DNA of 64,000 nt. Source: Allacma fusca (Eukaryota > Arthropoda > Collembola > Symphypleona > Sminthuridae). Position numbers and translations under genes: made by a program. How positions within the stretch are numbered: the first letter of the stretch is position 1; every line of letters begins with the position of its first letter. The notes under the pieces are model-generated. The model did no database searches and had not been told where the DNA came from. It worked only from the letters and a program-made list of their open reading frames with translations. Positions 1 through 64,000 of the stretch are shown in pieces. The stretch lies in contig OX359248.1 of the NCBI GenBank assembly GCA_947179485.1, positions 26,049,378-26,113,377 of the forward strand, given 5' to 3'.

Positions 1-2
1 AT

Positions 3-674
3 TCATCTGCTTACGCCACTTCAGCGGATAATGTAACGGGGGCACAACAGCTGCCACCAATAGTGCCCTTTAATCCAGATCCTGTTCCAACAACTGGAGC
101 CATGAGTTCAGGCTGGGACTCAGTGACTTCTGTTGTCCCACCACAACCTTCCACACCGTCACCTTTTACTGGACAGCTTTCGTCTCTTCCAAACCAGTCG
201 GATGCATTCTCATCTACTCCTTCGCTCTTGAGCCCGACAAGTTTGAATCAAAATATAGCGTCGCCACCATCCTTACCCCCTATAGGAACTGCACTAAGTG
301 GAGTGAAACCTGCTGTAGAAGCTGAACCTAAAGGTCCGGTTCCAGAAGATCATAAAGAGTTAGTGGAGGTGCTGGAGAAATTACGCTCGGAGTGCTATAA
401 TGTGGCAGCGTTACCACAGATCAAAAGGAAGTTGGAAGATGTTGCAAGGAAAATGGAAATTTTAAATGAAAAGCTTAGAGAGGGTTCTTTGTCTGCCAGT
501 ACATTGTCCTCACTACATAACATCATTGATGCAATGAAAAATCGAGATTATCAGTTAGCTTTGAGTATTCACACTCAACTAGTGACGGCAGGGAATTTCG
601 CAGAGATATCCAGTTTTTTGCCTTCCGTTAAGGTTCTGATTCAGAGCGCAGCGCAACTCAATGTCTTCCTTTGA
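3..674 (+). CDS. Sec31: Sec31 COPII coat protein, C-terminal part (5' end outside window)
   Basis: Sec31 is the outer-cage subunit of the COPII vesicle coat, which with Sec13 drives budding from ER exit sites. The frame is open back to the window edge, so this is the last exon or part of it; the GTG at 63 is only an internal Val codon. The visible 223 codons hold a Pro/Ser/Thr-rich low-complexity stretch (the usual disordered linker) followed by a helical C-terminal domain of about 110 residues. Recognisable in it are KRKLEDVARKMEILNEKLRE, the SSLHNIIDAMKNRDY helix pair and the SIHTQLV segment, which match the conserved Sec31 C-terminal helical domain. It ends at TGA 672-674. The WD40 and Sec13-binding parts must lie upstream of the window. 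Confidence 0.9.
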   Translation, partial: SSAYATSADNVTGAQQLPPIVPFNPDPVPTTGAMSSGWDSVTSVVPPQPSTPSPFTGQLSSLPNQSDAFSSTPSLLSPTSLNQNIASPPSLPPIGTALSGVKPAVEAEPKGPVPEDHKELVEVLEKLRSECYNVAALPQIKRKLEDVARKMEILNEKLREGSLSASTLSSLHNIIDAMKNRDYQLALSIHTQLVTAGNFAEISSFLPSVKVLIQSAAQLNVFL

Positions 675-1774
675 GGGTCACGGTCGCGGGTTTAGTTGTA
701 GTGCAATTTGTTAATTTATTACAAAATAGTCTAATTATCACCAATTCGGTTGCTTGTTTATTTCCTCCTCTGCTTTTGAACTACTTTAATGCTCGAATCT
801 TTCAAGTGTCTCTGCCTGTACATTGTAGTCATCTAATGAATGTAGATTAGCTTTAAAGGAGCAAACCACAATCAGTTGTGCCAGCTTTAGTTTAGCCTGT
901 TCTTTAATTTATTACTGGGGTTCGTTTAAAGTGTACTTATATCTAATTACTTGTTACAATTTAGTTTAGATTTACGTTTTGCAACGATTATTCCATATAA
1001 TAATAATAGTTATTGTATTCTTTGATGCATATAATGTTGATTGTAGATGAACCTAAAGAGAAACGAGTTTAGATGCATCCGACTAACAAAATCAGTAAAT
1101 ACAAATTGTTTGCTTCATTTTCCACTTATTACACTAGAAAAATCGATCAATAACGAATTAATATTTAAAGTGCTGCATTCAAAAAATTAGAAACTGATGA
1201 TTTACTGTAGCACTTTTGACGATTAAATTAAGTCGTTCAAGGTTTCAACTTTTATCATGTTTTTATTCGTTCCATTCCAGTAGTTGTATCATTGTTCTAC
1301 TTCCCTAAAAAATCATAAGTTTTTGTCTATCTTCTTTAAATAAAATCATCTTGACGTGCTTACTTGGTATCATTAATATTGTGCTTGTATATTGTGTAAG
1401 AATTGAGAGGATATATTGGAAATAAAAATCCGGTTATTATTACAAATTTTCGCATGTCTTTTTTTATTTGACTAGTACTTAAATTGCCCAAAAACTCACG
1501 GTCAAAATATTCTGTAGACCATATAGAAATGACACGTGCCTTCCTAGTTGAATCCACATTTCTAGAACAACACAGAATTTGGTTCCACACATTTTTCAAT
1601 CCGGCTTGCTACTGCGTTAATTATGCTTGGAGTACTTCGAGGAAAGTGCGTTCAATAAAAGCAAAATTATTGCCTCTTATCTTTTACTTTCCCCGGTGTA
1701 TTTGCATACGTATACAATGTAATCGAAGTAAAACTTCAGTATTATTTTGACAGTTTTTGTCTTTTTCGTAGTAG
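675..1774 (+). other. Sec31 3' UTR and downstream spacer
   Basis: AT-rich non-coding sequence. AATAAA poly(A) signals lie at 1339-1344 and 1421-1426, so the Sec31 transcript probably ends near 1.36-1.45 kb. No other gene is visible; the short open frames on both strands have no recognisable protein features. Confidence 0.6.
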
Positions 1775-1925
1775 GTTACAGTCAGGGTTGCGCAATTGAA
1801 AATGCCATGGCATTTTGGGCATTTTCATTTCATGGCATTTTGGGCATCTATGGCACTTTGGGCATATTGGGCATATTCAGCCTAGGGCAGGCATTTTCGG
1901 CATATTCGCACCAATTTTTTAAATA

Positions 1926-3501
1926 CAGTAAAACCTGTATATAGTGGTTTCTCTAGGGAACCTAATATTTAACCGACCACTATGTACAGTAACCACTATA
2001 TAGGGTGCATATCGTCGGTGAAGAGGCAAAATGATCTAGGTGCATGATCGATTAGAATCAAAATGATCTACTTGCAGTTTCACTAAAGGCAAAATGATCT
2101 ACTTGCAGTTTCACTAAAGGCAAAATGATCTACTTGCATTGAATTTTAAAAGCAAAATGATCTAGATGCAGCTTTTCCTAAAAGCAAAATGATCTAGATA
2201 CAAACTATAATAAAAAACAATAGAAATAAACACATTCTAACGCCAGTGTACAAATATGCGAGGTATTAAAAATCTTATATATGCATTCAATTCTGCAATG
2301 CCTCCATTTTTTTCAGTTACATTGAAAAAAAATGTCAATAATGATTTAAAATTTGAAAATTATTAATAATAATAAGATGAATGTTATGATAATTTTGATG
2401 ATCGTAAAATACGATTTGAAGAAACGCCAGGTTGAGAATTATTAAAGGGAAAACCAATTCAATGTGTATTCAATGTGTATTAGATGCAATAAGTAAAATT
2501 AACTTTAGTAATAGCAAACCCTTCCGACAATATTAGCCCACTACAGTTAGCCCTTAAAAGCCACGTGTCCTCTTTGCAGAAGCTATTTTTCTCACACAAA
2601 AAATTTGACCAGCACTTACAATAATTAGATCATTTTGCTTTTATGGAAAATTGTATGTAGATCAGATTGCTTTTAAAGAGGCTTGTACCCAGTTCATTTT
2701 GCCTTTAGGGAAAAAGTTATGTAGTTCATTTTGATTCTAATCGATTATGTACCTAGATCATTTTGCCTCTTCACCGACGATATATTAAATGAATATTTTA
2801 ACGGGTTTAAGAAGACATAATTGAAACGGTCGCATTTTTTTTACAAAATCATTAATTTTTGACCGTTTAAAATTTTTCAACGTGTGGTAGCAAGATATTC
2901 TGTATAACGATAATTCTATATAGTAATTCTAAATATTGTTTTTGAATACTATGTGAAATAGCTACCAACTATCGTAAAATTACTTTATTATTGACGCCGG
3001 CAGATTCTCCGCAAATATAATTTAAACAAATATAATGTTTCTTCTTCCAAGATTCAATCCAACCATTGCTTGCTGGCTATCCTGCCTACCACTTTCACTT
3101 TGAGATTTTCCAATTATTCTAATATTCTCTATTTTTTTTGGAAATCAAAGTGTTTTTGAACTGTGCGTGGTATGGAGGTATGGTACCGGGAATATGCTTT
3201 ATTTAAGAAACCGTAATCTAAAATAATCTTAGAAATCTATAGAAATTATGAGCGACGATTCCGTGTGCACATGGTTTTTAATGCTGACCACTATATTCAG
3301 AGTTCGGAGCATGAATTTCGTAATGAATGGACATAAGCCCGGGTCCATTATCGACAGGGGACCACCATAGAGAAAACCACTGTATACAGGGTTAGGTTGA
3401 CGTAATGATAAAACATAGGGCGCATGACGGGGACACATGATACTGGCCACTGTGAACAGGAGACCACTGTATAAGGTGGTCACTATATACAGGTTTTACT
3501 G
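1926..3501. mobile_element. pogo/Tigger-like TIR element nested in the hAT element
   Basis: The inverted repeats CAGTAAAACCTGTATATAGT and the complementary end (to 3501) are flanked by TA on both sides (1924-1925, 3502-3503), the target duplication of Tc1/mariner/pogo elements. Several internal CCACTATATA/TATAGTGG motifs lie near both ends. The same family occurs again at 45433-46166, where a relic of a CENP-B/pogo-type helix-turn-helix is readable. This copy was itself the target of another inverted-repeat element (2009-2783). Confidence 0.8.
2009..2783. repeat. Inverted-repeat element with subterminal GCAAAATGATCTA array
   Basis: A 25-bp perfect inverted repeat (ATATCGTCGGTGAAGAGGCA...) bounds this 775-bp block. 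Inside the left end, from about 2050 to 2175, a unit of roughly 31 bp containing GCAAAATGATCTACTTGCAG is repeated four to five times. Inside the right end (about 2630-2770) the same motif recurs in inverse orientation as TAGATCATTTTGC. There is no coding capacity. The superfamily is not clear because no target duplication could be recognised. A degenerate relative lies in a P450 intron at 42964-43276. Confidence 0.65.
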
Positions 3502-4457
3502 TATATGGCTTTTAGCCACCTGCTAATTTAGCAAAATAAGTCACAAAACAGTATGTTACAAATAATTTTAATATTCAACTGGATTGCCTGATAAAATTAT
3601 AGAAACAAAATATTTCCAAGAAGGTTAACAAATTATTATTATTTATGGAAAAATAATAATTCTATTTTCCTTATTTTATTGTAAAAATTCGCTTGTACAC
3701 CGTGTCTGGAATTATTTAGATTTCAAGAACAAACATATATACGGGCAAAGATGCAACACAAAAAGATAAAATAGTTATTAAAAGATTAAAAATATCTTTG
3801 TTTGTGAGTTTCAAAACTCGTCGGCATCTAAATGTATTTATTGTTACATTTTGGACTCCTAGAATTATTACACTGGTTTACTATGGTTAATTAAATGCAA
3901 TTTTCAAAGTCGACACAAAATTTTCTACGGAGGTTTTGACATATATTATAACAGTCGCATCTTATGTATCTAATGAAAGTGTCTATACTTTACAAGCCAT
4001 TATCAAAATACTGAATTTATGCTGGCGCTGTGCAAATTGTTCTTTCCAAATCCAAAAGTTTTTAACAATGTACAGCGTTGAATGTTTGCAAATCCGTTGG
4101 GGCTTAAATTTTTTTAAGGATTATTGAAATAACCACTGGCCATAAGTAACGAATTAGACTAATTAAATTCTTTTTTTTAAATCAAGTACTTCTAACATTT
4201 TCTAAAACTGGATGGGTTTGATTGTGCTATGAAAAACTCACTTATATTCGTTAAAGGAGCAATAATGGTCATATTGTATGTTTCTGTAAAAATGCCCAAT
4301 ATGCCCAAAATGCCTGCCGAAAATGCCCAAAATGCCGGTCATTTTCAGAGTAAGGCATTTTCAGGGCATTTTCGGCGTTTTGTGCATTTTCAGGGCATTT
4401 TCAGGAGGCCAGGCATAAAACCTAGGGCATTTTCATTTGTGCAACCCTGGTTACAGT

Positions 4458-5358
4458 TGCCACCAGGTATCATCTCCGCGAGCTCATCTAATCTGATGAA
4501 TTTGATTAGCACGAGGCATGCACAGAAAAAGGATGTAAAATTTTGTTTGAGAATAAACAGCAACAATTCAAAGCGTAGCCTTTTAAAATTATTTCCCTAT
4601 TATTATATGATTTAGCCAATGTATGAAAAACTCGATATAAATCCATTTTAATTTATGGGAATTTTATGAGGAATTTTATGGGATTTGCCGAATTAAATCC
4701 GGTTTGCCTCCGAGATGTGGACAACTAGGAAATAAGTTTGGTAGAAATTCGGCCTCGTGTTTGAAAGTGAGAAATAAAAGAGGAATTTCTGAATTTGCTA
4801 TTAATTAAATTCCAAATACCTGACTAGCAGAAATTTTCAAGGGAATCCAATCAATTTCATCACCAGAAGTCAAATATTACGGACGGAGGTGTCAAAGTTG
4901 TGACGCGAGGTGTTAATAATGTGAAACGTATTTTATGATGATTAATTTTTAAATGAATTGACCTGACAACGTATTTTTCGCACCTTGGGACACAATTTTT
5001 GTCTGGGGCTATTTAATAATATCTCAACGATTTTTGTATGAAATTTTCTGCAACAGTGAATCGAATATTGTTAGTACTTTTCCCAACCTTGATCACATTT
5101 TTTTACCTGACCTACCGATAATTGGCAAATGGGTAGGGCCAATATAGCAGTAGATAATTTTAATTTAAAATATAGCGTCAAAAATTACTTTTTGAATGAT
5201 AAATCTGGTGTGATTAATTTAGAAGTCCTTGAAAAACATTCGATAATGTAATAATAATTATTATTATTCTTTCTTAAATGCAAAGAAGTACCCTGTAATT
5301 TTGTAGTTGTGGCGTCAGTGATCAAGGGAACCCTCTTCGATGTTCAACATAACTGCAA
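4458..5358. other. Intergenic, nothing recognised
   Basis: AT-rich sequence without supported genes. It leads into the truncated LINE that begins to be readable at about 5359. Confidence 0.5.
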
Positions 5359-6290
5359 TTGTGGCTTAATAACCTATTCATATGGATGTCAGATAATGCG
5401 TTGACTATAAGTACGGATAAGACAATGTACATTATTTTTCATAAGTCTAACTCCTCAATTGTCACCGAAAAGACTAAGCTTTGTGTTAATGGTGTCGATG
5501 TTGATAGAGCTTGGTCATTTAAATATTTTGGTGTAATTATTGACAAGTTAAACTTTAAGGAGCATTGCGATTACGTTACAAAAAGGGTGACTAAGACCAT
5601 GGGAGCTATCGTTCGAGCTCGTAGGTACTTTAATGATTGTACTTTGAGAATAGTGATCAACTCATTTGTGCTCTCCCATATTGACTACTGTATTTTAATT
5701 TGGTCATCAGTGTGTAACTCTAAGCTTGATTTACTACAGTACAAACTTGACAAGTTCCTACTCGAACACTACAAAATCAAAATCTTCATTTCCACTCGCG
5801 TCTATCTATGAGAAATATAATGTACTTAATGTGTCTGAACGTATATATTTTTACAGTAATAAGTTTACATTTCTACTTGCTCACTATGGGCATTGTGTTG
5901 ATTACATTAATGGTGTGTTTGTTGCTAGGTATGCTCTCTCAAGCCTTCGCTCGTCTGGTAGCATTGTGCTTTGGCATCCTGTTGCTAAATGTAGCATTAT
6001 CAAAAAAACAATGTGATGTATGCATGCGTAAATCTGTGGAACTCTCTTCCTTGTGTGCTGCGCTCACATTTGTGTCTTTTCAGTATTTTTCAGCGAATGT
6101 TAACTGATATCTTAGCTAAGCGCAAAGATATAATGATGTAATATTGAATTATTGTTGATGACCTGGCCTGTGCTTTGATGGTTTGTAATATTGTCATGAT
6201 AATCCAGTGTCGGGGATGAAAATCAATATTTGTATATTGATACTTTTTGACACTTATAATAAAGACCAATAATAATAATAATAACTTAAT
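5359..6290 (+). pseudogene. Truncated, frame-broken non-LTR retrotransposon (LINE) reverse transcriptase 3' end
   Basis: The frame from 5359 reads like the region after the RT catalytic core of Jockey/I/CR1-type LINEs: an N-A-L-T-I-S-T-D-K-T segment, then WSFKYFGVIIDKLNFKEHC (the common 'kYLGv.iD..L.F..H' block), then SHIDYCILIWSS. A frame change near 5770-5800 moves the reading to the frame of 5726-6016. Another change near 6010 leads to a L-W-N-S-L-P motif, the usual LINE ORF2 terminus. The element ends with AATAAA and an (AAT)n tail at about 6258-6290, typical of some LINE 3' ends. The 5' end, including the catalytic YxDD region, is absent, so the copy is dead. Confidence 0.75.
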
Positions 6291-6485
6291 GGTACATAAT
6301 AATATGTAGTTACAGCGGAGTTGGAGATACAATTCCAGTCTGAATTGACAATGTGTCATAGTGACAGACTTAATTGGCCTGTCGGAAGAATAACTCAGGA
6401 GTGCTAACCGTGCTTTAATAATATTAGTACATATGAGGGAGTTATGTAAACAAACCAAAGATGGCCCCCGCCCAACTTCCAAACG

Positions 6486-7165
6486 TTAACCTAAACCCAG
6501 GCTGTCTTTAGAGGCCCGGTTACCTTCATGAGCCGGCCATCTCTACTAAACATATGTAAGTGTAAAATGCAAAATAGCCATACATGTTTTTTAATATTTA
6601 ATTTTATTCCAGAATAATTAAAGTAGCATAATTCTGATTCAGATGAATCGTCCAGATTGTCAGTAGAGCAAATAACACCTTCGAAATTCTCGATGGTAAA
6701 ACTTACTGAGCTTTTTATTTTGCTTTTCCAAATACGAATTCTTTTAGGATAGACTTTAAAATGTCCAGCAGTTGCTTCGCCGGATTTTTCTTATTAAAAT
6801 TTAACTGCATCTAGTTAGAACTTCAAATCAAATGACGTTCGCAATTTGATTACTTTAATGAACCCTAAATAATAATTTACACACATTTAATGCTAAAGAG
6901 TGGCTATGAATTTCATGCTGAACAATCGAAATTATTCCGAAACTGCAGGTGTTGGTTTTGTTTTCAATATTCAACAATAGATTCATGTGTGGAATTATTT
7001 AGACTGTATGTATAGAAAAAAACTATTGTATAAAAAATCAGGCCATTTTTGGGGGCCCGGCTATCTTTAGAGGCCGGTTTTCTCTATGTATGGGGTTAAA
7101 CCCAGGTCATGTTTAGGGTCCCAGCCACCTTTGGAGTCCCGGTCCCGGCCATGTTTAGGGTTTTT
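6486..7165. repeat. Repetitive block with GGCCCGG/CTTTAGAGG motifs at both ends
   Basis: The strings TAAACCCAGG and TCTTTAGAGGCC recur near 6490-6540 and 7040-7165, in the same orientation, with several GC-rich CCCGG or CCGGCC words in an otherwise AT-rich stretch. This looks like the two ends of an old repeat, but no clean terminal repeats or target duplication were found. The space between is plain AT-rich sequence. Confidence 0.35.
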
Positions 7166-8126
7166 ACGGTAAATCTGTTTTCTCACAGTGCCCCAACTGT
7201 AATTCAATCCAATATTTAATCATCATAATACAGTATAACCCCGGTACAGTTGTATCATCCTAACACGGGTAAAGATTATCTCAACAATTATTTACTGCAA
7301 TTAAAGCTATTATGACGATTTCTTTGACTTTTTATGGCAAAAGGGGAGTCCTGAGAGGAACTTTTTACGACTGTTAACAGTCAAACTCACAATCAGGAAA
7401 GGTTGTTTATTATCAGCATAGTGGGATTTAGAAAATGCTGAAACTCTAAAAAATGAAGTAAAGTGCATAAATGATTTCAGACACACATTAAACAATTTAA
7501 TAACATTTTGTTTCCATCAAGATCTGGTCGTCTCCATGGTACGCGGGGATTGCATTTGTGCAAATCGCTATTGTTGTTGTATTTGGGATATCATGTTGCT
7601 GTTAAAACCGATGGGATTCAGTGACAATTATTTCAGCTGTAACCAAGTTTTAAACCGAACTGGATATAGCCTAACTGCACATAGAAATATTTGCATTCAT
7701 CATTTTTTGTATTGCCTATTTGTATCGTACAGCGGTATACATAGCTACATGAAATTAAATGAAAATTCGTTAAAATTTAGTAAAACTTGAAAAGGCAGAT
7801 TAATAATATTTTCATTGTTCAAGTAAAAGTTTTCTTTTTCTGCATGACTACCTTGCCAAAATAGTTGCTAATCTACTTAAATATTACTCGTCGGGCTGTT
7901 CAATTACCTTCGTAGCGTGTTTGGGCTACCCTGTTGAAACTACTCCTAAAAGTCTGGTAAGAAATTGCTACAAAATGTGGGGGGTATGTTACATTGTATA
8001 TCTTCTCCATCATTGATTCATATTTGCTATGGAGAGAGAAACATTCTGTTCTAAATGAAAACATTATTTTCCTACTTAATGCATAACATGTTATGACAAT
8101 CTGCGTTGCTATTTTACACATGATTA
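7166..8126. other. Intergenic, nothing recognised
   Basis: No supported gene, RNA or repeat. The short open frames here lack protein-like features. Confidence 0.45.
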
Positions 8127-9500
8127 AGGGGGTTTCACAATGAAACTGATTTTTACGGCTACGGAAATAGGAATCTCTACACCAATAAACACTTTACCCC
8201 AATAAATTTATTTTATTTAATTATCTCCAATGTTAACAGCATCTTAATGGGCATTCACAATGAAACTCTTTTTTATGGCTACGGATAGACGAAACTCGAG
8301 CTACGGCTGACAGTGTCCGTAGCCACCTGCACCAATTTTGTGGGGTACAGTACGACCTCTTAGGTTTATTTTGTGCCTCCGTAAAATTCAACCGTGTGGA
8401 GAATGCGAGTCACCAGAAAATTAACATTGCACGGAATAGTATTTGTCCAAAAAATAACATTACGTTAGATAGGACATTATTTCCGTACCGTAGCAAAAGT
8501 TTAAACGTTCGGATGTCGTTTTAACTTCGTTTTCGTAGTTGTTTCAGTTACCGGCTATGATGTTTTACGGCTACGGAGGGGTTCTTAAAAGAACGATCTG
8601 TACATACAGACCAACATTGCCATGTAGTTAGTATTTTTCCTTACGGAAACGTCATGCCCCTTTACGTATACGGAGGCGACGTTGGCTACAGACAGACACT
8701 GTCAGTCGTAGCTCGAGTTCATGTATCCGTAGCCGTAAAAAAATAGTTTCATTGTGAATGCTCCTTAATAATAATAATAATTTGAAAATGTTAATGTTGT
8801 CCTACAGTCGATTGTGTTTCTTCCCCTTACAATTAGCTTACATGTCGTAACCTCGTAACGTTTAAAAAAAACTTACTCTCCACCGAATTTTGTAGGAAAT
8901 GTTTTACCAGGTTTTCTAAAATTGATTCTAACCTGCTGGCTCCAAAATTATGGATACCGTGCTGAAGAAAGTGTCTCAGAGTCAGTATATGTACATATTT
9001 CGAAAAATATGTAGTTCTCAAATAATTTTTGAAACCTTAAAATTCAAAAAAAATAGAGGAACTACGAGCAAAACCCGCGATATGACTGTAGTCAATATTT
9101 TTGACAAGCACCAAAAGAGATCTATGTTAGTAAATATTATACATATGTACACATGTGGTGGGGAAAAGTACATCCACTCAGGTTTGCACCCTTGCGTCCT
9201 TAAAAACCAGTAACCTTGTGCAGAACGGGAGTCATCCGAAAATTAACATTTCGCGGAATAGTAGCTTTTCCTAAAATAACATTGCGTTAGACGGGACATA
9301 TTTTCGTAGCGTAACAACAGTTGAAACGTCCGTAAATCGTTACTTACTAAGCCGTTACCGTACTTCGTTTCTGTAGCGTTTTTAGCTACGGACAGTGGGG
9401 TTTTATGCTGACCCAATTTGAACGGTCTTTACGTCAACGGATAAACATCAAGGTAACATTTTTCTTACAGAAACTCCTATGTGAAAATCCCCTATCGGAA
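8127..9500. repeat. Older diverged copy of the 8249 MITE family, interrupted by it
   Basis: At 8127-8165 there is a second terminal-type sequence (GGTTTCACAATGAAACTGAT, then TTTTTACGGCTACGG) closely resembling the left end of the complete MITE at 8249. At about 9205-9480 a second copy of that MITE's interior is found (GAAAATTAACATTTCGCGGA, then ACATTGCGTTAGACGGGACA), without a clear right terminus. The simplest reading is a diverged relative that was invaded by the complete element and then lost its right end. Confidence 0.5.
8249..8764. mobile_element. 516-bp MITE with long terminal inverted repeats
   Basis: The inverted repeats start GGGCATTCACAATGAAAC and extend imperfectly for about 85 bp, through the TACGGA/TCCGTA motifs and a CTCGAG-centred segment to GACAGTGTC. 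TTAAT flanks both ends (8244-8248, 8765-8769). The element has no coding capacity. The G-rich start and the size fit PIF/Harbinger-like MITEs, but the flanking repeat is not the canonical three bases, so the superfamily is left open. Confidence 0.75.
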
Positions 9501-10190
9501 GCTGATTTCCAAGTAGGCGACAGAAAACGCCAAGGTACAATGGGCTCGTATTATCAAAATTAATATTGGAATCTTAATCTTTGATATCGTCCCAAAAATG
9601 GTTCCACCTATACCCGAAATATTTTTTTATTAAGTTATTTGTCAAAAATAGCAAAATTCTTTGAAAAATGGATGAACTACAAAATATGTATACATCTAAC
9701 ACTACCAGTTCTAAACGCCTTAAGTCTGATAATACTTAATGCGAAAGACTATTTTAAATTATACAATGAGTGTGTTCATGTATAAGCAAGTGAATATGCC
9801 TTTCCTATATAAACATACAACGCTTTTCACAAGTGGTTATAGTAGTAAAAAACCATTCTTATAGGGAACTGTTTAAATGCAATAATTGAATAATTACGCT
9901 ATGGTTGCATTGTTTATAATTATATCATACTGCATAATAATTTATACAATCATTGCAAAAATTGATCATGCAATTTCATGACATTAGACCCCAATATTAA
10001 AAGCATATATCCTGTGGGCATTCCACAGCTTAAAAGTTTGAAGGAAAGCTATTAACAGTAGCCACAACCTCATATGCTGTAGATATCAACAGGCAGGATA
10101 AATGCACATTTTGCAAACAGATTGGTCAGTATATTAAACCGTGTAGCATCATACTGCTTTTTACTGCATGTACAACACATAGGACACGTA
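9501..10190. other. Intergenic, nothing recognised
   Basis: AT-rich sequence. From about 10190 onward it becomes alignable to 17150 onward, marking the upstream edge of the tandem gene duplication. Confidence 0.45.
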
Positions 10191-10513
10191 CAAAATCCTA
10201 TAAATAGTTCATAGCCAGGCAGATTTTTTCTCTTAAATTCCAGTTTGAAAGTTCTCGGTTCATTCGTTCGTTATTCACAGCAACCCATTAGCGAACGAAA
10301 GACTTACTATAAGTCCGCGAAAGCCAAGGTTTTATCAACAACTAAGAGTAGTCTAATCTGAATTTCGTTTTGCTAACGTTTTGATGGCTAAAGGAAGTTA
10401 TGTATTGCCAAAGTCCAAAGTACTTATGAGAGCGAGAATTTTTTTTTGGCAATGACCTTCGTTCACATCCATGACTTTTGAGTTACACTGTTACACAGAC
10501 CCTGTTACTTGTG

Positions 10514-10789
10514 TATATAGGAATCGCAAGCTTCAAACTTGAGCAGTCTGACGGTGCAGCTGAAATTGTGCGAACAGAAGAGTAAGTGCAGCGTATTCAT
10601 AGCAGTTGTAACGAGACTCTGTCCTGACTCTCCTTATACAGAAGCGGCTTAAGCTTATTATCTCAGAAATCCTGTACCTCAGCATCCTGAAGTGAGAATT
10701 TTAAATTGCTGATTTTATCATGATTTAAATGAAATTTCATTTGTTCTAATAAATTATTGTAAGTAATGTAAATATTTAAATTGTTGTAG
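10514..10789 (+). promoter_or_regulatory. Core promoter, 5' UTR exon and 5' UTR intron of GTPase-MACPF gene 1
   Basis: A TATATA element lies at 10514-10519. About 30 bp downstream is an initiator-like GAGCAGTCTG (10541-10550). A non-coding first exon (no ATG) then runs to 10581 and is followed by a strong donor GTAAGT at 10582. The intron ends with TAG at 10787-10789, two bases before the ATG. The corresponding segment upstream of gene 2 (17510-17765) keeps the GAGCAGTC word, the donor and the acceptor, which supports this as a real transcribed leader. The TATA box itself is not preserved in gene 2. Confidence 0.6.
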
Positions 10790-10791
10790 AA

Positions 10792-13700
10792 ATGATTGAG
10801 ATACCCGACCGGGACAAATTTCCGTCGTTTGCTCAAAGGCACATGGCGAGTGGAGAGAAGGGAGTGGGTTCAGCGTATCAGTCCTATAAAGCGGGGCGAT
10901 CTACAAACACCGCAACTATTCTTCTGCTAGGGATGACAGGTGCAGGGAAGTCTCATACGATCAACAATCTCTTCACCAAAGAAATAACTCCGGTCGGAGA
11001 TGGAGTCTCTTGTACCAAAGACATTGTGGAGTTTACCATTGAAATGCCATCGGAGAATGCTGGAATATCTAATGCGAAGGTATGTATGAGTACATGTATT
11101 TCTCTGTAAATGTAAATTATTTTGAAATGAAAAATTATTTGTTTAGAATTTCCAGTCCGACTGGACATCTTCTATTGTTTACGGCAGCTGCAAAAATGTT
11201 TAGGAAGCAAATTATTGTTTACGTAGAATATTTATTGTCTTTTTATACCTTTTTGAAACTTGATTACGAGAACTTTAAAATACTTACTGTTTCAAGGAAT
11301 GCAAGTGGTTTGTTTTGTAGCTGCAGTGGTGGGAGGGTAATGCATTTTTTAAAATGCTGGATAATGGGGTATTGTAATAATTTTAGTGTATACAATTTCG
11401 TTTGAGCAGTCTCTTGAACTGTGAACCAACTTTTAAGGTAAATACCAGTGGTGGGCACCTCGCCTATATATAGGCCCTATAAATAGGCGATAGTATAGGC
11501 GGGCTGGAAAATGCTGAAAAAATGTAGGCGAGGTTGACAAAAAAGGGTAGGCGTTTAATAAGTACTAGGCTAGGGGATAGGAAGGCAAATATAACACCAA
11601 TTATATAGGCAAGGAAAAGGAAGGTATCAAGAGTTTCCGATCATGTCAGAATAAGATGTTGAAGGGTACCTATCGGTGATTTTACAAGGCAATGAGTAAG
11701 AGCAAATTCATGCATCAATGCATATATGCTGACTAAACGCATGATTGGACCGCATTAAACGTTTGATTGGAATCTGGTTTTGGGGTTGTTGGTAAATACA
11801 GAATAAGGAATAATAGAAGTATTTAGTTCTACAGTTGATAAATAAACAACTTAAGTAGCACAAATCCAATGCACTTCAAAACTAGGCAAGGTGTTACCTA
11901 GGCGATCGCAGGAAAATAGGGAAGGAAAAGGTAGGCGATCTATCAGCCTAGTTTTGGGCTATAGGGAATGGGCATCCCTATAGCCCAGAAGGTAGGGACG
12001 TTTTTCCAATATTTTATAGGCAAGGCTGAAGGATAGGCGATCCACTTGCCCACCACTGGTAAATACTATTGAAAACAGGTGGTTTGTATCAAAATGCCCC
12101 ACTTGTTCACAAAAGGGTGTGACAAAATTCTGAGGTTTGTAGCAAATTGGGTTTCAGATTTGATAAAGTTTGTTTGTCTGACGTGAGTCAGTATTTGTAG
12201 GTTATATTTATGGTCACAGAGGTTACAAACGGGAAGCAAATATGATAATTTTTGAGTATACCAAACCAAACAATTCAACCGTATTTCCAAAGTATGTGTA
12301 CATATATATTTGATGACTGACTGAGTTAGTGAAAACATTGAATGGTACTACCAGTTGCTACACCAATAGCTACACAACCATGAATATCTGTAATATCTTA
12401 TGTCTATCCGTATTCGGTGCGGAATGGAAGTCATGCTCATATTTCTTTTCACAGATTAAAGTTATTGATACCCCTGGGTTCGGAGATACTGAGGATGGGC
12501 TTGAATTCGACGCCCGAGTCCTTGCCAACATTGATCGAATATTTGAACTCAGGCAGTACAAGCCCAGTTTCATCATCTTAGCGGTCAACATCAACGATAA
12601 ACGTCTTGACGGGAAATTTGCTCCATTCGTACAGCTGCTACAGTCCATGAAGTTGCAACTGATGAAAAACGTTCTGGACAAGGACCATCCAAACCTAGTT
12701 ATCGTACTCACTCACCTTTGTGGGGCAGTTCCAAAATTACAAAGAGATCCAAATCCGAAGAAATTACTGGTTCAAAAAATTGTTCACGAAAACTTGGGGA
12801 TTCCTAATGTTCCTGTGGAGGTTGCTGAAAATTGTGTCGATGATTACGAGCTGCCGAAGACTTCTGCTGGCGATTACTTTATACTACCTAACAAGGAATA
12901 TTTCCCACGTAATTTGTACCAAAGTATGGTACGCATTGCTCAAACAGTAGATCCAGTTGGTCATGAAATCGTGAATGAAGCATACCCTAAATTACAGAAA
13001 AGGAACTTCCCCATTTCTAAACAAGAGCATCCCATTGTTGAGGTCCCCGCTTCAGATGTTATTGCAAGTGATATTATGCGGATGAAAATTTCCACAAATA
13101 CAGAGCTGGGGGACAATCTTTCCGTTGGATATAGTCAGCTTTCCAAAGCCGAGCGAGATTTATGCCGGATGGAAGCAACGGAATTTAGCTACAAGTTGTC
13201 TATTTTGGGCTACCGAAACAGATCCGACTTACCTAAAACCAAGAAAGACGTTATAGCATTTTTTCGGGAAATTTCCCCTGATAAGGGCATGGAGATACTT
13301 CTAAGAAAATCCTTTGGGTTGGAAGCACCAAACTTTACTGTGGATCTGTACATTGGACGAGCTTTTGATTTAACGAAGGATAGAACCACTTCTTTTGTAG
13401 TTCTTTCTCCTGGTACTCATACCTTGGCCAACACTGGCTGCTACATGCCGCAATATATTATTTCCAGCTGTTGTCCCGAAGTCAAGTTCACTTATAATAT
13501 AGCTCATACAGCTCAAGAGATGATGCAACAACGGATGAAGGAACTCAAAATCCAAATGTCTTGCAGCAAGATTGGATTCAACTTTTCGAATCGTGAGGGC
13601 TACAGTATTTTCTCCCAGGGCTCAAGTAACACGCTTACTGCAGTGTACGAGAAAAGGATTCTTAAGCTGGAAATCAAACATAATGCTCCAATTAGCCAAG

Positions 13701-15157
13701 AGTTGACTTCCGCTGTGGAGGGCTTACCCACGGTGTATGATAGGCACAATCAAGCAAACGTTCAGCAATGGAAAACATTTTTCAATACTTACGGAACTCA
13801 CTACATCAACACGTCCTATCTCGGGGGTAGCGTTGTATTTACCATGAGTAATGTCGATGGATCCAAAGGTCAATCTAGCTTCCAATCAACTCAAGGCGGC
13901 ATCTCAGGTTTCCTGAAGGGGATTTTCGGTGGCGTGGAGTACAGCGACTCCTCGTCAAGTAGCTCCTCGTCCTCTTTCAGTAGAAAAAATATGGAAATTC
14001 TGGTCCGTGGTGGGAATAGTGCGAAAGCTTCACAACTTGCTTTGAGTAACAACCAAAAAGAATTCACTGATCGTTTAACAGCTTGGGAAGAAACTATCTG
14101 GGAGAATCCAATGGTGACAGACTCCAGCGTTGCTCTGGCTGAAGTCGCTGATGTTGTTAACCAATTCAGATCGGGAGTGGTTAATGCTATGAAAGTTGCA
14201 ACTGAAGACCTTTATAATGCTAGGCTCGAGTATGAGGCAAAACTTGCTGAACCCACCAAGCAAGGAGACAGTGACGCAAATAAAGGTGGAGATTCATCTT
14301 GCCTCACCCCAGAGACGCTCATATCCACCCCAAGAGGGAATGCTCCAGTCAAGTCCATTCAAGCTGGAGATATTGTTATTGATCAGTATGGACGACCCGT
14401 AAGAGTCATAGGTGCTAATAAGGTATACTCCTTGGGAAACACGACTCTATATGGATTCAAAGACTCCACCATTGCATCCAAACCCTTCTTCACCGGTGGA
14501 CACACTTTTCTAACGCCAACCGGGAATATACTGGCGCAGAATAAGTATTTCCTGGAAAGCAATCACCCTCAAATGAAAACAGAATTTGTTGTGGTTGAAA
14601 TGCCAACAGAGAATATTGAAATAGCAGCGTTCGAGAATGGTGAGATGAAAAGGAGAAGTGTTCCAGGGTTGACTTCAGAAACTGCTGACGAATGCCAAGA
14701 ACTATATTTCCTGGTAGTGGAAGGAGACGGAACTTACGTGGCAAATGGATTTATCTGTTATCATGAGCTACCAAGATTTGAAGCCTGGCCTAAAACTTTC
14801 GCTGCAATATTTGAAACTGTTAACTATGAGAAATTTTCCCAATCAGGCAATCAAGAATTTTCTCTGGAACAGTTCAAAGATTTGGTAAAAGTTACGGAGA
14901 AAATACGGAACCAGTGGGAGATTCTTGTGAATAACGTTAGACCTGCAGAAGATGAAACGAATGGAAATGTGAGCGAGGATTTCCAAAGAATTTTAAGTCA
15001 TCTTGGGCTTATTCTGAATGATCAATGGAAATCAAGTTTTGGTATGATTCTGTACAGTCGTTGTGGAGAGTTCTTACACCGACATTTAGATGTTCAGGGA
15101 ATGCCCTTTTCACAGTTTGTCAATGCGGCTCGAGAGATTTTGCAAGGAAAAGATTGA
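10792..15157 (+). CDS. GTPase-MACPF-Hint fusion protein (996 aa, two coding exons)
   Basis: Exons 10792-11079 and 12455-15157 join in phase 0 (donor GTATGT, acceptor TTTTCACAG). Domains: a P-loop GTPase, with Walker A GMTGAGKS at residues 47-54 and the G3 motif DTPGFGD at 101-107; in the G4 place is T-H-L-C (182-185) rather than NKxD. A helical linker follows (about 270-390). The MACPF/perforin-like domain (about 390-700) begins with GRAFD (397-401), carries the signature YGTHY at 542-546 followed by a Gly-Gly turn, and has a Ser-rich run near 595-604. The Hint domain (712-866) starts at Cys712, has a T-x-x-H motif at 776-779 and ends in NGFICYHE. A helical C-terminal domain fills 867-996. 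There is no signal peptide. I infer a cytosolic, nucleotide-controlled pore-former, perhaps defensive; the Hint may cleave off or modify its neighbour. The domain calls are firm, the function is not known. ATG 10792 is the first ATG after the leader intron. Confidence 0.88.
11446..12058. mobile_element. hAT MITE (613 bp) inside the intron of GTPase-MACPF gene 1
   Basis: Inverted ends CAGTGGTGGGCACCTCGCC and ...CCACTTGCCCACCACTG are flanked by a perfect 8-bp duplication GTAAATAC (11438-11445, 12059-12066). The interior has many TAGGCGA/TAGGCAAGG words, a subterminal repeat pattern typical of hAT elements. It is absent from the equivalent intron of gene 2 (18056-18676), so it arrived after the duplication or was lost there. 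Confidence 0.9.
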
Positions 15158-17140
15158 CTCAAGTCAATTTTTCTCTTGCGAAATTCGTCGAAGCTTTGAT
15201 GTTTGATTTTTCTGTAGTTTCTGTTCTTCATTTGTTTTGGGAATCAGGTAAATGAGAGTGATGGTTTGCATACTCTTTAGTAAACCTCATAAACGTTCCC
15301 AAAAAGTATGGATATTTTTTCACGCTTTGTATACCACTTGCCTGAAGCGCTTGCTATTGGTAACTATAAAGTAATTCTTTGATGTTATGCCAAAAATAAT
15401 AAGTCATTATAGTAAAGTATCAAAATCTTAAGAAGAAACCTCGTGACTAGCTGAATTTTTTGTTATGGAAACTACCTTTTACCTTCACATCATAGATTTA
15501 TGTATATGTAGATATACATACAGTATATGTTCTGGGTATGTGATGTGCGGTTAACAAATCAGAAATACAAGTACACATCTGCTGGGATGCAGCATTTTAC
15601 AATATATTTTGCACGTACGAATTATTAATGACCGCAGTAAAAACCCAAATATGTATTTAGACATTACTTTTAAAATAACATACATATATTACGGATCATA
15701 CCGCAGTTCTTTTGTCGCTGTGTCTGTCTAAACGCTCTTATTGTGACAATTGATCTGGGATAAGAAACATATTTTTGTGACTTACAATTAGATACACTGC
15801 TAATGTGTAAAATTGGTTAATGTATATGGCCTTGTGTGAATCCGATGCAATTTTAATGTGCACGATTGATTAATGGGTATGACCTTCCAGGGCCTATGAT
15901 TCAACTGTGAATTCTCTCTAATAAATAAAACTTATTGAATTACTTTCCTTGTAATCCGAAAAAATTGATTCATTGATTCATTACATATGACTTTAATGTG
16001 AGTGTCAGTTTAATTACTTATAAATGTTCACGACACGAAACTCCAAACTGGTTCCCTATATTGGCCACCCATGCCCACAATTCCCAACGCAAAGACATGC
16101 GAGATAGCAATTTGGAAAACCTATATTTCTTAAAAATGACTTGTGGGAATTAAAAAAATTATTATTTTGAAGTGATTAAAATATTTAGACTTTGTTTCAA
16201 GTATTATGAATCTAAGGTAAGGAATTAAACATGTGATCAGTCACTCCCTTATGTGGGCCAAAGGAAGCAAATGATAATTTAATGGTCACCATGATAAATT
16301 ACCATCAATACATACTTACTGACGCTCAAATTGATTTATTATTTACTAGGATAATAATTGAAGTATGAAACAATCATTATCCTCTTTCATCTTTCAGGCA
16401 GAACATATATGTAGAAGAATATATATATTCTTATAAAAATGTAATAATTCCAAAAATGTTTTGAAAATTATGATCACTTTAAATGTACCGTAATTTACTT
16501 GACGAAAGGATCCTGCACAATCACTTCGCACTACTGCACATAATGTGACTGAAAGTTTTATCGCGGAAAGACTTCAGTTAACAATGAAACAGTAAGCTGT
16601 GGTGCTAATGTACGGAAACATGAATGGCATATTTATACTAAGATGATGGTGATCTACTAGCAGTGTTAGTGTGTTAGTGATTTAAAAAATTTCATGAGAA
16701 AAATTTGTGTATGAGCTGCTGTGGTGTATAAACTCAGATTATTATGCATGGGAAATAGTAAGTTCCGTAAAACGCAAAGCAAAAGGGTTGATCAGCGTGT
16801 ATTTTACAGAAATATAAATGCATAATATAAACGTACTAGGTATATATACATCCTGACAAATGTGGCTTCAAAAACATAATTATTGGGGAGTAATAATTTA
16901 ATTTACAACTGATCATTAACCCTCGTTGAACTTTTCTATATTTACAGGTTAAGAGTATATAAAAATAAATGTTTGCATATACATTGCTGAGAGTGGGAGG
17001 TTTAACAACATTTGGCGTCAATGCTAAAATATACATACTCTGCACATTAAACAGCTTTATTTTGAAGTCAGACCCCAAATACCACAAAATGTATAGCTAT
17101 AGCTATGTACATAAGTGGCTAAGTGTACGTACATCATTTT
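15158..17140 (+). other. 3' UTR of gene 1 and spacer to gene 2
   Basis: AATAAA signals at 15920-15925 and 15924-15929 are candidates for the gene 1 poly(A) site. The rest is AT-rich with no supported gene. From about 17150 the sequence aligns to the region upstream of gene 1. Confidence 0.5.
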
Positions 17141-17149
17141 ATTTGTTTC

Positions 17150-17765
17150 TTCAACACAGAGCAAAGGACACGCACACACTGTGATTCATAAATAGTTAAA
17201 AGTCAGACAGATTTCCCCCTTAAATTCCGGTTTGAAGATTCTTAATAGTATTAGTTCTACTCATTGTCAGCAAACCATCCACAAATGAAAAAAATCACTT
17301 CCAGAAGTCAAGGTCTTCCAAGAATTAAGTGACAAATTGTAAGCACAAGCTATTCGTTTTGTAAACGTTTTGGTGGCTGAATGAATGTCTGCAAAAGCTT
17401 GAGGGCGAGACTGTTTTTGGCAATGACCTTCGGATCTATCATGACTTACTCTCTTGACTTTGGGTTACACTTTTACACAGACACTGTTATGCAAGTACGT
17501 ACGATTTGCAAACTTCAAAATTGAGCAGTCCGTCAGTACAGTTGAAGTTGTGCCAACGGGAGAGTAAATGCAGCTCGTGTATTCGTGTTGTAGAGAAATT
17601 TTGCTCTGACTGCCTTTACTGAAGCGGCTTCAGCTTATTTCCCGTAAAAAACGTATAAAATCAACTCCTGAAGTGAATATTTCGTTTCAAATTAAGTACT
17701 AATTGTATGATGAATTATTTGAATTTCACTTGCTCTGAGTATACGAATATTTAATTTTTTTTTAG
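17150..17765 (+). promoter_or_regulatory. Duplicated upstream region, leader exon and 5' UTR intron of gene 2
   Basis: Words shared in order with 10195-10789 include ATAAATAGTT, CAGATTT, TTAAATTCC, TTTGGCAATGACCTTCG, TTGAGCAGTC, GAAGCGGCTT and CCTGAAGTGA. The leader exon ends at a GTAAAT donor (about 17564) and the intron ends TTTTTTTTTAG at 17765, two bases before the ATG. There is no clear TATA box, unlike gene 1, so the paralogues may differ in promoter strength. Confidence 0.55.
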
Positions 17766-17767
17766 AA

Positions 17768-20506
17768 ATGATTGAGATACCCAACCGGGACAAATTTCCG
17801 TCTTTTGCTCAAAATCATGCGGCGAGTGGAGAGAAGGGTGTGAGTGCAGCGTGTGATTCCTATAAATTGGGGCGATCTACAAATACAGCAAGTATTCTTC
17901 TGCTGGGGATGACGGGTGCGGGGAAGTCTCATACGATCAACAATCTTTTCTCAAAAGTGATAACTCCAGTCGGTGATGGAGTCTCTTGTACCAAAGATAT
18001 TATGGAGTTTACCATTCAAATGCCATCACAGAACCTTGGAATATCTAATGCGAAGGTATGCATACAAACATTTCTCCTCGATTGTACACTGATGTAAAAA
18101 TATTTGTTTCGTATATGCAGTCATACGAGTCAAATTATACTATTTAATGCAGTTACAAAAATGCTTTGTAGTGACAATAGTGTTTTTTCTGAACTGCTGG
18201 GTGGATAATTGCTGCAATAATTGTTTAAATCATTAAATATGGACTGCGCTTACCTACATTAATTACGAACTTAAATAAAATAAAATCTTTAAACCAAACC
18301 GGAATTAAACTTCACCAGAAAAAAATCAGACGCTAAATGCAATCGTAATTTTAGCACACCTACTTGTATGGGTTAGGGGAGAAAAATTAATATGAAATAG
18401 ATTTACTCAGTCGAAACATCAAAGCTACTTGACAATATGCTATGAGTGTCATTTACCGGTACAAATGTCTATTTCCCAGATAAATACTTAAGAAACTGTT
18501 GGCAGTTTCTTTATATTTGTTTGGATCGTTGTACTTATTATTTATTATATGTACATATGTATATCTGCATATATGTACGTGATGTAACCAGGGACCATGT
18601 TGATATATTTACTTATAAAATCAATTTTAAAGAGGCCGGATACGGAATAATTAATACTATTTATTTCTTTTCCCAGATTGAAGTTATAGATACCCCTGGG
18701 TTCGGAGATACTGAGGATGGGCTTGAATTCGACGCCCGAGTCCTTGCCAACATTGATCGATTATTTGAAAGCAAGCAGTACAAGCCTAATTTCATCATCT
18801 TAACCGTCAACATCAACGATAAACGTCTTGACGGCAAAGTTGCTCCGTTTGTACAGCTCTTACTATCCTTGAAGATGTTGCTGGGAAAAAATGTTCTGGA
18901 CACTACAAACTCAAACCTAGTTGTCGTACTCACTCACCTTTGTGGAGCAATTCCAAAACTACAAAGAGATCCAAGTCCGAAGAAACTACTGGTTCAAAAA
19001 ATTGTTCACGAAAACTTGGGGATTCCTAATGTTCCTGTGGAAGTTGTTGAAAATTGTTTTGAAGATTACGAACTAGAGAAGAAAGGCGATTACTTTATAC
19101 TACCTAACAAGGAATATTTCCCACGTAATTTGTATCAAAGTATGGTAGGCATTGCTCAAACAGTAGATCCAGTTGGTCATGGAATAGTGAATGAAGCGTA
19201 CCCTAAATTGCAGTCAGGAAACTTCCCCATTTTGGAACAAGAGTATCCTATAGTTAAGGTGACAGCTTCAGATATTATTATAAACGATATTATGCGGATG
19301 AAAATTTCTACACATACAGAGCTGGGGGACAATCTTTCCCAAGGTTGGAATCAGCTTTCCCAAACCGAAAGAGATTTATGCCGGATGAAACCAACGGAAT
19401 TCAGCCACAAGTTGTCAGTTTTGGGTTACAAAACCAGATCAGACTTGCCTAAAACCAAGAAAGACATTATTGTATTTTTTCGGGAACTATCTCCTGATAA
19501 GGGCATGGAGGCACTTTTAAGGAAATCCCTCGGGTTGGAAGCACCAAACTTTACTGTGGATCTGTACATTGGACGAGCTTATGAATTAACGAAGGATAGA
19601 GTCGAATCTTCCGTAGTGCTTTCTCCGGGTACCCTGGTCCTGTCCAATGTAGGCTGCTACATGCCGGAATATGTTGTTGCAAGCTGTTGTCCCGAAGTCA
19701 AGTTCACTTGCAATATCGCTCATACAGCTCAAGAGATGAGGCAACAACGACTAAAGGAACTCAAGATCCAGGTTTCTTCCGGCACAAGTGGGCTTATCTT
19801 TGGTCATCGTGATGGCTACAATATTTTCTCCCAAGGCTCAAATAACACGTTTACTGCAGTGTACGAGAAAAGGATACTTAAGCTGGAAATCAGACATAAT
19901 GCTCCAATTAGCCAAGAGTTGACTTCCGTCCTCCGGAACCTACCCACGGTATGTGATAAGGATACTGATACTAACGTTCAGCATTGGAAATCCTTTTTCA
20001 ACACATTCGGGACTCACTACATCAACACCTCGTATCTCGGGGGTAGAATTGTCTTTACAATGAGAAACGTTGATGCTTCCAGTGGCCAATCGATTTGGCG
20101 GTCAAGTCAATGTGGGTTTTCAGAATTTCTGAAAGCCATTTTCGGTACTGGATACAACAACTCATCCTTAATTAGTAGACACAATTTAGAGATTCAGGTA
20201 CACGGAGGGAGCAGTGCACAAGCTTCACATATTGCTTGTAGTAGCAGTCAAAAAGAATTTGTGGACCGGTTAACGTCTTGGGAAGAAACTATCTGGGAGA
20301 ATCCAATGGTGACAGATTCCAGCGTTGCCCTGACTGAAATTGCAGATGCTGCTAACCGCTTCAGATCGCATGTGGTTAATGCTATGAAGAATGCAGCTGT
20401 ACATCGTTACAATGGAACACTGTTCTCATTGTATGATTTACTTAATGTAAGATTTATTCCATGTATTCCCTTCCTTTACGGTAATATTGTGGGTGGTGAT
20501 AACTGA
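17768..20506 (+). CDS. GTPase-MACPF protein, paralogue of gene 1 without Hint (705 aa)
   Basis: Exons 17768-18055 and 18677-20506 have the same positions and phase as gene 1. The Walker A GMTGAGKS (47-54), DTPGFGD (101-107) and T-H-L-C in the G4 place are retained. The MACPF signature is FGTHY at 540-544 followed by the Gly-Gly turn. Most residues match gene 1 up to the helix AMKNA (gene 1: AMKVA). After that the two diverge and this protein ends with about 30 unrelated residues. The Ser-rich run of gene 1 is replaced by a shorter N-N-S-S segment. A possible donor (AAT|GTAAGA at about 20446) just before the end could make the last 20 residues intronic; no in-frame continuation was found. AATAAA at 20681-20686 fits an mRNA ending soon after the stop. 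Presumably it has the same GTPase/pore activity but no Hint-dependent step. Confidence 0.8.
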
Positions 20507-20744
20507 ATAACTTTGAACATGATAATTTGAACTACTAATTTTAGTAGTTCACAGAGACAAAGTATTTTTTTTTGTAATTCTGGTTCATCTTACGACAGAG
20601 TTGTCTCATTGCCTAATTGCTACACCACTATCCGAGGAACTACTCCGCCAATTTAAATGGGAAAAATTCTTCTGGATCTCAATAAATAACGAGTCATAGC
20701 CATTGGAATTACTGTTTAAGAGGAATGTCAAGAGTTTATAAATT

Positions 20745-20864
20745 ATCCCTTACTGTATACCCACCCCAGTGTATATCCTAGTCCAGAATAATTTCTTACT
20801 GGAAGACAACAACCAAAGTCACACTATGCAAAGGAATCAGAGTGTGGTGAAAATATGCTTCTAA
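20745..20864 (+). pseudogene. Decayed Hint-domain fragment downstream of gene 2
   Basis: In one frame this 120-bp stretch reads I-L-V-Q-N-N-F-L-L-E-D-N-N-Q, matching gene 1 Hint residues I-L-A-Q-N-K-Y-F-L-E-S-N-H-P at about 788-801, and then M-Q-...-V-V-K-I against M-K-...-V-V-E-M. Stop codons bound it on both sides (TAA just upstream at 20739, TAA at 20862). No flanking Hint sequence could be aligned with confidence. It indicates that gene 2 once had the same Hint module and lost it. Confidence 0.6.
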
Positions 20865-21936
20865 CAACAAGTCTTCAGCACTGCCATTCGTATACCAATA
20901 ATTGCTGTAGTGACACTTTCACTTCGAGAGATTTCGCTTTGGACCTTATATACAGTGTCATGTCACGAACTTTTCATCGGTTGAAAAGTTACGTTTTAAA
21001 TTAATTTCTTTAACTTTTTGATCTATGCAAAAAAAATCCAGAAGGAAATTTCTAAAAAATGGGGTATGTGATACTTATATTTCACCATCCCTACGAATGA
21101 GGGCTAGTGAAAGGCTGAAATGTTGTGTCATTATAATCAATACTGTTCTCTCTGTGGCGAATTTCTTCAGGTTGGGCGAGACCCGAAACTGTTATAGGTA
21201 GCTTTACCCACTGGAATTTTCTGCAATTGTCCTACATACAATTTTGCAGACATATTCTTATTGAAATAATATCTAATTGGAATGAATATTTTTGCAATAA
21301 ATCTTTTAAAGATACGCCGTCAGTCGTCACCTGGATCTTATTTAATGATCGATAAATGTATCTATCGGTACACTTTTACTATTCATATACCTACTCACTG
21401 GATTAACCTCACACTCACACGTAATGTGACATATAACCTCTAGGTAAAGTTTGCCAAAGTACTATTCCAAGAATCTATATTTCACTTTGAGATCAAATAT
21501 CTAGTATTTTATGAGTCAACTACACCCCTATTTAGAACAAGATTGCTAAAATAAAATTGACGGAACTAAGAAACCAACCTGTAGTTCGCATACAATGCAT
21601 CTATGATTGTTTGTTCTACTTGTTGCGGTCATCAGCCATCTCAGCAAAATTCATTTAATTGAAGAACTAATTTAAAAATGAGTTAAAAAGGCATGTTCCG
21701 CGGTCATTAGCAGATAGATAATTACAACAAATGATAAGCTGGTAGCAATGGTCTAATGATTAAACTAACATCTGACCTAGGCCTCGAATAAAATTTTCTG
21801 GCAAGGTTACAGTTATCCTGAATATTTCACAAAAAGTTTCATTGCAAAGTATACTTAAATGATGAAAAACAATATGGAGGATTTAAAATGCCAGTTGAAA
21901 GCGGTTGACTTTGAAAACATTTTTATACCGCAATCA
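20865..21936. other. Intergenic, nothing recognised
   Basis: No supported gene. No relic of the gene 1 C-terminal domain was seen here. Confidence 0.45.
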
Positions 21937-21944
21937 GGTTTTTG

Positions 21945-22669
21945 CAGTGCTGCCCGCCAGCCCTTCGAAGTCAAGTCTAGTCTAGTCAACCACAATATGC
22001 ATTCGACATAGTCTAGTCAAGTCAAGTCACCTGGATTTTCCATCCAGCTAGTCAAGTCAAGTCATAGTCTCAGAATAGGGCAGGAAAGTGTAGTCAAGTC
22101 CTAGTCAAGTCAAGTCTTCCAGTCTTACAGCTAAAGCAAACATTCCCACCAAGTAGCAGCTTGTGATGATTGAAATACTTAATCTTTTCTACTTAAGCAT
22201 GAAAAAGTGAATTCGAAGTTTTATTACTCCATTTCTAATCCCACTGGGAATTTTTACTAATTTCTCATTTTTGGATTCTGCTCGTTGTTTACAAATAATG
22301 TTCACTTTGAATTTATTCGAAACAACGCTACCTTCCATCAATGCATTGCTTAAATTTGTGTCGCAGTAGTGGATGAAGCTAGATGAAAACCTGCAAACGT
22401 AATAATTTGCATGATTTTGGAATTTTATCGACCGCTCGAGGGTGCTGGCGTTAGTCATGACTTGACTAGAAAATGCCAACGAAAACGGCTAGTCGAGTCA
22501 AGTCAATCACTAAGTTGTTATCCCTGCAAGGAGTCTAGTCAAGTCAAGTCCCATAATTATACAAACAGGATGTAGTCCAGTCAAGTTTTACTGCAATGGT
22601 ATTTTTGCCTGCAAGTCTAGTCAAGTCGCAAGTTTTCAAGTCAAGTCTGACTTGACTCGGGCAGCACTG
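21945..22669. mobile_element. hAT MITE (725 bp) with AGTCAAGTC repeats
   Basis: Inverted ends CAGTGCTGCCCG and CGGGCAGCACTG are flanked by the perfect 8-bp duplication GGTTTTTG (21937-21944, 22670-22677). Both subterminal regions carry clustered TCTAGTCAAGTCAAGTC words (direct and inverse, GACTTGACT). It is non-coding. Confidence 0.9.
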
Positions 22670-22677
22670 GGTTTTTG

Positions 22678-24035
22678 TACACAAAAAGTAGTCCAGTAAA
22701 GAGGTGTTATTAGTTTTTAAAAATCGAAAATTCAAATGGGCTGATAGTTGCTTACATTATATATTATAATTGTCGGTTGACAACAACGAACCATGTTAAA
22801 TGTGGAATATTTACGTTGTCATTAAAATTACTATGAATACTTCCTGATGGGAGGCCCGGAGGATCTCTTGAACTTTCATTCAATGTTTTTTAAATTTACA
22901 AAATTTTGAAGAGTTCCAACAGGTGTGCATGTGCAACGCCAACTGCTTTTCAACTGGCGTGAGTTTGATATACTTACTGGAAACGAAGCAGTTGACACAT
23001 TTACAAGGTCAGGAGGTTGCGTTGGTGAAATTCTTTATGTTGCTAACAAGCTTGTAAGTTCATGGTTCTGAGGCCTGTAAGGTCAAAACCGAGGTCAGTC
23101 TAGAATATCGCTTCGCTCATCAAAACATGTTTTTCCAGTGAACTTTTACAAGATGACGTTGTATATTTATAACTGCATCATAATTATTACATACTTGTGC
23201 CACTCCCGACAAAGTGTCTACTTTGGAAACGTTTGATGAAAGCAAGGAGTGAATATAGTGACGTTTTTTACTCAAACTCCTCCTGAATCCAAAATATAAT
23301 GTTATGTACACAATATTAAATACGCGTAAACGTAATATCTAATAAACGTCGCTATAAAAACATTTGTTCACAAACGTTCGTCGACTAGGGGAAACAAAGA
23401 TGGGGAAATGAGGGCTTCTGGCAAGTCCCAACTTGGTTTTTAAAAACTACGTGAATCAATTGGAATATATAGAGGAGAAAAACCCAAATGTCAAACTGCT
23501 ATGAGCCTTTTTCAATCTGGAAAGAATTACAACTATCATTACTCCACCAGTCCTAGTTTCTATATACATAGATAAATATTCCGATTCCAGCGTCTTTGGG
23601 TCACTCCATGTAAGTAAATCATGAGACCAGGTTTGACTTTGATCATGTTATCTTTATAATTATTGCAATAAACCTGGAATATATTGTTATTATTGCTGTA
23701 CTCTCAAATAGTTTGGTGCAAAGTACGTGCTCTTGTATGGACACGACATGTTTTCATTAAATAATAATTTCACGGCCCAATCCCATTCTGCTTTGAATTA
23801 TTATGAGTTTTTAAGAGTTGAGAATAAGTTTCGCAGATTTTTAAGTCCAAGATATTTTTCCTGCATTTTCTGCTGCTGCTGCTGCAGTGCTACTTTATTG
23901 ATTAATTGTTAGAAATACAAAATTGCAATTTTTATTTGTTCTGTCACGGGCGCTGATTGTAAGTAATTATTTGTACACAATTTGAGTGCTGCTCTGGAAG
24001 AGTCTTTTATATAGTGTACTTGGGGCATACTGAGG
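22678..24035. other. Intergenic / 5' flank of the Tudor gene
   Basis: No supported gene. A short (CTG)n run lies at about 23872-23886. The promoter of the Tudor gene should lie here, but no convincing TATA or initiator was found. Confidence 0.4.
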
Positions 24036-26767
24036 ATGTCTAGACGTGAAAGGGACGCGAAGGAAAGGAAGCCAAGATATTTTGATGCGATAACCCACGG
24101 GGCCAAGTTTGGATCGCCAAGGGTACCCATCGCTGTAAGAGTGATTTTAAATTTTAAGTATATTTGTAATGTGTATAGTTAAAGTAAGCATATTGTATTG
24201 TTTGTTGAACACTGGAATTAAAATGTATTAACAGTACAGAGAGTGTATGTCTCATCCTTTAGGATCAAGGGGACAACCTGAATTTTTACCAAAGTTTCAG
24301 GAACGAGCCGGTTCCTCCAGATCCGGTCATAATTTCGGCAGTGAAGTTTACTCCAGCAGTCCCGCTCTCCTGGGTTGCAAGTAAAACGGCTACTATGGAG
24401 GCTGGACCTTCTACAAATTCCGGATCTCTTATCAGAAGAGCCGAGTTGAGTAGGACTACCAACTCTATCCCGACCCTGCCTTTCGCACAAATATTTTCGG
24501 AATCCCCGAAAAATATGGAAGATATGGGGAAAGCAAAGCCACCGGAACAGACAGGCCGAGATATCTCACCAAATCTCGTTGCCAAGGGTCCTGGATGGAA
24601 GAGTAGAAATACTCCTGAACAAGTAAATCACAAATTGCGAAGAAGCTCTGCATGGAAGAGTCGAGATGGCAAGCGACCTGTTGATGAAGTCCGACATACC
24701 CCTGAGATATCAATTGCCAAGGGTTCTGTAGCGAAAGGGTATACCCCTGAAAAATCAGTCGCCAAGGGTTCTGTTGAGAAAAGTCATACCTCTGAAAAAT
24801 CAGTTACCAAGGGATTTGGAGAGAAAAGTTACATCCCTGAAAAATCTGTCATCAAGGGATCTGTAGAGAAAGGTCACACCCCTGGAAAATCAACCATCAA
24901 GGGATCTGCAGAGAAAGGTCACATCCCAGAAAATTCAGCTACGAAGGGACCTGTAGAAAAAAGCCCAAATATCGCTGAAAAAGCTTTCCAGGTACCTGAA
25001 CCGAAAGCTCGAGATATTATTATCAAACCAGTTGACGAGGGTTATGTTGATAAAAGTCATACCTCTGAAAAATCCGTTACCAAGGGATCTGTAGAGAAAA
25101 GGTACATCCCTGAAAATTCAGTCATCAAGGGATCTGCAGAGAGCGAATTTCGAAGAAGCTCTGCATGGAAGAGTCGCGATGGCAAGCGACCTGTTGACGA
25201 AGTCCGACATACCCCTGAGATATCAATTGCCAAGGGTTCTGTAGCAAAAGGGTATACCCCTGAAAAATCAGTAGCCAAGGGTTCTGTTGAGAAAAGTCAT
25301 ACTTCTGAAAAATCAGTCATCAAGGAATCTGTAGAGAAAAGTTACACCCCTGGAAATACAGTCATCAAGGGATCTGTAGAGAAAGGTCACACCCCTGAAA
25401 ATTCAGTTACCAAGGAACCCGTAGAAAAAAGTCCAAATAACGCTGATAAAGCTTTCCAGGTACCTGAACCGAAAGGTCGAGATATCGCTATAAAATCAGT
25501 TGGCGAGGTAACTGCTGACGCTACAGAGCAGGACCAGGATAGGATTAAATCAACTGGTTCCGAGGTAGAATGGTTCGTAAAGCAGGAGATGCTGAAGTCG
25601 GATAAGGACCCTTGTATGGAAATTCTATCTCCAACCAAAGTTTTTGTTGGTTGTTATAAATTTGAAAACCTGTCAGTATCAGTTAATGACAACAGTAAGG
25701 GGTTAAATCAGTTGGCAAAAAAAGAAGTGAAAACAGAACAAGTACAAACAGTCGACGGTACTTCAGATGTAAAAGAGGAAGATTTTTCGGTATCTAGACC
25801 TTTGCTATTCGTTGACTCCGCGGTACTTCTGATGGATGTAAAAATCGTTAGTGTCAGCAATTTAAATGAAGCAGTGGTAAGTGTGCCAAATTCAGCGGGT
25901 CGGTTTTTATTGTGACTTAAAATTATAAATAAATACATTTCAAGCTGAGTGATATACTCCGTTATTTTTACAGATTCGATGCGTCGATCCTGAATTGCAT
26001 GATGAATTGGAAAATCTGGAGAGTAAGATACATGATGATTTGGGGAATGAGAAGGGACAGTTACTACCCAGTGCCACGGGGTTGTGCCGACTCCAAGTTT
26101 ACAATTACTATGTTGTGAAGTTACCTGGATCAACTAAATGCTTCAGGTATGTTCGCGTAGGTATGGGATAATAAATATAGTTTACATAAATAAATGGTTA
26201 GGTATCGCTTTAACCGTCCTATCATTGGATCCTATAATTGGAGTACTATCATTTATTTCAGAGTTCAAGTGCTTCATTTGTTTGGGCATAGGAAAAACAG
26301 TAAGGCTCTTGTTTTTCTCATTGATTACGGCATAGAAGAGATTGTCTTACAATCTTATATTTTCTTCATGAAACCCGAGTGGAAAAGTCTCCCACAGCTT
26401 TCTTGCCACGGTCAAATACAAGGTAATTCTGGAAATCACCGTTTTACAATCGAGATGGACAAACAATCTACTCACTCAAAATATTTTTTGAGACGCGGAT
26501 TGAAGTATATTTTTGGGAAACAATTACGATTATTATACTATAGGTTGGATTGGGGGTCCAGTTGATGGGCAGCTGGATGAGTCCTTCAAAATCGGAGAGG
26601 AATATGAAACTAAAACCGTATGTGTCCAACCGTTGGCAACAGAATTTTTAATGCAAAAATCGTCTCAAGTAGTTGAAGCTGTTGGAGTACCGTTCGAAGT
26701 AAGAGCTGTTCGCTTGCGAATTTTCGATGAAATTGAGGCCATTAAACATTTGGGGATCAGTTGGTAA
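24036..26767 (+). CDS. Tudor-domain protein with Lys/Ser-rich repeat array (756 aa, 5 exons)
   Basis: Exons: 24036-24134, 24263-25876, 25974-26146, 26262-26422, 26544-26767, all with GT-AG borders and matching phases. The N-terminus is basic (MSRRERDAKERK). The big second exon encodes a disordered region with about eleven 15-residue repeats of the type KGSVEKSHTSEKSVT. The C-terminal third is a Tudor domain: CFRVQVLHLFGH, then ALVFLIDYGIEEIV (strand with the D-Y-G turn), then F-M-K-P-E-W-K-S-L-P and C-H-G-Q-I. Tudor domains bind methylated arginine or lysine; extended forms scaffold Piwi/piRNA granules. The usual Asn after D-Y-G is Ile here, so ligand binding may be altered. The neighbour at 29252 is a dsRNA-binding protein, which suggests, but does not prove, a small-RNA role. 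Confidence 0.8.
24638..25450 (+). repeat. In-frame duplication and 45-bp tandem repeats inside the Tudor gene
   Basis: A segment beginning CGAAGAAGCTCTGCATGG at 24638 recurs at 25151, about 513 bp (171 codons) later, nearly unchanged and in frame. Within each half are several 45-bp units encoding KGSVEKxxxPEKSVx. The duplication therefore copied a whole block of repeats together with the S-A-W-K-S-R-D-G-K-R linker. Confidence 0.75.
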
Positions 26768-29249
26768 TTTTTTTTTGCAACTTTGAAAGTATGAAGCTTG
26801 CAAAATAATTCAGATGTAATGTTTTTATTACTTGTACATATTAGTTATACTGAAGATATATTATTGTAAATTAAGGCGATGTGACTGGATTGGATAAAAT
26901 CTACAGCGATCAATTTCATCTCTTCTCTATGAATATTTTAAAGTGGATTTTTCGGAACTTAACATTTTAATGAATGTTGATTTTTGTACCCAGAGTTAAG
27001 TAATATTATTATAGAAACACACTTGCGTGTATTCTACAAGTGTAATCTACATTTCAGTAAAACACTGATTTGTTTGAAATTTATCCGGTTTTTACACAGT
27101 TTACACAATATTCTTGCCATTTACAACTATAATATTACAGAAGTGCCTCGGTAAATACTTGTAAATATATTTAACTGAAAACTTTCAGAATTACACAGGC
27201 CTATCCTGCTTTCCAGTAGTGTAATATATCTGCAGTGTTCTACATTCATCCCACTAGATTTTAAATATATAATTTTCTGAATTATATATTTATATCCTCT
27301 ATAAATTGTAAGTAGTTCGCTAAAACTTCTTGATTGTAGTGAGTATATTCCTCAAAGTTAATAGTGTTCATACTTCATACTGTTCATACTATGAAATTGT
27401 CGTATCATAATATGGAAATGGGGCTCATTCTCTGTAAGTAAATGTTCCGAGTGCCCCATATCATTTTTCTTCCCCCTTCCCCATAAAAGGAACAAAAACG
27501 CCAATTCTTACCCAGATTTTCCAAAATTTGTTTCATTGACCTAGGTCAACTACTAAGGTCATACCATATTCAAGATTTTTTGAGGATTGTCAGCACCGCA
27601 AATGTAATTATATTAATATCACCTCGAGCTCAGAAATTACAGTCTCAGGACCGATAACCGTATGGCAAGACTGAATCAAAGAAAACATTTAATTTTATTG
27701 TAATTTTTTGAAACAGTTCATAAAATTTCTCACATTTTTAGACATAATAAGACGCATAATAAATAGCATAAATGCATCTAGACCATTTTAACCCTTAGCC
27801 ATCGATATTCAGCATTTAAAAAATTATTAGAAAATATCAAATGGGAAAAATTACAAAAATACAGTCATTGTTTTTTAGCTCAATTTAGGGCCCACAAATT
27901 AGCTGTAAAATTATTCCCCGTAAAGATCCTTTTTCCACATTTATTTGTCCTGATTGATGTCAGACCTACATTGGCTCCAGATCCAACTCCCTCTACATTC
28001 TTTAAATGACAAAACTCACGTACAGTACATATTCCCAGCAACTTCGCATTTTTTAATGTACCTCCATTGCCAACGGTACGTTTATACCCGTGATTAGTTA
28101 CTTCTAATTTACTTTACTTTTATTTACTCTGCTGTAATATCCATATACGACTTGTCGATTACAGTCGCGCTAGTCATTTTGTTGCCGAACGCTTGCAATG
28201 ACTTCACTTGGGTATGTCCGGTATGCAAAAATCCGACAGCTTTAGTAATTACGCAAATGCAAGGCCCCCTTTCTCTCAGCCACCCAGCAGGACTCCGTAT
28301 ATGTGCTTACTAATATAGCTGTGTTAAGTTAAGCAACGACTAGACTGCAAAGAGCAAACTGCAACCACACTGCTACCCTTATTATTGCTGACGTTGTTCG
28401 ACTTGAGGCTGAGGCTGCTTTAAATTACTAGTGCTCAATATCGCGTCTATAGTATACCATCTCAAGTCGGAACTGTCCTCGGGGATGGGGAACGGCGTGC
28501 ACATGGATTTCGGAAGCATCTTTTAATTCAGTTTGCGATCAACGGCCGTCGAATAAGGACTGGGTTTATTGGACGCCGTAGGAAACCGCCTATGTTTCCA
28601 TTGCTGATCAGGATTGTTGACTTTGTCTTTGTAGGCTACAGTTTGTGTAAAGAGAGTTTGATTGCGTATATCAGGCGAAGAAGGAATTCGTAATTTGAAG
28701 AAATGGACAGAGTTGGTAAGTAGAGATTTTTTTAATTTCCGGAAATTGATATAGTAAAAAGTACGATTTTGATGTAATTGTTGTTGAAGTGTACTTACAT
28801 TCAAGTAATATCTTTTTCGTATTATGGGAGCGGGATAATTATTTATTTACGGGGAAGAGTACCTGATTGGAAGAAAAACAAGGTTAAGGTTTTTAAATAG
28901 GATTATGATAAAAAAAACGTGTAAGTAAAGTGTTTCGGGAATGGAATGTTTTGTCGTGATGTTGGAGTCAGGAATGTGTCCCGGATAGGGATTTTGCGGA
29001 AAGTGTCAGTGATAATTGGGACTGACTTTGCAATGTACAAGGAATGCCGTGAAGGCATGTACAAGGAAGGGTGAATACGGTGGTATGCCAAAAATGTGTT
29101 AATTTGATAGAGTATGCTGGGATGGAAATGGTTGTAATGGCGTAGTAAGAATTTTAGAAGTTGTAAGAAGCCGATGAGTAAGAAGTGTTGGGGAAATAGT
29201 GATCCCGTGGGCTGGTTTTGGTTTCAACGGTCGTTTTGTGTTATTTTAG
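26768..29249. other. Intergenic; includes the 5' flank of the dsRBD gene
   Basis: No supported protein gene or repeat. The strong acceptor at 29248-29249 implies an upstream non-coding exon for the next gene somewhere in this stretch, but it could not be placed. Confidence 0.4.
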
Positions 29250-29251
29250 AA

Positions 29252-30429
29252 ATGGAGGTGACCTGGAAGAGGAAGGCTGATGATGACATTTTTGTTAAGC
29301 CGAATGATGTGGATGAATTTAAGACCAAGGGTGTCTCGATGACGCCGCAGTCAGGAGTGAGAGTGCTGTCTGAGAGAGGACATTTAATTGTGGTTGAAGT
29401 AAGTGAAATGGCGGATCAGGAGCACTCACTTTTTAAGAGACATCGATGGAGGGCTTGCTATTATGATGGTCGTGAGAAGAATGGGAAAATTAAAGGTAAT
29501 GATTTAGAGTCATGTCAGCAGCTTCGGTCTGTATTGTAAGTGCTTACAATTCTTGTTGTTACTTAGGGATTGGCGAAGCTCCCAGGAAAGCCTTGGCGAA
29601 GGAAGCTGCAGCTCTGGATTTCCTGACAAAGTTACAACTTGAACAGCCGCACTTGAGCATTCCGAATTGTGTGGTTCCTAAGGGGTGTCGCATCAACCCG
29701 TTTGTTCTCATTGCTTTGGAGTCTGTTTGCGAGCGTTTGGGGTTTGATGCTCCATCTTTTACCGAAGACATTGTCGTAGTGAAGGGGCGAGAGAAGTACA
29801 AGTTCACGATTTTTGTCAATGGGAGAGAGTTTTCAGGTGAGTATGGTGTTTTTCGGTGGAACCGGTATGTCAAATATGTATTTGAAATAAGGTGTCAGTA
29901 CTTTGTCAGGTTTTGGTTTGTGAATGTTTAGATACCAGCTATTATTTGAAGTTTGCCAAATGCTGTGCTGCAAAAAGAGCGTTTGATGCTTTGAACGACG
30001 AAGGAAGAGAATTTACTTATGATGACGTAATAATGGGAAGTGATTGTTTGGAAGATGTTGAGTATAATTTTGTTGAAAGTGAAGAATTACATGTCGTTCA
30101 AGCCAAGAAAATGGTAAGCTCGGCGTATATTTAATCGAAATATCAGATAGTTGATCAGTATAAGGGTGCGTCATTTACCACTGTTGTTGCAGCCTCCCAC
30201 AAGAATGCTAGGTTGGGAAACATGTGAGCTCTCTGGAAATCCGTCGCCAGTTCCTTGGAAAATTGATCCTGCCGGAAGTGCAAGTGGTAGCACAACTCCA
30301 GAGTCTGTTTCTAGTTGTGGTCACACTTCTAAAAGAATCAAGATATCTCCAGTGGGGGAATCTCTGATGCCGCCAGCTTTGGACAAGATCCGTGGCCGTA
30401 TTCAATTACGACAGGGGACGAAGGTGTAA
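29252..30429 (+). CDS. Protein with two double-stranded RNA-binding domains (310 aa)
   Basis: Coding exons 29252-29495, 29567-29836, 29932-30113 and 30193-30429 join in consistent phase. The start ATG lies two bases after an acceptor (TTATTTTAG), so an upstream 5' UTR exon is likely. dsRBD1 (about residues 30-105) ends with G-I-G-E-A-P-R-K-A-L-A-K-E-A-A-A-L-D-F-L, the classic AK..AA helix. dsRBD2 (about 118-188) starts I-N-P-F-V-L-I-A-L and ends YYLKFAKCCAAKRAFDAL. The tail is Pro/Ser-rich with a basic S-K-R-I-K segment and has no catalytic domain. The layout resembles partner proteins of Dicer/PKR (Loquacious/R2D2/PACT-like), but the sequence is diverged and orthology is not claimed. AATAAA lies at 30496-30501. 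Confidence 0.78.
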
Positions 30430-30501
30430 GGATTCCAGGGCGGTTTTATGAAATGATTAGTCGGGCTTCATAAATGTACTGTTTTCGAAATTCGAAATAA
30501 A

Positions 30502-32323
30502 TTTAATAATCGGTCCGTGATGCCCATAATTAATCAATTTGCTTCCTTTGTAATATTCTGTGGATCTGTCGCCATATTAGATATTTACATTTTAAGTGTT
30601 CATAAGAACGCGTAATGTGCGAATGATGTCAGATTTCTTGCTTATTGATTTTTTCTTGTCTGACCGTTTTAGTCTAGGTTTTAGCGATGCCGGACGCTTA
30701 TATGTTGTTATTACAGATATGTGTGAATAAACATAAGAACACTTATGTAACTACATACAAGTTTTATGCAAGGAAAGCCGTGAAGCATTTAATTACATTT
30801 TAAATCATTCGGTAAATATTTTAAAGACAAATAGGTGATTTTATGAATTGTTATGGCACCTAGAATAATCGTTCAGTGCAAGTACATTTTTGAAACAGTA
30901 GGGTGTCCGCCATTTTAAATCGATGGGTGTGGTATCAGTGTAGCCCAGTGAACAAGGTACCTAAAATCATGTCTATAATTTCTGGTAACCTGGAATCAAA
31001 TATGTAACTACCCGTACTTTAGACAAAAGCTACTAAAATATTTTGTTAATTTAACGTGTGCCATTGAGCTGCCGGGGTCAGGGCCTGGACGGGGACACAA
31101 AACTTGTTCACGTAGATAATCCGGACAGGATTAAATTGTTCCTAGCCATAATTATCATCATACCGGCATCAGTACCAGAAATGTGGATACTTCTTACGAT
31201 AGATCTGGTAAACTCGCTCTGTCAATATGTTCTGATATTATTTAGCACGCGAATCTGCAAATCACCGGTGAAGTATAAACAAATGTTCGAGCTTAATTTT
31301 AATTGAATTTACCACGGATATATTATCGCATTAAGTATGCAGTAGTGCGGATATTCCGTTTAAACCAATGATGACAACGCTTCCTATAAGAACATATCTT
31401 TGTAGTCAAATTTTTCGACTTTAAATGGTGTTCTTTTAGAAAGATTGGGTTTTGGAGTGTGTCGACACTGGGTTTCTGTTCGAACGGGAAACAAATATTC
31501 TCCCGATCTTATTTGGTGATGGGATTGGGACATATTTCTGTCTCGAGGATTTCGGGACGGGACGGATTCATCTGTGGGAGAATACAATGTTCCCAGTAGA
31601 AGCCGTATTCCAAATCCATTGATAATCAACATGAAAGGAGTATGATACTTGTACAACCGCTACCTGACTCGTGGAGGAATTCTTCCTTGTCATTTTATTT
31701 ATAATTATATTATTGACAATATTATTTTATCCTACATAATAGACCCAACTGTCAGATGGGAAAAAGATAGAAATCAACCAATTGAAGTGGATCATGAAAA
31801 GAAGCAGAATTATCAACCTTCTGTTCCTTCCTTTAAGCAGAAATGCGATTTGAAAAACATTGAAGTTATTCGGCCATTAATCGTGGAACTATTTTTGAAC
31901 AATTTAGAAAACGATTTAATTTATCTAAGCAGCTTATAATTAATGATGTTGTTATTGCCACAATTCGTGGATCTTTTAGTATAGCATTCCATCACTTGTA
32001 CAATTAATATATTCGTATCCAAGTTTGAAACAAATATTTTTCTGTAACAAAAAATGTTTGAAATCATGCTGTACTGTGTCGTAAGGCAAATATCATTGTG
32101 GTATCAGTGAAATAAATTATTTCTTTCACTCTACTTAGGTTTGACAGTTTTACCTTTGATTTAATTAAAAATCAACGCCGCAGAAACAAAATCCAGTCTG
32201 TTCATGGTTATCAATTTGTTTCCCATTGCCCAAAAACATTAATATTATTGCATTTACTTTCGTTCAAACTCCTTCCTATAATTCAGCATCACAATCTCAC
32301 TTAGTACTCAAAAGTACCACAAC
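30502..32323. other. Intergenic, nothing recognised
   Basis: AT-rich sequence. Short open frames (for example 31649-31939) show no protein-like features. Confidence 0.45.
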
Positions 32324-32450
32324 CAGGGTGCCCAGAAATCCTAATTTGATCAGGGCTGTCCTGATTTGACCCAGGGTCACCTGATGAGCCTGAATTTAGT
32401 CCTGATTTCGCAGTATAGCTTACAAAAGTATCACTTTGTTGCATTTTGGG

Positions 32451-33293
32451 CAGGCTTGAAAATTGGAATCGGAATCGAAATCGAAAAAGAATCCGAATTT
32501 TTAAAGTATTAGAATCGGAATTAAAAATATTGTAAAACTAAGTATTGGAATAAAATTATAATTCGAATCGGAAAGTTAGTATCGGTATTGGTATTAGAAT
32601 TTAATGATATACCGATGAATTCCGATTCCATTTCTTACACTGCATTATACAGGCATAAAGAGCCCTTAACGACCTTTTACATAGAACCTTTACCCTCTAC
32701 ACTTCTACATGGTTTTTTGTTCAAATAGTTCTTCATCGTAGTAATAAAAATGGAAACAACGACAGAATCATTTGTTCGTAATAACTACGACTACAATAGA
32801 AATTTAGAAATACAAAACAAAATGAAAAACAAATTCCAACGTATTCTGTGGAACAATTATGCACAGCACAAGGGACAAATGAATTAATTTACTCAAGTGG
32901 TTAAATGATTTAGAATCTTTGGAAATTCTCCAGCATGTTACATTTGTAATCTTGAGCATTCCAGTAAATTAGGTAACTGTGGGAAGACTTCTCTGCATTA
33001 CGTTTAAAATTATAACCTAAGTCGGAGGAACCTTAACCCGAGGAATCCTTGCAAACCATGTTGTTTGTTCGAGTAAACAAACAGTTTAAATGACAAAAAT
33101 AACAATAAATTATAGGTTACCTGAATAGAATCGGAATTGGAATCGGAATTATTTAAAAGTATTTGAATTACTTGGTATCGGAATTCAAAATTAATTATTT
33201 GGATACATCGGAATCGGAATCTAAATCGAAATTATATTTAATCAGGTATTGTAATTGGAATCGGAATTTTTATTTTTCCGATTTTCATCCCTG
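32451..33293. mobile_element. hAT MITE (843 bp) with GGAATCGGAATC repeats
   Basis: Inverted ends CAGGCTTGAAAATTGGAATC and ...GATTTTCATCCCTG are flanked by the perfect 8-bp duplication ATTTTGGG (32443-32450, 33294-33301). The interior is rich in GAATCGGAAT words at both ends. It is absent from the matching place in copy B, so it inserted after A and B separated. Confidence 0.88.
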
Positions 33294-33540
33294 ATTTTGG
33301 GGCAAAGCGATATGGTATCATAAATTATGATTTATGATTCATAATACTAATATAAACAATAGATATGAATCTAAATGCTGCTCTGCATGTACAATTGTTT
33401 AATTTTGAACGTGTATATTTCGTGCTGTTCAAAACTGCAGTTGTACGGAAAAGTTCTGCAGCGTTCACTTGCAGGGACCAATAACAGTTAATTCAACTAG
33501 ATGCAGTAAAACAAATGCATGAAGATTTGCAACTCCACAT

Positions 33541-33659
33541 GCCAACGGCCATACCACGTTGAAAGCACCAGTTCTCGTCCGATCACTGAAGTTAAGCAAC
33601 GTTGGGCCCGGTTAGTACTTGGATGGGTGACCGCTTGGGAACCCCGGGTGTTGTTGGCA
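33541..33659 (+). rRNA. 5S ribosomal RNA gene (copy in element A)
   Basis: 119 nt from GCCAACGGCCATACCACG to GGGTGTTGTTGGCA, full length with complementary 5' and 3' ends. The internal control region is intact, with GTTAAGCAACGTTGGGC and GGATGGGTGACCGCTTGGGA. A T6 run follows directly. No disruptive change was seen, so it could be transcribed by RNA polymerase III, but its place inside a transposon makes it a dispersed copy rather than part of a regular 5S array. Confidence 0.95.
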
Positions 33660-33662
33660 TTC

Positions 33663-33668
33663 TTTTTT
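33663..33668 (+). terminator. RNA polymerase III T-run terminator after 5S
   Basis: Six consecutive T four bases after the mature 5S end. The same run is present, inverted, at the second 5S copy. Confidence 0.7.
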
Positions 33669-33831
33669 GCACTTTTTCTTACCGCCTGCATTAATAATTC
33701 TTTCTTCCGTGGGTATTACTAATAGTTTATTATATCTATCGTAGGTACGTGTGCCCGCATTAAACTTTGAATTGGAAGTTTTCTTTTTTGATTGGTAATA
33801 TCGGTCAAAACTGTCTTCATTAAAATTTGAA

Positions 33832-34053
33832 TTGCCAAAGAATAGTTGTCTTTACCGTTGCAGTGAGAAAAGGAATAAGAGCTTTATTAAGTGTACCACC
33901 AAAGGAGACAAATGCTTTTGGTGCAATATCTGTAGATTTGATGCAAGTTGTGCAGATGGTGCTACCCCAAATTTCAAAAAGCATATTTCGACCACGCTAA
34001 GTGAATTTGTCTGTTTCAATCATTTAAAAATCAGTGTTTCCCATTTGTTTTAA
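33832..34053 (+). pseudogene. BED/TTF-type zinc finger fragment of a hAT transposase (copy A)
   Basis: The open segment reads N-K-S-F-I-K-C-T-T-K-G-D-K, then C-N-I-C, then a spacer and N-F-K-K-H-I-S. This matches the start of hAT transposases, where an FIKxxxKG lead is followed by a C-x2-C...H zinc finger. The rest of the transposase (catalytic and dimerisation domains) is missing. The copy in element B (37488-37721, minus) is the same up to its last residues. Confidence 0.6.
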
Positions 34054-34072
34054 GATACTTTGACCCCAGGAG

Positions 34073-35805
34073 TAGGGGATCCACCAGTACTTATTTCGTA
34101 AGTACTGTACTTATTTCGGACATGCTTATCTTATATCTTATGGGGGGCCATAAGGTACTGATAGGGAAGTAACACAAATGATATCACCAGCGTAGTAGGT
34201 AGGTTAAACCGGGATATAGTGACAGCAAGTGACATAGTGGGTGGGTAAATTTTTCGTTACGTGATGCCATCGTTGTATTTCGTCAAATACATCTATACTC
34301 ACTACAATAAATTATTAACTAACATTTTCGAGGAAAAAAATAATGCCCTAATGTAATAACTATAATCATTAAAAAAACCATAAGTTGTTTTCCTCGTTCA
34401 TGATGAACTTTGAGCCGATCAATGGTCACTGCGGTCTAATTATGAGATGAAATCCGAAATCCTATTCCTTTCTCAAAAGTTTTTTAAAAATAGATGGACG
34501 CTACAGTGGAATGCATTGTTTATTTTTACGCTTGCAAATTATCAATCCACGTGGATTCAAAATTATTATTACTACAAAATTTCAAACATACAATGCGCAT
34601 TCATGATATCAAAAACCAAGGAGGGTGGGTGGCTAGACTAAAAAATGATACCCAATGATGAAGGGGTAGGGGAGTAGCAAAATGCCTTCAACTGTGATGT
34701 TGTCATTTGTGTCACTCCCCATATTAGCTTGAGCCCGCTTTTAAAATGTGAAAATAATTTGAAAGGTGAAACAGCAAAAGTTTTTCAATAACGTTCATTG
34801 GTGCGATGTAATACTATTAATTCCGAACTATTCGTAAGCTAAACTCTGCGAATTTGTAACCTAACAATTCCCACAAAAAGGTGAGCATACGTTGACAAAA
34901 TGTTTCCAGAATACTGCAAATTATCAAATTTTGCTGATAAACTGAAAGAATCTGGTGCATGCAAATCTCTTTCTGCGGCTGAAAAATGGGGGCTTTTCAA
35001 GCTGATATCCATGATTTTGAGATTTTGATTGAAAGAATATTTTCGCTAATGCGACAAATATGGATCGACCAGAGAAATTCTCTCGAAGTTGATAGCGTCC
35101 GCTCAGAATTGCAAATTGTTATCAACTTTCAAAACAAATCTGGCTGAGTTTTACTTTCCCGGCCACACATCATGTACCATGCATATGCCACCCTATATAA
35201 AGTCATCTAGTACATATGTAAATACCACGCAATGTGCCATGCACTGCATGACATGAGCCATGTACCATGCATGAGCCATGTATGTACCATGCATGAACTA
35301 TGTACCATGCCGATATGGAAACAAGTTTATTTTACATAATTTGGATAATAGCTTGAAGTCTGGATTTCGTTGACATTGTATAGCATTGCGTCACAAAAAT
35401 TCAATAAAATTTAATAGCACATCAACCAAACTTCCAGGTCATTTTTGAAATTTAACAATTAATTAAGTTGTTATTAGAGGGTACGAAGATCTACAAATTA
35501 AGTGGCACGGTATATGCCATGTATATGCATGGCATATGCATGGTACATGATTTGTGGCCGGGAAAGTAAAACTCAGCCAACAAATCTTGCTCGCGTATGT
35601 ACAACCAGTTTCTAGAGAATAAAGAACTGATATTAGCTGCCAAGTCAGATAAGAAGTACACTTGGACGAGCAAGTATTCCCAATAACGTACATACTTTCA
35701 TGCATATTTGGTAGTGCCAAATTATTTCTAAATATAAATTTTTTATCAATTTTAATTTTTAACTAATAGGTACTTATTTGACGCTTCAAAAAAGTGGCCC
35801 CCCTA
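34073..35805. mobile_element. hAT element (1.73 kb) with TAGGGG ends
   Basis: Ends TAGGGGATCCAC and GTGGCCCCCCTA are flanked by the 8-bp duplication CCCAGGAG (34065-34072, 35806-35813). It interrupts element A at a place where copy B is continuous. No transposase frame remains. It contains another inverted-repeat block (35140-35590). Confidence 0.8.
35140..35590. repeat. Inverted repeat with CATGCATATGCC/ACCATGCATGAGCC words
   Basis: Arms of about 50 bp, TGGCTGAGTTTTACTTTCCC (35147 on) and GGGAAAGTAAAACTCAGCCA (35560 on), enclose a loop full of CCATGCATG/GCCATGTAC words. It is probably a small MITE inside the hAT element at 34073; a GTACATGATTTnTGGCCG word also appears near 43995. No target duplication was identified. 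Confidence 0.55.
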
Positions 35806-36041
35806 CCCAGGAGTGAAAACTTTAGGTTTTTAGAACGTTAGATTTTTATAAAGATCGCGAAGAACCAGGGGAAAGCGTCGTCTTGTAGATCTTACAAAAA
35901 TATAGTCGGCTGGTCTATACGTAAAAAAGCATTAACTTATTCTGTTTATAATTCTATTATAAACGTTGGGATTCGAAGGGGTGAATTTTGAAAACACAAT
36001 TAAGAGTCCTGATTTGAGAATAAAATAATCTGGGCACCCTG

Positions 36042-36977
36042 CTTGGGTCTTTGTCACCCAAGCCACAACACAACACATACTACCGTACAATTACTATAAG
36101 TACCTAAATGTTACCTAATAGTATGACATAAGCTTACCCACCTGGGCATTATCTGTTTGCACAGCGGGGTAAGTACGAAGGAACAAATTATTTTTTGTAA
36201 AGACGTGAAAATGGTCATATGCAGGGGTGGATTAATCATATATATATATTAATATATACATATACATATCATATATATATTAATCACATATGTACTACAA
36301 CGTAGTACATCTACAAAATATTTCAAACAAAATAAAAGTGGTGGCTGATATAAGTTACACCACGAGTCTCAAAAGGGGGATCTCAACACTACAAGGGCCA
36401 AAAGATTTGTGGATAATAGCCTTGTGTTTTCCAGGGTATTTATATCCTGGAAATTGCAGTGATTCCCTAAGAGTAGCCACTATTGCAAATAGTGACTACT
36501 CTTCTACAAAGGGGCCCCTAATCCCAATTAATCATAAAGGAATACATAATACAAAAATCTCAAACTGCAATCGAAAGCGATTGGAGCGAAGCGCTCGTAT
36601 CTAGCTAGTATAAGATACGAGCGCTTCGCTCCAATCGCTTTCGATCTAGCTAGTATAAGATTGATTGGTAGTCAATATATTAGTTGCCTGATTGTGTCCG
36701 GGGCTCTGTGTAGTGTATTGCATGCATTCTGAAGTAGATGTATACAACAAAGCTCAGTATTCGTGTACATCATTACATGGGGCAAGTAGTTTGCGAGGAA
36801 ACGGAGATAATTACAAATTTAACAAACAGTTATGAAAATTATTTTTCACGGCCGCAGTGAAAACGGATTTCATTTTTTGTGAAGTCAAATTAGATTTTTA
36901 TGCAAATGCGATGTTTTTCCAAAATTCCATGAAATTTCGGAAATTGGAAAACTGAAAGCGGGTGACAAAGACCCAAG
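36042..36977. repeat. Spacer at the centre of the palindrome, bounded by an 18-bp inverted repeat
   Basis: It starts CTTGGGTCTTTGTCACCC and ends GGGTGACAAAGACCCAAG, and separates hAT copies A and B. It contains an AT-alternating tract (36236-36290), a 15-bp hairpin around 36472-36505 and the long hairpin at 36570-36645. No coding region. Confidence 0.6.
36570..36645. repeat. Perfect 33-bp hairpin with 10-base loop
   Basis: Arm 1 (36570-36602, beginning ATCGAAAGCGATTGGAGCGA) and arm 2 (36613-36645) are exact reverse complements around the loop AGCTAGTATA. The loop sequence with its AGAT flank repeats directly after arm 2 (AGCTAGTATAAGAT). The arms contain a nested GAGCGAAGCGCTC palindrome. 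GC content is well above the surroundings. Confidence 0.8.
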
Positions 36978-37487
36978 CAGGGTGACCACATTATTCCATT
37001 CTCAAATCAAGACTATTAACTGAGTTTTAAAAATTCACCCGTTTGAATCCCACAGTTTACACTACAATTATAAACAGAATAAGATAATGCTTTTTTACGT
37101 GTAGACCAGCCGACTATATTTTTTGTAAGATCTACAAGACGACGCTTTCCCCTGGTTCTTCGCGATCTTTATAAAAATCTAACGTTCTAAAAACCTAAAG
37201 TTTTCACTCCAAGGGTCAAAGTATCTTAAAACAAATGGGAAACACGTAACTGTATTTTATTGCTTAAATCTGATAATGTAGAAAATTAACATTCTTGATA
37301 TATTATTTCATTTATCAAAAAGATAAAATGGAGCTAGAGTATTTTTAACTAAAGCTGCAACTTTTGTTTGTCCTAAAGTCTATAAAGCAGCTACTTTTGA
37401 ATCTTTCCAAACATTTTTCCATTTAACGAAAAAGAAATTCCAAACTTCTGAAAGATTAGGGAACCTTTACTCCATAATATTCCAGGG

Positions 37488-37721
37488 CTAATTCGGCAGT
37501 TGCGGGTTTGCCATCACTTTGATTTTTAAATGATTGAAACAGACAAATTCACTTAGCGTGGTCGAAATATGCTTTTTGAAATTTGGGGTAGCACCATCTG
37601 CACAACTTGCATCAAATCTACAGATATTGCACCAAAAGCATTTGTCTCCTTTGGTGGTACACTTAATAAAGCTCTTATTCCTTTTCTCACTGCAACGGTA
37701 AAGACAACTATTCTTTGGCAA
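37488..37721 (-). pseudogene. BED/TTF-type zinc finger fragment of a hAT transposase (copy B)
   Basis: Identical on the minus strand to the copy A fragment up to the F-N-H-L-K-I segment, then diverging where B has its extra 270 bp. It is too short to be a working transposase. Confidence 0.55.
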
Positions 37722-37893
37722 TTCAAATTTTAATGAAGACAGTTTTGACCGATATTACCAATCAAAAAAGAAAACTTCCAATTCAAAGTTTAATGCGGGC
37801 ACACGTACCTACGATAGATATAATAAACTATTAGTAATACCCACGGAAGAAAGAATTATTAATGCAGGCGGTAAGAAAAAGTGCAAAAAAGAA

Positions 37894-38012
37894 TGCCAAC
37901 AACACCCGGGGTTCCCAAGCGGTCACCCATCCAAGTACTAACCGGGCCCAACGTTGCTTAACTTCAGTGATCGGACGAGAACTGGTGCTTTCAACGTGGT
38001 ATGGCCGTTGGC
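37894..38012 (-). rRNA. 5S ribosomal RNA gene (copy in element B)
   Basis: Exact reverse complement of 33541-33659 as far as read by eye, including the internal control region and the following T-run (A-run at 37885-37890 on the plus strand). Full length, 119 nt, in a transposon with a clear target duplication. Confidence 0.95.
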
Positions 38013-38431
38013 ATGTGGAGTTGCAAATCTTCATGCATTTGTTTTACTGCATCTAGTTGAATTAACTGTTATTGGTCCCTGCAAGTGAACGCTGCAGAAC
38101 TTTTCCGTACAACTGCAGTTTTGAACAGCACGAAATATACACGTTCAAAATTAAACAATTGTACATGCAGAGCAGCATTTAGATTCATATCTATTGTTTA
38201 TATTAGTATTATGAATCATAAATCATAATTTATGATACCATATCGCTTTGCCCCAAAATGCAACAAAGTGATATTTTTGTAAGCTATACTGCGAAATCAG
38301 GACTAAATTCAGGCTCATCAGGTCATCAGCTAACCCTGGGTCAAATCAGGACTTCTGGGCACCCTGGACCCAAGACGTCGGTTGGCGTTAGTTCTGTCGT
38401 TGTAACGCATCCTGTGAGAAAGACTTACAAT

Positions 38432-39007
38432 CAAAGATGGGCAAAGTATTCGCATACCTTAAAGCCTACATATTTTTAGGTTCTTACGTACAACCTACAT
38501 TTTAGCCTACATAAATCACACCCGAGAGTTGACCCTACCTACAACCTACATACATCATTCCCGAGATTTGTCCCTACCTACAACCAACATACCTCTTTGT
38601 CGTAATCGATTTATACCTGCATAACTAAAATGAAATTATGCAATCATTCATCGTAATTACTGCAAACGAATTGAAATCGTTTGCACTCCAGCACGTAAAC
38701 AAAAGTAACAAAACATATGTATATATGTGAAAGAAAGTGTAGATGGGGCTTTTATTCAGCGCTTTTGAATACGAAAGGTTCGAACAAACATACATACATT
38801 TTCATGTATGTATGTAAGTACCTTAAGTACCTACCTTTTTTTTATGTAGGTACGTACTGATTATTCCCAGCATACATAAATTGTATATATTTTTCCCTTG
38901 AAATATACAGCCTACATACAAATGCCTACAAAATGTGTGAAAATTTGAGCATAGCCTACAATTTTTCCTACTTGTAGGCATACATGTATGGTATGCGCCC
39001 ACCTTTG
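38432..39007. mobile_element. hAT MITE (576 bp) with CCTACATA repeats
   Basis: Ends CAAAGATGGGCAAAGTATTC and ...TATGCGCCCACCTTTG are flanked by the perfect 8-bp duplication CTTACAAT (38424-38431, 39008-39015). The interior is rich in ACAACCTACATA-type words. Non-coding. Confidence 0.88.
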
Positions 39008-39015
39008 CTTACAAT

Positions 39016-41010
39016 TAGCTGTCACAAAAAAATATATTCCCAGCTCTCATCATGAGTCTTATTTCCAGGTATTTGTGTGGAAGGTATTTTATACCCTTTC
39101 ATCATCGAAATCATTTTCGTGGTAAAAACGAAATTTTAACTTTAAAGTTTGAAATTTCACTACGTCGATCGTGTTATTTGTTCAAGATGTTGCCAATACA
39201 CGAATGCCGTGGGGGGACGTATTTTTCACGTCCTTGGAAATCAAGGAATTCGTTTCTGTAGTTAAATCGGGTTTCTACATAAATTCGGGTGTTTTTTTCG
39301 AAATTTCAGGAAATTTCGAATTTTGTGGCGGGGAAGGTATTTTCCACGATTTTTATGATCAAGGAATTCGTTTGTGCGGTTAAATCAGATTTTTACGTAA
39401 ATTCGGTGAATTTTCGAAACATGGAATTTCGAAAAATGAAAAATTAAGGCGTTATGCCATAGTCCAGGACCCAACAGGTCGTTTGCCGCTGGTCCGGTCG
39501 TTGTACTTGTCCCGTGCGTGCGGGAGCCTTTCGTGGGACAAAATCAAAAACGAGCAATTTTACAAACAATTACGCAAAACATTAAGAAAAGGTAAATATG
39601 AAATAATATCCAATGCATGAACCGAGTGCTATAAGGGCGGCACTATGGTCATGCTAATTATAATACGTAAAGTACCGTACTATATCGTACGTACTTCCTA
39701 CAAATGCACGACATTATTAATCCACCCTCTCCTCCAGCCCGTATAAGGGAGTAACTAATAATATATTTGATTCCTCAAGTTTGTAGCAAATCTTTTTCCA
39801 GATATTATAACATTTATTTGATTGACCTCGGTTAATTTTTGAGGTCACAGACGTGAGGAGAAATTATGTCTCAAGAAGCGGAGGAAGATCCGAAAAAGGA
39901 AGAATTTCTGCTTTTGTGGCCAAAGTAAAAATATTACAAAACATTAAGCTTGTAGCAAATTTTATGGGGATTCATTCGAGTCTGATATGAATAATCTAAC
40001 GGAAACATTTCAGTTGTAGGACCCAAATATATGAGGCAAGATTTAAGTAAAAGAGAAGATTATTGTTTCTGATGAACACTTTGAAATTATAAATTACAAT
40101 GCCACACATTCTTGCCAGATATTTTCAAATTCTGGAAAATGCCTCAAAATTTCTGAAAACGTTTTAAAAATTCTAGAATATAACAAAAACTCTGAAAAAA
40201 AACATTTTTAAAATTCGGGATATTGTTACTTTTTAGGGAAATATTCCAAAATGTTCAACAGGTACGATCAAAATGGGAAAAATGTGGTGATACTACACTT
40301 TAAATCATTTACATCAGCAGTCATAGACCATCTATATCGTTTCGAATTTTTATCCCGTAGGGATGAGTCTAAAATCGTTGCTAAGTGACGATTGTTTACA
40401 GGACCACTGTTGCATTATCTAATCAGTCAGAATGTCGTCACAAATGACTTTTAGAATTATTGAATTCAAAATTAATATATTACTAGCTCGTGATCCAGAA
40501 CCTTGGTAAACATTGATAAAAAGATGTGTGGCAAAAGAAATATTGTGATACAAGACTTATGTAGGTATTGCATGTAGTATTATGCATCCATCAATTATTT
40601 TATCTGTATTAAAATTATCACCCATCATGTCATTCTCTCGTGAAAAAATCACATGCACTTGAAGAGTTTTGAAACAATAAAAAACATAATAGTTATGAAA
40701 GGATGATTACATCATTGCTCATACAAAAACAAATAGTCTTTTTTAGATACTTGTGTTTTGTACATTTAGGCGAGCACTAAGTCCAATAACTTGACAGCTT
40801 GATGAACATGGTCAAATATGCCTGAAGCAACGAACATTTTCAATGCCTAATGAAGGTCAGTACGAGCCACTCATGATACTGTATGCTGTAACACCGTAAT
40901 TATTTATTTGTGAAGATCAGTCGGGAAGACTTACTGTTAGTTCGTGGCTTATATCCAGCTTATACGGAATCTATCGGCACCCAGCAAGATCAGTTTTAAT
41001 ATTCATTTAA
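39016..41010. other. Intergenic / 5' flank of the P450 gene
   Basis: No supported gene. A GGAATTCGTTTnTG/GTAAATTCGG word pair recurs at 39245-39300 and 39363-39410, probably an old duplication. No core promoter motif for the P450 gene could be chosen with confidence. Confidence 0.4.
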
Positions 41011-43741
41011 ATGACTCTTTTTGAGAGTGTGCTGTTTTACTTAACGGTAACCCTAACACTATTATGGGTTTACCAAATATGGGATCGCAAAAATCGGCGC
41101 CTCCCTCCAGGTGAGGTTTTACAAAATTTTATTTATCCACACAATAGTCTAATTCACCTTGAATATGTTGAGTAGGGCCATTTCAACTGCCCCTTATTGG
41201 AAGCATCTTACAAATTGTGCTAGCTGACAATAAATATCCATTCAAGGCTGTCTATAAATTATCCAAGAAATACGGGGACGTAATGTCGTTAAAATTTGGA
41301 TCTGTGAATGCTGGTAAGAGCCGCCTTTTGAAGGATACATTGTTTACAAAGTATTTTAATACAAAATGGCGCCACAGTTTTTTTTTTCACTTTTTTCAGT
41401 TGTAATAAATGGATATGACACAATAAAGAACATTCTAAACCAGGAAGACTTTCTAAACCGGTTTGATACAGACTGGTTTTTGCACAGAAGCTTTGGGAAA
41501 CGAATTGGTAATAACAGACATTTAATTGTATAGTGTTTGTAGACTGCGTGGCAGCGCGTTATAAATATTTGCAAAAAGTATTATACAATTCAATCCCAAT
41601 AAGTAGCGTTTTTTAAAAAAATTTTAAGGTATACTAGCTGCCTCCACTGAAGTTTGGAGACCAACTAGGAGATTCACTATGCGAAACCTGCGAGATTTTG
41701 GCTTTGGGAAGAAACATTTTCAGCAAAAGTTTCTGGATACAGAAATGCACGATTTATCCCGATTACTCGATCAAGCTATTGAACAAAACAATGGAGTCAT
41801 AGAGCCTCATACACTCTTTCGCATCCCCAGCGTCAATATAGCGTGGGCATCTGCAGCTGGATCTAGGTTCGAACACACTGACCCTAAAATTTTAAAGCTC
41901 GTGTCCTTGATGTCTGAGTTCACAAGTACCGCCTCGATATTGGATGGGGTGCCAGCTGCCTTTCCCTTTTTGCTTCGTTGGTTTCCAAGTTTCTTTTCTA
42001 TCCAGAGGTTGAGCGATATCGATGATGAAATGCACCAGTTTTTAAGAGTTCGTAGTACAAATTATTGTAGCAATTATTCTGTCGTTGTAATTATTTATGG
42101 ACTAGTATTCATGTGTACCTGATGTGAATGCGTGTACAGAGCATATTTGATCCAATGTATGTTTACCTACTTTGGTTACTTATGTTGACATGGTCGTTTT
42201 TCTCATTTCAGACACTACTTAGCGACATTCGAGGACGAGAAACTTACAAAACAGACCCCGACAGTTTCATAGAAGCTTTTCTACAACACATGGAGTCGGA
42301 TAAGATTATCAGTCCTGAGGATCGAGAAGTATTCAGTGGTATGTATTAAATTAAATTTGATCTTTGGGGAAATCTTGTTTTTGAAATACTATATAGAAAA
42401 TGTGAGTTACTGGTATCACGGTCGTCGTATTTCAGTTGTTGAGATAAATTGTATGGAATGGAAATTGAAATTGAATTGCTTACATTGTTACACGCGAATA
42501 TCTGAATTTGATGGTTTTTATTTAAGAGGAGTCGCTTATTTCTACCTTGTACGACCTATTCCTTGCTGGAAGTGACACAACGTCTGCTTCAATGACATTT
42601 GCTCTTATGTGGCTTACAATGTATCCTGAAGTTCAAGAAAAATTACGAAATGAGCTGGAGACAGTAATTGGAAATGGACGCTTGGCTACACTTGAGGACA
42701 AGCTAAGGTAAGGAATGATAGTACAAAAAATATATTTTGGAAAACAAGTTTAACAAGTATGGGAAAATTTAGATCCAATTCCAATCTCATTAATTTGTCC
42801 TCCAGCTTACCTTATGCAAGAGCAGTCATCTTGGAACTACATCGTCACAACCATCTTGTGCCATTCATGCCCAGGAAAGTTTACAAAGACACCGCATACG
42901 ACAAATACATCATACCAGCTGTAAATTATTTATACTACTGATTGGACATCTTTAGTTGTTACATTGTTGGTAAAGAGGCAAAATAGGCTGGATTAAATTT
43001 CGGCTGAAAGTAAAATTATCCAAATGCAGTCTCCCTAAATTCAAAATGAACCAGAAATTAATAACTAACTAATTAGAGCACGTGCAATTTCTCCAAAAAG
43101 TAAATAGAAATATTTGCTTCAAATCTTTTAAAATACATTTATATCTCGTTTTGATTTTTTTAAAACTACATGTATAGTTCATTTTGGTAATTTTGTGCAT
43201 TAAGGAGAAACTCATTTGATAGGCTGTTTTCCGTTGCGACGAAATACGTATATTTTGCCTCCATACTGATGACAAATATAAAATTGTGGTAGACGAAGAT
43301 ATTTGCTTCTTACAGGATACCTTAGTGGTAGTCAACCTGTACAGCGCCCTCATGGACGATGACTTTTGGGGAGATCCGCAAAATTTCAGGCCATCAAGGT
43401 TCTTGGATGACAAAAACAACATAATTAATGCTGAAAGAATCATTAACTTCGCAGCAGGTCAGATAGTAACGATAAGATGTTTACTTGTTCAGTGAATATC
43501 CGCATCCTATTATATTTTAAATTAAAGCGGTATAAAATATTTGATGGCTGCTTTTGTAGGAAAAAGAAACTGCATCGGTGAGATTATTGCCGAATCAACT
43601 ATTTTCGCGTTTGTGACTCAACTAGTGCAGAAATATGATTTTCTTCCCGCTAAGGATGGACAAGTATTTAACTCTGACAAAATACACGGAGGTGTACTGT
43701 CGGCTCACAAGTACCAAATCAAGGTGCGGAGGCGAGTTTAA
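41011..43741 (+). CDS. Cytochrome P450 monooxygenase, microsomal, CYP2-clan-like (503 aa, 9 exons)
   Basis: Exons: 41011-41110, 41176-41313, 41400-41507, 41629-42047, 42212-42338, 42527-42707, 42806-42920, 43316-43457, 43560-43741; phases agree throughout. The N-terminal hydrophobic anchor (about residues 4-22) is followed by R-R-L-P-P-G-P, the proline-rich hinge of ER P450s. The helix C motif is W-R-P-T-R-R-F, helix I is A-G-S-D-T-T, the ExxR motif is E-L-H-R, the PxRF-type motif is F-R-P-S-R-F, and the haem loop F-A-A-G-K-R-N-C-I-G-E carries the Cys ligand. It should insert one oxygen atom into a lipophilic substrate using electrons from P450 reductase. L-R-D-F-G-F-G after helix C is typical of CYP2-clan enzymes. 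All catalytic motifs are intact. Oddities: intron 4 has a weak donor (GTTCGT), and intron 7 holds a degenerate repeat. Confidence 0.93.
42964..43276. repeat. Degenerate inverted-repeat element in P450 intron 7
   Basis: It begins TTGTTGGTAAAGAGGCAAAA, similar to the end of the element at 2009 (TCGTCGGTGAAGAGGCAAAA), and closes near 43250-43276 with the inverse TATTTTGCCTCC. Internal GTTCATTTTGG words also match that element. It is much shorter and diverged; lineage by similarity only. Confidence 0.45.
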
Positions 43742-45430
43742 CAAATAGTAAGCATAAATCAACAGAAGAAAAACGTTAATTTTATGGGAAATATCGCCAA
43801 TCAGAAACCATTTTGAAGTAAAAGTGTGACCACGCGGACTACGAATTATTAATTTCGGCTAAATTATCTGTCGAGAAATCATGTACCAATAAGGTACACT
43901 AATTCATAAGTACTACCAACCAATATACTATCTAATCTAACCTCTCCAAGGTAATCAACCTTTAGCAGCCTTTCAATGTGTTTTTATGGCTAGTACATGA
44001 TTTCTGGCCGTAATTTTGGGTATTTAGAGACATACATCATCATGATTTACATATGTGGGTAAAACAATAAAATTTAACAGAACTGTCGTACTATATCAAC
44101 TATTGACATTATTGCTCACAAATTAAAGGACGAATGTTCAAATGTGATCTTGCATTCGCAAAAAGGAGTAGAAGCATAGAATGTGATAATATGTTCTGCG
44201 CTGTCGAAATGTTAAATGGGACTAGTATATACTCCAGAACCTCCTTGGAAGCGGGGGAACTAAAGATTGTATTTAATTTATTGGCATACTTTGAGTTCAC
44301 CATATATTAAGTGGCGAAAAATATTGTCCTTCCTGAAAAAAGCAGGTGTGAAAAAATATTTCTATCCCCACATTTTGTGCAGAATTTCTTTGTGGATATT
44401 TGAAAAATACTAACACTAGTCTTTGATAAACACACATTATGTCAATAGAATGAGTGAAGCAAATTTTGTGAAATGGGTATTTTTGTATTTACTACTCTTG
44501 TTCATTGTTTAAGCTTACAAGTACCAAGATATTTTCCTACCGACAAAATATATTATATACAAAACATTTTATTTCACTGATACCACTATGAATTGTTTGC
44601 TTGATGTACAATATGTTGTTAGTGACTTGTTGTCTTATGAAGCGTACTTAATGCTTTTCATAAATTAAACACTTCGATAATATCAGAATTTTAGAAACGT
44701 TAGTAAGTACATAAATGAAGTAGGGAAGCAAACGTACACCAATATGTTGAATTTTTGACGCAGATATGGCTAGTGATTAGGATTTTTTTACAAAGTAATA
44801 TTGTAATTTCAAAATATTTGGAGTTTCTAATTATGAATCCGGTGCAAGTCTTTTTGATAATAATATTCCAAAGGCAACCACTGGTAAAAATGTGAATTGG
44901 ACAGCCCTGATGTGATTTTACTCAAGCGACTAGTTTCGCATTTTTATTTGCATCATCAGGCTTGAGTTAGAAAAGTCCTAGAAGTAGTTTACAAATTGAA
45001 TTAACAGGACCACGCATCAATCAAAAAAATATCATGTGCTCACAAAAATACGTAGAACAATTTGTTGGAGTCTAATGGAATAATTAAAAAAAGTCAGTTA
45101 AAATTAAAACAGACAAATCAGGTATATAGTATGAGACTGACTTGATGCTACTAAATGCTATGAAACACAAGAGTTCAATTCGAAAGGTCGCAAAATATTC
45201 TCAAATAAATATTATAAATCCACGGGATTACTGCTTCATTGAAAGGCTAAGGCTTGTCTTGTTATCATGACCACACGAGTATCTATAAAATTCTTCATTT
45301 GTTTACCAATATTTAGAACTGGTAGTCAGTCCGAGAACTACAGCTTTACTACATAACTACTAGTACCTACTACCTACAGTACACATATATTTTAGGGGTA
45401 AAGTGAAACAAGTTTCCTATTGTATCATAT
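43742..45430. other. Intergenic, nothing recognised
   Basis: AT-rich. An AATAAA at 44066-44071 could serve the P450 transcript. A short inverted pair CTCAAGCGACTAG/ATCAGGCTTGAG lies at about 44932-44966. No gene is supported. Confidence 0.4.
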
Positions 45431-45432
45431 TA

Positions 45433-46166
45433 CAGTAAAACTTGTCTATAGTGGCCGGCTATATAGTGGTTTCCTCCTGATAGTGGCCCATATCACGTTT
45501 CCCCGTCATAAGTCCTATCTTTTAACATTACGTACACCCCGCATATAATAGCTTTTCATATAGTGGTCTCCCTTCAATTATGGCCTGGGATTTTTGACCA
45601 TTCGTATAGAAATGCATGCTTTTAACTCTGCATACAGTGGTCCGAATAAACATCAGTGAAATTTAAATCGCGCGTATATGTCAACTTGAAAAAACGTCAT
45701 GCACATTCCATACCATGTTGTGGCTTGGAGTGGTTATTATGTATGTACATATGCTCGGTATGATTGGTTTTCGAAGTTATTTTAAAGAGAACTATGACGT
45801 TTTTGGGGAAACACAGACAATCTCTTCCAATGTCAATAACATTAGTATTAGTTATTATAAAACGGTTCCTCACATAAGAAAGTTGCAGAACATCTTAAAA
45901 TGCCAAAATCATCGGTATAAAAAATATATTCGAATAAAATACAAATTTCGTGTGGACAACGCTCTTAGGGAAAAAAGCAGAACGTTATATGTGTACATTG
46001 TCCTTCAAAAATTTCTCGAACGGAAGAATATTACAAGTCTAAAGCATTCAAAAATTTTACGTACTGTATATAGTGGTTAGGACCACTATATCCGGCACAA
46101 TGGTCCCTGTTAATAGTGGTCAAATTTTCTTGCACCTAGAGAAACCACTATAGACAAGTTTTACTG
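45433..46166 (+). mobile_element. pogo/Tigger-like element with helix-turn-helix relic
   Basis: Inverted ends CAGTAAAACTTGTCTATAGT and ...ACTATAGACAAGTTTTACTG are flanked by TA on both sides (45431-45432, 46167-46168). At 45867-45962 one frame reads H-K-K-V-A-E-H-L-K-M-P-K-S-S-V, a stop, then K-I-Y-S-N-K-I. This resembles the CENP-B/pogo N-terminal helix-turn-helix (evA..f.v..stV..i...K). It is the same family as 1926-3501 and inactive. Confidence 0.75.
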
Positions 46167-46168
46167 TA

Positions 46169-48230
46169 TATTGTCTGCTTGTTAGGCATCACGATAAATG
46201 TAGAACCAGTGTCAACAGACAACTCAAACGTTTTCGACACATTACCTAATCAGACAAGCATTACTAATCATCTTGATTTGTGCCAATTGAAGCTTACTAC
46301 TGGTTTGTAGTAAATCTTAAATGAAAAATCTGAAATCCTTGTAGGAGACTAAAATTCGAGGCAAAACAATACATCTGAAAAAATAGTAAACACATTACTA
46401 CGAAAAGTGGATATTATCTTGCGTGTTCCAGCAGAAATTCAAGAAATATGTTCGTGATTATCGATATTTAGAAACGTGCATCATAATGATCCACATAATG
46501 TACGTAAGGGAAAAAACCGCCATACGGTACTAGCTATTGATATTATTGCTTACAAATTAAAGGAAGAATTTCCACATGTGATCGTGCATTCGTAATATAG
46601 AAATGCAAGCGTAGTTGACAATATGCTCTCCCCTTTCGAAATGCTAAATAAGAATAGAAGTAATTAGATACTCCAGAAGCTCAAGAAAGTAGGGGAACAA
46701 ACATTTCTTTCAATTTAAGGGCGGAATTGTGCTCCCTGAAATTAAGTCTGAAAAAACATCTCTGTTCCCACTTTTTATGTTGTTTTTGTCTGTGGATGTT
46801 TTAAAAATACGAGCACTTTATAGTAAACACATTAGGCCAAACGTTCAGTTGAGAAATTTTTGCTAAATTAACTTTCATACGCTACGAGTTTTAGGATGGG
46901 TAAACGAGCTCTGATTCCCAAAAACAAACTATAAATTATTTTGAGCGCAGAGTATGCTACAGAAAATATTTTTTAAATTTCTATATAAATCAGTCAGCCG
47001 CAAGTAATTTTTTTGTTTGCGCTGCTGCACTGACGAGTTCCAACTAGGACAAAACACCGGTGTCTGCAGCTAACAAGGTTCTGAACATGGTCAAGTTTTT
47101 GTGAATGCCAGGTTTCAACCTTATTTGGAAACACTATGTTTCTGCAATTTTGTCACGTAACCAGTTATTAATAAAATTAGATATGTATGTATTCATTTAT
47201 GTATCTCCTCATCATATGTTTGTTGTCTATGCATGAAAGTACCTTGATGTTTTACTACTGAAAAAAACGAAATATTTGATTTCACTGAAACCACAATGTT
47301 ATTTTGACAGAGTGCAGAGTGACTTTTTGTCTCAACAAGCCTTAATGTTTGACAAAAATTAACTCGGTATTTTAGAAACTCTAGTAAATAAATATATGTA
47401 CATACCAAGGAAATTAAGGAAGCAAACACAAATATATTGCAATTTTGTCATTCATGTGACTAGTGATTCTGAAATATTATTCAAAAATGTCTGGCGTTTT
47501 TTATTGGGATCGATTTGCGAGTCGGGTGCAGAATCTTATAGTATGTGAATACCAGAACCAAGTGAAGCAGTTCAATTCAACAGGGCTTCAACATTTTAAA
47601 AATAAATTATTTATTATTTATATAAAAACATCGGATTTTTGATCTGGTCTATTGCAGAGCTTCACGATTATCTTGGATATCAAATTTCAATACTCTTCTA
47701 ATTAGATGTACGTAGGTTTAGTAAGGAGCATAGCTCGTACAACCCAAAGTATGTCTAATTACGATAACTGTGTAATGGTTCAAATACCCGTTACGATTCG
47801 TGATTCCAACTATCGAGCACTTACATACTCAAAAATAATATAAATATTTTTTACATTCTACTTATTAGTACTAGTAGGAAAAGGTGGAGGTGCGAGGGAA
47901 ACAAAAGATAGTGAAGCTAAAAGAATGACTTATTGTTAGTGTTAGTTTTAACTCTGAATCAGAATTTTGCTCACACGTATAATAATTTAATTACTGTATT
48001 CAGTCAAAAAGCTGAGGTTAAGATACAAATTATTTGCAAATCTCGGTTTTTATTTTATCTCAGTACAAGCCTGCCTTTATTTTAAATTACGATGAATGTC
48101 TCGTATAAACATGTAATTCCCTACAAAATCATTTCGATTCGAAGACTAAAGCACATAAACGTAAGTTTGCAACTAAAATAAATAATGAACTGCTAGTATG
48201 AGGTCATTTCATCTGCCAGTAGGGATTTCT
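46169..48230. other. Intergenic; 3' flank of the minus-strand gene
   Basis: No supported gene. A minus-strand AATAAA lies at 48049-48054, suitable for the gene ending at 48231. The segment around 46330-46870 resembles 43990-44460 in word content (for example the ATTAAAGGA-GAAT-CA-TGTGATC-GCATTCG order), suggesting an old duplication. Confidence 0.4.
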
Positions 48231-48659
48231 TTAAGATTCTGAAAATTGTTTCGTTTGTTCCTCCAATTTTTCAAGTCCTTTTCGGGCAGCAATAATTCCT
48301 ACAAGAGATTGTTTCTTCAACCATCCCCAGGTTTGCCAAAAATTGTCCCTGCAAAAATTTAGAAGTAACCTTACCTTATAGATTCTATAAAATATATTAT
48401 TTAAAAACTCCAGAAGAAGAAGTACTTGAAGGTTTCTACATTGTATGCCCAATTAAGTCAATAAGAATTTTTACTTGGTTGAATTCCACGCAGATTTAGC
48501 CTGATGTTTGACAGTTTCGTGTAACAGTTGTACAGAATGAGTTTTGATTGCGTCTATATGTTTGTCACATTCCGTGCATGATGGTAATGCATTCACTGCA
48601 TTTGTAACTAGCACGAAAAATAAAAACCCAACAAAAAGATACTTACTGGAGCAAAACAT
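48231..48659 (-). CDS. Small secreted protein, family not recognised (100 aa, 2 exons)
   Basis: Minus-strand exons 48659-48475 and 48348-48231, donor GTAAAA, acceptor TTTTTGCAG, phase 2. The N-terminus is a clear signal peptide (F-V-G-F-L-F-F-V-L-V-T-N-A-V-N-A, cleavage expected near residue 24). The mature part of about 76 residues begins L-P-S-C-T-E-C, with a C-x2-C pair as its only cysteines. It is then mostly amphipathic helix with Trp residues (D-N-F-W-Q-T-W-G-W) and a charged E/K/Q-rich tail. A TATA-like box lies about 55-65 bp upstream of the ATG. The function is unknown; size and secretion would suit a haemolymph, glandular or defence peptide. Confidence 0.68.
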
Positions 48660-48714
48660 TTTTGAAATAATAGTAAAAAACCTGTGAGAGTAAATGCCGT
48701 TTCTCAGACTTACT

Positions 48715-48724
48715 CCTTTTTATG
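48715..48724 (-). promoter_or_regulatory. TATA-like box of the small secreted protein gene
   Basis: On the minus strand the sequence reads CATAAAAAGG at 48724-48715, 56 bp or more before the ATG at 48659, leaving room for a short 5' UTR. Confidence 0.45.
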
Positions 48725-51161
48725 AGCAACTGATGAATTGACCAAATATATGTACGTCCAGATAAAGGATGTATCATCGGTTTCTTACGTCATGTATGTT
48801 CCTGGGATGACATATGTATCTAAAGCCAATCCCAAAATACTGCATTATAAGAATAACTAAACAGAACATAACTAAAGACATAATGCATCGGAAATACTTT
48901 CAAGTTATAAAGTCATGACTCACTGTTGATATCCATTTCATACATTTAATAAACATTCATACATTCCATATAGCCGAAGGTTTTTTTTACAGTTATGAAT
49001 AATTTTCTTCGTAAGTTTTCCTTCTCTAGAAATGATGCAGGAAGGCGCTGAATAGTCAACATATCTAAAAAATTTCATAGCAAACCATAAGGATGAGTCG
49101 GCTGTCGTCAGCATATATTGATGGCTGATACGATACATACGTACATATGGCATACATATCTGTATCTGTATACTGTTCACGTGTAGGTATGATTAAGCTC
49201 CAAGAAATGCTTTGAGGATGGGAGTGGGTTATCACTTATCACCACAAGTGATTTCTTTTCCTATAAAAATTTCATACCAGTGGAGTATTTTCTCACCAAA
49301 ATGATGGTCCATATATTACAAGCTACTCTAGCTCAATGACCGCTTGATTTTCAAGTATTTTTGTAGACTATGTAAAGGTAGCCTCAAACTCAACAATTAC
49401 TATTAGTAACTGGACTAAAGCTAGCATCAGATAAAATCGGCTATGATTACAGAGCTCACGCAAAAATTTCCCACTGAATTGTTACTAATTCGTCTTGAGC
49501 ATAGAAACAAATGGGAAGCATGATGTCAGGGCATCATTAGGATCACGCTGCTCTGTCGAAAATTCAATAATTTATCTACGTGAATACGCACATGACTCCG
49601 TAATGGCAGTACATATTTATGGACCGTAGCTGAGAGCAAAAGGTAAAAATTTGTGACTTGACAAACTGTAAATGTGAGAATGCATACAGGGAAAATTCCA
49701 AGCAAATCTTACAATTTAGTTTGCTCACAGTATGAGACCCTTCTCCTGACCTGAATTTCATTTTCAAAATCAAATAAATAACCTAGCATCAAATGTTTAA
49801 CAACTCACACTAATATAAATACTTCACCGTGCCACGACAGACTATCTAATGGGCATACATGCATACTGACGCACATCACAACTTTTCATAAACACAAGAT
49901 TGTTATTCAGATACGCACTCTCATGAAAAGCACATCTGCAGAGGTTTATGAGCCTGCATCTTGAAACACAAAAAAAAAATGAAAATTTGATTTTAACCCT
50001 CGTCTGCTCTCAAAGCTTAATTTCGTATGATTACCATAATAAAAACAAGCTTCATATGAACTTGCACTAATTTCATATTTTGCTTGAGAGCTCTTTCATG
50101 CTCATACAGATTTATAACAATAATTGCCTAACTATATACACAGAGCATTTTTATAGATGTGTTCTCCTTCCTTGTAATTACAACTTTTACCTTCACAAAC
50201 GATACATTATTCCCAGCTCCCTCAGTTACTTTGCCTTTGCCCCTATCCCCTGTACACCAACGTACATGAAGAAATTTAAATTTCTAAACGATAAAAAAGT
50301 GAATTTGTCAATGTCGGTGCACACGAGTGGGCTTCTCTCTACGCTTTAAATCACACTCATCTCCTTTAACTGTAACTACTTACACACCCGTAAAGCATAC
50401 AGACTTATTACTGATATTACAAAAAAAAACAGAGAGGCGGTTCCTGTCTCTTTCACACATAAACAATCTCACATATGAGATTTTCAGCATAATATAACCA
50501 ATCCGATAAGGAACGAAGGTGAAACTTATATGATTTTTTGCATCATACTCCAATACTCAAATCTTCCTCGCTACAAGCATATATAACATTGAACTTGTAA
50601 AATAAAGATTGGGAAGGGATAAACCAACCATTTTATAACATTTATCATCTCCTCTACGCATAACCAATGGATAGACACATCGCGTGCTTCAATCTATCTG
50701 TATTGATGAGGAATCATACCAAATGCCCAGGTTAATAGTTCACAGCTGAACTTATTTACCATCCATCGAATTCCTGTAACACATGTGCGGGAGAGGATGA
50801 GCAAAAAAACAGTTGAAACTGTATTAAAATATTTGAAGTGGAAAAAATGGTCCTATTTCTCCTGGCTCAGCTTCCCCGTCCATACTTATCACTCATCAGT
50901 TCGTCAGGTTCCTCAACAATTCTTTCGTTAGACAGGCAGAGGCACTCCTACAAATAAGTACGCAGCTCAATGCTACTGCCGAACCAATCCAATATTTTAT
51001 TTTTTTATCAATTTGTGTTAAATAAAACACTACACGAAAGTAACACCTACAAATAAGAAGCATCTTTCAGTTCCAAGGAAATCAATAACCTCTTACTTCC
51101 TCCAACTACCAATCTATAATAATTACTAACCTCTTACAGAGAATCTTCCAACCTCATAATC
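48725..51161. other. Intergenic, nothing recognised
   Basis: AT-rich; the open frames seen have no protein-like features. The promoter for the gene at 51162 must lie at the right end, but no TATA box was clear. Confidence 0.4.
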
Positions 51162-51578
51162 ATGGAAATAGTTGTTGTGCTGTTGCTGTTGTTGACTTCT
51201 TACTACCAAATTGGTCTGGCCTTGGAAACAAATGGGGCGGGAAGTGAACGTGGAATTGTGGGAAACCGTAACAATTTACATTTCAAGAGCAGGCAGGACT
51301 TGAACCACGGGTCTACAATTTCGACTCATAAGGGTGTCATCACCGGTGGTCACATGGACGAGCCTTACAAATACAATGATAACAACCTTCAACAGCAAAA
51401 GACGGATGTGACTGGTGGACTAGGAACGTCTTGGCTACTGCCGTTCATTGTTCTTGGATTCCCCGTCATTTTTGTCCCATTTGTTGCTCTCATTTGGTTA
51501 ACACTCCTGCAGTCACATGCCCATTCAAGCCTACTGTCTCCTGCCCAGTACATGGCTTTAAGTCGTTGGTACTACTAA
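51162..51578 (+). CDS. Small signal-peptide plus membrane-segment protein (138 aa)
   Basis: Single exon. Residues 1-20 are a signal peptide (M-E-I-V-V-V-L-L-L-L-L-T-S-Y-Y). The mature N-terminal part of about 70 residues is polar, rich in Asn, Gly, His and Lys. A single hydrophobic segment at about 91-116 (S-W-L-L-P-F-I-V-L-G-F-P-V-I-F-V-P-F-V) contains internal prolines, and a short C-terminal tail ends S-R-W-Y-Y. It is probably a type I membrane protein or a secreted protein with a hydrophobic core. AATAAA lies at 51856-51861. The family is not recognised. The gene at 60306 has the same layout (signal, Gly/Ser/polar spacer, proline-containing hydrophobic segment), suggesting a related pair. 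Confidence 0.62.
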   Translation: MEIVVVLLLLLTSYYQIGLALETNGAGSERGIVGNRNNLHFKSRQDLNHGSTISTHKGVITGGHMDEPYKYNDNNLQQQKTDVTGGLGTSWLLPFIVLGFPVIFVPFVALIWLTLLQSHAHSSLLSPAQYMALSRWYY

Positions 51579-51861
51579 TCGACCCGAAGATGTCCAATAC
51601 TATAAGCTACCTCAAAAATTCTACCCTAAGGAAGGAGCCCACAGTTGCGGATATTGAATTAATCCTCTTAAATAAGTTACACATTTTTACTTCCTGTCCA
51701 CATTCACCCACAGAAAGTTCCTATGCAGCATCATCACATATTTAAGTATGTACACATGATAATACACTCAAGTTACGTTTCCAAATCCTAGTCTATTCTG
51801 TTTTGAAAAAAAAAATATTTATTTTTATTGTATAACAATCATTTATTTTTACCTCAATAAA

Positions 51862-54800
51862 GTGTTACACTCATGGGTCACGCAACTACGACCTCAATCC
51901 CTTGATTCCTATCTCCATGTTTTTACTTATTACATTTACTCATCCGGGAAGTTATGTCGTGGGGATCAGCCCGCCTGGGAATTTACCACTTGGAGTGCAT
52001 TAATGTATTAATGCAGAAATGAGCACGGGAAATCTGAATAAAATTAAGTATTACACTTATCATTTCATAAATTGCAATAAAAAAATATACAACTCCAATT
52101 TGCATAATTCGCACATTACAAAAGCTCATAAGCACGCAAAGGGGGGCGAGGTAATATTTTTCCTCCAGAAAGCAACGTATTTTTTAAATTGTCATATAAT
52201 CATCTCCCGAAGGTGGTAACCCCTCATTTGATTAAATACATGGTTTCCTAGTTAGCTGTCGTGACATAGATGCATAAGTAGTCATGTAATAGGATGCAGG
52301 AGTCCCTAAGGGATTGACAAAGGGCTAAGACCGGGATAATTATCAATTACTACAGATTCTCATTGCGAGAAAAACGGTTCTCGAAAAAGGAACAGCGGAA
52401 ACGGAAATTATCAGAGCCCCATATGATACTGTATGTAGCTGTCTTGGGGCTCTGTCACCGTGCGTGCTAAAGTATGAATTGACAAGCCTGTCGGCTTTAT
52501 GAAGTGAGCAGAGTAATTATTCTGACAATGAGTGAAAATGAGGAATTTTAGTGAACTCATCCGTATTTTATATATGTGTAATATCAACCACTCAAAAGTG
52601 TTTTTAACAAGGTTTACTCCCAAACTTGCATGTACATATACGGAAGTTTTGGCGAGTGTACAACATGCGTCCTCTGAAGATCGTCTCATTGTCAGTCTCA
52701 GCTAATTACCTGTCCTTATGATTGTTTTACGAGTCTCGCTTTATGGGTTTAATTACTGCAGTGGTAAGGGGCTCGCAAAAAATGTCAACATTTTCAGGAC
52801 TGTAACTTCAACATTAATGAACATATTGGTGTTAGTATGTTTATGTTACGGCAGTCTCTCCACTCAACGTATCTTTTAGCATTGCATCCAATTGGAGCAT
52901 TTACAATTTTTCTGAATATTAGGCTAATGATTAATTGTACTACGATCCTCTCTTCCTTTGCCTCACATTATGATTGTTAATAACCATTGCACTTATTCTC
53001 AGCTTTCCTCATTTCAGAAAAAATTAGGTACAGATCTAACCCTAGCACCAAAAGTCATTTTCCAAATAATGACTTTCCACCTTCCTCAGCTTTATCAGGA
53101 AACGGCAAGGTTAAGCTAGCTAACAGCAAGAGCATTTTAAACTTGACTTTTTATTTTTGAGTGTCAATAAACTGAAGCCGTAATCTCCCTCTAATTGTGA
53201 GATGAGAATTCTCAATTCGTCTTTGGAGCAAAGCTGACGTCAATAATAATTTATTGTTCTTCTTCAAGCCAGTTCTTCTCTAATTTTTTCTCAAGTTTAA
53301 AAAAATAGATGCGTAGAAAAGAAAGGACGGCCATAAATCATACTTAATCAGTTTACTGTATAATACTACTAATAAGATCATAGCATAGAACATATCCCAT
53401 ATTAGTGAGCTTACATTTAGAGTAGGGAGTATATGCAAATGGTATATTAAGAGAAAACAACTCCGAACCTGAAACCAAGTAAAAAAAATCCATTTACAAA
53501 GCAGCTCATAGAAGATATGCATCTCCCTGCATAAATTACTGGCGCTGAGGAAAGTAAAACCTGAAGATTATGTGGAAGATTTAGTTCCTCAAGTGGATTG
53601 AAAGCTGATAGTAATTTTTTATCATAGATGCAATTAGCCTTAGAGAGAATCATCATATGGTAATCTCTTACTTAAAGTTCTTTTTAACTCACACTCTATG
53701 TATGTATGTATGCACTATGAAGCAAGCCCGGCATGCGGTCCTCAACACTAGATACTAAATAGGTAGGATCGTCCTAGACTTTGTGTGGCCAAAATATACA
53801 GGCATTATTATCTAGTAATTGTCTCATAAATAATTGTCCAATTAATAACCAGCTTGACAATTAGTACAGGTCCAATCAGTGACTTACTTTATTTTCGAGC
53901 TAATTGCTTACAAGTATTCAACTATACTTTTTAATTGATTGTAAACGTAATTTATGCATCTTGTATAGATGCACCCTTTCACATGATATAATAGCATTTG
54001 TGAGTGAATTATTATAATGCCCTTATGTGTATGTGAAGGCACCCGGGGCAAATACGAACAGAATTACTTTTGTATGGCATGACTGATCTAATAATTAAAT
54101 TTATTTTTCATATTTCACACAGGGATATTCCTAAAAAAAAGGGGGAAATTGGAGTTATTTCACCCAGGACGCCAAAGGCTCGTCATATCAATCCATCCGC
54201 CGACCCAGTGAAATGAATTAGTTTGGCTGAAAGTAGGTGATGCGAATAACGAGCGGACAAGGAAAGGTACGCACACATTCTCATATTTTACATTAGTATT
54301 CCCCTTTTATTCGACCAAACAGTAGTAGTCAACTATAGCCTCTGTACATATGTATGTATACAGTAGTACTAGGATCAGAGCGGATGCCTCCACACAACAA
54401 TACATATCAGATACTGAGGATCTAATTATTATCAAGTAAAATAATGCTCACTGCACCAATGAGTAGCAACATCAACAAAAGTCACTCACGTTGAGATTAT
54501 AGTACCCCGTGCGTACAGAAGTAGACACAACACAAGCAACTGAACACGCACGGGCTCCCTTGAGCATGTCATATTGAGACATATGATATATAAACAATAT
54601 ATGTGAAGTCCTACTTTGTGAACTTTATATTGTCAGCATTGAGTCTAATTTCTGAGTCAACAATGCCTATGTAGATACATACCTTGTTGGTAGTGCATAC
54701 TAAATATGAAACCATATCCCAAAAATTCTTTATTCGCTCTCAAAAATTACAAGCTCTTTTACAAGTAGTAGTTGTTGTTGCAATTAGGATGAGGCACGTG

Positions 54801-55341
54801 AATTCACGTAAATTCCTTTGCTTTCCCTCCCCTGCATAATTAGTGGAGATGTATGAGGGGGAACGAATCTCAAGTGCATTTTTCAGTTCTCCGCCACAAC
54901 TCACACAAAACTATCGAGCTAGCTAGACCAGAGGCGACGGTCTTTTTAACTCCTCAAAATTTTTATTACTCAGTCGTAAAATCCAGATAACACACATTCT
55001 AACGCATACTACATGTATATTAGTGTGCGTCTATATTGTAATTTTTTTATATTTGTGTGAGATACTCATCCTTCCTCGTCCTACGGTCTTACCCGTAGCT
55101 ATGGATTGATCAGGATATGTAGGAGCAAAATATGTCTACAAAAAAATAAAGTATCCCCATAAAAGATTAAAGTCACACACCTAATTGAATGATCATCCCA
55201 GAAAAATACATTGCGGTCCGAGGGAGTCAATGAATTTATGCGTGAAATTATGAATGACTTTAGTGCCTCCTTCCAGTCGAGCCCATAGGCCTTTGATCCA
55301 ATCTTATTCTCTTTTGCTTATATTGTAATATTGGAAGATAT
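51862..55341. other. Intergenic, nothing recognised
   Basis: About 3.5 kb of AT-rich sequence without a supported gene, RNA or complete transposon, up to the 5' LTR. Confidence 0.4.
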
Positions 55342-55345
55342 ATAT

Positions 55346-55618
55346 TGTCACGACATTATTAGAATAACCATAGTTGTTATTATTGAGTCAAACAATTATT
55401 ACTAGTTTTAGAAATAATGAATTTATAATATTACGAAAGATATTAATCAATGCTTATTACACGATGCTTACCTAACTAAACGACTACCATCTATTCGGTT
55501 GAATAAATTAAGGGAGGTCATTCCGTGTTTAGCTCTTGACATAACTTGACCTATCTTTACTACTCTCTACCACTGAGCCACCCTACACTATTTCACTCTT
55601 ACATTTTACATTCTTACA
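55346..55618 (+). repeat. 5' LTR
   Basis: 273 bp, TGTCACGAC...CTTACA. Contains GAATAAATTAAG as a possible poly(A) signal near 55500. Same as 58259-58531 as far as compared. Confidence 0.92.
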
Positions 55619-55847
55619 AGGCGCCGGTTTTTAGTGACCTGTCCTCTCATTTCACGGTATTTATATTACTCTCTACCTTCGAGTGTCATTTCACACCCCT
55701 TACACAGTGACGAAATACATTATTTACATATTTTTTTTACACAATTACATTTTTTACAATCAGTGACACCAACCTCCATTTACACTACTCATCACGAGTA
55801 ACATTTCACGAATACAATTTACCTCCTTGTGTACTCTCATTTTTCTC

Positions 55848-56214
55848 AACCTACGGTAGGTCAATACGACTTGCCGGGTTATGAAAATTAATAATTGTGT
55901 TATTTAGTGTGATATTCTACGGTTGGGTTTAACAACCTTTACCGGAATATCGTGAAGTGATATTTATTCATAATCTACGGTAGGTCTTAACGACTTTCCG
56001 GATTATTGAATTTTTTATTTTCTGTAATTTTCTACGGTTGAGTTTAAAAACTTTTACTGGGAAATTACTCCTCCTACATACTTCTTTTATAACCTACGGT
56101 AGGTCTTTAGACTTTCCGGGTTAATTTCGTCAGTGAATATCCTACGGTTTGTCACCTGACTTTCCGGGATATTATTATTAACCTACGGCGAATCTTCGGA
56201 TTATTCCGGGTTAA
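55848..56214 (+). other. Array of seven related stem-loops in the retrotransposon leader
   Basis: Hairpins at about 55848-55880, 55911-55951, 55970-56006, 56024-56068, 56090-56123, 56136-56173 and 56177-56214. Each has the frame (outer stem)-YCTACGG-(inner stem-loop)-CCGG-(outer stem). The outer stems differ in sequence but stay paired: GATATTC/GAATATC in the second, ATAATC/GATTAT in the third, GTAATTT/AAATTAC in the fourth, AACC/GGTT in the first, fifth and seventh. The inner stems also vary (GGTC/GACT, GGTT/AACC, GTCA/TGAC) and the last has an AATC-TTCG-GATT tetraloop stem. This is covariation inside one molecule and argues for RNA function, such as packaging, dimerisation or Gag binding. 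Confidence 0.75.
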
Positions 56215-56385
56215 AAAAAACAAACAAAAAAGTGCAAATTTAGGGGGAACCCCTGCCCAATTTTTTCAAAATTTGTAAACACTTAGAGAACTAGTGTGGA
56301 AGACGCCGCGACCGGAAAATCTCTCACTGCCAAACCCCATAGTCCTCATCAATATAACCCTGACAGACAAGAGTAGATATTAACC

Positions 56386-57360
56386 ATGACTTCATTCTTA
56401 CCTAATGAAATATTCTCCAACATTCCAACCTACGATGGACAATCATCATGCAAAGCTTGGCTCAAATCCCTGAACTACCGATGTACCCACTTCAAACTAA
56501 CTGACAAATGGAAATTTGAAAACATGGATTCTATATTACAAGGATCCGCTTTACATTGGTGGACCTTTTCTAATGATGTATTCCTAGAAAATCTGAATAT
56601 TGCTAACTCCCAACTACGTTTCAAGGAATTTGAAGAACAAATCCAGAATGCATTTTCAGAAAAAGACGATAAAGCCATTGCTACAGCGGAAAATTCAACC
56701 ACTATATTTCATGCTGAAACTGAACACGCTCGTGATTATATCTACAAGAAATTAAGTATATTCAAACGTATGGACCCCACAATGACTGACTCTTGTAAAC
56801 TTGATTATCTATACCAAGGACTACCTCAGGAACTAACCTGGAATATCCAACTAAAACTTGGCGCTGACGGTACAATTGAGCAATTTCAAAAACAATTAGA
56901 TTTCTATACCTCTAAATTACAATCCTACAACGCTCAACTTCTACAACAACAACCTCCAACAGACATGTCCAAACTTTACGAACTCCCAATAAAAAACACC
57001 AGCCAACCACTACCTGAAACTCTGAATACGCCTATAACGACAGACCAGATACCAACTAAACTACCCCAAACAACTACAACTACATCCCACATTTGCCCCT
57101 TCTGTAATACAAACACCCACCAACTACGCCACTGCCATACTTTCAAACGATGGCTAAATGAGACTAACATCTTTACCAGCAACCCAAATAATCACTATCA
57201 ACAACGAAACGACCCTACAACTCAACAACAATTCAGACAACTTGACCAACAATTTCCTAATCACAACCCACATCAACTCAATCATCTCAATACCACCTAC
57301 GATTTAAACCGTGACCAATACCCATCAAGTCAAGATCAAAACTGGAAACCGGGAAACTAG
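56386..57360 (+). CDS. Retrotransposon Gag-like protein with CCHC zinc knuckle (324 aa)
   Basis: The first ATG after the leader. The N-terminal two thirds is a helical Gag capsid-type region: an opening segment with Y-D-G-Q-S-S-C-K-A-W-L, then L-Q-G-S-A-L-H-W-W, then F-K-E-F-E-E-Q-I and Y-L-Y-Q-G-L-P, the pattern of the retrotransposon gag family of Ty3-type elements. A zinc knuckle C-x2-C-x4-H-x4-C is at residues 237-250 (C-P-F-C...H...C). The C-terminus is Asn/Gln/His-rich. It would form the particle shell around element RNA. It stops at TAG 57358-57360, eight bases before the next frame begins. Confidence 0.82.
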   Translation: MTSFLPNEIFSNIPTYDGQSSCKAWLKSLNYRCTHFKLTDKWKFENMDSILQGSALHWWTFSNDVFLENLNIANSQLRFKEFEEQIQNAFSEKDDKAIATAENSTTIFHAETEHARDYIYKKLSIFKRMDPTMTDSCKLDYLYQGLPQELTWNIQLKLGADGTIEQFQKQLDFYTSKLQSYNAQLLQQQPPTDMSKLYELPIKNTSQPLPETLNTPITTDQIPTKLPQTTTTTSHICPFCNTNTHQLRHCHTFKRWLNETNIFTSNPNNHYQQRNDPTTQQQFRQLDQQFPNHNPHQLNHLNTTYDLNRDQYPSSQDQNWKPGN

Positions 57361-57368
57361 ATCGCCTG

Positions 57369-58115
57369 ATGAAGAAGGGAGATCATCAGGCTACACAACA
57401 AGTCATCACGGAACCCTCCCACCGTATCAACAATAATTATAGAACCAACCCAAAGCTCATCCCATTAATGTCAATCGTATTTGATACTCCTCCCACTCCC
57501 CCACCAAAACGGAAATATCCACCTTCGTTATCCCTTATTCCCAAAGCGTTCCCAAAATCTCCATATAACCCAGATTATCCCCGTTACTTCCCGCGACAAG
57601 GATCTAATCCACGACATCACCGATTTCATCCCACTACCAAGCAAACCATCTCTAACTCCCAATTCCCAAACATCCAACAACCCCTACCTGTTCTCGAAGA
57701 TCTACATCGACACATTATACAAATTCACACACTACCCAACACATCATTCAAGAATGTAAAATCTCGCAACCGAATAAGTCATCACTCCTTGTTTCCCAAT
57801 TATTCATACAGTCTTCCCCAAACAAATAATTTCAGAGAACTGAACAAACAACAGAGATGGAATAACCAACATAAATACGATCCTCAGAATGACTCCAATA
57901 AAAGACATGCCAACTTCCCAAGAAAGGACTTACAGCAACGAAGACACTTTAGCAACCACTGTACAGAAAACAAGAATTACCCTACCTCCAATTTACCAAA
58001 TGCCTCAAACACAACATTACCACCAACTTGTTCATTCTGTAATACTGGCAATCACAAACTACGTGACTGCTATGCCTTCAGACAATGGATAACAATGCAA
58101 TCAAGAACACTATGA
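57369..58115 (+). CDS. Second frame of the LTR element: Pro/Asn-rich protein ending in a zinc knuckle (248 aa)
   Basis: This frame differs from gag and follows it by eight bases. It is low-complexity (Pro, Asn, Arg, His) until residues 221-234, a second C-x2-C-x4-H-x4-C knuckle (C-S-F-C-N-T-G-N-H). After the knuckle both proteins continue C-x3-F-(K/R)-x-W, so the ends of the two frames look like duplicates of one module. It could be translated separately, by frameshift, or be a displaced gag tail. No enzymatic domain is visible. Confidence 0.55.
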   Translation: MKKGDHQATQQVITEPSHRINNNYRTNPKLIPLMSIVFDTPPTPPPKRKYPPSLSLIPKAFPKSPYNPDYPRYFPRQGSNPRHHRFHPTTKQTISNSQFPNIQQPLPVLEDLHRHIIQIHTLPNTSFKNVKSRNRISHHSLFPNYSYSLPQTNNFRELNKQQRWNNQHKYDPQNDSNKRHANFPRKDLQQRRHFSNHCTENKNYPTSNLPNASNTTLPPTCSFCNTGNHKLRDCYAFRQWITMQSRTL

Positions 58116-58258
58116 CTATTACCAGAATAAACGTCAATTAGTTAATTTCCAATCCATTGCTATGACCAGAAACCTACAGTGACAAGTGATTGACCTATAA
58201 CACCCCCATGACGGAGAGATGTCCCAGTCTCAAAACACCCCACCCCGGGAAGGAGAAG

Positions 58259-58531
58259 TGTCACGACATTATTAGAATAACCATAGTTGTTATTATTGAG
58301 TCAAACAATTATTACTAGTTTTAGAAATAATGAATTTATAATATTACGAAAGATATTAATCAATGCTTATTACACGATGCTTACCTAACTAAACGACTAC
58401 CATCTATTCGGTTGAATAAATTAAGGGAGGTCATTCCGTGTTTAGCTCTTGACATAACTTGACCTATCTTTACTACTCTCTACCACTGAGCCACCCTACA
58501 CTATTTCACTCTTACATTTTACATTCTTACA
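58259..58531 (+). repeat. 3' LTR
   Basis: 273 bp, preceded by the purine tract at 58247-58258. Identical in reading to the 5' LTR. Confidence 0.92.
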
Positions 58532-60228
58532 ATATATGTACGTTTAATTAAAAGTATGAAACCCTCGAAAGTTCAAAGATTAATTTTACTATCATCTCTC
58601 GGAAAGTTATGAGTTGCATTAAATCAAAAAAATTATATGCGTTCATTCACACATACATTGTGAATAAGGTGCCCATAAGTACAAAGTCTCCTGCTTGGCA
58701 TTCCGAAGAGCATCCCACATGTGCCACATGCTGTAGATTATTATTACTAAACCCTGAAAGAATGCAGGTGAGGAACAATAGTTACGAGGGTGAGTATAAT
58801 GGTGAGAAAACGCATAGTTTGTTGTGCCCTAATTATTCTATTAGTAATCACTCTGTAACACTACGAACTTGAACCTCTCCCTGTAGCTGAGGTGTATGCA
58901 CTGCCAGGGAGCCTCCTGATACACTTTTTTTTTTATATAATTGACTACAGTCCTCCTGTGAAAAAAATAATAAAGTCTAGTTTAAGCCCATATGCATGTA
59001 TGATTCTTGAAGCTACATGTACATAATTACCAGGGGTACATGGCAGAGTCAGAGCTGCTGACAGCAATACCTGATTCTGACAACAGGATTTACAGACAGC
59101 TCTCTGAAGCCGAAATACCTTTTCCCTATAAATTACAAATACTAACCTAGATTATAAAAAGCACGTAATGCTTTTAAGAATCTATTTCCCACTTTATACG
59201 GAAAAATATATATCGTGAAAGTATTTACAAGTAGAAATATTAATATTCCCTTTAGGTAGAAGTGTCCATCAGAGTATTGTATTGTTAAAAGGAAAAACAA
59301 TAACAGGCTAAACCAGTCAATAGAGCCGCATGTATGTGAGGGGCAATTAATATACCAGATATTGGAGCAGAATTGATTATGGAGTCATAAAAAGTTGCTA
59401 TTTTAATTATTAGCAAAGCTAGAAACCGCTTATTTGGTTTTGTACGAAAGAAGAATAATTACATCCACGACGTTTCAAAATCGACCCCACCCATATATAA
59501 TGCCGGCTGTTTTAGGCTTCTGCTCTGCTCTGTAGTAGGAAAGGACAGGAGGAAAGTATGAGTATGAATGTGTAAGTAATATGTACCTCTCAAGATAGTA
59601 AATTTTTTCTTTGTTTTCGAATCACATTTATGGTTCCACTAGGCTGGACGCTCAAATCTGATTTGAAACGAAAGAAACATTAATAAGATCTGTTGCAGTA
59701 TCATTATTATGGTCGGTAGGTTACTGTGCTGTGACTTTTGTCGAGTATTAACTGAAAGTGTAATAAATCTGCAGGGCATATGGGTCTGTTTGTATGTATG
59801 TGTATGAGAGAGCGGCACAGAACTAAAACAACTATAGTAGGGGATGATATATCAGTAAACATAATTTTAAAGATGTAATAACTATAAGCGTTCGAATGAG
59901 TTTCCCTCACTACGGAGATATTTTAGAAGGTCAGAACTGAGAGAAGGTTTCAAGTACAATGTCTCTTCAAGACATTATGACTGTTTTCCCTCTCTCACCA
60001 CACTGATACACTTATTAACTACCTAAATACACCGCTTTCTTGTGACCAGCATTAAAAACGATTCTCTCTCTCTCTCTCTCATGTGCTTCCTCTCTAGGTT
60101 TTAAAGGCAGTCGTCCCTCAGAATTTTTGCAGTCGTTGTTTACTCTTCGGACAGAACTTCACCTTCCCTGAGCTCACTCAATAGGAGACTTCGTATTCCG
60201 CCTTCCTTTACCCGGCTGAGGTGCATTG
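58532..60228. other. Intergenic, nothing recognised
   Basis: AT-rich, with a (TC)n run at 60063-60080. No supported gene; the open frames at 58609 and 59707 lack protein features. Confidence 0.4.
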
Positions 60229-60234
60229 TATAAA
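60229..60234 (+). promoter_or_regulatory. TATA box of the His/Gly-rich membrane protein gene
   Basis: TATAAA within GTATAAAGGAC, 72 bp before the ATG at 60306. Transcription would start at about 60260, leaving a short leader. Confidence 0.55.
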
Positions 60235-60305
60235 GGACGAGTCAATATAAGCATATTTTTGTATTTTCTCCGGAAACTCTTTAGTACAATATTTTAAAAT
60301 TCAAA

Positions 60306-60773
60306 ATGGAATTTTCATCTCGCATTGCCCTCCTCGGTTGTGTTATTGTTTTGGCTATTTCGGTTCAGTCATCTCTGGCAGGAACGTCGGTGTCTTCAGG
60401 GAAGCAAGTCAGTGGAGCAGCCAATAGCCTTCCTGCTGAGTCCGAAAGGAGTGGATGGAGTTACCCCACGGGTTACTCCTGGTCAAATAATGCCGTCAGC
60501 TTCGGTTTACCCCTTGTGCTCATTCCATTGATCTATTTTGGGTTCTTGTGGTGTGTACTCCTCTTTGGCCTGTCTGCCTTCCATCACTCCCCTGCTTATC
60601 ACAGAGGATTGCATAGTGGAGGTCATGGAGGCCATGGAGTTCATGGAGGTCATGGAGGAGGACATGGAGGGCACGAAGGGCATGGAGTCTCAGCTCCGAG
60701 TCATCACCGTTACCGGAGATATGACGAATTCGAAGATGACTACACTCAACAGCGGGTTCTCTCCGCTCTTTAA
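60306..60773 (+). CDS. Signal-peptide, membrane-segment protein with His/Gly-rich tail (155 aa)
   Basis: Signal peptide 1-25 (G-C-V-I-V-L-A-I-S-V-Q-S-S-L-A). A Ser/Gly-rich spacer runs to about 65. One hydrophobic segment spans 66-92 (F-G-L-P-L-V-L-I-P-L-I-Y-F-G-F-L-W). The tail contains about ten G-H-G-G-H-type repeats, then R-Y-R-R-Y-D-E-F-E-D-D-Y. The His/Gly stretch could bind metal ions or belong to a cuticular or secreted matrix protein; the family is not recognised. Just after the stop is a good donor (T|GTAAGT at 60776), and an acceptor TTCTTTTCAG ends at about 61052, so a 3' UTR intron is likely. AATAAA lies at 61476-61481. The layout matches the gene at 51162. Confidence 0.68.
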   Translation: MEFSSRIALLGCVIVLAISVQSSLAGTSVSSGKQVSGAANSLPAESERSGWSYPTGYSWSNNAVSFGLPLVLIPLIYFGFLWCVLLFGLSAFHHSPAYHRGLHSGGHGGHGVHGGHGGGHGGHEGHGVSAPSHHRYRRYDEFEDDYTQQRVLSAL

Positions 60774-61481
60774 ATGTAAGTGTTTCTTTTGTTGTCTAAT
60801 AATTAAATGTTCAGCCCTGCTATTCAGCAACTACTATCTTATGGTAAAAGCAAATTTTAATATCTTCACGAGGAAGATTGTGCATGGACTTTATCTCACA
60901 TAGGATTCACTTTCATTTGGAGTAGACAAATTTACTAGAGTTGAATAATTATTGCTGATGTGAAACGGGTAGAAAGAAAGATTGGGTATAAAAATGTTGT
61001 GGAAATAATACATTAGTGGGAAATATAAATTGTAATATTATTATTCTTTTCAGAGGCGATCCCAACATGACAATAGCAAAAGAAAGAGAAAAAGTTCGTG
61101 CATAGACTCAAAGAAGCTGACAATAAAAATGGTCTGAAGAGGGAGAACCCTACACTCCGCACGCATCTCATCTCTTACAAGTCTTCAAGAATGTCTTCAT
61201 AACTACCGTATTGCAATACTACTATACTCACATAATTAGTTATATTATGCAGATTTTGTGGAGTTGCATATTAATTTATTATGACAACCGCCTCTGACAC
61301 TGACAGACACACAAATTGATGACAATATGTTTTTTTAAAGCGTTGATCGTTCGTTTTATCCAAGGACTTTATTTTGTTATTTAATATGATTTTCATAAAT
61401 GTTATTCAATTTTGTTGTTATTGCATGAGAATTTGTTAGTAGTTTGTTGTTGTATTTTTTTTAAATAGTTGACAAAATAAA

Positions 61482-62439
61482 ACTACACTTGTCATACATA
61501 TCGGCACTGACTCAGATTCGGACCAAACACCTGGTACTCCTACATACATACATATATTGTGAAAGGACTTGACAAATCTGGACTTGCATTTTTAAACTTT
61601 TTTTTGCATTGCACAAATTTAATTCAAAAGACCCAAAACTTTTTAAAGACCATTACTCGGCTTGTACAGTAAAATACATACATTCGTGCATTACGATCTA
61701 CACAAATTTTAATTGGACGGGGTTTCATAGGACTTTTAACTTGTAAATAGTATCTCATGTGTAACAGGAGCAGCCGGACTGGTCAGGTAATTGCAGCAGT
61801 TAAAGGTACTGAACTGAAAGTGGATAACTTTATTTCAAAGGGGAAGTCAATACTTGTAAAAATGTATATATGCTTGTACAGTTTTACATTTGTTTTTTTT
61901 TTAAGTTATGGATTTCAGGTTACCTACTCAGGAGCGGAAGCATTATGCATGTACGGCTGCGAAACAGTGTACATTGGAAGAGGTATATCAAGTTGCATCC
62001 TTTGATTCTTTATGTGTGTCCTGTTCAAAGCATGCTTACAATTTACAGGTTTTTTTTTTGCTAAGTGCTTCTCACGAAAATATTTTTCTTCTCGTACGCA
62101 CTTACGATGCGGGTAAAGATAAAAGCAATGTGAGATGTTGTACTTACATGTAAATAAATATGAAACTGTACTGCGCTCTGCATGTTACTGTTATAATTCA
62201 GATAAATAATGCTTCTAAGCAGTTTTTATTCCAATATTTTTGGCTTAATCGAAAGGCTTAATAAATACACATGTCAGTCGAGTTTTGATTCGGAATTTTG
62301 ACCTGCCGATTTCTCATACTTTGCAACCGAATTATAAAGATTTTGAATAAATTAAGACAGTGAACCAATGAAGGCAGAAATGATAGTAGCTATAAAAGAA
62401 TATAAATGCATAGTCATAGGGTCGAATTGAAGAAACTCC
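61482..62439. other. Spacer between the convergent genes
   Basis: No supported gene; overlapping open frames at 61757-62153 are short, in different frames and have no recognisable features. A minus-strand AATAAA at 62225-62230 may serve the cuticle protein gene. Confidence 0.4.
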
Positions 62440-63308
62440 TTATTGGGCCTTTGGCAAATGGTCTCCAACTGGTTGGTATCCCTTCTCGTCAGCAACATAT
62501 CTGAGGGTGATAACCTGAAAGGGAAATATTGAGTGTTTAAAATAAAACGTTGAGGAAAAGAACCGTTCTCACAAGAGGATGTTGTTCAATTTTGGAAAAA
62601 TTTTTTGTTTCCATGGCTGTAGTAATATTCCTAGTAAATATTGCTGATTATACAAAATATCTTACTTGACCATCTGGAGCAGTCCAGGAAATGACTCCAG
62701 TGATCTTCTGGATACCAGTCTCAGCATCGATAGGGGTGAACTCTCCAGTTTCTTCGCGGTTGGTTCCGTCAGAAAGAGCATAACTGAAAAAAAATTGAAG
62801 AATCATTAAATTGAATCCATTAAGTACAATAACTGTAAAAAAAACTAAAGTCAATCTAAATCTAAAAAATTTGAGGAATCTCAATAAATCGGTGCGGTAG
62901 TTTCGTACCCAGTCTTGAAGTTTCCACTGCCGTCGTTCTCGTTAGTGTTGCTCACAACTTGAACATCATCTTGAGGACGGGCCATGGCGGCAGCGAAGAG
63001 AAGAGCGAAAACAATAGCCTGTGTAATAAAATGCTTTTATAATAGTCATTCGGAATAAAATCCTAGTAGTACGGTTCACTATTACTACCACATAAAATAT
63101 TTAAAAGTGAGTAAACCAACAAAATCCTATTACAGTTTTAAGATTTAACGGATGAATTGTAGCTAATTATTATAAAAATTTGAACTGTTATTTTTCTGAA
63201 CCGTAAATTCTCCCGGTAAATATAAGTTCTTTGCGGATTTTTTTTTTCAAAAAAAGTAGTAAATCAAGTCAAATGAATATAGTAGCGCTGAAATCTTACG
63301 GTTTTCAT
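62440..63308 (-). CDS. RR-1 cuticle protein with chitin-binding domain (103 aa, 4 exons)
   Basis: Minus-strand exons 63308-63300 (only M-K-T), 63018-62909, 62783-62666 and 62514-62440, with phases matching. The signal peptide (K-T-A-I-V-F-A-L-L-F-A-A-A-M-A) is split by the first intron, the common arrangement in arthropod cuticle genes. The mature protein has the Rebers-Riddiford type 1 consensus: G-N-F-K-T-G-Y-A-L-S-D-G-T, then E-E-T-G-E, then G-V-I-S-W-T-A-P-D-G-Q-V, and R-Y-V-A-D-E-K-G-Y-Q-P-V-G-D-H-L-P. The aromatic residues on alternating strand positions stack on chitin. It is secreted by epidermis into flexible (endo)cuticle. Length and ending are normal for small RR-1 proteins, so it looks intact. 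Expression is expected to be linked to moulting. Confidence 0.93.
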
Positions 63309-63372
63309 GTTGAGGTTAAGGAGGAGGATTCCTAGAAGTTGAGAGGAAGAATTAGAGAAGAAGATGAGATGA

Positions 63373-63411
63373 GACTGATACATTGAAATGACAAACCTCA
63401 TGGGTTTTATA
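63373..63411 (-). promoter_or_regulatory. Core promoter of the cuticle protein gene: TATA box and TCAGTC initiator
   Basis: On the minus strand GTATAAAAC lies at about 63411-63403 and TCAGTC at 63378-63373, about 30 bp apart, the standard arthropod TATA + Inr layout. Transcription would start at about 63376, giving a 68-base leader before ATG 63308. Confidence 0.75.
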
Positions 63412-64000
63412 CCCAAGTGAAAGGCTAGTTGACCCTGTCCATGCACCAATACCGAACTGACGTACACGTTTGTGCCGAATGTGTCACTACTATATGTAAT
63501 ATGGTCACCCATGACCAGAAGTGGCAATGCTTTTGTCCATCTTCATATGAAGTGAAATTGCTACCAATATTAGCATGCACATAATCATTGATTCACCCTT
63601 TTCCATTTACTCATTTAATATTTTAATAATAAGCATCTCATCACACTCACTTTTCAACTTTTGAGACTTTTGGCTGAAGATAAAGTTCCCATATGCAATG
63701 ATGGAAATAATTAAGCACGCGTCTTCAGAGGTGCCATTCAAGGCAAACATTTCCCGGCGTGAGGCTTGACGTAAGGGAACATAAAGATACTTACTTTTGG
63801 ATGGGTACATCACGACTCTCAAAATATGCTCAGCTGACCTGACGCTCATGGGGAGTCATAATCGAGAGTACAGAGCAAAAGGTACCTGATTGAGAGTCCA
63901 TCATCTGTATAGATATGAGATCCTTAAAATTTTTTAGCTGCTCTTGTCTTTCAGTTTATGCAAAGTTCAAATCAATTTATTAATTTGCATCAATTTTACG
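63412..64000. other. 5' flank of the cuticle gene, nothing else recognised
   Basis: No supported gene. The minus-strand frame at 63607-63849 has no protein-like features. Confidence 0.4.

Follow-up and report, generated by a model that had tools for sequence, protein, structure and literature searches.

We report a gene of the springtail Allacma fusca that carries, in a single spliced reading frame, a septin/AIG1-class GTPase domain, a MACPF domain and a Hint domain with a helical tail behind it. Judged from sequence, this three-domain order is a real and apparently undescribed protein type, and its Hint domain probably cuts or tags its own protein. The gene lies in a window of 64,000 nucleotides, the whole stretch of DNA that was analysed (assembly GCA_947179485.1, contig OX359248.1, positions 26,049,378 to 26,113,377), with the following features.

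10792..15157, forward strand: predicted gene GTPase-MACPF-Hint, 996 amino acids, two exons (DNA reading)
10792..11079, forward strand: exon 1, from the start codon to residue 96, with the P-loop GMTGAGKS at residues 47-54 (DNA reading, Pfam, relative P0003)
11080..12454, forward strand: intron, GT..AG, phase 0 (DNA reading)
12455..15157, forward strand: exon 2, with the remaining GTPase, a middle region, MACPF, Hint, tail and stop (DNA reading)
13640..14128, forward strand: MACPF domain, residues 492-654 (Pfam match, E 4.3e-17)
13790..13804, forward strand: YGTHY signature, residues 542-546 (motif position)
14300..14764, forward strand: Hint domain, residues 712-866 (sequence rows, AlphaFold2, fold comparisons)
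14765..15154, forward strand: helical C-terminal tail, residues 867-996 (AlphaFold2 model)

Gene model and domain order

The coordinates 10792 to 15157 given in a preliminary description of this DNA proved exact, and the two exons join in phase 0 into 996 amino acids. In this product the motifs GMTGAGKS, DTPGFGD (residues 101-107) and YGTHY each occur once, as do the Hint motif residues Cys712, TGGH (776-779) and CYHE (864-867). The order of GTPase, MACPF, Hint and a tail of 130 residues, which had been read from the letters, is borne out by the Pfam matches and the predicted fold. That the GTPase exon and the MACPF-Hint exon come from two separate mRNAs and were joined by artefact is highly improbable. 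The junction of exon 1 and exon 2 (11079/12455) is crossed by a partial A. fusca database protein, P0002, which is identical to the window protein at 737 of 744 positions (99.1%) and stops within the Hint domain, and P0003, a protein of 1008 amino acids from the fly Bradysia coprophila, matches the window protein's layout from end to end with 54% identity and is collinear across 100% of the protein. Also against an artefact is the intron site before IDTPG, read from the DNA, which is common to the window gene and three paralogues described below (the tandem copy, C1a and C1b). A single mRNA is by far the more probable, and at the level of sequence the observed three-domain gene is confirmed as real.

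In a profile search, which the preliminary description had suggested as a check, three GTPase models scored over their curated Pfam cut-offs (AIG1 32.3 against 27 bits, Septin 36.5 against 26.2 and MMR_HSR1 34.4 against 21.9), the MACPF model PF01823 reached 63.4 bits against a cut-off of 21.5, and Hint_2 was matched below its cut-off. With its intact P-loop the N-terminal part belongs to the septin/AIG1-class GTPases. The signature of MACPF domains is Y/W-G-T-H-F/Y, and the YGTHY found here places the central part in the MACPF superfamily together with the PF01823 score; the GG motif is retained as well. The Walker A motif, DTPGFGD and YGTHY noticed at the outset are supported by Pfam and by their positions. 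A profile of 11 relatives searched against PDB sequences gave 62 matches at E up to 0.01, and among the best 60 of the 62 the GTPase part matches septins, Toc34, GIMAP4 and GIMAP7, and the MACPF part matches complement C6 (E 3.4e-14), C7, C8, C9 and perforin-1 (E 5.7e-10). By crude hydropathy no signal peptide-like start was found in the window protein, in line with the cytosolic location proposed earlier. Two MACPF relatives from Orchesella, P0008 and P0010, do begin with a hydrophobic, signal peptide-like stretch, and some family members may therefore be secreted.

The Hint domain and the tail

Hint_2 matches residues 712-753 with E 1.6e-5, and its 25.8 bits lie below the curated cut-off of 28.4; the Hint domains of P0003, P0004, P0005 and P0007 are likewise below Pfam cut-offs. 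The AlphaFold2 model of residues 704-996 has a pLDDT of 84.5, and in each of two fold comparisons all 50 listed PDB entries are inteins or BIL, Vint or Hedgehog Hint domains, the compared range being residues 5-165 of the model, which is chiefly Hint and barely takes in the tail. The model and the two comparisons uphold a Hint fold at residues 712-866. Cys1 (Cys712) and the Thr and His of TxxH (776-779) are invariant in all six Hint rows, some of them as low as 24% identical to the window's, which upholds the claimed start of the domain at Cys712 and, with the fold, places it in the Hint superfamily. The two positions before Cys1 vary (SS, TK, SN, SN, GS, SS).

The far end of the domain was read earlier as NGF..C.H, and this is not an end of the intein type. 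The His-Asn pair is absent from all six rows, which carry C-[YR]-H-E at the site taken from the range ends of the fold comparisons, with His866 about where the terminal Asn of an intein would be. The terminal His-Asn plus a nucleophile behind it, by which an intein is recognised, is absent. The fact that Cys1 and TxxH are invariant while the intein-type end is missing suggests N-terminal thioester chemistry without splicing. The 130 residues said to follow the domain are there (867-996) and are modelled as helical by AlphaFold2, several of the helices being moderately amphipathic, and the tail is 37% identical to that of the Bradysia protein compared to 56% for the Hint domain. By analogy, the tail may select the nucleophile; the sterol recognition region of Hedgehog is described, in the available excerpts, as binding cholesterol (PMC9163320, PMC7242414).

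Comparison with known systems

Profile similarity of the Hint domain to the Hog domain of Hedgehog is restricted to motif A (prob 73), as is the similarity to a bacterial BIL-like Hint (prob 96), and membership of the Hog family was rejected on that limited alignment. PF01079 was not among the matches for any of the six Hint rows at E up to 5 with HMMER filters on, and in the A. fusca genome a PF01079 search found one place, on C5, which is 40% identical to Drosophila Hedgehog. The window protein also differs from Hedgehog in having no signal peptide-like start and a tail that is not matched to the sterol recognition region. According to the parts of the literature at hand, the Hedgehog Hint domain links cholesterol (PMC9163320), and its D303 acts as the general base and is needed for cholesterol transfer; the D303A variant still cleaves with DTT, so cleavage is independent of D303. 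The column nearest to it in our rows, as placed by a count of positions, holds N, N, N, N, A and A, and the profile alignment stops short of it. Since D303 has no clear counterpart here, the adduct, if there is any, need not be a sterol.

A second precedent is BIL2 of Tetrahymena, which, in the portion of the report available, attaches a ubiquitin-like protein to ubl5 and to a Ras GTPase (PMC8616854). In contrast to BUBL1 BIL2 (6y75) and other BIL domains and inteins, the window protein has no ubiquitin-like flanks and no His-Asn end, and it has the 130-residue tail. Pfam gave no match in it at E up to 1 to a ubiquitin-like domain, the trait of BUBL proteins, or to a VWA domain, the trait of VWA-Vint proteins; the Vint structure 8r2c ranks 43 in the fold comparison.

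A further close likeness is with described proteins that have an AIG1-class GTPase and a C-terminal Hint domain, namely GmGIN1, the MEROPS C46 proteins of Glomeromycotina, and those of Acropora, Biomphalaria and amphioxus, the last with the order CARD+AIG1+HINT (PMC2362128, PMC8778642, PMC3723955, PMC7053062, PMC12373286; excerpts). In these AIG1-Hint proteins (GIN1/MEROPS C46), as in the window protein, a GTPase precedes Hint, but the window protein has MACPF between the two, a domain that the excerpts describing AIG1-Hint proteins do not mention. GmGIN1 and the snail protein are, in the same excerpts, without a signal peptide, like the window protein. Their coral and Glomeromycotina Hint domains are given there as PF01079, a model that the six Hint rows of the window family did not match at E up to 5. 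AIG1 loci were not found in the ecdysozoan genomes available to a 2013 survey, as stated in its accessible part (PMC3723955).

Distribution and origin

Three protein searches, two of which scored only the candidates sharing most words (7997 and 8000), gave 12 relatives, P0002-P0013, a lower bound for the distribution; the query with Hint and tail missed the Hint-bearing P0003, P0005 and P0007, which indicates its limited reach. The same order, for which a search of arthropod proteomes had been proposed, was found in the fly Bradysia coprophila and in a second springtail, Orchesella dallaii, whose diverged protein is the Hint-bearing P0005. MACPF is followed by Hint sequence in six of the 12 relatives (P0002, P0003, P0004, P0005, P0007 and P0012), of which P0002, P0003 and P0005 have the whole GTPase ahead of MACPF, P0004 and P0007 have part of it, and the available piece of P0012 has none. 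Hint was not found in the other six (P0006, P0008, P0009, P0010, P0011 and P0013), of which P0013 models the tandem copy in part; several of the Orchesella models may be incomplete. P0009, from the fungus Jimgerdemannia flammicorona, has the same GTPase-MACPF order as the window protein but differs in having no Hint match and a hydrophobic C-terminal stretch (KD 2.24 at 829).

In a tree of the GTPase-MACPF part with 13 rows, the Hint-bearing rows fall in both main animal groups. The Hint label changes at least 4 times on this tree compared to a mean of 4.6 for shuffled labels, so presence of Hint is not clustered beyond chance. This fits an ancient Hint that was lost several times, and repeated gain is possible, the tree being unrooted. 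The window protein is 54% identical to the fly protein, yet 31-33% to its own paralogues on C1. Transfer between springtail and fly was considered, and old paralogy with losses would fit the sequences equally well. A scan of contigs for bacterial relatives gave 32 pattern matches with one distant relative, the Hint of a Methylacidiphilaceae protein, and two pattern scans for viral relatives (38 and 25 matches) gave none, although diverged relatives escape such scans.

Paralogues in the Allacma genome

Within the window, a tandem copy that has no Hint lies at 17768-20506, which adds to the preliminary description.

17768..18055, forward strand: tandem copy exon 1, GTPase with intact P-loop (DNA reading)
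18677..20506, forward strand: tandem copy exon 2, GTPase and MACPF, with the stop ahead of any Hint (DNA reading, Pfam)

The two copies share 76% protein identity (dN 0.137, dS 0.402), and their shared body is constrained (dN/dS about 0.34). The tandem copy is identical to A. fusca P0013 at 470 of 491 positions (95.7%). A relic of Hint behind the tandem copy was sought and is not claimed: under lax scoring the alignment reached 851 compared to a mean of 709 and a maximum of 792 in 200 shuffles, but stricter scoring gave a marginal 44 against 34.1 (s.d. 4.4) in shuffles, 36 of 1000 of which scored as high, and 2 of 27 control segments scored higher.

Across the genome, MACPF occurs at four places and the related GTPase at eight: the window holds two, an array at about 51.055-51.067 Mb of C1 holds five, and one lies elsewhere on C1. 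In two genes of the array, C1a and C1b, GTPase is joined to MACPF, and no Hint was found; their sequences agree in 232 of 580 columns (40%), with the similarity fading at the end. One ends in CAIE and the other, behind a basic stretch, in CIIS, and both ends fall within about 30 residues of the position where Hint starts in the window gene. We take both ends to be of the CaaX form, following the prenylation-box rule. The GTPase-MACPF body thus exists without Hint in three paralogues (the tandem copy, C1a and C1b), two of which have CaaX-like ends and one of which, the tandem copy, does not. Such ends occur in 30 of 4334 open frames of at least 20 amino acids (0.7%) and in 4 of 464 of at least 60, as counted over the window plus seven stretches of 10 kb each, with both CaaX genes included; the association is one of small numbers and was drawn in hindsight. 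None of the Orchesella models P0006, P0008 and P0010, which contain MACPF but no Hint and may be incomplete, has a CaaX end. By eye, the first, MACPF-less gene of the array ends hydrophobic.

The P-loop Lys is present in all four MACPF-bearing genes and is replaced by Ile in all three MACPF-less genes of the array. Loss of the P-loop tracks loss of MACPF, but not strictly, the counter-example being L022, an eighth and more distant family member, whose open frame carries the P-loop GEVQSGKS and in which no MACPF was found over 3.4 kb. The case these genes make for nucleotide control of the putative pore is circumstantial.

Proposed mechanism and alternatives

We propose that the protein would be made as a soluble precursor in which a septin/AIG1-class GTPase and a perforin-like MACPF are followed by an autoprocessing Hint domain with a helical tail. 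An N-S acyl shift at Cys712 would put a thioester on the C-terminus of the GTPase-MACPF part. Because Asn cyclisation of the intein type is unavailable, we suppose that an outside nucleophile, perhaps chosen by the tail, would resolve this thioester, be it the hydroxyl of a lipid, an amine or the lysine of a protein, much like in Hedgehog or Tetrahymena BIL2. The modified GTPase-MACPF would thereby be held at a membrane or target, and assembly driven by GTP would there allow MACPF to insert, while the Hint-less, CaaX-ended paralogues would be placed by prenylation instead. That Hint couples a lipid, an amine or a protein to the newly formed C-terminus of the GTPase-MACPF part and so places this part on a membrane is a tentative reading of sequence, model and analogy, which we favour while granting that it may well be wrong. 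The fact that Hint-less paralogues exist and that two of the three are CaaX-ended speaks for a modified C-terminus or placement at a membrane rather than for an inhibitor being removed, and suggests that a membrane anchor is what matters at the C-terminus. Against placement stand the tandem copy, one of the three Hint-less GTPase-MACPF genes, and P0006, P0008 and P0010, none of which is CaaX-ended. The proposal as a whole is further weakened by the want of a clear D303 counterpart, the signal peptide-like starts of P0008 and P0010, Hint scores below the Pfam cut-offs, the loose tie between P-loop loss and MACPF loss, and the unclustered Hint on the tree.

The main rival, raised in outline in the preliminary description, is release by simple hydrolysis, in which Hint would cut at Cys712 and remove a 285-residue inhibitory C-terminal piece, upon which the GTPase-MACPF part would oligomerise. 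The invariant Cys1 and TxxH are consistent with this, the variable pair before Cys1 gives no sign of a conserved acceptor site N-terminal to it, and a tail less conserved than Hint is what one expects of a mask rather than a binding site. However, the three Hint-less paralogues, all with an intact P-loop, would then be constitutively unmasked, and the CaaX-like ends of two of them point to C-terminal placement, so that we regard release as possible but on the unlikely side. It is quite unlikely that Hint is folded yet non-processing and kept for binding, with the protein staying whole: the missing His-Asn end would agree with this, as would a tandem copy that does without Hint while the shared body of the copies is constrained, but Cys1, Thr and His would hardly be expected to stay invariant in six of six rows down to 24% identity. 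As for the pore itself, some MACPF proteins serve as scaffold or signalling folds, and the MACPF part here might make no pore at all. Nothing specific speaks for this beyond the pairing with a GTPase in a protein free of a signal peptide, which is unlike secreted complement or perforin, and the retained YGTHY and GG motifs and the profile matches to C6, C7, C8, C9 and perforin-1 make it unlikely. Returning to C-terminal modification, the most likely role, by analogy with the MACPF and GIMAP families, would be defence against intracellular microbes or damaged compartments.

Novelty and significance

The GTPase-MACPF-Hint order was not found described in the literature searched, which omits most subscription journals and was available as excerpts, in agreement with the preliminary description, whose author knew of no family with this order. 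A search for MACPF with "Hint domain" gave only the amphioxus paper, whose excerpts name MACPF in the title of a cited work and Hint as a part of AIG1 proteins, and searches joining MACPF with GIMAP, with GTPase domain or with perforin-like, GTPase and CaaX gave no GTPase-MACPF-Hint protein in the excerpts returned (PMC8986115 and PMC12373286 included). No paper on Collembola, perforin and horizontal gene transfer was found in the literature searched, and MACPF with springtails or Collembola was absent among the matches listed (ten of 1,211). As far as these partial sources go, GTPase-Hint proteins were known beforehand in fungi, coral, snail and amphioxus, and MACPF between the two was not described.

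Pore-formers need restraint until they are on the right membrane, and a single chain with both a nucleotide switch and an autoprocessing domain would meet this need compactly. In its full form, the idea of a self-arming perforin, that is, a signal-peptide-free, GTP-controlled pore-former whose Hint would bond the protein's own C-terminus to a target, lipid or protein, in place of the CaaX prenylation of its paralogues, is rather unlikely to be right in every part; if true, this would be, to our knowledge, the first pore-former to owe its placement to Hint chemistry. The purpose of Hint is directly testable via a single mutation of Cys712, and the paralogues in the same genome, with Hint, with a CaaX-like end or with neither, are a natural comparison set. 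The protein links the GTPase-Hint proteins of fungi, corals and molluscs, whose purpose is unclear, with the fungal GTPase-MACPF protein. By analogy it may be a self-arming immune weapon, and if the proposal is true it would extend Hint-driven modification in animals to a new use, next to that of the Hedgehog-type proteins.

Elements and other frames in the window

11446-12058 (11438-12066 with flanks): 613-bp element with terminal inverted repeats, inside intron 1 of the GTPase-MACPF-Hint gene
24263-25915: open frame for 550 aa, made up of degenerate repeats rich in Lys, Ser and Glu, GYTPEKSVAKGSVEKSHTSEKSV
41628-42122: exon of a cytochrome P450, matched by Pfam at E 4.7e-9
56377-58115: pair of frames that overlap and carry Gag-like zinc-knuckle motifs of the Cys/His type, spotted by eye

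The element in intron 1 ends in 12-bp inverted repeats, CAGTGGTGGGCA, and is flanked by an 8-bp duplication, GTAAATAC; we take it to be a hAT-like non-autonomous transposon. On the 3' side of the Hint-less tandem copy, window positions 20584-20854 show a collinear similarity to Hint coding DNA that is statistically marginal. The 550-aa frame gave a weak HC2 match, below the cut-off. A Pfam scan of the first of the two Gag-like frames returned no match, and the pair is probably a retroelement remnant.

Related GTPase genes and proteins

C1 51.055-51.067 Mb, elsewhere in the same genome (stretches L007 and L008): five related GTPase genes lying in one array
L008 5817-9998: short repeat rich in Ser, Leu and Asn, LNSQTGEPRSLSGGASSQ, running in frame as a very long array that is open on both strands

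Two of the five GTPase genes encode MACPF and have CaaX-like ends; the other three are without MACPF and have lost the P-loop Lys. The Ser/Leu/Asn-rich repeat array adjoins this gene array.

Three related GTPase(-MACPF) proteins of Orchesella dallaii (P0008, P0010 and P0011) begin with a signal-peptide-like stretch together with a Cys-rich part, where crystallin or syncollin matches were weak and below the cut-off. With such a start, a GTPase might be secreted.
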